Of a stretch of 42,596 nt of DNA, positions 1-42,596 are shown one piece after another; position 1 is the first letter of the stretch; every line of letters starts with the position of its first letter. The DNA is from an uncultured bacterium (GTDB lineage Bacteria; Nitrospirota; Thermodesulfovibrionia; Thermodesulfovibrionales; Thermodesulfovibrionaceae). The stretch spans positions 1 through 42,596 of the forward strand of contig CALLBR010000016.1 in assembly GCA_937998865.1 (NCBI GenBank), written 5' to 3'. A model generated the notes under the pieces. The model worked only from the letters and a program-made list of their open reading frames with translations, was not told the origin of the DNA and ran no database searches. The position numbers and the translations under genes are program-made.

Positions 1-115
1 GCGTACGATGAGATTGCTTCGGGTGCTAATGCACCCTCGCAATGACAGGAAAAAGCTCGCAATGACAAAAAAAGAAGGCATGGCAATGACAAAAACTTCG
101 CAATGATAGGAAAAG
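1..115. repeat. Dispersed hairpin-repeat cluster, partly decayed
   Basis: Several copies of the motif CTCGCAATGACA or degraded versions lie here (for example near 35-48, 56-66, 82-90 and 107-116). The best copy runs from about 10 to 48: GAGATTGCTTC, then the perfect hairpin GGGTGC-TAAT-GCACCC at 21-36, then TCGCAATGACA. The same flanks and the same hairpin core recur near 1836 and 11688. Later copies have lost their cores and keep only the arm. No gene is visible in 1-190. Confidence 0.8.
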
Positions 116-190
116 GAGACTTCCAATTAAAGAAAGGGGTAATGCATTTATGCCTTCATGCTTCTCATGTTGTGTCTAACCATAGAAGGT

Positions 191-220
191 TTGACAATTT
201 AAGTTTTTTTATGATATACA
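191..220 (+). promoter_or_regulatory. Sigma70-type promoter of the tRNA-Gln/tRNA-Glu unit
   Basis: A perfect -35 box TTGACA at 191-196 is followed after 18 bp by TATACA at 215-220. The predicted start is near 227, only a few bases before the first tRNA at 231. This suits a strong stable-RNA promoter. Confidence 0.75.
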
Positions 221-230
221 AATAAATGAT

Positions 231-301
231 TGGGGAGTCGTCTAACGGCAGGACGGCAGACTCTGGATCTGCTTGTAGGGGTTCGAATCCTCTCTCCCCA
301 G
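231..301 (+). tRNA. tRNA-Gln (CTG)
   Basis: A complete cloverleaf can be drawn. The acceptor stem TGGGGAG pairs with CTCCCCA, the anticodon stem is GCAGA/TCTGC, the loop CTCTGGA carries anticodon CTG, and the T-loop is TTCGAAT. The discriminator is G301. No CCA is encoded (the next bases are TGT), so the 3' end must be added after transcription, presumably by the cca product encoded at 2149. It sits 8 bp before tRNA-Glu and shares its promoter. Confidence 0.97.
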
Positions 302-309
302 TGTATTGA

Positions 310-384
310 GGTCCCATCGTCTAGCCCGGTCGAGGACGTAGCCCTCTCAAGGCTAAAACACGGGTTCGAATCCCGTTGGGACCG
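310..384 (+). tRNA. tRNA-Glu (CTC)
   Basis: The acceptor stem GGTCCCA pairs with TGGGACC and the discriminator is G384. The anticodon stem TAGCC/GGCTA holds the loop CTCTCAA with anticodon CTC. The T arm is ACGGG-TTCGAAT-CCCGT. No CCA is encoded. The L,D-transpeptidase start codon lies only 30 bp downstream, so some co-transcription is possible. Confidence 0.97.
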
Positions 385-414
385 TTTAAACTTATTAATT
401 ATAATAATTTGATT

Positions 415-1341
415 ATGAGAAGATTTTACCTTGCAATAATCATAATGCTTCTCCTCACTGCATCCTTAAGGGCGAATTCATTTGCTAATACTTTTGCCCT
501 TTCAAAAGATACTTCCCTAGTAGGATCCCTTAGATATCATATAGTAAAAAAAGGTGAGTCTCTCATAGAATTAGCAAGACATTACAACTTGGGTTACAAC
601 GAAATAACAGCGGCAAATTTTGATGTTGATCCCTTTGTACCACCAGAAGGAAGCAGGATTGTCATTCCTACTTTTTGGATTCTTCCAGATGTACCCTCAG
701 ATTTTCAAGGTATTTTAATTAATCTCTCAGAAATGAGATTGTACTATTTCCATAACAAAACAAGAATTACCACTTTTCCAATTGGGATAGGCGATGACGG
801 CATTGAAACTCCTGTGGGTAAGTTTAAGATTTCTCATAAGATTGTGAACCCGCCTTGGTATGTGCCTGAATCAATAAGAAAAGAAAGGCCTGAATTGCCG
901 CCAGTGGTTCCGCCAGGTCCTGAAAATCCCTTAGGAAGTCATGCTATGCGATTATCAGGTCTTAGCTATTTAATTCATGGCACAAATAGACCATGGGCAA
1001 TAGGAAGAAAAGTCACTCATGGCTGTATTAGACTCTATCCAGAAGATATTCCTAAATTGTTTGAAATGGTACCAGTAGGGACAGAAGTACTCATAGTAAG
1101 ACAACCCATTAAAGTAGGGAAAATGGGAGATGACATTTATGTGGAAGTTCACTTAGATGATCAGATAGAAAACTTTGACTACCTTAAAAATGCCATGGAA
1201 ATTTTAGCCAAAAAGGGCTATCTTAGGTATGTTGATACTTTTAAACTCTACAATGTAATCAGAATGAAAACAGGAGTTCCCACCTCCGTCACAACAAAAG
1301 AAAAAGAGCCACGGGTTATTACTTCTGACCCGTGGCTCTAA
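415..1341 (+). CDS. LysM-containing L,D-transpeptidase (YkuD/ErfK family)
   Basis: A secreted peptidoglycan enzyme that would form 3-3 cross-links or attach a lipoprotein to meso-diaminopimelate in the periplasm. I start it at ATG 415 (308 aa), because the frame extended back to 376 would run into tRNA-Glu and the signal peptide begins at this Met (residues 1-22). A LysM domain spans about 41-85. The YkuD domain spans about 98-230 with His188 (HGT) and the catalytic stretch THGCIRL (His202, Cys204, Arg206); most relatives have SHGCIR. The segment after about 230 is not recognised. TATAAT at 400-405 with a weak TTGGGA at 376-381 could be a private promoter giving an almost leaderless message. 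The 3' end contains a strong hairpin serving the opposite gene, an OprI-like lipoprotein that may be its substrate. Confidence 0.9.
   Translation: MRRFYLAIIIMLLLTASLRANSFANTFALSKDTSLVGSLRYHIVKKGESLIELARHYNLGYNEITAANFDVDPFVPPEGSRIVIPTFWILPDVPSDFQGILINLSEMRLYYFHNKTRITTFPIGIGDDGIETPVGKFKISHKIVNPPWYVPESIRKERPELPPVVPPGPENPLGSHAMRLSGLSYLIHGTNRPWAIGRKVTHGCIRLYPEDIPKLFEMVPVGTEVLIVRQPIKVGKMGDDIYVEVHLDDQIENFDYLKNAMEILAKKGYLRYVDTFKLYNVIRMKTGVPTSVTTKEKEPRVITSDPWL
1290..1339 (-). terminator. Rho-independent terminator of the lpp-like gene, inside the transpeptidase coding end
   Basis: A perfect 12-bp stem, AGAGCCACGGGT (1305-1316) with ACCCGTGGCTCT (1328-1339) and an 11-nt loop, is followed on the minus strand by TTTTTCTTTTGTTG. 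On the plus strand the stem is not followed by a T run, so it looks directional for the lipoprotein gene. The stem overlaps the last codons and stop of the transpeptidase gene. Confidence 0.8.
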
Positions 1342-1354
1342 AATCTAAGGAAAA

Positions 1355-1666
1355 TTACTTCTTTTGCTGAAGTTCAAAAGCTTTTCCTGCTTTCTGAGCT
1401 GCTGCTTCTGCTCTTGCTGCAGCATCCTCTGCTCTTTTTGCTGCTGCCTCTGCTTTCTTTGCAGCTTCATCTGCCTTGTTGCAACATTCATCTACTTTCT
1501 TTCCGAGTGCATCAACCTTTGACTCAAGAGCATTAACTTTGTTTTCAAGTTTTCCTATTCTGTCAACCAAAGGATCAATTTCTTGCTTTACATAATCTTT
1601 ACTGGCACATCCAAAGGCAAAGGTAAACAGGGCGCATAAGGCAAGGACTAATAATTTTTTCATCAT
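1355..1666 (-). CDS. OprI/Braun-like alanine-zipper outer-membrane lipoprotein
   Basis: A 103-aa protein with a lipoprotein signal peptide (AFGC lipobox, Cys20) and then a heptad-patterned coiled coil. The second half is an Ala/Lys/Glu-rich zipper that closely resembles Pseudomonas OprI. It ends in Lys-Lys; in E. coli Lpp the C-terminal Lys is the residue joined to peptidoglycan by L,D-transpeptidases. Its likely role is tethering the outer membrane to the wall. A CC pair sits mid-protein. AGGAGG at 1673-1678 (minus) gives suitable spacing to ATG 1666 or to the second ATG at 1663. It has its own promoter and terminator, so it is probably a monocistronic, well expressed gene. Family is fairly sure; covalent attachment is inferred. 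Confidence 0.8.
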   Translation of the reverse strand: MMKKLLVLALCALFTFAFGCASKDYVKQEIDPLVDRIGKLENKVNALESKVDALGKKVDECCNKADEAAKKAEAAAKRAEDAAARAEAAAQKAGKAFELQQKK

Positions 1667-1709
1667 TATTCACCTCCTTTCGTTAGTTTTTCGAATTTAA
1701 ATTACTTTA

Positions 1710-1738
1710 AGTTTATCGAATTTATTGGAAAAAATCAA
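1710..1738 (-). promoter_or_regulatory. Sigma70-type promoter of the lpp-like gene
   Basis: Read on the minus strand, TTGATT (1733-1738) and TAAACT (1710-1715) are separated by 17 bp. The predicted start near 1703 gives a leader of about 37 nt that contains the AGGAGG ribosome-binding site. Confidence 0.55.
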
Positions 1739-1790
1739 CAGTAATCTTCAATAAATTGAGTTCTCCAAAAAAGTTTTTACCTATTCCTTC

Positions 1791-2000
1791 CTTGCGAGCC
1801 CGCCTTTAGACTTCCGTGGCAATCTGTCATTGCGAGCACCCGAAGGGTGCGTGGCAACCCGTCATTGCGAGGACGCCTTTAGGCGTCCGTGGCAATCTGT
1901 CATTGCGAGGCTCACGAAGTGAGCCGTGGCAATCCGCCTTTCCCTTATGGGGGACGCGTACTACGAGATTGCTTCGTCGCTCACGCTCCTCGCAATGACA
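1791..2000. repeat. Cluster of modular hairpin repeats
   Basis: Three well-preserved direct units start at 1826, 1861 and 1899. Each is GTCATTGCGAG, a palindromic core, then CGTGGCAA and two or three more bases. The cores differ: GCACCC-GAA-GGGTGC (1836-1850), GGACGCC-TTTA-GGCGTCC (1871-1888) and GGCTCAC-GAA-GTGAGCC (1909-1925). A degraded unit precedes them from 1791. An inverted unit (GAGATTGCTTCG ... CTCGCAATGACA) closes the cluster at 1965-2000. Open frames through here are translations of the repeat, not genes. Confidence 0.9.
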
Positions 2001-2148
2001 GGGTGGGGGGTCATTGGTAGGAGGACTTATGTATCTGTGGTAATCTCCTTACATTTTTTAGGTAAAAAAAAGGTGACTGGATTTGAATTGATTAGGACAA
2101 ATGAGTGTAAATTATTAAAAAAGTTAAAATTAAAGAGAGAGGTGCCCT

Positions 2149-3390
2149 ATGTTTGAAAGATTGATGAAAAACGAATATTTTAAGGAGGTTTTCTCTTTCC
2201 TAAAGGAAAAGAAACTCGCAGAAAACTCTTATCTGGTAGGCGGTTCTGTAAGAGATTTGCTTCTTCATAGAGAATTAAAGGATTTAGACTTTGCCATAGA
2301 AGGTGATTCTATAAAACTTGCTAAGGAATTTTCAAAAATTATAGATGGAACTTTTGTTCTTCTCGATGAAGATTTTGACATAGGAAGAATAGTAAAGAAC
2401 GATATTACCATTGATTTCTCTAAATTAAGAGGAGATTCAATTGATAGCGATTTGAGTGATAGAGACTTCACTATTAATGCCATTGCCTTGAATTTGGCTT
2501 CTAAAAAAATATTAGATCCTTTTGAGGGTTTTAAAGATTTGGAATGCAAAATCATAAGAATGGTGAAAGAGGAAAATCTAAGAAATGATCCCTTAAGAAT
2601 TCTTAGGGCTTATAGATTTCATGCTATATTAGGTTTTGAAATAGAGGAGGAAACTCGTAGTGCTTTAAGAAGAAACTCTCATCTAATTAAAAGTACTGCA
2701 AGAGAGAGAATCAAGGAAGAGCTTTGGAAAATTTTGTCTTTTGATGATTCTTCAAAGACAATGTCTATTATGATAGAAGATAATATCTTTGAGGCAATAT
2801 TTAAGAGTTCAGAACTTTTACCATTAAAGCCTTCTTTATTCTCTCTTAGGATAGTTGAAGAAATCTTAAAAAATCCAAAAAAAGTATTTAGTAATTTTAA
2901 AAATCTAACCACAAGCTATGTAATTTGTATAAAATTCGCAAGCTTCTTTGATTTTCAGTCTACTTTCCTCATAAAGCAAATAAAACCCTCAAAAAAGGAG
3001 GAAAAATTAGTAGAAAAAATTGTTGAATCTGGAAAGAGAATAAAAAAAATAGAAAATCTTTTAGATAAAGTGAGTTTTATAAGAGATTTTGAAGATATAC
3101 TTTATGCAGCTTTGATATATGGCTTAAGCAAGGATCCTCTTGCACTGGGCAGGGCTTGGTTTTATAGGGAGATAGAGGAATTTTATAGAAAAATTTACCT
3201 TAAGAACAAGAAAAAACTACCACTAATCAATGGAGAAGATATCCTTGCTTTAGGATTTGAACCTTCTGAATTGATTGGTGAGATAATCAAAAGAATTGAA
3301 ATTCTCACTTTAGCAGGTAAAATTTCCACTAAAGCACAGGCATTAGAGAGTATAAAAAATCACTATCTCTCAAAAATATCTCCTCCATAA
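2149..3390 (+). CDS. cca: CCA tRNA nucleotidyltransferase / poly(A) polymerase family, class II
   Basis: Adds or repairs the 3' CCA of tRNAs from CTP and ATP (or only C or A residues if the organism has split enzymes). The 413-aa protein shows the class II nucleotidyltransferase motifs GGSVRD (31-36), catalytic DLD (Asp45, Asp47), RDFTINAIA (105-113) and NDPLRILRAYRF (147-158), then a helical RNA-binding C-terminus. AGAGGTG upstream of ATG 2149 is an acceptable ribosome-binding site; a second ATG lies at 2164. None of the three tRNA genes here encodes CCA, so the function is needed. Its 3' end overlaps the convergent fumarase beta gene by 28 bp with no terminator between them. Confidence 0.9.
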   Translation: MFERLMKNEYFKEVFSFLKEKKLAENSYLVGGSVRDLLLHRELKDLDFAIEGDSIKLAKEFSKIIDGTFVLLDEDFDIGRIVKNDITIDFSKLRGDSIDSDLSDRDFTINAIALNLASKKILDPFEGFKDLECKIIRMVKEENLRNDPLRILRAYRFHAILGFEIEEETRSALRRNSHLIKSTARERIKEELWKILSFDDSSKTMSIMIEDNIFEAIFKSSELLPLKPSLFSLRIVEEILKNPKKVFSNFKNLTTSYVICIKFASFFDFQSTFLIKQIKPSKKEEKLVEKIVESGKRIKKIENLLDKVSFIRDFEDILYAALIYGLSKDPLALGRAWFYREIEEFYRKIYLKNKKKLPLINGEDILALGFEPSELIGEIIKRIEILTLAGKISTKAQALESIKNHYLSKISPP

Positions 3391-3893
3391 GAGTCAATTG
3401 CCACAAAAACTGGAAAGTCTTTTAGAAGCAATTTTTTGATTGATTCGGTTCCAAGGTCTGAGAAAGCTATTTCTTCCGCTGAGATTATGTGTTTACTAAG
3501 AAGAGCTCCTGCACCGCCCGTAGCAAGAAAGTAAATAGCTTTATAGTGCTTTATTGCCTCTTTTACTTCCTTTGAACGTTGACCTTTACCAATCATTCCT
3601 TTAAGTCCCATAGATAGCAGTAAAGGAGCGTAAGAGTCCATTCGTGAGGAGGTAGTAGGACCTGCTGAGCCAATGACTTTACCAGGGGGTGCTGGTGTAG
3701 GGCCTACATAATAAATAATTTGTCCTTTTAGATCAAAGGGGAGAGGAGCATTGATCTTTATTAATTCAAAGAGCCTTTTATGGGCAGCATCTCTTGCTGT
3801 GTAAACATAGCCATTAATAAAAACCATGTCACCAACTTTCAAGTCCTTTATTACTTCCTCAGTAAGTGGTGTTTCAATTTTAATCCTTTTCAA
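3363..3893 (-). CDS. Fumarate hydratase class I, beta subunit (TtdB-like)
   Basis: Forms the two-subunit [4Fe-4S] fumarase with the gene just upstream and interconverts fumarate and malate in the cytoplasm; tartrate dehydratase is the main alternative. The 176-aa protein carries the family stretch GPTPAPPGKVIGSAGPTTSS and a downstream KGQRSKE. The start is TTG at 3893: the alpha stop overlaps it as TTGA, and AAGGAGG seven bases upstream, within the last alpha codons, supports this start. With malate dehydrogenase at 40227 it would supply part of a C4-dicarboxylate route. Confidence 0.88.
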   Translation of the reverse strand: MKRIKIETPLTEEVIKDLKVGDMVFINGYVYTARDAAHKRLFELIKINAPLPFDLKGQIIYYVGPTPAPPGKVIGSAGPTTSSRMDSYAPLLLSMGLKGMIGKGQRSKEVKEAIKHYKAIYFLATGGAGALLSKHIISAEEIAFSDLGTESIKKLLLKDFPVFVAIDSYGGDIFER

Positions 3894-4732
3894 AGCTCTA
3901 CCTCCTTATGTCTCGCAGCATGACATTGAATGTTTACTGCAACGGGTAAAGATGCAATGTGGCAAGGAGCATATTCAATATGCACAGCCAACGCTGTTGT
4001 TTTACCTCCTACTGCCATGGGGCCTATATGGAGAGAGTTTATTTCCTCTAAAAGCTCCCTTTCCAATTTTGCAAAGTTAGGATTTTCATTAGGTTTGCCT
4101 GCTTTCCTTAAAAGAGCCTTTTTTGCTAAAATTGCAGATTTTTCAAAATTTCCTCCTATGCCTACTCCCACTATTATAGGAGGACAAGGGTTACCTCCTG
4201 CTTTTTTAACTGTTTCAATAACAAAGGCTTTTACTGCCTCAATGCCCTCTGCAGGTTTTAACATTTTAATGGAGGACATATTTTCACTTCCAGCACCTTT
4301 TGGTGCAAGTACTATTTTTACCTTGTCTCCAGCTGTTAACTCAAAATGAACTATGGCAGGTGTATTGTCCTTGGTGTTTTTCCTTTCAAAAAGAGGATCA
4401 TCTACTACACTTGCTCTGAGATAACCTTCTTTTACAGCAAGTCTAACACCTTCATTTAGGGCTTCCATTAGATCTCCATCTTCATAGATTGCTTCTGTCC
4501 CCCAATATACAAAAAGGACTGCTATTCCTGTGTCTTGACAAAGAGGGATTTTTTCCTCCAGGGCAATTTTTTGATTTTCAATTATTTGCCCCAGTATTTC
4601 CCTAGAGATGCCTTCTTCTTTTTCGTATGCCGCCTTTATGGCTTCTTGTACATCTCCAGGAAGTGATATTGCTGCTTCTTTATAAAGATTTTTTACAGTA
4701 TTTACAATTTGTTCACGACTTATTTTTCTCAT
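3890..4732 (-). CDS. Fumarate hydratase class I, alpha subunit (TtdA-like)
   Basis: The iron-sulfur subunit of the oxygen-sensitive, two-subunit fumarase. In 280 aa the likely cluster cysteines are Cys65 (PLCQDTG), Cys183 (GNPCPP) and Cys270 (NIQCHAARH); Cys257 (APCH) is a further conserved-looking cysteine. The first spacing (118 residues) matches single-chain class I fumarases. It overlaps the alcohol dehydrogenase gene by 4 bp (ATGA) and the beta subunit by 4 bp (TTGA), so the set should be translationally coupled. Tartrate dehydratase alpha is the alternative; no tartrate genes are nearby. Confidence 0.88.
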   Translation of the reverse strand: MRKISREQIVNTVKNLYKEAAISLPGDVQEAIKAAYEKEEGISREILGQIIENQKIALEEKIPLCQDTGIAVLFVYWGTEAIYEDGDLMEALNEGVRLAVKEGYLRASVVDDPLFERKNTKDNTPAIVHFELTAGDKVKIVLAPKGAGSENMSSIKMLKPAEGIEAVKAFVIETVKKAGGNPCPPIIVGVGIGGNFEKSAILAKKALLRKAGKPNENPNFAKLERELLEEINSLHIGPMAVGGKTTALAVHIEYAPCHIASLPVAVNIQCHAARHKEVEL

Positions 4733-5736
4733 GGTTCAATTAAGTATTTCAATCCCTCCCCTCTTGATAATTTTTCAAAAGCTAATGACAACTCAGAAAG
4801 AGAAAATCTACCCGATATCAATTCTTTTAATTTAAGCTTTTTGGAAGATATTATCTTCACAGCCTCTTTTACATCAGCAGGTGTATAATGAAAAGCTCCT
4901 TTAAGGGTAATTTCATCATAGTGAAGTCTTCCGGCATCATAGCATACTTCTGTTCCAGCCTTTAGTCCTCCAAAGAGTAAAACTGTGCCACCCTTTCTGA
5001 CAAAGTTTATAGATTTAAGCCAAACATCTTTCTGACCAGTACATTCCACTACTTTATCATAGCCTAAACCATCAGTAAAATCTAAAGGATTATCATGAGG
5101 ATAATAAATTTTGTCGGCACCAAAACTTTCAGCTAAGTTGAGTTTATTTTTATTTCTTCCCATTATGGCTACCTCAATTCCTAAGCTTTTTAAAACTTGA
5201 AGGAAAAGCAAACCTACGGGTCCTGTTCCAATTATAAGAATTTTGTCTGACTTCATAGGAAGTAAAGTATTAACACCATGAACAATGCATGAAAGAGGCT
5301 CCAGGAAAGCAGCTTCTTCAAAATCAATATGTTCTGGTTTATGAAACATGTTATGCTTTACTATTCTACTTCCTACAGCTACGTATTGAGAAAAAGCTCC
5401 AAGCATCATATCTTTTTTGAGAATTTCACAAAGATTAAAAAGTCCTTTTTTACAGTATTGACATTCTCCACAAGGTGCTGTATGAACTAGCATTACAGCA
5501 TCACCTTTTTTAAAGCCATTTACATTTTCTCCCACTTCTTCTATTACACCTGATAATTCATGGCCAAAAGGTCCTGGCATGTGGACAAGGGGATGTCCTC
5601 TTAAATAGGCTTTTAAATCTGTTCCACAGGTCAAGGCAGCCTTAACTTTTAGAAGGACTTCATTTTCCTTTATGGAGGGAATTGGTTGCTCAATAATTTC
5701 AATTTTATTGGTCTTAATTAGAAAGGCTGATTTCAT
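4729..5736 (-). CDS. Zinc-dependent medium-chain dehydrogenase (threonine/sorbitol dehydrogenase-like)
   Basis: A 335-aa NAD(P)-dependent alcohol or polyol dehydrogenase of the MDR superfamily. Catalytic zinc ligands appear as Cys37 (TCGTD) and His59-Glu60 (GHE). The structural-zinc lobe has Cys89, Cys92, Cys95 and Cys103. The dinucleotide motif GTGPVG lies near residue 170. The substrate cannot be read from sequence; L-threonine, sorbitol or an aryl alcohol are possible. ATGA overlaps at both ends place it between rsmI and fumarase alpha, which suggests shared regulation but does not by itself identify a pathway. Confidence 0.8.
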   Translation of the reverse strand: MKSAFLIKTNKIEIIEQPIPSIKENEVLLKVKAALTCGTDLKAYLRGHPLVHMPGPFGHELSGVIEEVGENVNGFKKGDAVMLVHTAPCGECQYCKKGLFNLCEILKKDMMLGAFSQYVAVGSRIVKHNMFHKPEHIDFEEAAFLEPLSCIVHGVNTLLPMKSDKILIIGTGPVGLLFLQVLKSLGIEVAIMGRNKNKLNLAESFGADKIYYPHDNPLDFTDGLGYDKVVECTGQKDVWLKSINFVRKGGTVLLFGGLKAGTEVCYDAGRLHYDEITLKGAFHYTPADVKEAVKIISSKKLKLKELISGRFSLSELSLAFEKLSRGEGLKYLIEP

Positions 5737-6566
5737 TCTGATTCTTCCCTTTTTAGACTTTTTTCATAAAGCTCTTTTTTACTTATATTATAAAGTTCCG
5801 ATACTATCTTAACTGCTTCTTTTCTGCCCTTTCCTTTTTTCATAAGGTCTCTAACCTCCTCTAATGCCTCTTCAAAACTGCTCTTTACTTTGGATGCACC
5901 TTCAACTACTATAACATACTCTCCTGCAATTTTTGACTCTTCAAGTTTTAATATGACATCCTCCAGATTGCCTCTTAGAACTTCTTCAAACATTTTTGTA
6001 AGTTCCCTTGCTATGCAAACTCTTCTATTTCCAAATATTTCAAGCATGTCATCAAGACTCTGCAGTATTCTGTGAGGTGCTTCATAGAAGACTATTGTTC
6101 TCTGCTCTTTACAAAGTTCAAGAAGTTTTTTCTTTCTATGCGATTGTTTAACAGGAAGGAAACCAATAAATGTAAATTCTTCAGTGCTGAGCCCTGAAAT
6201 ACTCAGGGCAGTAATTAGAGCAGTTGGCCCTGGTATTGGTACTATATCAATACCTTCCTGAATAGCCCTTGCAATAACAACTGAACCGGGATCAGAAATT
6301 CCGGGAGTACCTGCATCAGTGATTAAAGCTACTGTTTTGCCTGTTTTTATTCTACTTATTATTTCTTCAGCTCTTACTTTTTCCTTTTCTGACCAGTAAC
6401 TGATAAGGGGTTTCTTTATCCCATAATGATTTAAAAGTTTTAGACTATGTTCTGTGTCTTCACAGGCTATGTAGTCAACTTTCTTCAGAGTATCTATAGC
6501 TCTAAGAGTAATATCTTCAAGATTACCAATTGGTGTTGAGACAATGTATAGTTTGCCTTCTACCAT
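5733..6566 (-). CDS. rsmI: 16S rRNA (cytidine-1402-2'-O)-methyltransferase RsmI
   Basis: SAM-dependent methylation of C1402 in the ribosomal P site. The 277-aa protein has the tetrapyrrole-methylase-like fold with the signatures STPIGNLEDITLRA (10-23), ACEDT (34-38), ITDAGTPGISDPG (82-94) and PIPGPTA (110-116). It starts within a TAATG overlap with the small secreted protein upstream and overlaps the dehydrogenase downstream by ATGA. The length is normal for the family. Confidence 0.93.
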   Translation of the reverse strand: MVEGKLYIVSTPIGNLEDITLRAIDTLKKVDYIACEDTEHSLKLLNHYGIKKPLISYWSEKEKVRAEEIISRIKTGKTVALITDAGTPGISDPGSVVIARAIQEGIDIVPIPGPTALITALSISGLSTEEFTFIGFLPVKQSHRKKKLLELCKEQRTIVFYEAPHRILQSLDDMLEIFGNRRVCIARELTKMFEEVLRGNLEDVILKLEESKIAGEYVIVVEGASKVKSSFEEALEEVRDLMKKGKGRKEAVKIVSELYNISKKELYEKSLKREESE

Positions 6567-6823
6567 TATTGGACCTCAAAATACTGTCTTAGGCGTTTAT
6601 CTACTTTGATTATATCCTCCACATTTTCACCAGTTATATCCCAGGTGTATTCACCTTTTTTGTCACGATGAAGTTTAATCTTAGTTGGTTTTTTAGGTTT
6701 TGCATATTGAAGCGTCTTGTCTTTTGATACATAGATTTGGGGTTGAGGTTGGGACATCACTTCATGAGTTGATATGGAGAGAACTAAAAAAGTGATCCAA
6801 AATATAATTAAAAATTTTTTCAT
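6566..6823 (-). CDS. Small secreted protein of unknown function
   Basis: An 85-aa protein that I do not recognise. Residues 1-24 are a typical signal peptide (MKKF, hydrophobic stretch, then VMSQPQ). There is no lipobox cysteine and no cysteine at all in the mature part. The rest is short, Lys-rich and hydrophilic with a YTWDITGENVEDIIKVDKRL stretch that may form a small fold. AGGGAGG seven bases before ATG 6823 is a good ribosome-binding site. It is the first gene of the rsmI operon and abuts rsmI as TAATG, so it is clearly translated. A periplasmic location is inferred. Confidence 0.7.
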   Translation of the reverse strand: MKKFLIIFWITFLVLSISTHEVMSQPQPQIYVSKDKTLQYAKPKKPTKIKLHRDKKGEYTWDITGENVEDIIKVDKRLRQYFEVQ

Positions 6824-6949
6824 TTTCCAACCTCCCTTTTTATGTTTTTCCTAAAAATTCATTTACCGTATAGCAAAACATTATTTTATTATAAATAAAT
6901 TCAAGGGGTAAAACTTAGTGTCTATTATCAACACTCCATAAGTGGTTAA

Positions 6950-7200
6950 GAATGCTTTCTCCACGCAAAGGTCGGGATTAAAAAGACGTAGGGATGAGAT
7001 TTCTTCGGCTGCTAAAGCAACCTCACACTGACACCCACCCATCTGTCATTGCAAGCAACCAAAGGATGAAAAGCAATCTCTTTATGTCTCGTTGCCATGG
7101 TTGTAAAAGACTTGCAAGAAATTGAAAAATAAAATGGAGGATAGTTTTAAATATCCAGGGATTATGGTGATTGCTTATTCAAGATTCTAAATCTCTATAG
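6950..7200. repeat. Gene-free stretch with decayed hairpin-repeat remnants
   Basis: Positions 6824-7249 contain no convincing gene. Between about 6985 and 7075 there are degraded copies of the window's repeat family: GATGAGATTTCTTCGGCTGC, CACACTGACA, and CTGTCATTGCAAGCAACCAAAGGATG followed by AAGCAATC. The palindromic cores are broken here, unlike the clusters at 1826 and 11589. A small RNA cannot be excluded, but I see no promoter-terminator pair that defines one. Confidence 0.55.
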
Positions 7201-7213
7201 GCAATTTAGACAC

Positions 7214-7243
7214 TTACAAAATTCCATGAGTTTTTGTTAAAAT
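7214..7243 (+). promoter_or_regulatory. Candidate promoter of the yceD-rpmF-plsX-fabH operon
   Basis: TTACAA (7214-7219) and TAAAAT (7238-7243) are 18 bp apart. The predicted start is near 7250, which would place the following hairpin at the very 5' end of the message. Confidence 0.4.
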
Positions 7244-7249
7244 AAAAAA

Positions 7250-7279
7250 TCTCCCGATAACCGGGAGAATTTTATTTTT
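7250..7279 (+). terminator. Hairpin plus T-rich tail just upstream of yceD
   Basis: TCTCCCG (7250-7256) pairs with CGGGAGA (7262-7268) around a 5-nt loop, followed by TTTTATTTTT. It has the form of a Rho-independent terminator, and the minus strand also shows a T-rich tail. No plus-strand gene upstream needs it. Its position 11 bp before the yceD start suggests a 5' mRNA stabiliser, an attenuator, or a block to reverse transcription. Confidence 0.55.
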
Positions 7280-7290
7280 GAGGTTTTAAA

Positions 7291-7809
7291 ATGAAAATAG
7301 AGGTCTTTGAAATCCCAGAAGAAGGATTAAATATTGAAATAGAAGAATCGCCTAATATAGAGGATTTAATTATCACAACTCCTTTTAGAGCAGTCATGCA
7401 TGTTGAAAAAAAAGGAAGCGAAGTTTTCATCAAGGGGATTGTAAATGGCGAGATTGAACTTCAGTGCAGTAGATGTTTAAATTTTTTTAAAATGCCAATA
7501 AGGACAAGATTTGAAATAACCTACCATCCTATTGAAATTCTCAATAAAGAAGAGCTGGTTGAATTAAAGAGAGATGAAATGGAGGTAGATTTTTACAGAG
7601 ATGGTTTAATTAACACTGAGGATATAATTCGTGACCAGATTTTACTAAATATACCGATGAAACCCCTATGCTCAGAAGATTGTAAAGGATTATGTCCTAT
7701 CTGTGGAATAGATTTAAACGAAAAGGAATGTACTTGTAAAACAGAAGAAATAGACCCAAGATTTGCGGTATTACAATCACTTTTAAGGAGGATGAAGGCA
7801 AATGGCTAA
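7291..7809 (+). CDS. yceD: YceD/DUF177 family protein (23S rRNA accumulation protein family)
   Basis: A 172-aa member of the DUF177 family, which almost always sits directly before rpmF and is implicated in 23S rRNA or 50S biogenesis. Cys59-x2-Cys62 in the middle and the C-terminal set Cys127, Cys131, Cys135, Cys138, Cys147 and Cys149 (CKGLCPICG region) look like metal-binding sites. The GAGG upstream of ATG 7291 is weak. It overlaps rpmF by 8 bp, so the two are translationally coupled. Confidence 0.88.
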   Translation: MKIEVFEIPEEGLNIEIEESPNIEDLIITTPFRAVMHVEKKGSEVFIKGIVNGEIELQCSRCLNFFKMPIRTRFEITYHPIEILNKEELVELKRDEMEVDFYRDGLINTEDIIRDQILLNIPMKPLCSEDCKGLCPICGIDLNEKECTCKTEEIDPRFAVLQSLLRRMKANG

Positions 7810-7981
7810 TCCAAGACATCGTCATACTCCCTCAAGAAGGGACAAAAGAAGAGCAAATTGGAAAGCAAGTGCTCCCAATCTTGCTTTTTGTTCAGAATGT
7901 AAAGAGCCTAAGCTTCCTCACCGAGTATGCCCTAATTGTGGCTCTTACAGAGGAAGAAAGTATTTAGAGGTAGAAGAGTAA
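7802..7981 (+). CDS. rpmF: 50S ribosomal protein L32
   Basis: A 59-aa protein beginning MANPRHRHTPSRRDKRRANW, a clear L32 N-terminus. Cys30-x2-Cys33 and Cys43-x2-Cys46 form a zinc ribbon, so this is the zinc-containing form. It overlaps the yceD end by 8 bp and precedes plsX by 8 bp, the usual bacterial order linking ribosome and phospholipid synthesis. Confidence 0.96.
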   Translation: MANPRHRHTPSRRDKRRANWKASAPNLAFCSECKEPKLPHRVCPNCGSYRGRKYLEVEE

Positions 7982-7989
7982 ACTAAAAA

Positions 7990-9027
7990 ATGTTAAAGAT
8001 TGCCGTTGATGCAATGGGAGGTGATTTTGCTCCTGAGGTTAATATTCTTGGCGCTTATGAAGTAGCAGCTGAGAATGAAATAGAAATAATCCTTGTGGGT
8101 GATGAAAATAAAATTAGAGAATTTATTCAAGAAAAGGGCAATTTAAAAGGTAAGATTTCTATAATTCACACTGATGACCATATTCTCATGGATGAAAATG
8201 TCTCTTCTGCCATCAGAAGAAGGAATACATCCATGAGAAAAGCAATAGAACTGGTCAGGGAAGGTAAGGCTCAGGCAGTTTTAAGTGCTGGTAATTCTGG
8301 AGCCATGATGGCTCTTAGTTTTCTTCTTTTAGGAAAACTTCCAAATGTGGAAAGACCAGCAATAGCAACAGTAATGCCTTATCTAAAAGGTTATTTTATC
8401 CTATTAGATGCAGGAGCAAATGTAGATTGTAAAGCCGAACATCTTGTTCAATTTGCTTACATGGGTGATGCTTACCACAAAGCTCTTTTTAACTCTAAAT
8501 CTCCTCGTATAGCCCTCTTAAGTATAGGAGAGGAACAGACTAAAGGCAATGAGGCGACAAAAGAAGCATTTAAAATTCTCAAAAATAGTAGTTTAAATTT
8601 TATTGGAAATATTGAGGGTAAAGATATATTTTTTGGTTTAGCAGATGTAGTTGTATGTGATGGTTTTGTGGGAAATATTGTTCTTAAGGTAGGAGAGGGA
8701 CTTGCTGAAGCCTTAATGAAAATGCTTAAAAGAGAGATTACTGAACTTATAACTGGTAGAATTGGTTACATGATGATAAAACCTGCCATAAAAAGTTTCA
8801 GAAAAAAAGTAGACTACTCAGAATATGGTGGTGCTCTTCTCTTAGGTATAAAGGGAACAAGTATCATATGTCATGGAAGATCCACCACAAAAGCCATAAG
8901 AAATGCCATTAAAGTTGCTGCTGAAATGGCAAGAAAAGAAATATACAAAACCATTCAACAAAGTTTGCAATCAAGGGAGGATATAAATGAGAGCAAGAAT
9001 AGTAGCAACAGGCTCCTATGTTCCTGA
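7990..9027 (+). CDS. plsX: Phosphate acyltransferase PlsX
   Basis: Converts acyl-ACP to acyl-phosphate, the donor for PlsY in phosphatidic acid synthesis. The 345-aa sequence begins MLKIAVDAMGGDFAPE, the family hallmark, and contains LSAGNSGAMMAL, LLDAGANVDCKAEHL and VVCDGFVGN. It has no strong ribosome-binding site and lies 8 bp after rpmF, so coupling is likely. Its last 41 bp overlap fabH in another frame, giving a hydrophilic tail after about residue 330 that is unlikely to matter for catalysis. Confidence 0.95.
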   Translation: MLKIAVDAMGGDFAPEVNILGAYEVAAENEIEIILVGDENKIREFIQEKGNLKGKISIIHTDDHILMDENVSSAIRRRNTSMRKAIELVREGKAQAVLSAGNSGAMMALSFLLLGKLPNVERPAIATVMPYLKGYFILLDAGANVDCKAEHLVQFAYMGDAYHKALFNSKSPRIALLSIGEEQTKGNEATKEAFKILKNSSLNFIGNIEGKDIFFGLADVVVCDGFVGNIVLKVGEGLAEALMKMLKREITELITGRIGYMMIKPAIKSFRKKVDYSEYGGALLLGIKGTSIICHGRSTTKAIRNAIKVAAEMARKEIYKTIQQSLQSREDINESKNSSNRLLCS

Positions 9028-9964
9028 GAAGGTGCTAACAAATTTTGATCTTGAAAAGATGGTAGATACCTCTGATGAGTGGATAACAGAAAGAACAGGC
9101 ATTAAAGAAAGAAGGATAGCATCACCACAGCAGGCAACGAGCGATCTTGCCTATGAAGCCTCTATAAGCGCCCTAAAAAAAGCAGAATTAAAAGCAGAAG
9201 ATATTGATTTAATAGTGGTTGCCACAGTTACCCCTGACATGCTTGTACCCTCAGCTGCTTGTATTCTTCAAATGAAATTAGGTGCAAAAAATGCTGTAGC
9301 TTTTGACATTAATGGTGCCTGTACAGGTTTTCTTTACGCTTTATCAGTGGCGGAGAAATTTATCAAAACAGGTGCATCAAAAAGAGCTCTTGTGATAGGT
9401 GCTGAGACTCTCTCAAGATTCACAGACTGGACAGACAGAAGCATATGTGTACTTTTAGCTGATGGTGCTGGTGCAGTAATTCTTGAACCAACCGATAAAG
9501 AGGAAGGTATAGAGGTCATTGACATTTTTTCTGATGGAACATTGTGGGATTTTATTCACATGCCAGCAGGAGGGTCTAAAATGCCAGTGGATGAAAGTGT
9601 ATTAAAGGAGAGATTGAATTACATAAAAATGCGAGGTAATGAGACTTTTAAAGTAGCTGTAAAAACTTTAGAGGAAGTGGTGGATGCAACTTTGAAAAAA
9701 GGTGGTATAAAATCATCTCAACTAAGTCTCTTGGTGCCTCATCAAGCTAACATAAGAATTATTCAAGCCATGGCAAAAAGATTAGATCTTCCTCTGGACA
9801 AAGTAATGATAAATATTAATAAGTATGGAAACACCTCTGCTGCTTCAATTCCCATTGCTTTAGATGAAGCATATGAGTTAGGGAAGATTAAGAGAGGGGA
9901 TTACATAATGCTTGCAGCTTTTGGAGCAGGACTTACTTGGGGTGCTGCTTTAATTAAATGGTAG
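8987..9964 (+). CDS. fabH: 3-oxoacyl-ACP synthase III (KAS III)
   Basis: Starts fatty-acid synthesis by condensing an acyl-CoA with malonyl-ACP. The 325-aa enzyme shows the complete triad: Cys112 (NGACTGF), His252 (VPHQAN) and Asn282 (KYGNTSAAS), with the C-terminal GAGLTWGAAL. A strong ribosome-binding site (AGGGAGG) lies inside the end of plsX. The gene ends three bases from the convergent VTT-family gene; there is a T-rich stretch but no clear terminator hairpin. Confidence 0.95.
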   Translation: MRARIVATGSYVPEKVLTNFDLEKMVDTSDEWITERTGIKERRIASPQQATSDLAYEASISALKKAELKAEDIDLIVVATVTPDMLVPSAACILQMKLGAKNAVAFDINGACTGFLYALSVAEKFIKTGASKRALVIGAETLSRFTDWTDRSICVLLADGAGAVILEPTDKEEGIEVIDIFSDGTLWDFIHMPAGGSKMPVDESVLKERLNYIKMRGNETFKVAVKTLEEVVDATLKKGGIKSSQLSLLVPHQANIRIIQAMAKRLDLPLDKVMININKYGNTSAASIPIALDEAYELGKIKRGDYIMLAAFGAGLTWGAALIKW

Positions 9965-9967
9965 ATT

Positions 9968-10687
9968 TTATAATTTTTTCCCTTTTTGTTTTTTATACCT
10001 TTTAATATGCCAAATTCTTAAAAATCTCTCAATTTTATCTTTAAAAGTCCAAACTATGAGTGTTATCAATATGGCAACTCCTATGAGACTGAAAAATTTT
10101 TCGTAATCTTGATGTCTTAGATAGTTCCCACCAAGAGAAAGTAAAATGGTGCCAAGCAATCTCCCCACACCAGCAATCACAGCAAATTCTACTAAAGATA
10201 GTTTGCTTAATCCTAAAAAGTAGCTTAAATAGTCCTTAGGAAAACCAGGAATTAAGAATAGAAAAAAGACCAAAAAAGCTCCTTTATGATGTAAAAGATA
10301 ATCAAATTTATTCAGAATAGTAGGATCAACTACTCTTTCCACAAAGGGTCTCCCCAAAAGCCTTCCTAAAATAAAAGCAAGTAAAGATCCTAAAGTGAGT
10401 CCTATAGTGGAAAGTATTGTTCCAATAAAGGTTCCGTAAAGATAGCCTCCCAAAAGTCCTGTTACTTCGCCGGGTAAAGGTGCAGCAACTACTTGAAAAG
10501 CCTGCAAAAGAATAAATCCCATAAATCCAAAGGGGCCTAAGGAATCAATAAAATTTTTTAATTTTTCGTCATTTAAAAAAAATTCAATTATCCCCAATTC
10601 ATAGGATAAAAAAACCAAAAAAGCAATGAGCACTGCTAAAAAAGCTAATCTAAGCAGTGCTCTTAAAGTTACTTTATTTTTTATCAA
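9968..10687 (-). CDS. VTT-domain (DedA/TVP38/TMEM64-like) inner-membrane protein
   Basis: A 239-aa polytopic membrane protein with about five or six hydrophobic segments. Residues about 65-195 form the SNARE-associated/VTT domain, with [16 protein letters not shown] and the re-entrant motif [15 protein letters not shown]. Family members are linked to lipid scrambling and membrane homeostasis; the substrate here is unknown. The start is TTG at 10687 and overlaps the slipin gene by 14 bp; no in-frame ATG precedes the first transmembrane segment. The C-terminus is strongly basic and cytoplasmic by the positive-inside rule. Confidence 0.82.
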
Positions 10688-11447
10688 CCTTTAATTTCTC
10701 CAAAAAAGGGGATACTAAATCCATTGGTAAGGGGAAGAGTATGGTGGAATTTTTCTCAGAGGCAATCTCCTTTAAAGTTTGGAGATATCTTAGTTGAAGA
10801 GCTGCTGGTTCTGAAGCAATAATTCTTGCGGCTTCTGTAAGTTTTTCAGCTGCTTGAAGTTCTCCCTCAGCATGAATGATTTTTGCTCTTCTTTCTCTCT
10901 CTGCTTCAGCTTGTCTTGCCATTGCTCTTAGCATTTCTTGAGGAAGATCTACATTTTTAACCTCCACAGCAGTAACTTTAATTCCCCACGGTTCTGTTTG
11001 AGAGTCTATTACTTGTTGTAATTCTGCATTTATTTGTTCACGATTTGTAAGAAGATCCTGTAATTCACTTTGACCAAGTATGCTTCTTAAGGTAGTCTGA
11101 GCTATTTGGCTTGTAGCATAGTAAAAATCTTCAACAGCTGTAACAGCTTTAATGGGATCAATTGGTCTAAAGTAAACAACTGCATTTACTTTTACTGAAA
11201 CATTATCTTTCGTAATTATATCTTGGGCAGGAACATCCATCGTAACGATTCTTAAGCTAACTTTAACCATCTTATCAATTACAGGCCAAATGAGGACAAG
11301 TCCGGGTCCTTTTACAGGTATAACTCTTCCAAGCCTAAAAACAACTCCTCTTTCATATTCTTTCAGTATCTTGATAGCACTACTTAAAATGTAAATAGCT
11401 AAAAAAACTATTACAATCAGAGTTAATAAAGATGTCTCAAAAAACAT
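10674..11447 (-). CDS. Slipin/stomatin-like SPFH (band 7) membrane protein
   Basis: A prokaryotic slipin: an N-terminal transmembrane helix (about 4-24), the SPFH domain with [11 protein letters not shown] and [12 protein letters not shown], then a coiled coil ([19 protein letters not shown]) for oligomerisation. Such proteins build membrane-bound cage-like oligomers, usually with an NfeD partner. No NfeD gene is visible; the downstream partner is a VTT protein. I place the start at ATG 11447 (257 aa). The upstream in-frame GTG at 11453 would overlap the AGGAGG at 11453-11458 that serves ATG 11447. Confidence 0.87.
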
Positions 11448-11588
11448 GATCACCTCCTATTTTTTATATCAATTTTAACATACTTTTTTGAAATTAAAAA
11501 TCCTGATCTTTAAAAAACCTTAATTTTAGGTACTTTTCATGGGATGAATTATCACATTTCTCCCCTTTTCTACTTGAAAGTTTAAAAA

Positions 11589-11870
11589 GACGAGATTGCT
11601 TCGCTACGCTGTTGCTTCGCTCGCAATGACCTCTTCATTGTCATTGCGAGGCTCACGAAGTGAGCTGTGGCAATCTGTCATTGTGAGCACCCGAAGGGTG
11701 CGTGACAATCCGCTGTTGCAAGCAGCCGAAGGGTGCAAAGCAAGCCCTTTTATCCTTTTTTTCCCAAAAAAGTGGAAGACGAGATTGCTTCGCTACGCTG
11801 TTGCTTCGCTCGCAATGACAATGGAATAAGTCCTCGGCAATAACAATGGAATAAGTCCTCGCAATGAAAG
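11589..11870. repeat. Second cluster of modular hairpin repeats
   Basis: Positions 11454-11948 hold no supported gene. A 42-bp element beginning GACGAGATTGCTTCGCTACG occurs twice without a mismatch (11589-11630 and 11778-11819). Between them, from 11640, are direct units with the flank GTCATTGCGAG or GTCATTGTGAG and the cores GGCTCAC-GAA-GTGAGC and GCACCC-GAA-GGGTGC. These are the same cores as at 1909 and 1836. A decayed unit follows at 11712. Two short TAAGTCCTCGCAATGA-type copies follow at about 11829-11868. Open frames here are repeat translations. Confidence 0.88.
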
Positions 11871-11948
11871 AGGAGTCCAATAAATGGAAGGCTTTTCAAT
11901 GACAAAGAAGGGAATGCAATAGAAGAGGAGGTATCAGAGGGATGAATG

Positions 11949-13661
11949 TTAACTGAATTTGTTGGTAATAGGGAATCTCCAATCTTTTTCAAGTGATACT
12001 GAAGAAATTTTTATTCCTGGAGGAGATTGTCTTCTTTTAAATTCAGCATTCTTAACCATTTTTAAAACTTTCTTCACTATGTCTTTTTCAAATCCATATT
12101 TAACAATTTCCTCCTCACCCATATATTTTTCAATATGTTTTTTAAGTATTTCATCAAGCAAATCATAGGGTGGAAGAGTGTCTTGATCAGTCTGATTTTG
12201 CTTTAGTTCTGCTGAAGGAGGCTTTGTGAAAACTCTTTCTGGAATTCTTCCCCTGGAAGCCCATCTGGCTAATTTATAAACTTGCGTCTTATAAACATCC
12301 TTAATTACAGCAAAGCCACCTGCCATATCTCCATAAAGAGTGGCATATCCTACTGCCATCTCTGATTTATTACCAGTTGTTAGAACAAGCCAGCCAAATT
12401 TATTCGAGAGCGCCATTAAAATGTTTCCTCTGATTCTGCTTTGAATATTCTCCTCTGTTACATCAAAAGGTAGATTCTTAAAGACCTTGGAAAGCCTTTG
12501 AAGATATTCTTCAAATATTTCAGTTATGGAAATCTCTATGAGCTCTATACCCAGATTGTCCACAAGTTTATAAACATCTTCTCTGCTTTCTTTTGATGTA
12601 AAAGGGGAAGGCATAAAAACTCCTGTCACTTTATCCTGTCCCAAGGCTTCAACTGCCACAACAGCTACAAAGGATGAATCAATCCCTCCACTTAGTCCCA
12701 GACATACATGTTTAAAACCGTTTTTTTCCACATAGTCTTTTAAACCTAAAACAAGAGCTCTAAAGATCTCTTCTTCTTCGCTTAAAAGGGAAAATTTTAA
12801 GCTTGAAGTTGAAGATGATAAATTTCTGCTTATCTTTTGTCTCTCTATAGGAATATTTATGATTTCTACATCTTTAAGATTTACCTCACATCTTATTTTT
12901 GACTTTCTCATCCTTGCTCTTGTTATTTCCTCTAAATCAATCTCCAAAAGGAGTAAATCTTCCTCAAAAGCCTTAGCTAATGCAATAATTTCACCAGATG
13001 GTGATATAAGCATGCTCCTTCCGTCAAAAACTTTCTCATCTTGTCCCCCCACTGTGTTTAAATAAGCAATGAAGACTCCCAGATCATAAGCTCTTATAGA
13101 TAGCATTTTGAGTGTTCTATCAAATTTGCCTATTTGGAAAGGGGAGGCTGATATATTAATTATCAATTCAGCAGACTTGCAAGCCTGTAAAAGACTTGGC
13201 AAGGTAGAGTGGAATATATCTTCACCAATATTAAGTCCGAATAAGATTCCTCCATAGTTATATACAGGCGCTCTTTTACCTGACTTAAAATATCGCACTT
13301 CATCTATGAGGCTGTAATTTGGTATGTAGATTTTGTGGTAAATGTCTATTAACTTTTCCCTTGCTAAAATAGCTGCAGAGTTGTAAAGATCATCCTCTTT
13401 AGTGGGCAAACCTAAAATTAGGATGAAATTTCCTACTTTTTTAATGATTTTATCTAAGGAATTTTCTGCCCTTCTTATGAAGGAGGGATAAAATAACAAA
13501 TCCTCAGGCATATATCCTGTTATAGCCAATTCTGGAAATACAACTATCTCTGCCTTTTCCTGAATAGCGCTTTCAGTAAAGCAAAGTATTTTATCCAAAT
13601 TTCCTTCTATATCACCAACTGTAGGATTTATCTGACAGAGAGCTAATCTTAGAGGTTTCAT
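11949..13661 (-). CDS. nadE: NAD synthetase of the glutamine-dependent architecture, glutaminase cysteine replaced
   Basis: The final step of NAD synthesis: amidation of nicotinic acid adenine dinucleotide. In 570 aa an N-terminal nitrilase-type glutaminase (about 1-270) precedes the ATP-binding synthetase (SGGIDSS P-loop near 327, then LTTGNKSEMAVGY and the C-terminal PPSAELKQNQTDQD). The nitrilase triad shows Glu44 (FPELAITGY) and Lys110 (YHKIYIP). The nucleophile site, normally ICED, reads NIGED with Gly146 (codon GGT at 13224-13226, one base from TGT). The glutaminase is therefore probably inactive and the enzyme may use free ammonia. It follows the upstream gene after 1 bp with no clear ribosome-binding site. 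Confidence 0.9.
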   Translation of the reverse strand: MKPLRLALCQINPTVGDIEGNLDKILCFTESAIQEKAEIVVFPELAITGYMPEDLLFYPSFIRRAENSLDKIIKKVGNFILILGLPTKEDDLYNSAAILAREKLIDIYHKIYIPNYSLIDEVRYFKSGKRAPVYNYGGILFGLNIGEDIFHSTLPSLLQACKSAELIINISASPFQIGKFDRTLKMLSIRAYDLGVFIAYLNTVGGQDEKVFDGRSMLISPSGEIIALAKAFEEDLLLLEIDLEEITRARMRKSKIRCEVNLKDVEIINIPIERQKISRNLSSSTSSLKFSLLSEEEEIFRALVLGLKDYVEKNGFKHVCLGLSGGIDSSFVAVVAVEALGQDKVTGVFMPSPFTSKESREDVYKLVDNLGIELIEISITEIFEEYLQRLSKVFKNLPFDVTEENIQSRIRGNILMALSNKFGWLVLTTGNKSEMAVGYATLYGDMAGGFAVIKDVYKTQVYKLARWASRGRIPERVFTKPPSAELKQNQTDQDTLPPYDLLDEILKKHIEKYMGEEEIVKYGFEKDIVKKVLKMVKNAEFKRRQSPPGIKISSVSLEKDWRFPITNKFS

Positions 13662-13662
13662 A

Positions 13663-14217
13663 CTATATGGTTGGGCAGCATTTTATAGCATCAAAAGCAT
13701 AAAGTATTCTTTTCTCCTTAGGAAGCTTATTTACATCATAGGGAGTAAAATTAATAGATGGCAAAAGCTTAAGGAGTAACTCTTTTTTTGGAAAGTCTGA
13801 GGTTTCTTTTACTTCACCGGATAAAATATCAATAAGCCTGCCCTCTTCACCATTAGTAATAAAAGCGAAAGGAATTTGATAAGGTTCCACAACTCTACAA
13901 AAAGCAAGCATGAATCTCTGCCATGAGTCTATTGAGGTAGGCGTGCATTTTATAGCAAAAATTATCTTGTCCTCTAATCTTATTAACAAATCAACAGATG
14001 GATAAAATTTCTCTTCCTCTGAGATGATGATCTCATAAATCTTATTTATTTCCATGTCACTTAAAACATAGCCCTTATCTATTAGTTTGTCAATCATTAA
14101 CCTTTGAAGATAACCAATGTTTTTTAGAAAGATTTCTTCCTCTTGTTTAATAATCTCTCCGATAAGGATTTCTCTTTCTTGTGGACTCTCTGGTTTTTTA
14201 CCTAAGGGGATTTCCAT
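13663..14217 (-). CDS. Small protein resembling the HsdR N-terminal (PD-(D/E)XK-like) domain
   Basis: A 184-aa protein. The start at ATG 14217 is chosen because AAAGGAGGA lies five bases upstream; the longer frame from 14244 would include that site. The middle resembles the type I restriction HSDR_N_2 domain: GY(VLS)DMEI, PSVDLLIRLEDKIIFAIKC, then PYQIPFAFITNGEEG. Asp76 and Lys90 fit the PD-(D/E)XK core, but the acidic residue two before Lys is Ala88, so nuclease activity is doubtful. No restriction or modification genes are nearby. It is transcribed with nadE after a 1-bp gap. A nucleic-acid-binding or structural role is a guess. Confidence 0.6.
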   Translation of the reverse strand: MEIPLGKKPESPQEREILIGEIIKQEEEIFLKNIGYLQRLMIDKLIDKGYVLSDMEINKIYEIIISEEEKFYPSVDLLIRLEDKIIFAIKCTPTSIDSWQRFMLAFCRVVEPYQIPFAFITNGEEGRLIDILSGEVKETSDFPKKELLLKLLPSINFTPYDVNKLPKEKRILYAFDAIKCCPTI

Positions 14218-14249
14218 TTTGTCCTCCTTTTGTTTTTGTCTCATTTTAA

Positions 14250-14279
14250 ATAATAAATTTATTCGACCATAAAATTCAA
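14250..14279 (-). promoter_or_regulatory. Candidate promoter of the HsdR-like/nadE operon
   Basis: On the minus strand TTGAAT (14274-14279) and TATTAT (14250-14255) are 18 bp apart. The predicted start is near 14243, leaving a leader of about 26 nt with AAAGGAGGA before ATG 14217. Confidence 0.5.
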
Positions 14280-14319
14280 CAAAGCCCTATTTCAATTGGT
14301 AAGGAAAAAAACCTCTCAA

Positions 14320-14460
14320 CAGGGGATTGCCATGACTCACTACTATAGCTTCGCAATGACAGAAGGGGATAAAAGGCAGTCTCGTAATGATGGAAAGGAG
14401 CAAGCTTGCAAGGAGTAATAGGAGATTGTCAGGTGATTACAAAAAGCCTTGCAATTAAAG
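14320..14460. repeat. Decayed hairpin-repeat remnants
   Basis: Positions 14280-14489 hold no gene. Fragments such as GGGGATTGCCATGACTC, CTTCGCAATGACAG, CTCGTAATGATGG and GGAGATTGTCAGG are recognisable as degraded arms of the repeat family seen near 1826 and 11589, without intact palindromic cores. Confidence 0.6.
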
Positions 14461-14489
14461 TAGCGGAGAAGGAGGGGGAAGTTTTAATA

Positions 14490-14517
14490 TTGAAAAATTT
14501 TTGGAAATTGTTAAAAT
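14490..14517 (+). promoter_or_regulatory. Candidate promoter of the RidA-like gene
   Basis: TTGAAA (14490-14495) and TAAAAT (14512-14517) are separated by 16 bp. The predicted start is near 14524, about 20 nt before ATG 14545. No strong ribosome-binding site follows. Confidence 0.45.
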
Positions 14518-14544
14518 ATTTTATCATCACGGTAAACTAATGAA

Positions 14545-14997
14545 ATGGAAGAGAGATTAAAAAGACTGGGATATAATCTGCCTCAGTCAGTGCAACCAGT
14601 GGGAGCATATGTGCCTGCTGTGAGAGTTGGTAATTTGTTATTTCTAAGCGGCATATTACCTTTTAGAGAGGGTAAAATAATAAAAAAAGGTAAGGTGGGA
14701 AGGGAAATAACCATAGAAGAAGCTTTTGATGAGAGTGTTCAGGTGGTACTTAATGCCTTAGCAATAGTGAAGGAAACCTTAGGAAGTCTTGATAGAGTAA
14801 AAAGATGCATAAAGATGACTGGATATATAGCTTCCTCAGAGAATTTTACAGATCAACCAAAGGTTCTTAATTGCGCTTCGGAGCTTTTATTAAAGATTTT
14901 TGGAGAGAGAGGAAAACACTGCAGAGTAGCTGTAGGTGTTTGTTCTCTACCACTTGACTCACCAATAGAAATGGATTTTATTTTTGAAGTTCAGTAG
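14545..14997 (+). CDS. RidA/YjgF family protein (long ~150-aa subgroup)
   Basis: A 150-aa member of the RidA superfamily, whose classic members hydrolyse reactive enamine/imine intermediates. It belongs to the longer subgroup with an N-terminal helix before the core (MEERLKRLGYNLP), GILPF near 37-41, GSLDRVKR near 91-98, and the C-terminal FGERGKHCRVAVGV and LPLDSPIEMDFIFEV. The Arg in KHCR sits where the catalytic-type Arg of RidA is found. It is monocistronic and ends 5 bp from the convergent paaK. The exact substrate is unknown. Confidence 0.82.
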   Translation: MEERLKRLGYNLPQSVQPVGAYVPAVRVGNLLFLSGILPFREGKIIKKGKVGREITIEEAFDESVQVVLNALAIVKETLGSLDRVKRCIKMTGYIASSENFTDQPKVLNCASELLLKIFGERGKHCRVAVGVCSLPLDSPIEMDFIFEVQ

Positions 14998-15002
14998 TCT
15001 TT

Positions 15003-16295
15003 CTATCTTTTGTCAATAACTCTCTTGATTTTCTCTCCCTTTTTTTCAAAGGATCGTTTTTCCACAAGTTTTATGTTTATAGGTAAACCTAGCTCTGAAG
15101 CGATTCTTTCTTTTATTTCACTTATTAACTCAGTTTGTTCTTTCATCATGTCAGAAAATATCTCTTCTGTGATCTCAAGCATAATTGTAATTTGATCAAT
15201 TCCACCATGTCTTTCAAGAATAATTTGATAATTAGGTTGTCTTCCTTGAATGTCATGAAGTATAGCCTCGATTTGAGAGGGAAATATCTTTAAACCTCTT
15301 ATAATTATCATGTCATCGGTTCTACCCATTATTCTGTCAATTCTTCTGAAGGTTCTTCCACAGGGACAATCACCCATTAAAAATCTTGTTAGGTCGCCAG
15401 TTCTAAATCTCAAAACAGGAAAAGCTTCTTTTGTAAGCGTGGTAATTACAAGCTCACCTACTTCTCCTTCCTTAACAGGTTCCAGTGTGTGGGGATCTAT
15501 GATTTCAAAATAAAAATGGTCTTCCTGTGTATGAAGTCCTTTCTTATGTAGACATTCTCCTGCTACCCCTGGTCCTATAATTTCGCTTAATCCGTAATTA
15601 TCTGTAGCAGTTATTTTAAGCTTTTCCTCTATTTCCTGACGCATTCTTTCTGACCATGGTTCTGCACCAAAAAGACCAAATTTAAGAGAAAGGGAATTAG
15701 GATTTATACCCATCTCTATCAATGTATTAGCGATTAACAATGCATAAGAGGGAGTTGATATTAAAGCAGTGGTTTTATAGTCCTGTAAGATCTTTATCTG
15801 TTTTTTTGGATTTTCAATGGAAACAGGAATTACTGATGCACCAATTTTTTCTGCACCATAATGAAAACCAAAAGCTCCTGTAAAAAGTCCATAATTAAAA
15901 GCTATTTGAATTACATCATCCTTTGTAATACCACCTGAGGTTAAGACCCTTGCAACAAGTTCTGTCCATATTTTCAAGTCATTTTTCGTGTATCCAACAA
16001 CAATAGGCATGCCAGTTGTACCAGAAGATGTATGAATTCTTACTACTTCCCTCAGAGGAACAGCAAAGAGGCCATAGGGATAGTTTTCCCTTAAATCAGC
16101 CTTTGTAGTAAAGGGAATCTTGCTTATGTCTTCAAGACTGCCAAAACCATCAGGGTCTATTCCATTTTTATCAAATACTCTACGATAAAATGGAACATTT
16201 CTGTATACCCTGTGAATTGTTGACTGAAGTCTTTCAAGCTGAAGTTGAGAGAGTTCCTCCCTATCCATGCATTCTTTTTCTTTATCCCAAATCAT
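15003..16295 (-). CDS. Phenylacetate-CoA ligase family (PaaK-like aryl-CoA ligase)
   Basis: A 430-aa adenylate-forming enzyme that activates an aryl-acetic or similar acid to its CoA thioester with ATP. The P-loop-like motif TSSGTTGMPIV lies near 92-102, FGLFGAEPWSERMR is the mid-motif, DNYGLSEIIGPG the aromatic motif, and the C-terminal domain carries MIIIRGLKIFPSQIE. It is the last gene of the Liv-type transporter operon, 12 bp after livF. That suggests the transporter imports an aromatic acid or a related compound, or that amino acid breakdown yields one. No phenylacetyl-CoA oxygenase genes are present, as expected for an anaerobe. Confidence 0.85.
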   Translation of the reverse strand: MIWDKEKECMDREELSQLQLERLQSTIHRVYRNVPFYRRVFDKNGIDPDGFGSLEDISKIPFTTKADLRENYPYGLFAVPLREVVRIHTSSGTTGMPIVVGYTKNDLKIWTELVARVLTSGGITKDDVIQIAFNYGLFTGAFGFHYGAEKIGASVIPVSIENPKKQIKILQDYKTTALISTPSYALLIANTLIEMGINPNSLSLKFGLFGAEPWSERMRQEIEEKLKITATDNYGLSEIIGPGVAGECLHKKGLHTQEDHFYFEIIDPHTLEPVKEGEVGELVITTLTKEAFPVLRFRTGDLTRFLMGDCPCGRTFRRIDRIMGRTDDMIIIRGLKIFPSQIEAILHDIQGRQPNYQIILERHGGIDQITIMLEITEEIFSDMMKEQTELISEIKERIASELGLPINIKLVEKRSFEKKGEKIKRVIDKR

Positions 16296-16307
16296 ATAAA
16301 ACCTCCT

Positions 16308-17048
16308 TTAAATTCTTACCTCTGCATCAAGGTCTCTTCCAAGATAGGCTCTCTGAACATCTCTATTCATTAGTAAATCCTCTGCAGAGCCTTCAAGAAT
16401 GATCCTACCTGTTTCAAGAACATAACCTCTGTCTGAGATTTTAAGAGCATTTTTTGCATTTTGTTCCACAAGAAGTACTGTAAGGGCAAATACTCTCTTT
16501 AACTCAACAATATAGCTAAAGACTTCTTTTATAATGTTTGGTGCAAGGCCCATGCTTGGTTCATCAAGGAGTAAAAGCTTTGGTTTTGACATTAAAGCTC
16601 GTCCTATAGCCAGCATTTGTTGTTCTCCTCCTGAAAGAGTTCCTGCAAGTTGTTTTCTTCTCTCTTTCAATTTTGGAAAGAGTTCATAAATTTTTTCGAT
16701 ACTCTCCTTAATTTCTCTTTTTGTCTTCATAGAGTATCTTGAATATGCTCCTAAAAGAATGTTTTCCTCCACAGAGAGAGTCTTAAAAACATGTCTGCCT
16801 TCTGGTACTTGAGCAATTCCTTCCTTCACAATTTTTTCTGGAGTTAGATTGGTTAAATCTTTGCCTTCCAAAGCAATTATCCCTGATGCAGGCTTGATAA
16901 GTCCTGATATTGTATTGAGAAGAGTGGTTTTTCCTGCTCCATTACTTCCTATGAGAGATACAATTTCTCCTTTGTTAAGATGAAGAGAGACTTTTTTAAG
17001 AGTATATAGTTTTCCGTAGTATACATCTAAATTTTTTATCTTAAGCAT
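16308..17048 (-). CDS. livF: Branched-chain amino acid-type ABC transporter ATPase LivF
   Basis: A 246-aa ABC ATPase of the Liv family, second nucleotide-binding subunit. It shows Walker A GSNGAGKTTLL (35-45), signature LSGGEQQMLAIGRAL, Walker B KLLLLDEPSMGLAP and the family tail with VLETGRIILEGSAEDLL. It lies 3 bp after livG and 12 bp before the aryl-CoA ligase. The substrate is not fixed by the ATPase. Confidence 0.92.
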   Translation of the reverse strand: MLKIKNLDVYYGKLYTLKKVSLHLNKGEIVSLIGSNGAGKTTLLNTISGLIKPASGIIALEGKDLTNLTPEKIVKEGIAQVPEGRHVFKTLSVEENILLGAYSRYSMKTKREIKESIEKIYELFPKLKERRKQLAGTLSGGEQQMLAIGRALMSKPKLLLLDEPSMGLAPNIIKEVFSYIVELKRVFALTVLLVEQNAKNALKISDRGYVLETGRIILEGSAEDLLMNRDVQRAYLGRDLDAEVRI

Positions 17049-17051
17049 TCC

Positions 17052-17801
17052 CTAATCCTCACCCAAATAAGCTGATATAACAGAAGGATTTTTTTGTATC
17101 ATTAGTGGTTCTCCTTCAGCAATCACCTCTCCAAAATTAAGAACTGTAATCATATCACTTATTCCCATTACAAGTTCCATGTCGTGCTCAACAAGGAGAA
17201 TAGTAATAGCTTTTTCGTCTCTTATTTTCTGAATTAGCTGGCTTAAATTTTTAGTCTCTCTCATGTTAAGTCCCGCAGCTGGCTCGTCTAATAAAATTAA
17301 GTGAGGATCAGTGGCAAGTGCTCTTCCTAACTCAAGTAGTCTTTGTTCACCTACAGGAAGATTTTTTGCTAACTCATCTTTCTTGTTTAAAAGATTTACG
17401 TATTCAAGAATAGAGAAGCTTTGTATAATTAAATCTTTATCTATTCCTTTCAGTGTTATTCCTGATTTTAAAAAACCTTTTTGATTTTTCAGATACAAGC
17501 CAGTAAGTATGTTTTCAAAAACTTTTAAATTTCCGAAAATTTCAAGATTCTGAAAGGTTCTTGCAATTCCAAGGGCTGCTCTTTTATGGGGTGGTATACC
17601 CTTGATAGATATGTTTTTAAAGCGAATATCACCGCTGTCCATTTTTTCAATTCCGCTAATTATGTTAAGAAGAGTTGTTTTGCCAGCACCGTTAGGACCT
17701 ATAAGGGCATGAATTTCTCCTTCCTTCACAGAGAAATTAATATTTTTAAGAGCTTTTATTCCACCAAAGCTTTTTGAAACATTATTTATCTCAAGAATCA
17801 T
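17052..17801 (-). CDS. livG: Branched-chain amino acid-type ABC transporter ATPase LivG
   Basis: A 249-aa ATPase paired with LivF. Walker A is GPNGAGKTTLL (35-45), the signature is the slightly unusual LPVGEQRLLELGRAL (many relatives have LSYGQQR), and Walker B is HLILLDEPAAGLN. The LivG-type insert after Walker A (ARTFQNLEIFGNLKVFENI) is present. It overlaps the livM end by 4 bp (ATGA). Confidence 0.92.
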   Translation of the reverse strand: MILEINNVSKSFGGIKALKNINFSVKEGEIHALIGPNGAGKTTLLNIISGIEKMDSGDIRFKNISIKGIPPHKRAALGIARTFQNLEIFGNLKVFENILTGLYLKNQKGFLKSGITLKGIDKDLIIQSFSILEYVNLLNKKDELAKNLPVGEQRLLELGRALATDPHLILLDEPAAGLNMRETKNLSQLIQKIRDEKAITILLVEHDMELVMGISDMITVLNFGEVIAEGEPLMIQKNPSVISAYLGED

Positions 17802-18733
17802 TTTTTAATCCTTTTTTCCCATATTTCAATAAATAAGGGAACTATACCTTTTCTCATAAAGAGAAGACAAAATGTAAGTATAAGTCCGTAGATTAGAATA
17901 TCAATTTCTTTGAATCCTCTTAATATTTCAGGTAGTATAGTTATGATTATGGCTCCAGCTATAGCACCCCAGATGTTTGTCATTCCTCCTATTACTACCA
18001 CCATGAGAATCAAAATAGAATAGAACAGGGAAAATCCACTGGGACTAAGAAAGGTTACATAATGGGCATATAAAGCTCCTGCCAAAGAGGCATAAATAGA
18101 ACTCAAGACAAAAACCTTTATTTTAAGCTTTGTTATGTTGATCCCGAGAGTAACCGATGCTAACTCACTGTCATGAATAGCTCTTAAGGCTTTTCCTGTT
18201 AAGGAATGGATAAGGTTTAATGAAAAAGTCATGGCTAAAATAATAAACATCCATATGAGATAAAAATACTCTACTGTAGATCTTAAGGTATAACCAAAGA
18301 TACTAAAAGGTGGAATGTCTCCAAAACCTGATGGTCCTCCAGGTCCCCATTCATTGAGAATTATATGGATTATTTCACCAAAACCAAGAGTTGCTACCGC
18401 AAGATAATGTCCTTTCAATCTCAGTGAAGGAATTGCAAGAATTACAGCAATCAAAGAGGCTGTAAGTATGGAAATGAAAACACTTATAGGAACAGGTAAA
18501 CCGAATTTTAAACTTAAGATAGCAGATACATAAGCACCAAGACCATAGAATCCTGCCTGTCCTAAGGATATCTGTCCTGCATACCCCATGAGAATGCTTA
18601 ATCCCATTGCCACCAGAGCATTAATCCCTATAAAGATTCCTACAGTAAGTATATAATTGTCGGTGACAATCTGAGGGAAAAAAATTACAAAAATTCCGAG
18701 GAAAAACAATCCTATGGCATTGCCTTTAGACAT
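17798..18733 (-). CDS. livM: Branched-chain amino acid-type ABC permease LivM
   Basis: A 311-aa inner-membrane permease with about eight to ten hydrophobic segments. Family motifs include GYAGQISLGQAGFYGLGAY (51-69), the coupling-helix region LTGKALRAIHDSELASVTLG and VVIGGMTNIWGAIAGA. It overlaps livG by 4 bp and starts 1 bp after livH. Confidence 0.92.
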   Translation of the reverse strand: MSKGNAIGLFFLGIFVIFFPQIVTDNYILTVGIFIGINALVAMGLSILMGYAGQISLGQAGFYGLGAYVSAILSLKFGLPVPISVFISILTASLIAVILAIPSLRLKGHYLAVATLGFGEIIHIILNEWGPGGPSGFGDIPPFSIFGYTLRSTVEYFYLIWMFIILAMTFSLNLIHSLTGKALRAIHDSELASVTLGINITKLKIKVFVLSSIYASLAGALYAHYVTFLSPSGFSLFYSILILMVVVIGGMTNIWGAIAGAIIITILPEILRGFKEIDILIYGLILTFCLLFMRKGIVPLFIEIWEKRIKK

Positions 18734-18734
18734 C

Positions 18735-19622
18735 CTAAAATTTTCTTAACCTTAATATTTCAGTCTTTCCAAATATTCCAGCTGGTTTAACAAAAAGAAT
18801 AAAGAGCATAATTAAAAGAGCAATAGCGTCTTTAAGACCAGAATGAATATAGCCTGCTGTTAGGGATTCAAGCATTCCAAGAGTAAATCCTCCCACGACT
18901 GCTCCTCTACTTTTTCCCAAGCCACCCATAATAGCTGCACAAAATCCTTTTACTGAAAGCATTGCACCCTTGTCATATTCCATAAGTGATATGGGAGTTA
19001 TAGCAATTCCTCCTATGGCTCCAATTACAGCACTTATTAAAAAAGAAAGCATCACTACCTTTGAAACATTTATTCCCATCAATCTTGCTGCCTTCATATC
19101 AAGAGAACAAGCTTTCATTGCCCTACCAGTCATAGTTTTATTGAAGAATAGATAGAGCAAAACTATACAGAGGGCTGTAATTCCAATTACCCAAAGAGTT
19201 TGCTGTGTAATTATTGCTCCAAAGATTTCTATGGGTTCTCCCTCAGTGAAAGGTGCATAAGTGTAAGGGTCTTTACCAAATTTGAACATTAAAATCCCTC
19301 TAATAAGAATGGAAAAAGCAATGGTTACCATGATCATGAGGAGAAGATCACCTTTTTTTAGGAGTGGTTTGATGGTTAGTCTTTCCTGAATCAAGCCAAT
19401 TATGGCAGCTGTTAGTAAAGTTAAGCAAAGGGATACACTAAAGGGTAATTGTAGGGAGTGCAGAAAAAACCACATCATTAATCCACCTAATACAACAAAC
19501 TCTCCCTGGGCGAGATTTATTATAGAGGTAGAATTATATATTATGTTAAAACCAATACCTACGAGAGCATAAACAGAGCCAGTTGTCAGTCCTGCAAAAA
19601 GAAATTGAAGAAAAAGTGTCAT
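18735..19622 (-). CDS. livH: Branched-chain amino acid-type ABC permease LivH
   Basis: A 295-aa permease partner of LivM. It has the start region FAGLTTGSVYALVGIGFNII, then NLAQGEFVVLGG (37-48), the coupling segment TMTGRAMKACSLDMKAARLMGIN and AIMGGLGKSRGAVVGG near the end. It is 3 bp from livK and 1 bp from livM. Confidence 0.92.
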   Translation of the reverse strand: MTLFLQFLFAGLTTGSVYALVGIGFNIIYNSTSIINLAQGEFVVLGGLMMWFFLHSLQLPFSVSLCLTLLTAAIIGLIQERLTIKPLLKKGDLLLMIMVTIAFSILIRGILMFKFGKDPYTYAPFTEGEPIEIFGAIITQQTLWVIGITALCIVLLYLFFNKTMTGRAMKACSLDMKAARLMGINVSKVVMLSFLISAVIGAIGGIAITPISLMEYDKGAMLSVKGFCAAIMGGLGKSRGAVVGGFTLGMLESLTAGYIHSGLKDAIALLIMLFILFVKPAGIFGKTEILRLRKF

Positions 19623-19625
19623 ATT

Positions 19626-20786
19626 CTATTTAAGTATTTCCCAATCTCCATTTTTTACAATGACCATCTCGAAAGCTTTCATATCAAGTCCACAATGGTC
19701 CTTCGGGGACATGTTGAAGATACCTCCTGTGCCTGGCCAATTTTTAATATGTGTCTCAATATAATCTCTTATCTTTTGCTTGTCTGGTCCAACCTTTTTC
19801 AATGCCTCAACGACCATCATGAAGGCATCATAGGCATGTCCTCCAAAGGTTCCAGGTTCTGATCTGTACTTACCTTCATAGTCAGATACATATTTTTTCA
19901 AAATTGGTTTTTGAGGATGTTTATCAGGAATTTTATCCCAAACTACGAGTCTTCCAAGGGGAGCAATTACTCCTTCAGCTGCTTTACCAGCAAGTTCGAG
20001 ATTTTTCTTGCTTCCCCATCCATGACTTTGATAAAGAGGTATTCCCAATTTGAGAGCATGCCAATTTTTTGTAACTATTACCTGTCCTGGTCCTACTGAC
20101 CAATTTATGATCGCCTGAGCTCCTGCAGATTTGATTTTCACTAATTGGGTAGTCATATCTGTATCTTTTGGTCCGTATCTTTCATCAGCCACCACTGTAA
20201 TACCAAATTTAGGAGCCATTTCAATGAGAGCTTTTCTTCCTGCGTCCCCAAAGGCTGTTGTTATTGTTATTATTCCAACTTTTTTTATACCTTTATTTTT
20301 CATATGGTTGTAAATTGCTTCAACAGCACTTGTATCGTACTGAGCAGTTTTGAAAATCCAGTATCTTTCCTGAACAGGTTGAGTTATACTGGCACCAGCA
20401 GCTACTGAAATAAGAGGTGTTTTTGCTTGAGTCACTATGGGAATTATTGCCATAGATTCTCCTGTGGTGGAGGGTCCTATAATAGCTAAAACTTTATCTT
20501 TTTCAATAAGTTTTTTTGCAGCTAGAACTGCTTGAGTTTCGTCACTTTTTGAATCTTCTACTATGACTTCAAGGGGATGACCATTAATGCCTCCAGCTTT
20601 ATTAATTTGTTCTGCCAGCATTATTATAGTATTCTTTTCAGGTTCACCAAGAAAAGAAGCAGCACCTGTCACTGATAAAATTGCACCAATTTTGTAAGGC
20701 TCTTTACAATAGGAGTCTTTTGGTGTAAAAATTAATGCTATCGCGATTGTAATAATTAATAAAGAGGCTTTCACTAAATTTTTCAT
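19626..20786 (-). CDS. livK: Liv-type periplasmic substrate-binding protein
   Basis: A 386-aa periplasmic receptor (Peripla_BP_6 fold) for the transporter. Residues 1-27 are a signal peptide. The mature part starts EPYKIGAILSVTGAASFLGEPE and contains GGINGHPLEVIVEDSKSDETQAV and IIGPSTTGESMAI, which are hallmarks of amide/aryl-acid/leucine-type receptors. An excellent AAGGAGG precedes ATG 20786, suggesting higher translation than its neighbours. Similar receptors bind leucine, urea, amides or aromatic acids; the paaK gene at the end of this operon favours an aryl or aryl-acetic acid, as inference only. Confidence 0.88.
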   Translation of the reverse strand: MKNLVKASLLIITIAIALIFTPKDSYCKEPYKIGAILSVTGAASFLGEPEKNTIIMLAEQINKAGGINGHPLEVIVEDSKSDETQAVLAAKKLIEKDKVLAIIGPSTTGESMAIIPIVTQAKTPLISVAAGASITQPVQERYWIFKTAQYDTSAVEAIYNHMKNKGIKKVGIITITTAFGDAGRKALIEMAPKFGITVVADERYGPKDTDMTTQLVKIKSAGAQAIINWSVGPGQVIVTKNWHALKLGIPLYQSHGWGSKKNLELAGKAAEGVIAPLGRLVVWDKIPDKHPQKPILKKYVSDYEGKYRSEPGTFGGHAYDAFMMVVEALKKVGPDKQKIRDYIETHIKNWPGTGGIFNMSPKDHCGLDMKAFEMVIVKNGDWEILK

Positions 20787-20802
20787 TTTCCCTCCTTTTT
20801 TA

Positions 20803-21528
20803 TTATTTTTGAGGCTTTATTTTTTCTATTAATTCCTCTATTTCTTCTCTCTTCAGAGGTCTTATTTGTCCAGGTTTTAGATTCCCTAATTTTATACCAT
20901 CTATGGCTATTCTTATGAGTCTTATTACAGGATGTCCAACTCTTTGCAGCATTTTTCTGATTTGTCTCTTTCTTCCTTCATGAAGGGTAATTTTGATCCA
21001 AGAATTTGCCTTAAGTATCTTTACTAAGTTTACACTTACAGGCACGGCAATCTTGCCATCAATTTTTACTCCTTTTCTTAATTTTTCTATTTTATCTTCC
21101 TTTATAATTCCGTCCACTTTAACCAAGTAAGTCTTTTCTATCCTTGAGCTGGGATGCATTACTCGGTAAGCAAGTTCTCCGTCATTGGTAAGTAAAAGTA
21201 AACCCTCTGAATCGAAATCAAGCCTTCCAACAGGATAGACTCTGAATTTTATTCCTTTTAAATAGTCCTTCACAGTAGGTCTTCCCTGAGGATCTAATAG
21301 TGAAGTAATTACTTTTCGAGGTTTGTAAAAGGCAAAGTAGACTTTTGGCTCTGGTTTGATTAAAAGCTTCCCATCAACTTTTATGTAATCCTTCTCAGGG
21401 TCTGCCTTCTGTCCAATTACTGCAATTTGTCCATTAACTGTAACTCTACCTTCCAGTATGAGCTTTTCAGCATGTCTTCTCGAGGCAATTCCATAATCGG
21501 CAAGTATTTTCTGAAGTCTTTCAACCAT
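20803..21528 (-). CDS. rluB: RsuA/RluB family rRNA pseudouridine synthase
   Basis: Isomerises a uridine in ribosomal RNA. In 241 aa an S4 RNA-binding domain (about 3-60, MVERLQKILADYGIASRRHAE) precedes the catalytic domain with GRLDFDSEGLLLLTNDG (Asp104 as nucleophile) and EGRKRQIRKML. Homology cannot fix whether the target is 23S U2605 (RluB) or another site. It begins 2 bp after the surA-like stop and ends 16 bp before livK. Confidence 0.88.
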   Translation of the reverse strand: MVERLQKILADYGIASRRHAEKLILEGRVTVNGQIAVIGQKADPEKDYIKVDGKLLIKPEPKVYFAFYKPRKVITSLLDPQGRPTVKDYLKGIKFRVYPVGRLDFDSEGLLLLTNDGELAYRVMHPSSRIEKTYLVKVDGIIKEDKIEKLRKGVKIDGKIAVPVSVNLVKILKANSWIKITLHEGRKRQIRKMLQRVGHPVIRLIRIAIDGIKLGNLKPGQIRPLKREEIEELIEKIKPQK

Positions 21529-21530
21529 TT

Positions 21531-22490
21531 TTAATCCATAATTTCAATGTATGCTCTTTGTCTTAATCCTCTTACCCAAAGCTTGTATTCTCTTTTGAAT
21601 TTTGCATCTTCAAGAGTCTTTCTTGCATAGTTTTTAAGAGCTTCTGAATCTTTCTTAAAGCAGATACCATCAAGTTTAAAAATATATATACCATTAGATG
21701 TTATCATTGGTTCACTAATCTGATTAATTTCCATTTTTGAGAATAGTTCATTTAATTCTGGAGAAATCTCCTTTTTTTTAAGTAAACCTAAGGAACCACC
21801 ATTTTTTCCAGTTAAATCTTCACTGTAGAGGGATGCCACTTTACTGAAGGACTCTCCTTGGACAAGTTTCATTAGAATTTCTTGCACCCTATTTTTTATT
21901 TCATTCTCATTGTCTCTATGTTTCACAAAAATTTGACTTACATAGTATCCCTCTTCTTCACAGGAGATTTCAGGATGTGAAGATATAAAATTTTTAATTT
22001 CTTCATCTGTAACAATAATTTTGCTTCTTATTAAGGAATTTAAGGCCCTGCCGATTGTTATTTGTTCTTTCATTAATTTTTTGTAATCTGTCAGAGTTAA
22101 TCCTTCCTTTTTAAGACTTTCTTCAAATTGCTCATTAGTAAGATTATATTTTTTCTTAATGTCTTCAATAGCAGTATTTATCTCATCATCAGTTACAAAG
22201 ATTCCATATTTTTCAGCTTCTTCAATCTGCAGCTTTGTGTCAATGATTTTTTCCAAAAACTCCTCTTCTCGTTTTTTTAAAAAATTATACTTTTCGTCAG
22301 GATTTAGGTTTTTAACCTCCTCTTTTAGGTTGAACTCCATGTATTTGTAAAGTTCACTCCAAGTTATAACTTCCTTATTGACAACTGCTATGACCCTATC
22401 CACAAAAAATCTTTCTTCTTCTGCTGTGGATATTTGAGTTAATGATAAGATTAGGAAAGAGAGAAACATTAGATAAAAAGCTCTTTTCAT
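21531..22490 (-). CDS. SurA-like periplasmic peptidyl-prolyl isomerase/chaperone with one parvulin domain
   Basis: A 319-aa exported protein with a signal peptide (1-23) and a SurA-type N-terminal chaperone domain (DRVIAVVNKEVITWSEL, then EEFLEKIIDTKLQIEEA). A single parvulin domain covers about 180-285 (YYVSQIFVKH, YSEDLTGKNGGSLGLLKKKEISPEL). E. coli SurA has two parvulin domains. The start is ATG 22490 because AAAGGAG lies six bases upstream; an in-frame ATG at 22508 sits inside the hypE end. It probably helps fold outer-membrane proteins such as the LptD encoded in the same gene string. Confidence 0.85.
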   Translation of the reverse strand: MKRAFYLMFLSFLILSLTQISTAEEERFFVDRVIAVVNKEVITWSELYKYMEFNLKEEVKNLNPDEKYNFLKKREEEFLEKIIDTKLQIEEAEKYGIFVTDDEINTAIEDIKKKYNLTNEQFEESLKKEGLTLTDYKKLMKEQITIGRALNSLIRSKIIVTDEEIKNFISSHPEISCEEEGYYVSQIFVKHRDNENEIKNRVQEILMKLVQGESFSKVASLYSEDLTGKNGGSLGLLKKKEISPELNELFSKMEINQISEPMITSNGIYIFKLDGICFKKDSEALKNYARKTLEDAKFKREYKLWVRGLRQRAYIEIMD

Positions 22491-22501
22491 AATAAACTCC
22501 T

Positions 22502-23500
22502 TTAACATATTCTTGGTAGTTGTTCTCCTGGAAGCATATCTACTATTCTTGTTCCTCCTATTTGCGTTTTAAGTAAAACTTTGTTTCCTTCAGAAATTAC
22601 CTCTCCAATTATAGCAGATTCTTTTCCAAAAGGGTGATTTCTCATTAATTCAACAATATTTTCTGCCATATCTGCCTTAACAATGGCAATGAAAATTCCT
22701 TCATTTGCTACATAGAGTGGGTCAAGGCCGAGAAGTTCACAAGCTCCTTTTACTGTGTCTAAAAGAGGAATCTCTTTTTCATATAGCAATATGTCTTTGT
22801 TACCCTCCAAAGCCAGTTCCTTTAGAGTTGTAGCCACTCCTCCTCGGGTTGGATCTCTCATTATTTTTACATAGGGAGCAAAATTATTAAGTACCTCTGC
22901 AATTATACCATTTAATGCTCTTGTGTCACTTAAAACAGGTGGTTCAAAGGTAAAACCATTTCTTTCACTCATAACAGCAATGCCGTGATTTCCAATGGAG
23001 CCACTTATTATAACTTTATCGCCAACTTCTATTTTTTGTGCAGAAAGTTCAATACCCTCAGGCACAATTCCTATTCCAGAGGTGTTTATAAATATTCCAT
23101 CGCCTTTTCCTTTGTCTACCACCTTTGTATCACCGGCAACTATTTTTATATGGGCTTTTTTAGCTGCTTTTGATATGCTGTTTAGTACTCTTTCAAAGTG
23201 TTCCATTGGGAACCCCTCTTCTAAGATAAAACCTACCGTAAGATAGAGAGGTGTTGCTCCCACCACAGCAAGGTCATTTACAGTACCATTTATAGCAAGG
23301 TCACCTATGTCTCCACCAGGGAAAAATATGGGGGAAACAGTGTAGGAATCGGTTGTTATAGCTACTTTACCTGAATGATTAAGGGATACTATGGCAGAGT
23401 CCATCAAAGAGGGAAGATCAAAAATAGGTGCTATATATTTTTTTATTAGCTCATGCATAAGTTTACCGCCACTTCCATGTCCAAGGAGTATTCTATTCAA
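22502..23500 (-). CDS. hypE: Hydrogenase maturation factor HypE
   Basis: A 332-aa PurM-like ATPase that dehydrates the thiocarbamoyl group on its own C-terminal cysteine to make the cyanide ligand of [NiFe] hydrogenases. The sequence starts ILLGHGSGGKLMHELI and ends LPGEQLPRIC with Cys332 as the last residue. The ATP-binding segments DSYTVSPIFFPGGDIGDLAINGT and MRDPTRGGVATTL are intact. No other hyp or hydrogenase genes lie in the window. It overlaps the FN3 lipoprotein gene by 8 bp. Confidence 0.94.
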   Translation of the reverse strand: MNRILLGHGSGGKLMHELIKKYIAPIFDLPSLMDSAIVSLNHSGKVAITTDSYTVSPIFFPGGDIGDLAINGTVNDLAVVGATPLYLTVGFILEEGFPMEHFERVLNSISKAAKKAHIKIVAGDTKVVDKGKGDGIFINTSGIGIVPEGIELSAQKIEVGDKVIISGSIGNHGIAVMSERNGFTFEPPVLSDTRALNGIIAEVLNNFAPYVKIMRDPTRGGVATTLKELALEGNKDILLYEKEIPLLDTVKGACELLGLDPLYVANEGIFIAIVKADMAENIVELMRNHPFGKESAIIGEVISEGNKVLLKTQIGGTRIVDMLPGEQLPRIC

Positions 23501-24446
23501 TTTTCACCTCCCATTTAATTTCTTCTGGTTCACTTTCTTTTAAAGGACCCTCTGAGGTTATTTTATAGTAAACATCTCCTTTAATGTTGTTGATATTTAA
23601 CTTTTCATCTAAAAATAGAGGAATCATGGTTTCACCAATAAAAGTGTAACCTTTATCATCCCATGTTTTTCTATAGATTCTATAACCCTTTATCCATCTC
23701 TCTGGGACTTCTTTCCATGAAATATAGACTCCTTGTTCATTTACTGAAAAGAAAACTTCCTTTGGCTTGGAAACAATAAAGTCTTCTAGAGGTACTCTTA
23801 TTTCTATACCTTTGCTTTCCATATATCCTAAAGCAGACGACTTATAAGTAGTGATAAGATAGGGAATTTCTGATTTGGATGCCTCCTTATAAATATTTAT
23901 GGCATTATAGTGAATTTTATCCAAAAAGAAATTTTTATCTGTAGAGCCAATTCTTTCTCTTTCACCCCGGGTATTTAACCTGTATATTTGATAAATTAAT
24001 GAATTTCGTGCATCCCAGGAGAGCATGACTCCTTCCGAGGTAATTTTATAGCTAATATTTTCAACATGGGGTAGTTTCTCTGGAGTAATTTCCGCTTCCA
24101 CAGGTTTACTGTAAATACCTTTTGGTTTTATGGCAAAAATTCTGTATTTATAGGTCTTACCAAAGGTAAAATCTTTATCTTCTAAAGAGCTTGTCTCTTT
24201 GCTGTAATACCCTATGATTTTCTTTTCTTCTTCAGTTTCCCTTTCAATAAGGAAACTTTCAATTTTTGATTTTGCTTTTTCAGGATAACTCCAACTAATG
24301 AAAATAGTGTCATAAGTTGCCGAGAGATTTAGTTTATCAATACTTTCTGGTGGAAGATAGTCTTCAAGGGTGGGATCCATCTTTTTCCCACAGGCAGTAA
24401 GAAACATGAAAGTTATGAACATCAAAAGCAGAGTTTTCCTATTCAT
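23493..24446 (-). CDS. Lipoprotein with fibronectin type III-like repeats
   Basis: A 317-aa protein with a lipoprotein signal (MFLTAC, Cys19). The rest reads as three FN3-like beta-sandwich domains, near 33-118, 125-220 and 225-317. Each has a SW or SWD/SWK core (FISWSYPEKAKSK, MLSWDARNSL, YISWKEVPERWIKGYRIYR). It ends EVKIE. It is anchored to a membrane leaflet facing the periplasm or the outside. The function is not known. It overlaps argH by 4 bp and hypE by 8 bp, so it is translated with housekeeping genes. Confidence 0.72.
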   Translation of the reverse strand: MNRKTLLLMFITFMFLTACGKKMDPTLEDYLPPESIDKLNLSATYDTIFISWSYPEKAKSKIESFLIERETEEEKKIIGYYSKETSSLEDKDFTFGKTYKYRIFAIKPKGIYSKPVEAEITPEKLPHVENISYKITSEGVMLSWDARNSLIYQIYRLNTRGERERIGSTDKNFFLDKIHYNAINIYKEASKSEIPYLITTYKSSALGYMESKGIEIRVPLEDFIVSKPKEVFFSVNEQGVYISWKEVPERWIKGYRIYRKTWDDKGYTFIGETMIPLFLDEKLNINNIKGDVYYKITSEGPLKESEPEEIKWEVKIE

Positions 24447-25822
24447 TTTTCTTCCAAACTCTTTCTAAGCAACCTTATTTGCTCCTTTACGCTTTCTTTA
24501 GAGGTGCTTCCATAGGAAGATTTTCCATTAATTGAACCTAAGGGAGTCAATATACTATAGACTTCTTCATCAATTTTGTGGGAGAAATTTCGGAATTCTT
24601 CAAGGGTTAAATCTTTAAGCTCTTTACCTTTTTCAATGCAGTAAAGAACTATTTTGCCTGTTATTTCATGAGCTTGTCTGAAGGGAACTTCTTTTCTTAC
24701 CAGATACTCAGCAAGATCTGTTGCTGTAATATAGCCTCTTTGTGCTTGGTGATTCATTCTTTCTTTGTTAAATTCTACAAGGGGTAGCATTTCATCTACT
24801 ATTTTAAGACTCATGGTTACTGTGTCAATAGTATCAAAGACTGGCTCTTTGTCTTCCTGCATGTCTCTGTTATAGGTCAGTGGAAGTCCTTTCATTGTTG
24901 TAAGCAGAGAAATAAGATTTCCATAGACTCTTCCAGTTTTTCCTCTTATTAACTCCGCTGGATCTGGATTTTTTTTCTGAGGCATCATGCTTGAGCCAGT
25001 GGAGAATCTATCAGGAAGCTGAATGAAACTAAATTCATCAGTAGACCATAAAATTAATTCTTCGGCAAGTCTGCTTAAATGCATCATAATTACTGCTCCA
25101 CAATACAAAACATCAAGAACAAAATCTCTGTCTGAGACAGCATCCATGCTATTAGGAATTACAATATCAAAATTAAGTTCTTTTGCTGTAAACTCTCTGT
25201 CTATGGGAAGGCTGCTTCCAGCCAAAGCACCAGAACCTAAGGGACATTGATTTATTCTCTTTAATGTTTCCTTTAGTCTTTGTTTGTCCCTTTCAAACAT
25301 CCAGGCATAGGCAAGAAGGTGATGACTCAAAAGCACTGGCTGAGCTTTTTGCATATGAGTATACCCGGGCATGATTGTATTGATATGTTTTTCAGCCAGA
25401 GAAAGGAGAGTTTTTTGAAGCTTTCTGATTTTTTCTATGATTTCTTTAACTTTTTTTCTTAGATAAAGCCGAAGATCTGTTACTACTTGATCATTTCTTG
25501 ATCGGGCTGTATGTAGTTTTGCCCCTGCTTGTCCAACTTTTTCAATAAGAGCTTTTTCAATGTTCATGTGGATGTCTTCAAGCTCTTCCTTAAACTGAAA
25601 TTTACCATTCTTTATTTCTCTTTCAATTTCACTAAGCCCCTTTAAAATCTTTTCCAATTCCTTTTTATTGATAATTCCTTGCTTATGAAGCATTTTTGCG
25701 TGGGCAATACTACCTTCTATGTCTTCCTGCCATAGCCTTTTATCAAAAGATATAGATTGAGAGAATTCTTCCAAAGTTTTAGCTGTCTTTTCCTTAAATC
25801 TTCCTGCCCAGGGTTTTTTCAT
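24443..25822 (-). CDS. argH: Argininosuccinate lyase
   Basis: The last step of arginine synthesis: argininosuccinate to arginine plus fumarate. The 459-aa protein begins KPWAGRF, has the substrate loop TARSRNDQVVTDLRLYLR and the superfamily signature GSSMMPQKKNP. I use ATG 25822, whose A is the last base of the upstream TGA (TGATG); an in-frame GTG at 25825 is the alternative. The fumarate product could feed the fumarase at 3890. Confidence 0.93.
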   Translation of the reverse strand: MKKPWAGRFKEKTAKTLEEFSQSISFDKRLWQEDIEGSIAHAKMLHKQGIINKKELEKILKGLSEIEREIKNGKFQFKEELEDIHMNIEKALIEKVGQAGAKLHTARSRNDQVVTDLRLYLRKKVKEIIEKIRKLQKTLLSLAEKHINTIMPGYTHMQKAQPVLLSHHLLAYAWMFERDKQRLKETLKRINQCPLGSGALAGSSLPIDREFTAKELNFDIVIPNSMDAVSDRDFVLDVLYCGAVIMMHLSRLAEELILWSTDEFSFIQLPDRFSTGSSMMPQKKNPDPAELIRGKTGRVYGNLISLLTTMKGLPLTYNRDMQEDKEPVFDTIDTVTMSLKIVDEMLPLVEFNKERMNHQAQRGYITATDLAEYLVRKEVPFRQAHEITGKIVLYCIEKGKELKDLTLEEFRNFSHKIDEEVYSILTPLGSINGKSSYGSTSKESVKEQIRLLRKSLEEK

Positions 25823-27918
25823 CACTCCTCTGCCTTTGCTTGTCTTTCTTTCTGTCTTTGCTCAATTATCTTTTGTGCTATATGAGAGGGGACTTCTTCA
25901 TAATGTGAGAACTCCATAGAATAGATGCCTCTTCCTGATGTCATGCTGTGAAGTTGGTTAGCGTAAGTAAGCATCTCTGCCATGGGAACAAGCGCTATAA
26001 TTTTCTGATTTCCTCCTGCTTGTGGTTCAACTCCTTGAACCTTTCCTCTTCTGGCATTAAGATCTCCAATTATTGTTCCCAAGGTTTCATCAGGCACAAT
26101 TATTTCAGCCTTCATAATTGGTTCAAGTAACACAGGTTTTGCTTCCATAAAAGCTTTCTTTAAAGCTAAAGCACCAGCTATTTTGAAAGCCATCTCAGAG
26201 GAATCTACTGGATGATAAGAACCATCGTAAAGAGTTACTTTTATATCAATGATAGGATAGTATGCTAAGATACCCTCTTTCATTGTCTCAAGTATTCCTT
26301 TTTCAACAGCAGGACGGTATTGTTGGGGAATTACACCACCCACTATTTTGTCCACAAATTGATAGCCTTCTCCTCTTGGTAAGGGCTCTATCTGAATCCA
26401 GCAGTCACCATACTGTCCTCTTCCTCCAGACTGTTTTTTGTATTTACCCTGAGCAGAGGCAGAGGCCCTTATTGTCTCTCTGTAAGGAACTTTTGGTGCC
26501 ATAAGATTCACTTCTACTCCAAATTTTCTCTTAAGTTTTTCAAGGGCAACTTCTATGTGAACCTGACCCATTCCGCTAAGGATCATGTCTTTTGATTCTT
26601 CATCTCTTGAGAATTTTAAAGTGGGATCTTCCTCCAGTAACTTATGTAGCCCAGCACTTACTTTTTCCTCATCACCTCTTGTTTTCGGCGCAATTGCATA
26701 GGAGATGATAGGCTCAGAAAATCTTACTTCTGGAAGCTGAATAGGGTTATTCTCATCACAAAGAGTATGACCTGTAAGAGTGTCTTTTAGCTTAACGGTT
26801 GCTACAATTTCACCGGGTCCTGCTTTCTGACAAGGTGTTTGAGATTTGCCAAGTATGTAATAAATTTGACCAATTCTCTCTTTTGTTCCTGTGTTTGGAT
26901 TAAGCACATTAGAGTCAGCTTTGAGAACTCCTGAGAAAATTCTTATATAAGAGATTTTTCCAGCAAAGGGGTCAATGGTAGTTTTGAAAACATAGGCTGA
27001 AAGAGGCTCTCCCTCTGAAGGTTGTCTTTTAACTTCGCTTCCATCTTTAGGGTTGATACCTTTGATAGGATATATATTTGCCCTTTCTTTAGGATCAGGA
27101 AGGGTTAAGATAAGGCTATCTAATAAGGCTTCCACACCAACTCCAAGAAGTGCTGATCCTGCCAATACAGGGATGAATCTCCTTGCAAGGGAAGCATCAT
27201 GTAAGCCTTTTCTTAATTCTTCCTCTGTTAATTCTCCGCCTTCAAGATATTTTTCAAGAAGGCTATCATCAAGTTCTGCAATTTTTTCAACAAATTTTTT
27301 CCTGTATTCTTCTACTCTTTCCATTAATTCAGAGGGAATGGATGATTCTTTTATCGATTTGCCATCCTGTTCATAGGCTTTAAGGGAGATGAGGTCTACG
27401 ACTCCCTTAAGGCTAGGTCCCTCTCCAATTGGCAGAGTAAGAGGAATTGCTTCCTGCCCAAAAACTTTCTCAATTTCTGCTACTGCTCTATCAAAGGAGG
27501 AATTTTCTTTGTCAAGTTTGTTTACAAAAACAACTCTTGGAAGGTCATAGTCATCACAGTATTTCCATATTCTTTCAGTCTCTGCTTTTACTCCAGAAAG
27601 GGCACTGACGATTACAATTGCTCCATCACAGACTCTAAGAGCATTTTTTGTATCCTCCAGGAAGTTCACAAAACCAGGTGTATCTATAATATTTATTCTG
27701 TAATCTTTGTAATCACAATAGGCTACTTTACAACTAAGTGTCATATTTCTTGCAAGTTCCTCTGGTTCATAGTCGATTACTTTACCTGTTGTCTCTCCAG
27801 TAGTTACTCTGTCAATTTGCCCTGTTTTAAAAAGTATTTGTTCTGCAAGCTTGGTGTTGCCTGCACCTGCATGGGCTACTATTGCTACATTTCTAATCTT
27901 GGTGATGTCTCTGCTCAT
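25822..27918 (-). CDS. EF-G-like translational GTPase with an altered P-loop
   Basis: A 698-aa five-domain EF-G homologue of the divergent EF-G-like group, probably ribosome-associated. The P-loop reads AHAGAGNTKLAE: Asn21 replaces the lysine of GKT, and a lysine instead appears at position 23. G2 is RNMTL (57-61), G3 is DTPGF (79-83; EF-G has DTPGH with a catalytic His), G4 is NKLD (133-136) and G5 is GSAL near 255. Domains II-V continue without a break (GRGQYGDCWIQIEP; DLNARRGKVQGVE). Codons around position 21 are clear, GGC AAC ACC AAG. GTP binding may be weak or altered. GGGGG upstream of ATG 27918 serves as ribosome-binding site. Confidence 0.85.
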   Translation of the reverse strand: MSRDITKIRNVAIVAHAGAGNTKLAEQILFKTGQIDRVTTGETTGKVIDYEPEELARNMTLSCKVAYCDYKDYRINIIDTPGFVNFLEDTKNALRVCDGAIVIVSALSGVKAETERIWKYCDDYDLPRVVFVNKLDKENSSFDRAVAEIEKVFGQEAIPLTLPIGEGPSLKGVVDLISLKAYEQDGKSIKESSIPSELMERVEEYRKKFVEKIAELDDSLLEKYLEGGELTEEELRKGLHDASLARRFIPVLAGSALLGVGVEALLDSLILTLPDPKERANIYPIKGINPKDGSEVKRQPSEGEPLSAYVFKTTIDPFAGKISYIRIFSGVLKADSNVLNPNTGTKERIGQIYYILGKSQTPCQKAGPGEIVATVKLKDTLTGHTLCDENNPIQLPEVRFSEPIISYAIAPKTRGDEEKVSAGLHKLLEEDPTLKFSRDEESKDMILSGMGQVHIEVALEKLKRKFGVEVNLMAPKVPYRETIRASASAQGKYKKQSGGRGQYGDCWIQIEPLPRGEGYQFVDKIVGGVIPQQYRPAVEKGILETMKEGILAYYPIIDIKVTLYDGSYHPVDSSEMAFKIAGALALKKAFMEAKPVLLEPIMKAEIIVPDETLGTIIGDLNARRGKVQGVEPQAGGNQKIIALVPMAEMLTYANQLHSMTSGRGIYSMEFSHYEEVPSHIAQKIIEQRQKERQAKAEE

Positions 27919-27944
27919 AAGAACCCCCTGTTAAGTTTTAATTT

Positions 27945-29237
27945 TTATTCAAAAACTCTTTTGTAAATGTAGTCAATGTTTCTTGTGTAATAGTTTAGCT
28001 CAAAAATGCTCTTAATTTCATCATCACTGAGATATTTTTTTACAGTTTCATCCTTGAGCAAAAGTTCCATAAAGGGTTTTTTCTCTCCCCAACTTTCCAT
28101 TGCTTTAGATTGAACTATTTTATAAGCTTCTTCACGAGTAAGCCCTTTTTCTACTAAGGCTAGAAGTACTCTTTGAGAGTTGTATAGTCCATAGCTAAGT
28201 TCAATGTTTCTAAGCATTCTGTCAGGATAGACTCTTAAATCTTTAAGGATGTTATAAAGTCTATTAAGCATGTAATCTACGAGAATGCAACTATCAGGTA
28301 TTATTACTCTTTCCACTGAGGAATGAGAGATGTCTCTGTCATGCCAAAGAGCAATATTTTCAAAGGATGCAAAGGCATTACTGCGAAGTAGTCTTGCAAG
28401 CCCGCTTAAGTTTTCACATCCTACAGGATTTCTTTTGTGAGGCATGGCAGAGGAACCTTTTTGACCTTCTGTGAAGGGCTCTTCTGCTTCTAAAACTTCT
28501 GTTCTCTGGAGATGCCTTATTTCAATAGCAATTTTCTCTATCATTGCTCCAATTAAGGCTAAAACACTCAAAAATTCAGCATGTCTGTCACGTTGCACAA
28601 CCTGAGTAGCTACAGGTTCTGGTTTTAGATTCAGTTTTTTTAGAGCAATCTCTTCAATCTGAGGTGGAAGATTTGAAAATGTTCCTACGGCTCCTGAGAT
28701 TTTACCTACAGAAATTCTATCTATTGCTGATTTTAGTCTTTCTATGTTTCTCCTTGTTTCTTCATACCATAATGCAAATCTTAATCCAAAGGATGTAGGC
28801 TCTGCATGAACACCATGACTACGCCCCATACATATTGTTTCTTTGTATTGAATGGCTTTCTCTTTGAGCAAAGATTTCATCTCTTCTAAATCCTTCATTA
28901 TTAGTTCTGAGGCTTCTCTTATTTGAAGAGCTAAGGCTGTATCTACTACATCGGAAGAGGTAAGTCCCATATGAATATATCGAGAAGAGGGACCTACTTT
29001 CTCTGCCACTGCAGTTAAAAAGGCTATTACATCATGTTTTACTGTAGCTTCAATTTCATCAATTCTTTGGATATGGAAGTCAGCTTTTTCTTTTATTTCT
29101 TTCAATGCCTCCTGAGGAATCTTCCCAAGCTCTGCCCAAGCTTCACAAACAGCTATTTCTACTTGGAGCCATTTTCTGAATTTGTTTTCCATGCTCCATA
29201 TTTGACCCATTTCTTTTCTTGTGTATCTTGGTATCAT
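27945..29237 (-). CDS. purB: Adenylosuccinate lyase
   Basis: Catalyses two steps of purine synthesis (SAICAR to AICAR and adenylosuccinate to AMP), releasing fumarate each time. The 430-aa protein begins MIPRYTRKEMGQIW, has MGLTSSDVVDTALALQ, GRSHGVHAEPTSFG (general acid region) and the signature SSAMPHKRNPVGCENL. GGAGGAG upstream of ATG 29237 is a strong ribosome-binding site. The gap to truB upstream is 23 bp and to the EF-G-like gene 26 bp. Confidence 0.95.
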   Translation of the reverse strand: MIPRYTRKEMGQIWSMENKFRKWLQVEIAVCEAWAELGKIPQEALKEIKEKADFHIQRIDEIEATVKHDVIAFLTAVAEKVGPSSRYIHMGLTSSDVVDTALALQIREASELIMKDLEEMKSLLKEKAIQYKETICMGRSHGVHAEPTSFGLRFALWYEETRRNIERLKSAIDRISVGKISGAVGTFSNLPPQIEEIALKKLNLKPEPVATQVVQRDRHAEFLSVLALIGAMIEKIAIEIRHLQRTEVLEAEEPFTEGQKGSSAMPHKRNPVGCENLSGLARLLRSNAFASFENIALWHDRDISHSSVERVIIPDSCILVDYMLNRLYNILKDLRVYPDRMLRNIELSYGLYNSQRVLLALVEKGLTREEAYKIVQSKAMESWGEKKPFMELLLKDETVKKYLSDDEIKSIFELNYYTRNIDYIYKRVFE

Positions 29238-29260
29238 ATTCTCCTCCTTTAGTAATTACT

Positions 29261-30157
29261 TTATGAACTTTTGTGGATATCCTCCCATATTATTCTCTCA
29301 GGTTTTATTATTGTTCCATTTCCAAAGCCTATTCCTAATATTTTGTCACTCTTATCTTTTACTTTAACCCAGCCAGCAGGAACAATACCCGAAGGTTTAA
29401 TAGAATTACCATTAAGAAAGGGGCGGATCAAAGCGTCCTGAATCCTTATAGATGGTATAAAGTATAGGGCTTCATCAATTGAAAAAATACCACAGTTTTC
29501 ATTTATTTTTTCTTTTGGAAGATTTAAAAAATCTTCCAGTGAAAGAGAGCCTTCAATTTTAAACTTTCCAATCCTTGTTCTCTTTAACTCCACTATGTGA
29601 GCACCAATTCCAAGTTTTTCACCTATATCGTTGCAGAGAGATCGTACATAGGTGCCTTTACTGCAAACTACTCGGAATGAAACAAAGGGCATTTTAAAGC
29701 TTTCTATGGTAATTGAATGAATAATTACCTTTTTTGGCTTTCTTTCCACTGTAATCCCTTTTCGTGCAAGTTCATAGAGGGGCTTGCCTTGAAATTTTAT
29801 TGCTGAGTAAAGGGGTGGTATTTGCATAATTTCTCCCTTGAACTCTGTTAAAATTTTCTCCAATTCCTCTCTTTTCAAATCAAAATCTTCAACTATTTTT
29901 GTAACTTTACCTTCTGCATCATAGGTGTCAGTGGAAACTCCAAATCTTGCCTTAAAGACATATTCCTTTTCAAGCTCCATAAGAAAGGGAGTAATTTTTG
30001 TAGCTTCATTTGTACAAATAAGTAAAACTCCAGTAGCCATAGGGTCAAGGGTACCTGCGTGTCCAATCTTCTTAATCTTTAAGAAATTTTTTACTTTTGT
30101 AATGGTTTGTTGACTTGTAAGTCCCTTTGGTTTATCTAAAACTATAACTTTATTCAT
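29261..30157 (-). CDS. truB: tRNA pseudouridine-55 synthase TruB
   Basis: Makes pseudouridine 55 in the tRNA T-loop. The 298-aa protein begins with LDKPKGLTSQQ, has the catalytic HAGTLDPMATGVL with Asp38, then IPPLYSAIKFQGKPLYELAR and CSKGTYVRSLCNDIG. The C-terminal extension (about 230-298) looks like a small PUA-type domain. It starts 2 bp after the lptD stop without a clear ribosome-binding site, so re-initiation is likely. Confidence 0.94.
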   Translation of the reverse strand: MNKVIVLDKPKGLTSQQTITKVKNFLKIKKIGHAGTLDPMATGVLLICTNEATKITPFLMELEKEYVFKARFGVSTDTYDAEGKVTKIVEDFDLKREELEKILTEFKGEIMQIPPLYSAIKFQGKPLYELARKGITVERKPKKVIIHSITIESFKMPFVSFRVVCSKGTYVRSLCNDIGEKLGIGAHIVELKRTRIGKFKIEGSLSLEDFLNLPKEKINENCGIFSIDEALYFIPSIRIQDALIRPFLNGNSIKPSGIVPAGWVKVKDKSDKILGIGFGNGTIIKPERIIWEDIHKSS

Positions 30158-30159
30158 TT

Positions 30160-32214
30160 TTAAAAAATTTTAAAAGCTCCTAGTCCTTTAAGTTCAAAAA
30201 TTACAAGCATATTGAATTCAGAAGTTTCTCTACCTTCTCTAAAAATAGGTTTTCTGGATATGTTTATGTTAGTAGCCCAACATTTTTCTGCGTATCTTAT
30301 ATTAAAAGAACTATCTCTTAATCCAGCACCCTTTCCATTATAGTTTATATTAAAATTGAAAGACCATTTTTCAGAGAGTTTTTTGAAAACACTCATGGAA
30401 TAAGTTTTCACAGAGGACTCCTTATCTTGAGAGTCATATTGTCCCCTTAAGGTGGGTGACCATAGATAAGAGGGAGTTATTGTATCTTGTCTTGTATATC
30501 TCTGACTTATTGAAAGAGAGGTATTTTCATCAGGCGAGAAAATTAGCCAACTATTTAATTTTTCCAATCTTTTTTCCTTAGTGTTTGGATAAGTATCAAA
30601 ACCAAAGCTAAATTTCCAGATGTTGGCTTTTGCTTCGATTAAAATTGGGTATAGTTTGTTCCATTCATTTTTAGCCCTAAAGTCATAGATTTGTACTAAT
30701 CGTCCCTCAAAATACATATCCCTAAGCTTGATTTTACTGTATAATCCTGTTTTAATTAATGCAGTATCATCAATGAGTTCCGATTCTTTAAAAAAGGGCG
30801 GTTTTCCATTTACTGCAATGAAAAGGGTTTCTACAAAAGGTTCAATTATCTGATAAAAATTATCAGCTTTCTTGAAAAGCCTCATAAAAGCTTTTGCATT
30901 GTATCTGAGCATCTCCCTGTGAGAAACATCATGGTAGGGTTCAGTATTTTCAATGTTATAAAAAATTATGTTCCCACTCAAAGTTTGTTTAAATTTAATA
31001 GCATCTCCCATAGAATGAGTAAGCTGAGGATAAAACTCAAATCTCTGCCCTTTAAGTCCCTCCTCTTTGTAGTATTCTGCCATATTTGCATTAATATTTA
31101 TGTTAAATGGACCTAATCTATAGGGATAGACCGTATAGCCAAGTTCTACTTTAACAGGCGGGCTCATTCCATCGTATTTTAAGTCTTTCCATCCTTGGCT
31201 TAGGAGATAAAATCTACCCCCCACTGCTAAGGTTGATATTTCTACTGATGATTGAATAAATCTATCATACTTTGCCTGTAAATCTTTTGAAAAATCTTTA
31301 AAAAGATAAGTTGAGTTGTAAGATCTTATATCAGCATATTCTCTATAAAAATCCTTCTTATTCACATAGTTCACATCTATTAAAAGATCCAGTCCCTTGA
31401 ATTTTTGTAAATGTATGCCTCTTAATTCTTGATAATTTTTATTTGTAACTCTGTCATTTATCTGATATCCATACCACATTCCTTTAGTATCAAAGTCTAA
31501 ATATCTGTATTCAATTCCCTTACCAATACCTGTTTTTGAAAAGTAATCAAGAAAAAAAGTGGTATCTTTATTACTGTCAATGACAAGATAATAAGCAGAG
31601 CTAAGTTGAAAACCTTTTGTATTGGAGTTACCAATTTTAAGAGGGAGAAAACCTGATTTTTTGGTATTACCCGCAGGACCCCAAAATATGGGAGAGAAAG
31701 CTATAGGAATGTTTTTTACCCTAAAGGTTGTCATTTTAGAAGTGAGAGTATCATCTACCACAAGATCAACAACCTGGCCTGTAAAACACCAAGGTTGAGA
31801 TGTGTCTTTTTCAGGTTCACAGGTAGAAAAAGTGGCTTCTTTAGCTTTATATTTTATTTCACTGAGTCTCTCTATTTCTTCAGCAGTTATCCAAATATCT
31901 TGTTTTTTAATATGGATGGTAGCCTTTTTAAGGAAGCCTGTTTTCTTTTCCACATTAACTTTACCTTCCTCTGCCCAGGCTTCTATTTCCTCATCTTCAA
32001 AATGGATTTTCCCTTTAGCATAAATTTCACCTTTGTCTTCGTAATAGGTGGCAGTGAGAGCTGAAAGTTTGAAGGTCTCTCCTATTATAATTACATTTCC
32101 ATAAGCTATGTAGGTCTTTTCTCTCTCTAAACTCTCTAAGGTATCGGCATTTATTTGTACTGCCTCTGAAAGGACAGGTACACATAGAATTAGAAAGGCT
32201 ATGAAAAATATCAT
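30160..32214 (-). CDS. lptD: LPS-assembly outer-membrane protein LptD
   Basis: Inserts lipopolysaccharide into the outer leaflet. A signal peptide covers 1-18. An OstA/LptA-like beta-jellyroll spans about 19-150 (QINADTLESLEREKTYIAYGNVIIIGE). A large beta-barrel follows from about 190 with alternating aromatic strands and ends in Phe, as Bam substrates often do. At 684 aa it is shorter than E. coli LptD (784). Cysteines occur at FSTCEPEKDTSQPWC and EKCWAT; whether they form the inter-domain disulfides known in E. coli is open. It overlaps folC by 4 bp (ATGA). No LptE is visible. Confidence 0.9.
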   Translation of the reverse strand: MIFFIAFLILCVPVLSEAVQINADTLESLEREKTYIAYGNVIIIGETFKLSALTATYYEDKGEIYAKGKIHFEDEEIEAWAEEGKVNVEKKTGFLKKATIHIKKQDIWITAEEIERLSEIKYKAKEATFSTCEPEKDTSQPWCFTGQVVDLVVDDTLTSKMTTFRVKNIPIAFSPIFWGPAGNTKKSGFLPLKIGNSNTKGFQLSSAYYLVIDSNKDTTFFLDYFSKTGIGKGIEYRYLDFDTKGMWYGYQINDRVTNKNYQELRGIHLQKFKGLDLLIDVNYVNKKDFYREYADIRSYNSTYLFKDFSKDLQAKYDRFIQSSVEISTLAVGGRFYLLSQGWKDLKYDGMSPPVKVELGYTVYPYRLGPFNININANMAEYYKEEGLKGQRFEFYPQLTHSMGDAIKFKQTLSGNIIFYNIENTEPYHDVSHREMLRYNAKAFMRLFKKADNFYQIIEPFVETLFIAVNGKPPFFKESELIDDTALIKTGLYSKIKLRDMYFEGRLVQIYDFRAKNEWNKLYPILIEAKANIWKFSFGFDTYPNTKEKRLEKLNSWLIFSPDENTSLSISQRYTRQDTITPSYLWSPTLRGQYDSQDKESSVKTYSMSVFKKLSEKWSFNFNINYNGKGAGLRDSSFNIRYAEKCWATNINISRKPIFREGRETSEFNMLVIFELKGLGAFKIF

Positions 32215-33509
32215 AAAAGTTCACCCATTTTTCTTAAAGAGGATTTTTCTCCCAGAGCTTCTTTAAGTTCTCCCACTAAATAGGAGGATCCAGTGCAAAG
32301 AAGAAAAAGATCATTATTTTCATTGCATAAAGAGAGAGCCTTTTTGAAGGCTTCAAAACAATCAGATAAAAATTGAATTTCTAAAGAGACTCCATTAATT
32401 CTCTTTAATAATTCCTCGTATTTAAGAGCTCTCTCATAATTAGGTACAGTAAAAATTATCTTCCTTGCATATTTTTCAAATTCTTTCAAGACTCCAAGAA
32501 TGTCCTTGTCTTGCATTATACCAAGGACAACCACAGGTTTTTTTTGAGTGAGAATTTTAAGAGATTTTACCAAAGCTTTTATTGCTGAAGGATTGTGTCC
32601 TATGTCAAAAATTACTAAGGGTTCTTTATTAAATATTTCAAGCCTTCCAGGCATTTTGATGTTTTCCAATGCTTTCCTTACCAGGGATTCTTGCCATTGA
32701 GGATAAAGGGTCATGAAAGTTTTCAATGCTACTGAGGCATTTTCTATCTGATGTAATCCTATTAAAGAAAGTCTAAGTTTTTCTAAAGGAGAATGTAGAG
32801 GAGAGGGATAAAAATCAAAACAAACTCCTTCTAAATCTATGTTTCTATTCTTGCTGAAAAAATCTTTGCCATAAACAAATAAATTAGAATTTAAACTTTT
32901 TGCTCTTCTGTAGATTACCTCTTCAGCTTCTACCTCTTGAGATGAGGACACTACAGGAGTGTCTTTTTTTATTATGCCAGCTTTTTCTCCTGCAATTGCT
33001 GATAAAGTATTGCCCAAGAATTGCTGATGATCAAAGCCAATACTGGTTATGACTGAAATTTCGGGTTCTATTATATTTGTAGCATCAAGTCTTCCTCCCA
33101 TTCCTGTTTCCACTACTGCATAATCGATTTTCATTTCTTTAAAATAAAGGAATGCAATGGCTGTTACATATTCAAAAAAGGTAAGATCTTCATCATAAGG
33201 TTTAATAAGTTCAATGAGTTTTGTAACAATTTCTTCTGAAATCTCATTATCATTTACAACAATTCTTTCTGTAAATCTTGTTAAATGAGGAGATGTAAAT
33301 AATCCTACACTAAATCCATGGATTTTAAGTAAATTGTAGATAATTTTAGATACAGAACCCTTACCATTTGTTCCAGCTATATGGATAGATTTAAAATTTC
33401 TCTGAGGATTTCCTAATTTATTAAATAATGATTGGACTCTTTGAAGCCCTAATTTTATCCCCTTTGACCTTTTGCTGTATAACTCATTTAATAATTCATC
33501 ATATTTCAT
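32211..33509 (-). CDS. folC: Folylpolyglutamate synthase / dihydrofolate synthase
   Basis: A 432-aa Mur-ligase-like enzyme that adds glutamate to folates and, in many bacteria, also to dihydropteroate. It has the P-loop IAGTNGKGSVSK (43-54), FTSPHLTRFTERI, VETGMGGRLDATN, SIGFDHQQFLG and the C-terminal FDIGHNPSAIKAL. The overlap with accD is 4 bp (ATGA); accD-folC is a common bacterial pairing. Confidence 0.93.
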   Translation of the reverse strand: MKYDELLNELYSKRSKGIKLGLQRVQSLFNKLGNPQRNFKSIHIAGTNGKGSVSKIIYNLLKIHGFSVGLFTSPHLTRFTERIVVNDNEISEEIVTKLIELIKPYDEDLTFFEYVTAIAFLYFKEMKIDYAVVETGMGGRLDATNIIEPEISVITSIGFDHQQFLGNTLSAIAGEKAGIIKKDTPVVSSSQEVEAEEVIYRRAKSLNSNLFVYGKDFFSKNRNIDLEGVCFDFYPSPLHSPLEKLRLSLIGLHQIENASVALKTFMTLYPQWQESLVRKALENIKMPGRLEIFNKEPLVIFDIGHNPSAIKALVKSLKILTQKKPVVVLGIMQDKDILGVLKEFEKYARKIIFTVPNYERALKYEELLKRINGVSLEIQFLSDCFEAFKKALSLCNENNDLFLLCTGSSYLVGELKEALGEKSSLRKMGELL

Positions 33510-34375
33510 TTCTTTTCGTCTGTTTCAGAAGAGTACTGATAAGAAGAGAACAATATATCAATAATCTTAGAAATTGTGTTTTTTAGTTCCTTTCTGTCAA
33601 TGACTAAATCAACCATTCCATGTTCTAAGAGAAATTCAGCTCTTTGAAATCCTTCTGGCAATTGCTGTTTTATTGTTTCTTGAATAACTCTTGGTCCTGC
33701 AAAGCCTATAAGACTTCGAGGTTCAGCAATTATTATGTCTCCCAGCATGGCAAAGGAGGCAGTAACTCCACCAAAAGTAGGATCAGTAAGTATAGAGATA
33801 TATAAAATGCCTTCCTTTTTAAGTCTTCCGATAGCTTGAGAAGTTTTTGCCATTTGCATAAGCGAAAACATACCTTCCTGCATTCTTGCGCCACCAGAGG
33901 AGGAAATTATTATGAGAGGTACTTTTCTTTCCCAGGCTCTTTCAGCAGCTCTTGTAATTTTCTCTCCTACCACTGTGCCCATACTTCCACCCATAAAGGA
34001 AAAATCAAGTACTGCAATTACTACTTCCTTACCATTGATTTTTGCATCTCCATAAAGAGCTGCTTCTTTCATGCCAGACTTTTTCTCATTTTCTTGAATT
34101 CTCTCTGCATATGAAATAGTATCCTTAAAACCCAAGGGATCTGGGCTCGTAAGTTCAGGATCAAGTTCTATAAAAGTTCCGTTGTCAGTAAGTAAATTGA
34201 TCCGCTCTCTGGCAGATATTCTAAAATGATAATTACATTTAGGGCAGACTTTAAAATTTTTTTCCAATTCCTTACGATAAATTATTTCCTTACAATTTTC
34301 ACATTTTACCCACAATCCTTCAGGAATTTTTACTTTTTTTTCTATTTTAGGCTCTTTTCTTTTAAACCATGCCAT
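33506..34375 (-). CDS. accD: Acetyl-CoA carboxylase carboxyltransferase beta subunit
   Basis: With AccA transfers the carboxyl group from biotin to acetyl-CoA, giving malonyl-CoA. The 289-aa protein has an N-terminal zinc ribbon (Cys25, Cys28, Cys44, Cys47) and the crotonase-like domain with SSSGGARMQEGMFSLMQMAKT and LTDPTFGGVTASFAMLGD. It starts in a TAATG overlap with trpA. It lies far from the other lipid-synthesis genes at 7291-9964 and from fabD at 39316. Confidence 0.95.
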   Translation of the reverse strand: MAWFKRKEPKIEKKVKIPEGLWVKCENCKEIIYRKELEKNFKVCPKCNYHFRISARERINLLTDNGTFIELDPELTSPDPLGFKDTISYAERIQENEKKSGMKEAALYGDAKINGKEVVIAVLDFSFMGGSMGTVVGEKITRAAERAWERKVPLIIISSSGGARMQEGMFSLMQMAKTSQAIGRLKKEGILYISILTDPTFGGVTASFAMLGDIIIAEPRSLIGFAGPRVIQETIKQQLPEGFQRAEFLLEHGMVDLVIDRKELKNTISKIIDILFSSYQYSSETDEKK

Positions 34376-35148
34376 TAAATTGCCTCTCTTAAAGATTTTA
34401 TGAGATTATAAGCATTATGAGGGTTTTCGTGGAAAGCTTTAACAATTGCACTGCCCACAATTACTCCATCAGAATATTGTACTACATATTTTGCTTCTTC
34501 TGGCTTGCTAATTCCAAAGCCAATGCAAATAGGTTTTCCAAAACTTTTGACAAGCTTTATATGATTTTTGAAATCTTTATCAAGCCTAAGATGAGAACCT
34601 GTTATCCCCGTGATTGAAACATAATACACGAAACCTGTAGAGGCTTGAACAATTTTTTTAACTCTTAAGGGTGTTGAAGTGGGTGCTACAAGAAAAATCG
34701 TATCAATTTTATATTTTTTAGCATATTCTCTATATGGTTTGGATTCTTCCACGGTTAAATCAGGAAATATAACTCCTCCAACTCCTGCTTCTTGGGCTGC
34801 TTTAAAAAAATTCTCCAAACCAAAGCAGTAAACAGGATTTAGATAGGTCATAAGGACAAGGGGGGTACTTATTCTACATTCTCTGAGAAATTGCAGAATT
34901 TTCCTTAAGGTAGTGCTACTTTTTAATGCTCTCTCTGCAGCCCTCTGAATGGTGGGACCATCAGCAAGGGGATCAGTAAAGGGAACTCCCAACTCAATAA
35001 TATCAGCACCAGCTTTTTGTAGTATTTGAAGCCTTTTTGCTGTTTCCTCAAGATTTGGATCTCCAGCCATGATATAAGGAATAAAAGCTTTTTTACCTTC
35101 TTTTAAAAGTTTATCCAAGGTTTCTTTTATTTGAAAACCCCTTTTCAT
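34375..35148 (-). CDS. trpA: Tryptophan synthase alpha subunit
   Basis: Cleaves indole-3-glycerol phosphate to indole and glyceraldehyde 3-phosphate. The 257-aa TIM barrel has the catalytic pair Glu52 ([11 protein letters not shown]) and Asp63 ([10 protein letters not shown]), then [12 protein letters not shown] and [15 protein letters not shown]. It overlaps trpB by 4 bp (ATGA). Confidence 0.95.
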
Positions 35149-36338
35149 TTTAAACTCTCTATTCCTTTTATTCTTGCTACTTCTTGCACGTCTTTGTCGC
35201 CTCTGCCGGATAGGTTTACAACAATTATTGACTCCTTTGACAAGGTAGGTGCTAATTTTATTGCCTCAGCTACGGCATGAGCTGATTCAAGAGCTGGGAT
35301 TATTCCTTCAAGTCTGCTTAGTAACTCAAAAGCTTGTAATGCCTCATCATCCGTAGCATAGGTGTATTTTACTCTTCCTATGTCTCTTAGAAAAGCATGC
35401 TCTGGACCTACAGAGGCATAATCAAGACCTGCTGAAACAGAGTGGGTTGGAAGAATATTGCCATCTTCATTCTCCAGGACATAACTTAAGCATCCCTGAA
35501 AAATTCCCTTAGCACCTCCAGCAAATCTTGCTGCATGGAGTCCGCTTTCTATCCCCTTACCACCAGCCTCTACTCCTATCATTTGGACACTTTTATCATT
35601 AATAAATTCACTAAAAAGCCCAATTGAATTGCTTCCTCCACCAACGCAGGCTATTAAAAGGTCAGGTAGTCTACCTTCTTTTGAAAGTATTTGTTTTTTT
35701 GTCTCTTTTCCAATTATTTGTTGAAAAAATCTCACCAAAGATGGATATGGATGAGGACCAAAAACAGTGCCCATAACATAGTGAGTATTTTTCACATTTG
35801 TTGTCCAATCTCGTAATGCCTCATTAATGGCATCTTTTAGAGTTTTTGAGCCTGTATTAACGGGTATGACTTTTGCTCCCAGAAGATTCATACGAAAGAC
35901 ATTTAAAGCTTGCCTTCTTATATCTTCCTCTCCCATATAGATATCACAAGAAATTCCTACCAAAGCAGCTCCTGTGGCTGTTGCAACTCCATGCTGACCT
36001 GCACCAGTTTCAGCGATAATTCTATCTTTTTTCATTATTCTTTTGGTTAACAAGGCTTGACCAAGGGCATTATTTATTTTATGGGCTCCTGTATGGGCAA
36101 GATCCTCTCTTTTTAGATATATCTTTCCTCCGCCCAGATACTCTGTAAGTCTTTTTGCAAAATAAAGAGGAGTAGGTCTTCCAACGTAGTCTTTTAGAAG
36201 AGATTCAAATTCTAACATAAAGTTTTTATCTTTTTTTGCCAAAAAGAAGGCTTTTTCTAATTCTTCTAAGGCAGGCATTAAGGTTTCGGGGACAAATTGG
36301 CCACCATACTCTCCAAAATATCCTCTTTTATGAGCCAT
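35145..36338 (-). CDS. trpB: Tryptophan synthase beta subunit
   Basis: PLP enzyme joining indole and serine to make tryptophan. The 397-aa sequence begins with [19 protein letters not shown], the normal TrpB1 N-terminus. Lys87 ([14 protein letters not shown]-type motif) binds [18 protein letters not shown] is the loop motif and [12 protein letters not shown] the phosphate cradle. No trpF, trpC or leader peptide is seen upstream. There is no ribosome-binding site, and TATAAT ends 7 bp before ATG 36338, so the message may be leaderless. It is the first gene of the 19-gene minus-strand string. Confidence 0.95.
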
Positions 36339-36345
36339 GAAAAAT

Positions 36346-36354
36346 ATTATAGCA
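36346..36354 (-). promoter_or_regulatory. Extended -10 promoter in front of trpB
   Basis: On the minus strand the sequence TGCTATAAT is a consensus extended -10 element; I see no good -35 box at 16-18 bp. The predicted start (about 36339) practically coincides with the trpB ATG at 36338. Confidence 0.5.
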
Positions 36355-36442
36355 TAGAGGAATAACTTTGCCGATAGATTGATAAAATTCTTTTATTAAG
36401 AGGGAAAAGGATAACCTTCCAAATATGGCTTTTTCTAATGAG

Positions 36443-36472
36443 TTGACCTTTTAGATGAAAGTTCTTTAAAAT
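36443..36472 (+). promoter_or_regulatory. Sigma70-type promoter of the tonB leader
   Basis: TTGACC (36443-36448) is followed by TTAAAA after 17 bp (36466-36471) or TAAAAT after 18 bp (36467-36472). The predicted start is near 36479, just before the first leader hairpin. Confidence 0.6.
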
Positions 36473-36480
36473 TTATTTGT

Positions 36481-36541
36481 CTATCCTGAAGGATAGATTT
36501 CAAGCCATGAAGGCTCAATGCTTTCATGGCTTTATTTTTTT
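36481..36541 (+). terminator. Two-hairpin leader with a strong Rho-independent terminator before tonB
   Basis: Hairpin 1 is CTATCC-TGAA-GGATAG (36481-36496), a perfect 6-bp stem with a UGAA tetraloop. Five bases later hairpin 2 pairs 36502-36514 (AAGCCATGAAGGC) with 36520-36532 (GCTTTCATGGCTT), 13 bp with one G-U pair, followed by TTTATTTTTTT to 36541. The tonB start codon I favour lies 7 bp downstream. No plus-strand gene upstream would need this terminator, so it looks like an attenuator or the end of a small RNA of about 60 nt. Confidence 0.72.
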
Positions 36542-36547
36542 AGGTTT

Positions 36548-37210
36548 ATGGTAGGCTCTAAGAGAAATATAATAATTCCATGTTTAGCACTTTCTGTTGT
36601 GTTTCATACTATGCTTTTTACCGTTGCTTTCGTCATGATTAAAAATAAAAAGGAGATCAGTCACATAGAAGTTTTTCTTTTTTCAGAAAATAAAGTATCT
36701 ACAAATATTTATGTACCTTTAAAAAAGGCGGAAAAAAATGTAAGAAATTTTCTCCCCTTTTCTTCGGCTCAGGAAAGTGAAAAATTAATCCAGTATCAAA
36801 GGGAAAACTCTGATAAGAGGGCTAATATATCTGAAGTTATGCATTCTCATGAGTTTCAAATAGGTAATGATAGAATTACAAAAAATTTGGTTCCTTCTTC
36901 AGAAGGGGGTGAAGGAATAATTGATTCCACTTTTGGTAGTATAAATGGACCTAAATTTCTACAAAGGGAGACACCTATATATCCTCCTATGGCAAGAAGG
37001 CTGGGGAAAGAAGGAAAGGTTGTTCTTAAGCTTACTATAAATGAAAAGGGTGAACTTGTTGATATTGAGATTGTTGAATCAGCTCCCTATGGGTTTACCG
37101 AGTCTGCAATAGAAGCAGTAAAGAAATCTAAATTTTTACCAGCCATGAAAGATGGTAATCCCATTACTAGCAGAGCCATACTTCCCATAAAATTTGTCCT
37201 TAAAAACTAA
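36548..37210 (+). CDS. tonB: TonB-like energy-transducing protein
   Basis: A 220-aa inner-membrane-anchored protein. One N-terminal transmembrane helix (about 8-31) is followed by a periplasmic linker without the usual Pro-rich repeats, and a TonB C-terminal domain at about 138-220 (ETPIYPPMARRLGKEGKVVLKLTI; AIEAVKKSKFLPA). It would couple the proton motive force to outer-membrane receptors. I start at ATG 36548; the earlier in-frame ATG 36518 falls in the loop of the terminator hairpin. The ribosome-binding site (TAGG) is weak. No exbB, exbD or receptor gene is in the window. Confidence 0.82.
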   Translation: MVGSKRNIIIPCLALSVVFHTMLFTVAFVMIKNKKEISHIEVFLFSENKVSTNIYVPLKKAEKNVRNFLPFSSAQESEKLIQYQRENSDKRANISEVMHSHEFQIGNDRITKNLVPSSEGGEGIIDSTFGSINGPKFLQRETPIYPPMARRLGKEGKVVLKLTINEKGELVDIEIVESAPYGFTESAIEAVKKSKFLPAMKDGNPITSRAILPIKFVLKN

Positions 37211-37298
37211 AGGATTTCCATAGAACATTTATCATACAGGCAATTGTAATAGGCTAAAGTATTCTTTTCAATAGGCTCTAAGTTAATTCATGAATGAT

Positions 37299-37328
37299 TT
37301 GATACCTCTTACATAATTTAGGTATAAT
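37299..37328 (+). promoter_or_regulatory. Sigma70-type promoter of the etfBA-fabD-mdh-ndk operon
   Basis: TTGATA (37299-37304) and a perfect TATAAT (37323-37328) are 18 bp apart. The predicted start near 37335 leaves a 30-nt leader with the GGGGGAG ribosome-binding site before ATG 37365. Confidence 0.7.
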
Positions 37329-37364
37329 TTATTTTTTGAATTTCATTTTTTTCTGGGGGAGAAA

Positions 37365-38147
37365 ATGAGAATTATTGTTTGCGTAAAGCAAGTTCCAGAT
37401 GTTACAGAGGTAAGAATTGATCCCAAGACAAACACACTCATAAGAGAGGGAGTTCCCAGTATTATGAATCCCTATGATCTTCATGCTATCGAGGCAGCTC
37501 TTCAAATACGAGAAAAGGTGGGTGGTAAGGTTACAACTATAACAATGGGACCACCTCAAGCTGAAGAGGTTCTTAGAGAAGCTATATCTATGGGAGTTGA
37601 TGATGCTGTGTTGCTCACAGACAGAAGATTTGCAGGAGCTGATACATGGGCCACTGCATATACCCTTTCAAGAGCAGCTTCAAAAATTGGTTTTGACTTG
37701 ATCATTTGTGGCAAACAAGCTATTGATGGAGATACCGCCCAGGTGGGTCCAGAAATGGCGGAATTTTTAGATATTCCCCATGTTTCTTATGTAAGAAAGA
37801 TTGAAAATGTTAGTGATGCAGAAATTGTAATTGAAAGATTGATGGATGATTGTTATGAGAAAATTGCCCTTACCTTGCCAGCTTTGATCACAGTTGTCAA
37901 AGAGCTGAACATACCAAGGCCTCCCTCCATAAGGGGTAAAATGGCAGCTAAAAAGGCAAATATTCCAAGATGGAATGCAGATGATATTGAAGCAGAAGAG
38001 GATAAAATTGGTTTAAAGGGGTCTCCTACAATGGTAAAAAACATATTTGCTCCGCCACCAAGAGGCGAAAGAAGAATGCTTGAGGGAAGTCCAGAAGAGC
38101 AAGTGGATAGTCTTATAAGGGAGTTAAGGAGGTTAGGATGCTTATAA
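37365..38147 (+). CDS. etfB: Electron transfer flavoprotein beta subunit
   Basis: A 260-aa ETF small subunit, binding AMP or FAD at the interface with EtfA. It starts MRIIVCVKQVPDVTEVRID and has the MNPYDLHAIEAAL and CGKQAIDGDTAQVGPE motifs. It is first in a five-gene operon and overlaps etfA by 10 bp. Electron partners cannot be read from the window. Confidence 0.93.
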   Translation: MRIIVCVKQVPDVTEVRIDPKTNTLIREGVPSIMNPYDLHAIEAALQIREKVGGKVTTITMGPPQAEEVLREAISMGVDDAVLLTDRRFAGADTWATAYTLSRAASKIGFDLIICGKQAIDGDTAQVGPEMAEFLDIPHVSYVRKIENVSDAEIVIERLMDDCYEKIALTLPALITVVKELNIPRPPSIRGKMAAKKANIPRWNADDIEAEEDKIGLKGSPTMVKNIFAPPPRGERRMLEGSPEEQVDSLIRELRRLGCL

Positions 38148-39319
38148 GAATAGACACAGAAAAGTGTACAGGTTGTAGAAATTGTATTAATGTTTGTCCC
38201 TTTGCAGCTATAATCATTAAGGATGAAAAGGCATTTATTACTGAAGCCTGTAGTCTCTGTGGTGCCTGTATTGAGTCTTGCCCTGAAAGGGCTATAATCG
38301 ATGAGAGAGAAAGAGACGCAGAAAAGTCAAAAGATTTCAAAGGAGTATGGATATTTGCAGAACAATCCCGAGGTAAGATAGCTTCTGTTGCTTTTGAGCT
38401 TCTTGGAGTCGGTAAAAGACTTGCACAAGAGTTAAATAGTGAACTTTGTGCTGTCTTATTCGGACCCTCTGAAGAAGTAGAAGAATTAATAAAATGGGGA
38501 GCAGATAAAGTTTATTATGTGAATTCTCAAGATTATGCAGCCTTAGATGATGAACTCTATGCAAAAACTCTTGTGAGCCTAATTGAACAGTATAAACCAG
38601 AAATACTTCTTGCTGGTGCCACAGCAATTGGTAGATCTTTCATACCCAGAGTCGCTGCAAGACTTAGAGTTGGTTTGACAGCTGATTGCACTGGACTGGA
38701 GATAGACAAGGAAACAGGCAATTTACTTCAAATTCGTCCTGCCTTTGGTGGTAATATTATGGCAACCATAATCTCTCCTACTAGCCGACCTCAGATTGCT
38801 ACAGTAAGACCCAGAGTCATGAAAAGAGGTGAATATATAGCTGACAAAAGGGGAGAGATAATAAATATTCCTCCGCTTTCCGTGAAGAAAAGAGTCAAGA
38901 TTCTTGATAGAGTAGAAGACACCTCTTTCTGTAAGGTTAATCTTCAAGATGCCAAGGTAATTGTTTCTGGTGGTAGAGGACTTGGGTCAGCTGAAGGATT
39001 TAAAATGCTTTGGGAGCTTGCCTCTCTTTTAGGTGGTACAGTGGGAGCATCTCGAGCTGCTGTGGATGAAGGATGGATACCCTATTCTCATCAAGTAGGT
39101 CAGACTGGCAAAACAGTATGTCCAAGGCTATATATTGCCTGTGGTATTTCTGGAGCAGTTCAACATCTCGTAGGAATGCAGTCCAGTGAGATTATTGTGG
39201 CAATAAATAAAGATCCTAATGCACCTATTTTCAATGTTGCTACCTATGGCATAGTAGGTGACTTAAAGGTGATTATTCCGTTGATGATAAAAAAGTTAAA
39301 GGAAGGAGCAGGGCAATGA
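38138..39319 (+). CDS. etfA: Electron transfer flavoprotein alpha subunit with N-terminal 2x[4Fe-4S] ferredoxin domain
   Basis: A 393-aa fusion. Residues 1-55 are a bacterial ferredoxin domain with Cys10, Cys13, Cys16, Cys20 and Cys38, Cys41, Cys44, Cys48. The EtfA part follows, with the FAD-binding C-terminus GGRGLGSAEGF, GASRAAVDEGWIPYSHQVGQTGKTV and IACGISGAVQHLVGM. Such fusions occur in anaerobes, where they pass electrons between ferredoxin-like centres and flavin dehydrogenases. AAGGAGG inside etfB precedes ATG 38138. Confidence 0.93.
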   Translation: MLIRIDTEKCTGCRNCINVCPFAAIIIKDEKAFITEACSLCGACIESCPERAIIDERERDAEKSKDFKGVWIFAEQSRGKIASVAFELLGVGKRLAQELNSELCAVLFGPSEEVEELIKWGADKVYYVNSQDYAALDDELYAKTLVSLIEQYKPEILLAGATAIGRSFIPRVAARLRVGLTADCTGLEIDKETGNLLQIRPAFGGNIMATIISPTSRPQIATVRPRVMKRGEYIADKRGEIINIPPLSVKKRVKILDRVEDTSFCKVNLQDAKVIVSGGRGLGSAEGFKMLWELASLLGGTVGASRAAVDEGWIPYSHQVGQTGKTVCPRLYIACGISGAVQHLVGMQSSEIIVAINKDPNAPIFNVATYGIVGDLKVIIPLMIKKLKEGAGQ

Positions 39320-40230
39320 TAGCTTTTGTTTTCCCTGGACAAGGTTCCCAATATGTGGGCATGGGGAAAAGTTTATATGAAGTTTCAAAAGATCTATTTA
39401 ATGAGGCAAGGGAGATTTTGGGGTTTGACCTGGCAAAATTATGTTTTGAGGGACCAGAATCAGAACTAAATAAAACAGAGAATACACAACCAGCCATACT
39501 AACAGTATCCTATGCTTTATTGAGAGAAGTTCAAAAGATGGGATTAATTACTAATTATGTAGCAGGGCATTCCTTAGGTGAATATACAGCTTGCTTAGCA
39601 GCAGAAGTTTTTTCCTTTAAGGATGCCCTAAAGATAGTAAGAAAAAGAGGGGAATTAATGCAGAGTGCTCAACCTGAAGGCAGAGGAAGTATGTTTGCTA
39701 TATTAGGCTTAGATGAGGAAACTTTAAAACAGATTTGTGATAGCATAGGAAATTTTTACGTAGATCTTGCAAATTTAAATTGTCCAGGTCAAATAGTCAT
39801 CTCAGGAGAAAAAGAAGGAGTTTTGAAGGCAGGAGAGCTTGCAAAAGAAAGGGGTGCTAAAAAGGTTGTTCCTTTATCTGTAAGTATTCCTTCTCATTGT
39901 AAACTCATGAAAGAGGCTTCTGACAAATTTGCTGAATACCTCAAGGATTTCGCTTTTAATAACGCAAAAATTCCTATTGTAAGTAACATAGATGCAAGTG
40001 AAAGATTTGAAGCCTCTCAAATACTTGAGGCTTTGATCAAGCAGCTTTATAGCCCGGTAAAATGGCAAGACTGTGTAAGATATATGATTTCAAGAGGGGT
40101 TAGGATTTTTATAGAAATCGGTCCTGGCAAGGTACTCTCTGGTCTTATTAGAAGAATTGATGGAAGTGTGAAAGTATTGAATGTAGATAAATTAGAGGAT
40201 GTAGAAAAAATCAAGGAGGAGATAAAATGA
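39316..40230 (+). CDS. fabD: Malonyl-CoA:ACP transacylase
   Basis: Loads malonyl groups onto ACP for fatty-acid elongation. The 304-aa enzyme begins AFVFPGQGSQYVGMG, has nucleophile Ser86 in AGHSLGEY, the His-containing SIPSHCKLM near 195 and IEIGPGKVLSGLI. ATGA overlaps join it to etfA upstream and mdh downstream. Confidence 0.94.
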   Translation: MIAFVFPGQGSQYVGMGKSLYEVSKDLFNEAREILGFDLAKLCFEGPESELNKTENTQPAILTVSYALLREVQKMGLITNYVAGHSLGEYTACLAAEVFSFKDALKIVRKRGELMQSAQPEGRGSMFAILGLDEETLKQICDSIGNFYVDLANLNCPGQIVISGEKEGVLKAGELAKERGAKKVVPLSVSIPSHCKLMKEASDKFAEYLKDFAFNNAKIPIVSNIDASERFEASQILEALIKQLYSPVKWQDCVRYMISRGVRIFIEIGPGKVLSGLIRRIDGSVKVLNVDKLEDVEKIKEEIK

Positions 40231-41165
40231 GAAAAAAAGTTGCTATAGTAGGCGCAGGAAATGTAGGAGCAACTCTTGCACTATTTGTTGTAAACAGCGG
40301 AATTGCTGATGTTATTCTTTTCGATATTGTAGAAGGAATGCCACAGGGCAAAGCACTTGATATTCTACAAAACACGGCTGTTTTGGGAGTAAAAAGTCGT
40401 ATATTTGGCACTAACAATCTGGAAGATCTTGCAGGAGCTGATATGGTTGTTATTACAGCAGGACTTGCAAGAAAGCCAGGAATGAGAAGAAAGGATTTAC
40501 TTATGGCTAATGCTGAGATTGTAGGGGGAATTGTCGATAAAATTGCTCCTCAATGTCCAAATGCATTTTATATTGTGGTTACAAATCCCATGGATGTTAT
40601 GGCTTATGTAACCCTTGCAAAAGCAGGTATCAGTAGGCAGAGAGTTATTGGCATGGGCGGGATTCTTGACTCCTCAAGATTTAAAACTTTCATATCTTTG
40701 GAACTGGGAGTCTCACCCAAAGATATTGAAACTCTTGTTCTAGGAGGACATGGTTTATACATGGTTCCTCTGGTGAGATTTACAACTGTTAAGGGAATAC
40801 CTCTTTCAAAGTGGCTTTCAAAGGAAAAAATAGAAGCTTTAGTAAACAGAACAAGAGAAGGTGGTGCTGAAATAGTGGCATTGCTAAAGACAGGCTCTGC
40901 TTATTATGCCCCAGCTCAATCAACTTTTGAAATGGTTAAAGCTATTATTCTCGATGAAAAAAGGATATTGCCCTGCTCAGCTTATCTGGATGGTGAATAC
41001 GGTGTAAAAGATGTATTTAATGGAGTTCCAGTTGTTTTAGGTAAACAGGGAATTGAGAAAATAATTGAACTTGAATTAACAGAGGAAGAACGCCTGGCTT
41101 TTGAAAACTCTACGGAGGAGGTAAGAGGGATGATACAAATTCTCAAGGAGGAAGGAAAAATATGA
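40227..41165 (+). CDS. mdh: Malate dehydrogenase (LDH-like family)
   Basis: NAD-dependent malate/oxaloacetate interconversion. The 312-aa enzyme has the Rossmann start [12 protein letters not shown] (5-16), the mobile-loop arginines [12 protein letters not shown] (Arg82, Arg88), [10 protein letters not shown], Asp148 and Arg151 (LDSSRF) and His175. Arg at the loop supports malate rather than lactate. After His175 the usual HGD is HGL (Leu177). Overlaps with fabD (ATGA) and ndk place it in the etf operon. With fumarase at 3363-4732 it makes two steps of the C4-dicarboxylate cycle. Confidence 0.92.
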
Positions 41166-41578
41166 TGGAGAAAACTCTTGTAATAATCAAACCAGATGCA
41201 GTAAGCAAAAATCTCATTGGAGAGATAATTTCTCGTTTTGAAAGGAATGGGTTAAGAGTAGCTGCTCTTAAAAAAATTAAAATGACTAAAGATGAAGCAA
41301 AGGGATTCTACATAGTTCATAAGGAGAGGCCTTTTTATGAATCTCTTACGGATTTTATGTCAGAAGGACCAATAGTAGTAATGGTATTAGAAGGTGAAAA
41401 TGCAATCCAAAAAGTAAGAAAAATAATGGGAGCAACCAATCCTGCTCAAGCTGAAGAGGGTACCATAAGAAGAGATTTTGCCGAGAATATAGAGAGAAAT
41501 GCAGTTCATGGCTCTGATTCTGCTCAATCAGCAGCTTATGAAATTCCCTATTTCTTCTCAACTTTAGAGATACTTTAA
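41162..41578 (+). CDS. ndk: Nucleoside diphosphate kinase
   Basis: Balances nucleoside triphosphates by a phosphohistidine intermediate. The 138-aa protein shows [10 protein letters not shown] and the active-site [10 protein letters not shown] with His116. Two adjacent ATG codons (41162 and 41165) follow AAGGAGG; either could start it, and the first overlaps the mdh stop. It is last in the operon and is followed by a terminator. Confidence 0.96.
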
Positions 41579-41586
41579 CATTTTAT

Positions 41587-41617
41587 AAAATAAGGGGGAT
41601 TAATCCCCCCTTATTTT
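41587..41617. terminator. Bidirectional Rho-independent terminator between ndk and the Nudix gene
   Basis: AAAATAAGGGGG (41587-41598) pairs with CCCCCTTATTTT (41606-41617) over 12 bp with a 7-nt loop. T-rich tails follow on both strands (ATTTTTATTA on +, ATAAAATG-type on -). It can close both the etf operon and the convergent Nudix gene. Confidence 0.85.
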
Positions 41618-41628
41618 ATTTTTATTAT

Positions 41629-42186
41629 CTATTTTAAAGGATTATCTAAAACAAGGATTGGATTTTTGATATTAAACCAGAGAGGAAAATTTACGCATAT
41701 ATTCACATATTTCGAAAATTCTTCTCTAAAGTTATCACTAAAAATGTCAAGATTAATATTTTTTTGAAGATCCTCTAACTTCCAAAAAACTACCTCCTCT
41801 ATTTCATCTTTATTAAAATTGAAAGGACCATCATGAATGGTCCAATAGGTATATACGAGTTCGCTTTCATAGTTGTTTGAATGAACATAAGTATAGAGAA
41901 AATTTAGTGATTCCACTGTTATACCTAACTCTTCAAATATTTCTCTCTTAGCGGCAGATAGGATATCTTCACCAGGCATGATGTGACCTCCCACTGATGT
42001 ATCCCATTTACCAGGAGCAACATCTTTATGAGAGGCTCTTTTCTGAAGAAGTAATTCACCTTTTGAATTGAAAACTAAAATATGGACAACCCTGTGTAAC
42101 ATTTGAGGATTTCCGTGTATAATACTTCTTGGTGCAATGGATATGATTCTTCCCTGTCTATCTACTATCTCAAGAAATTCTTCCAT
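41629..42186 (-). CDS. Nudix hydrolase (YfcD/isopentenyl-diphosphate isomerase-like group)
   Basis: A 185-aa Nudix protein. The box from Gly67 to Ile89 is complete: Glu73, Arg81-Glu82 and Glu85-Glu86 fit GX5EX7REUXEEXGU. The surrounding PRSIIHGNPQMLHRVVHILVFN, LLLQKRASHKDVAPGKWD and SVGGH resemble YfcD and IDI-like Nudix enzymes; the substrate is unknown. I start at ATG 42186, since the longer frame to 42237 would translate the 3' half of tRNA-Leu. Only 24 bp separate it from the tRNA, so it is probably co-transcribed and released by tRNA processing. The ribosome-binding site (GGGG) is weak. Confidence 0.82.
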   Translation of the reverse strand: MEEFLEIVDRQGRIISIAPRSIIHGNPQMLHRVVHILVFNSKGELLLQKRASHKDVAPGKWDTSVGGHIMPGEDILSAAKREIFEELGITVESLNFLYTYVHSNNYESELVYTYWTIHDGPFNFNKDEIEEVVFWKLEDLQKNINLDIFSDNFREEFSKYVNICVNFPLWFNIKNPILVLDNPLK

Positions 42187-42210
42187 TATACCCCGCTTAG
42201 AAGATTTCAA

Positions 42211-42293
42211 TGCCGGTGGTGGGATTTGAACCCACACGGGATTGCTCCCAGCGGATTTTGAGTCCGCCGCGTCTGCCGTTCCACCACACCGGC
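42211..42293 (-). tRNA. tRNA-Leu (CAA)
   Basis: A class II tRNA with a long variable arm. The acceptor stem GCCGGTG pairs with CACCGGC and the discriminator is A. The anticodon stem GCGGA/TCCGC holds the loop CTCAAAA with anticodon CAA. The variable arm TGGGAGCAATCCCG is a hairpin and the T-loop is TTCAAAT. No CCA is encoded, like the other two tRNA genes here. Confidence 0.96.
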
Positions 42294-42300
42294 TACCAAA

Positions 42301-42596
42301 AAAATATCATAAAAAATTAAAAAAAATCAACATATTGTAAACACTCTGAAATACTTCTAAGGCTGTTCCAGAATTAGCCTAAAAACTTTACACCTAAAGC
42401 AAACTATCCTTATTCCATAAAATAAACATGCCCAACACCGCTAGATTTCCTATATAATTCCTCTTAAAATCCAAGTAACTCCATCAATAGTTTCCTTAGT
42501 CACTATATGCCTTTCCTATCTCTACGTCAACTACTCAATTCCTCCCCTTGCCAATAACACAATAAGACTACCTTCACATGTCTGCTTATCTTTATT
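42301..42596. other. Gene-free tail with strong C over G bias
   Basis: No convincing gene is visible on either strand. Over the last 236 bases (42361-42596) I count about 18 G against about 67 C on the + strand, unlike the rest of the window. Short open stretches on the minus strand are all interrupted by stops. Positions 42301-42345 are A-rich and presumably contain the tRNA-Leu promoter on the minus strand, but I cannot place its boxes with confidence. Confidence 0.5.

Follow-up and report, generated by a model that had tools for sequence, protein, structure and literature searches.

We report a two-domain, glutamine-type NAD synthetase (NadE) that has, very probably, recently lost the use of glutamine: in one Thermodesulfovibrio-like species the only NadE has glycine in place of the catalytic cysteine of its glutaminase domain, and comparison with related sequences points to an ammonia-driven enzyme with a vestigial glutaminase half. 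On this comparative evidence we would regard the feature as a real, recent and lineage-specific loss in a single species, and as a moderately surprising one. The gene lies in a window of 42,596 nucleotides, which is contig C16 (CALLBR010000016.1) of a genome of 1.75 Mb in 46 contigs that is 99.93% complete (G000) and is the one genome representing its species. The sister species, whose NadE is 91% identical, is represented by genome G095 (contig CALDSV010000044.1 at the nadE locus).

The sole NadE has the architecture of a glutamine-dependent enzyme

The nadE open reading frame runs without interruption. Its product scores 683 bits (cut-off 479) over residues 3-569 against NF010588, the profile for two-domain NAD+ synthases, with a CN_hydrolase domain (residues 5-250) followed by an NAD_synthase domain (residues 300-545). 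Both the architecture and the curated score are thus those of glutamine-dependent NadE, which upholds the full two-domain length ascribed to the protein in the initial annotation. That annotation had also proposed looking for another nadE; neither protein search nor the Pfam profile recovered a second NadE or NAD synthase in this nearly complete genome. The other, weak PF02540 matches were ruled out as a second NAD synthase, being GMP synthetase (GuaA), an asparagine synthetase-like protein and MnmA. The features of the locus are as follows:

11949-13661, minus strand: nadE, two-domain glutamine-type NAD synthetase, 570 aa, sole genome copy (ORF, NF010588, domain matches, genome searches)
12852-13661, minus strand: glutaminase (nitrilase) half, codons 1-270, constraint apparently relaxed (CN_hydrolase, polarised changes, branch omega)
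11952-12791, minus strand: NAD synthetase half, codons 291-570, conserved (NAD_synthase, near-invariant columns, omega)
13530-13532, minus strand: codon 44, triad Glu, kept (alignment)
13332-13334, minus strand: codon 110, triad Lys, kept (alignment)
13323-13325, minus strand: codon 113, Leu (78/78) to Ile (alignment, codon comparison)
13305-13307, minus strand: codon 119, Phe (78/78) to Ile by two base changes, TTT to ATA (aligns with M. tuberculosis Phe130)
13224-13226, minus strand: codon 146, Gly (GGT) in the column of the Cys nucleophile found in all relatives (alignment, codon comparison)
13134-13136, minus strand: codon 176, genus-invariant Tyr to Gln by two base changes, TAY to CAA (polarised changes, codon comparison)
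13113-13115, minus strand: codon 183, basic residue (Lys/Arg) to Thr (alignment, codon comparison)
13663-14244, minus strand: upstream gene, 193 aa, weak HSDR_N_2 similarity (stop 1 base from the nadE start)

The aligned copy of the small HSDR_N-like gene is interrupted by a stop in at least one congener.

The nucleophile and other conserved glutaminase residues are lost

The nucleophile motif of this NadE reads NIGED. Its Gly146 aligns without gaps with the cysteine of the ICED motif in the solved glutamine-dependent synthetases 5kha, 3n05 and 4f4h, and all 78 other NadE in our alignment (14 from the genus, 20 from the order or mainly from it, 44 from elsewhere) have cysteine in this column, Gly146 being unique among the 79. 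Codon 146 is TGT in 11 of 11 full-length congeners, including the sister species, which confirms both the glycine at the nucleophile site and the single-base difference between TGT and GGT that had been proposed from the letters of the window. A degenerate DNA pattern for NIGEDIF matched this genome alone among 296 genomes of the phylum. The original claim could have fallen to a cysteine elsewhere in the protein aligning at the nucleophile column; the alignment with the 78 other NadE places none there, and the claim stands. Three cysteines of the glutaminase half, Cys27 (13581-13583), Cys161 (13179-13181) and Cys258 (12888-12890), are new in this species and lie outside conserved motifs. Their gain alongside the loss of the catalytic cysteine is probably a coincidence.

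As the initial annotation had it, the triad residues Glu44 and Lys110, both invariant across the alignment, are retained, and so are Glu147, Ser173 and most residues of the fold. This point understates, however, how far the glutaminase half has decayed, since three universally conserved positions besides the cysteine are lost (L113I, F119I and K/R183T): all 78 other NadE share Leu113 and Phe119, both isoleucine here, and position 183, Lys or Arg in 79/79 NadE, is threonine. The aligned counterpart of Phe119 in M. tuberculosis NadE is Phe130, which helps to define the glutamine-binding site and forms tunnel constriction 1 (PMC6946656). The protein therefore lacks both a complete Cys-Glu-Lys triad and the glutamine-binding and tunnel phenylalanine of glutamine-dependent NadE, and should not be annotated as glutamine-hydrolysing. 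The domain contains no indel and no stop. Of its near-invariant columns 3/37 are broken; two far more distant NadE have three or four such columns broken, with the nucleophile intact in both.

None of the 71 near-invariant columns of the synthetase half is broken, and the SGGIDS ATP-pyrophosphatase loop (here SGGIDSS) is present together with the other near-invariant residues expected of an NAD synthetase. Along with the absence of a significant omega shift (see below), this bears out the earlier description of the synthetase half as intact.

Constraint appears relaxed in the glutaminase half only

We polarised the changes in nadE since the split from the sister species with ten congeners. In residues 1-270 this branch accumulated 17 amino-acid changes to the sister's 5, and at outgroup-invariant sites the counts are 10 and 2; the ten genus-invariant sites changed here include C146G, L113I, F119I, Y176Q and K183T. 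With 10 unique changes at otherwise genus-invariant glutaminase columns, this species ranks first in the genus, although its branch is among the shortest. The synthetase half shows 5 changes against 2 on the sister branch (2 against 0 at outgroup-invariant sites), and 5 changes in about 300 residues are ordinary against the neighbouring genes. Twelve of these neighbours (3341 aa) together carry 40 changes here against 53 in the sister, which makes nadE an outlier. The five-fold excess of the glutaminase half (17/270 versus 40/3341, p 4e-7) is approximate, because nadE had ten outgroups to polarise its changes and the neighbours two to four; restricted to the same set of four, nadE as a whole has 25 changes against 9 in the sister. 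The similar synonymous divergence of the two halves (39 versus 36 codons) makes recombination unlikely.

We also fitted codon models (custom script, F3x4 frequencies, fixed tree). With six taxa the branch omega of the glutaminase half is 0.32, versus 0.041 elsewhere (LRT 22.7, p 1.9e-6), and omega = 1 is not rejected (p 0.26); for the synthetase half the corresponding values are 0.11 and 0.046 (p 0.2). With twelve taxa the glutaminase half gives 0.24 versus 0.066 (p 1.4e-4), and the test is still significant once codon 146 is removed (p 2.5e-4). These p-values overstate certainty somewhat, because control genes of the window, with mild rises in branch omega, reach an LRT of 7.4, and other terminal branches in the twelve-taxon test reach up to 7.9 (one congener among six tested). 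The neighbour-gene count is the simpler and stronger control. Taken together, the substitution data indicate relaxed purifying selection confined to the glutaminase half.

These data bear on the proposal that codon 146 is a sequencing or assembly error and the real enzyme an ordinary glutamine-dependent NadE. The species has one assembly and a single base separates GGT from TGT, which would favour an error; against this, the signal persists when codon 146 is omitted, ten genus-invariant sites are changed rather than one, synonymous divergence is normal, there is no frameshift, and the neighbouring genes are intact and evolve at normal rates. A lone base error is unlikely because of the several companion changes, two of which took two base substitutions each, and we consider this explanation extremely improbable.

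Alternatively, the glutaminase half could have been repurposed by adaptive changes for a selected function, such as a different amidase chemistry that uses another nucleophile, or a ligand sensor. The preserved frame, the retained triad Glu and Lys and the three new cysteines would be in keeping with such a change of role, but the branch omega stays below 1, as is compatible with relaxation, and the new cysteines fall outside the conserved motifs. A sensor of glutamine is unlikely in particular because the glutamine-binding phenylalanine has also been lost. Repurposing seems to us highly improbable.

Glutamate synthase is broken in the same genome

The sole glutamate synthase (GOGAT) of this genome is a pseudogene with three stops and one frameshift (contig C30:21403-24186), and its long frame is intact in all ten other congeners that are at least 90% complete. 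The lesions are distributed over two subunits:

C30 21403-22539: GOGAT glutaminase subunit, two in-frame stops
C30 22521-24186: GOGAT synthase subunit, an inserted base near 22709 and one more stop

Glutamine synthetase (glnA) is present and GuaA keeps its nucleophile cysteine (GICYG); glutamine is therefore still made and used elsewhere in the cell. A general loss of amidotransferase cysteines is likewise ruled out by GuaA, and by the asparagine synthetase-like protein, which has a cysteine two residues from the called start. The glutamate dehydrogenase profile PF00208 gave weak matches across the genus and nothing stronger.

Also absent from this assembly are Amt, present in each of the other ten congeners with a completeness of 90% or more, and PII proteins and nifH. 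In the sister genome (G095, C34 79963-96442) a 16.5-kb block holds nif, two nifI-type PII genes, amt, glnK and a gene for a NifA-like regulator, and includes or adjoins the end of the glutamate synthase genes. The counterpart of this block in our genome falls exactly between two contig ends (the start of C37 and the end of C30), and the continuation of the glutamate synthase gene was on none of the contig ends examined. Since the sister block lies between contig ends here, the absence of Amt, PII and nif may reflect one deletion or one unbinned contig, and we have downgraded the idea of three independent losses. As evidence on nitrogen physiology this absence is suggestive only; the nitrogen argument rests on the GOGAT lesions, because these lie inside a contig. 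In another congener (G052:C1:1794659-1795798) the Amt match falls inside an unusually long open frame of 882 aa, possibly a fused transporter, and no separate PII match was found in that genome.

The broken GOGAT would suggest a broad withdrawal from assimilating nitrogen through glutamine at low ammonia. From the pseudogene and from the absence of Amt, PII and nif, the latter perhaps due to one missing contig, we can only infer an ammonia-rich habitat. It is also conceivable that the altered NadE has no tie to nitrogen physiology and is a slightly deleterious polymorphism or a strain-specific fixation by drift, the enzyme keeping sufficient residual or ammonia-driven activity. Terminal branches do generally show some nonsynonymous excess, a single genome is at hand, and the missing Amt, PII and nif genes may be an assembly gap; yet the excess here is restricted to one half of one gene, and GOGAT is broken independently in the same genome. 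We regard drift of this kind as improbable. We lean instead, with modest confidence, towards a natural two-domain NadE caught shortly after the loss of its glutaminase, as one element of a broader breakdown of glutamine-dependent nitrogen assimilation in this one species, in which GOGAT is broken and Amt, PII and nitrogenase have possibly been deleted.

Discussion

Among the options raised in the initial annotation, loss of the glutaminase with reliance on free ammonia emerges as the best reading, as suggested by the relaxation of one half, the lack of a second NadE and the intact synthetase half; reliance on a separate amidotransferase finds no support. Glutamine-type NadE can also use free ammonia as a substrate (PMC6946656, PMC3376133). 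With the nucleophile cysteine gone, the thioester intermediate and glutamine hydrolysis should be impossible, and the synthetase half would adenylate nicotinate adenine dinucleotide and amidate it with free ammonia diffusing in. The engineered M. tuberculosis NadE variant C176A reportedly keeps its ammonia-dependent activity. The loss of the glutaminase may be tolerated here because internal ammonia is high. The glutaminase half presumably stays free of frameshifts because it precedes the fused essential synthetase half in translation, and an upstream frameshift or stop would destroy that half; it may also be retained through a role in folding and in assembly of the oligomer. If the domain became wholly neutral after the loss, an omega of 0.24-0.32 would date the event to about the final quarter to third of the branch; these values would be matched just as well by an earlier loss after which some structural constraint remained.

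With glutamine-dependent NadE (NF010588, PRK13981) the protein shares its full length, two domains and all near-invariant synthetase residues, as well as 91% identity to a normal family member; it differs in the loss of the catalytic cysteine, the glutamine-binding phenylalanine, Leu113 and the basic residue 183, and in the relaxation of its glutaminase half. With the single-domain NadE-NH3 it would share the chemistry, that is, amidation of NaAD by free ammonia. However, NadE-NH3 never had a glutaminase half, whereas here, in a protein of 570 aa with both domains, the fused glutaminase is inactivated and still there. The enzyme should thus work like an ammonia-dependent NadE without belonging to the single-domain family.

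The nearest parallel in function is offered by human CPS1, which also kept an ancestral glutaminase domain after losing the catalytic cysteine: with Ser294 in its place, the glutaminase-like domain has no activity and the enzyme takes free ammonia (PMC4655335). Judged by its residues, our NadE probably runs on free ammonia much as CPS1 does. The two differ in glutaminase class and pathway, and the CPS1 loss is ancient and adaptive while the present one is recent and found in one species. The laboratory variant C176A of M. tuberculosis NadE (PMC6946656) likewise has a small non-nucleophilic residue at the same catalytic position of a two-domain NadE, but it is an engineered single change, and the case described here is natural and accompanied by further decay. 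Our literature search, which had most subscription journals outside its coverage, returned no report of a natural NadE without the glutaminase cysteine.

The retention of the glutaminase by two-domain NadE has been put down to the usual scarcity of free ammonia in cells (PMC3376133), and an evolutionary scheme from 2012 explains the single-domain forms by gene transfer and gene loss. Decay in place would be a further route to a single-domain-like NadE, beyond transfer and loss. A recent natural loss, with the activity still present in a close relative, allows a direct comparison of when an amidotransferase can abandon glutamine, of what a vestigial domain still does and of whether such losses mark ammonia-rich life. 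If the loss does belong to a wider collapse of glutamine-based assimilation, it would be a bacterial counterpart, in the NAD pathway, of vertebrate CPS1 and would document a way back from the glutamine type to the ammonia type of NadE.

Other features of the window

Dispersed repeats with the core TTGCGAGC/CGAAGCAATCTCG occur at window positions 11587-11861 (near nadE), 1786-2001 and 1-118, and short copies of them are found on many contigs of sister species. Three tRNA genes lie at the contig edges (231-384 and 42211-42293).
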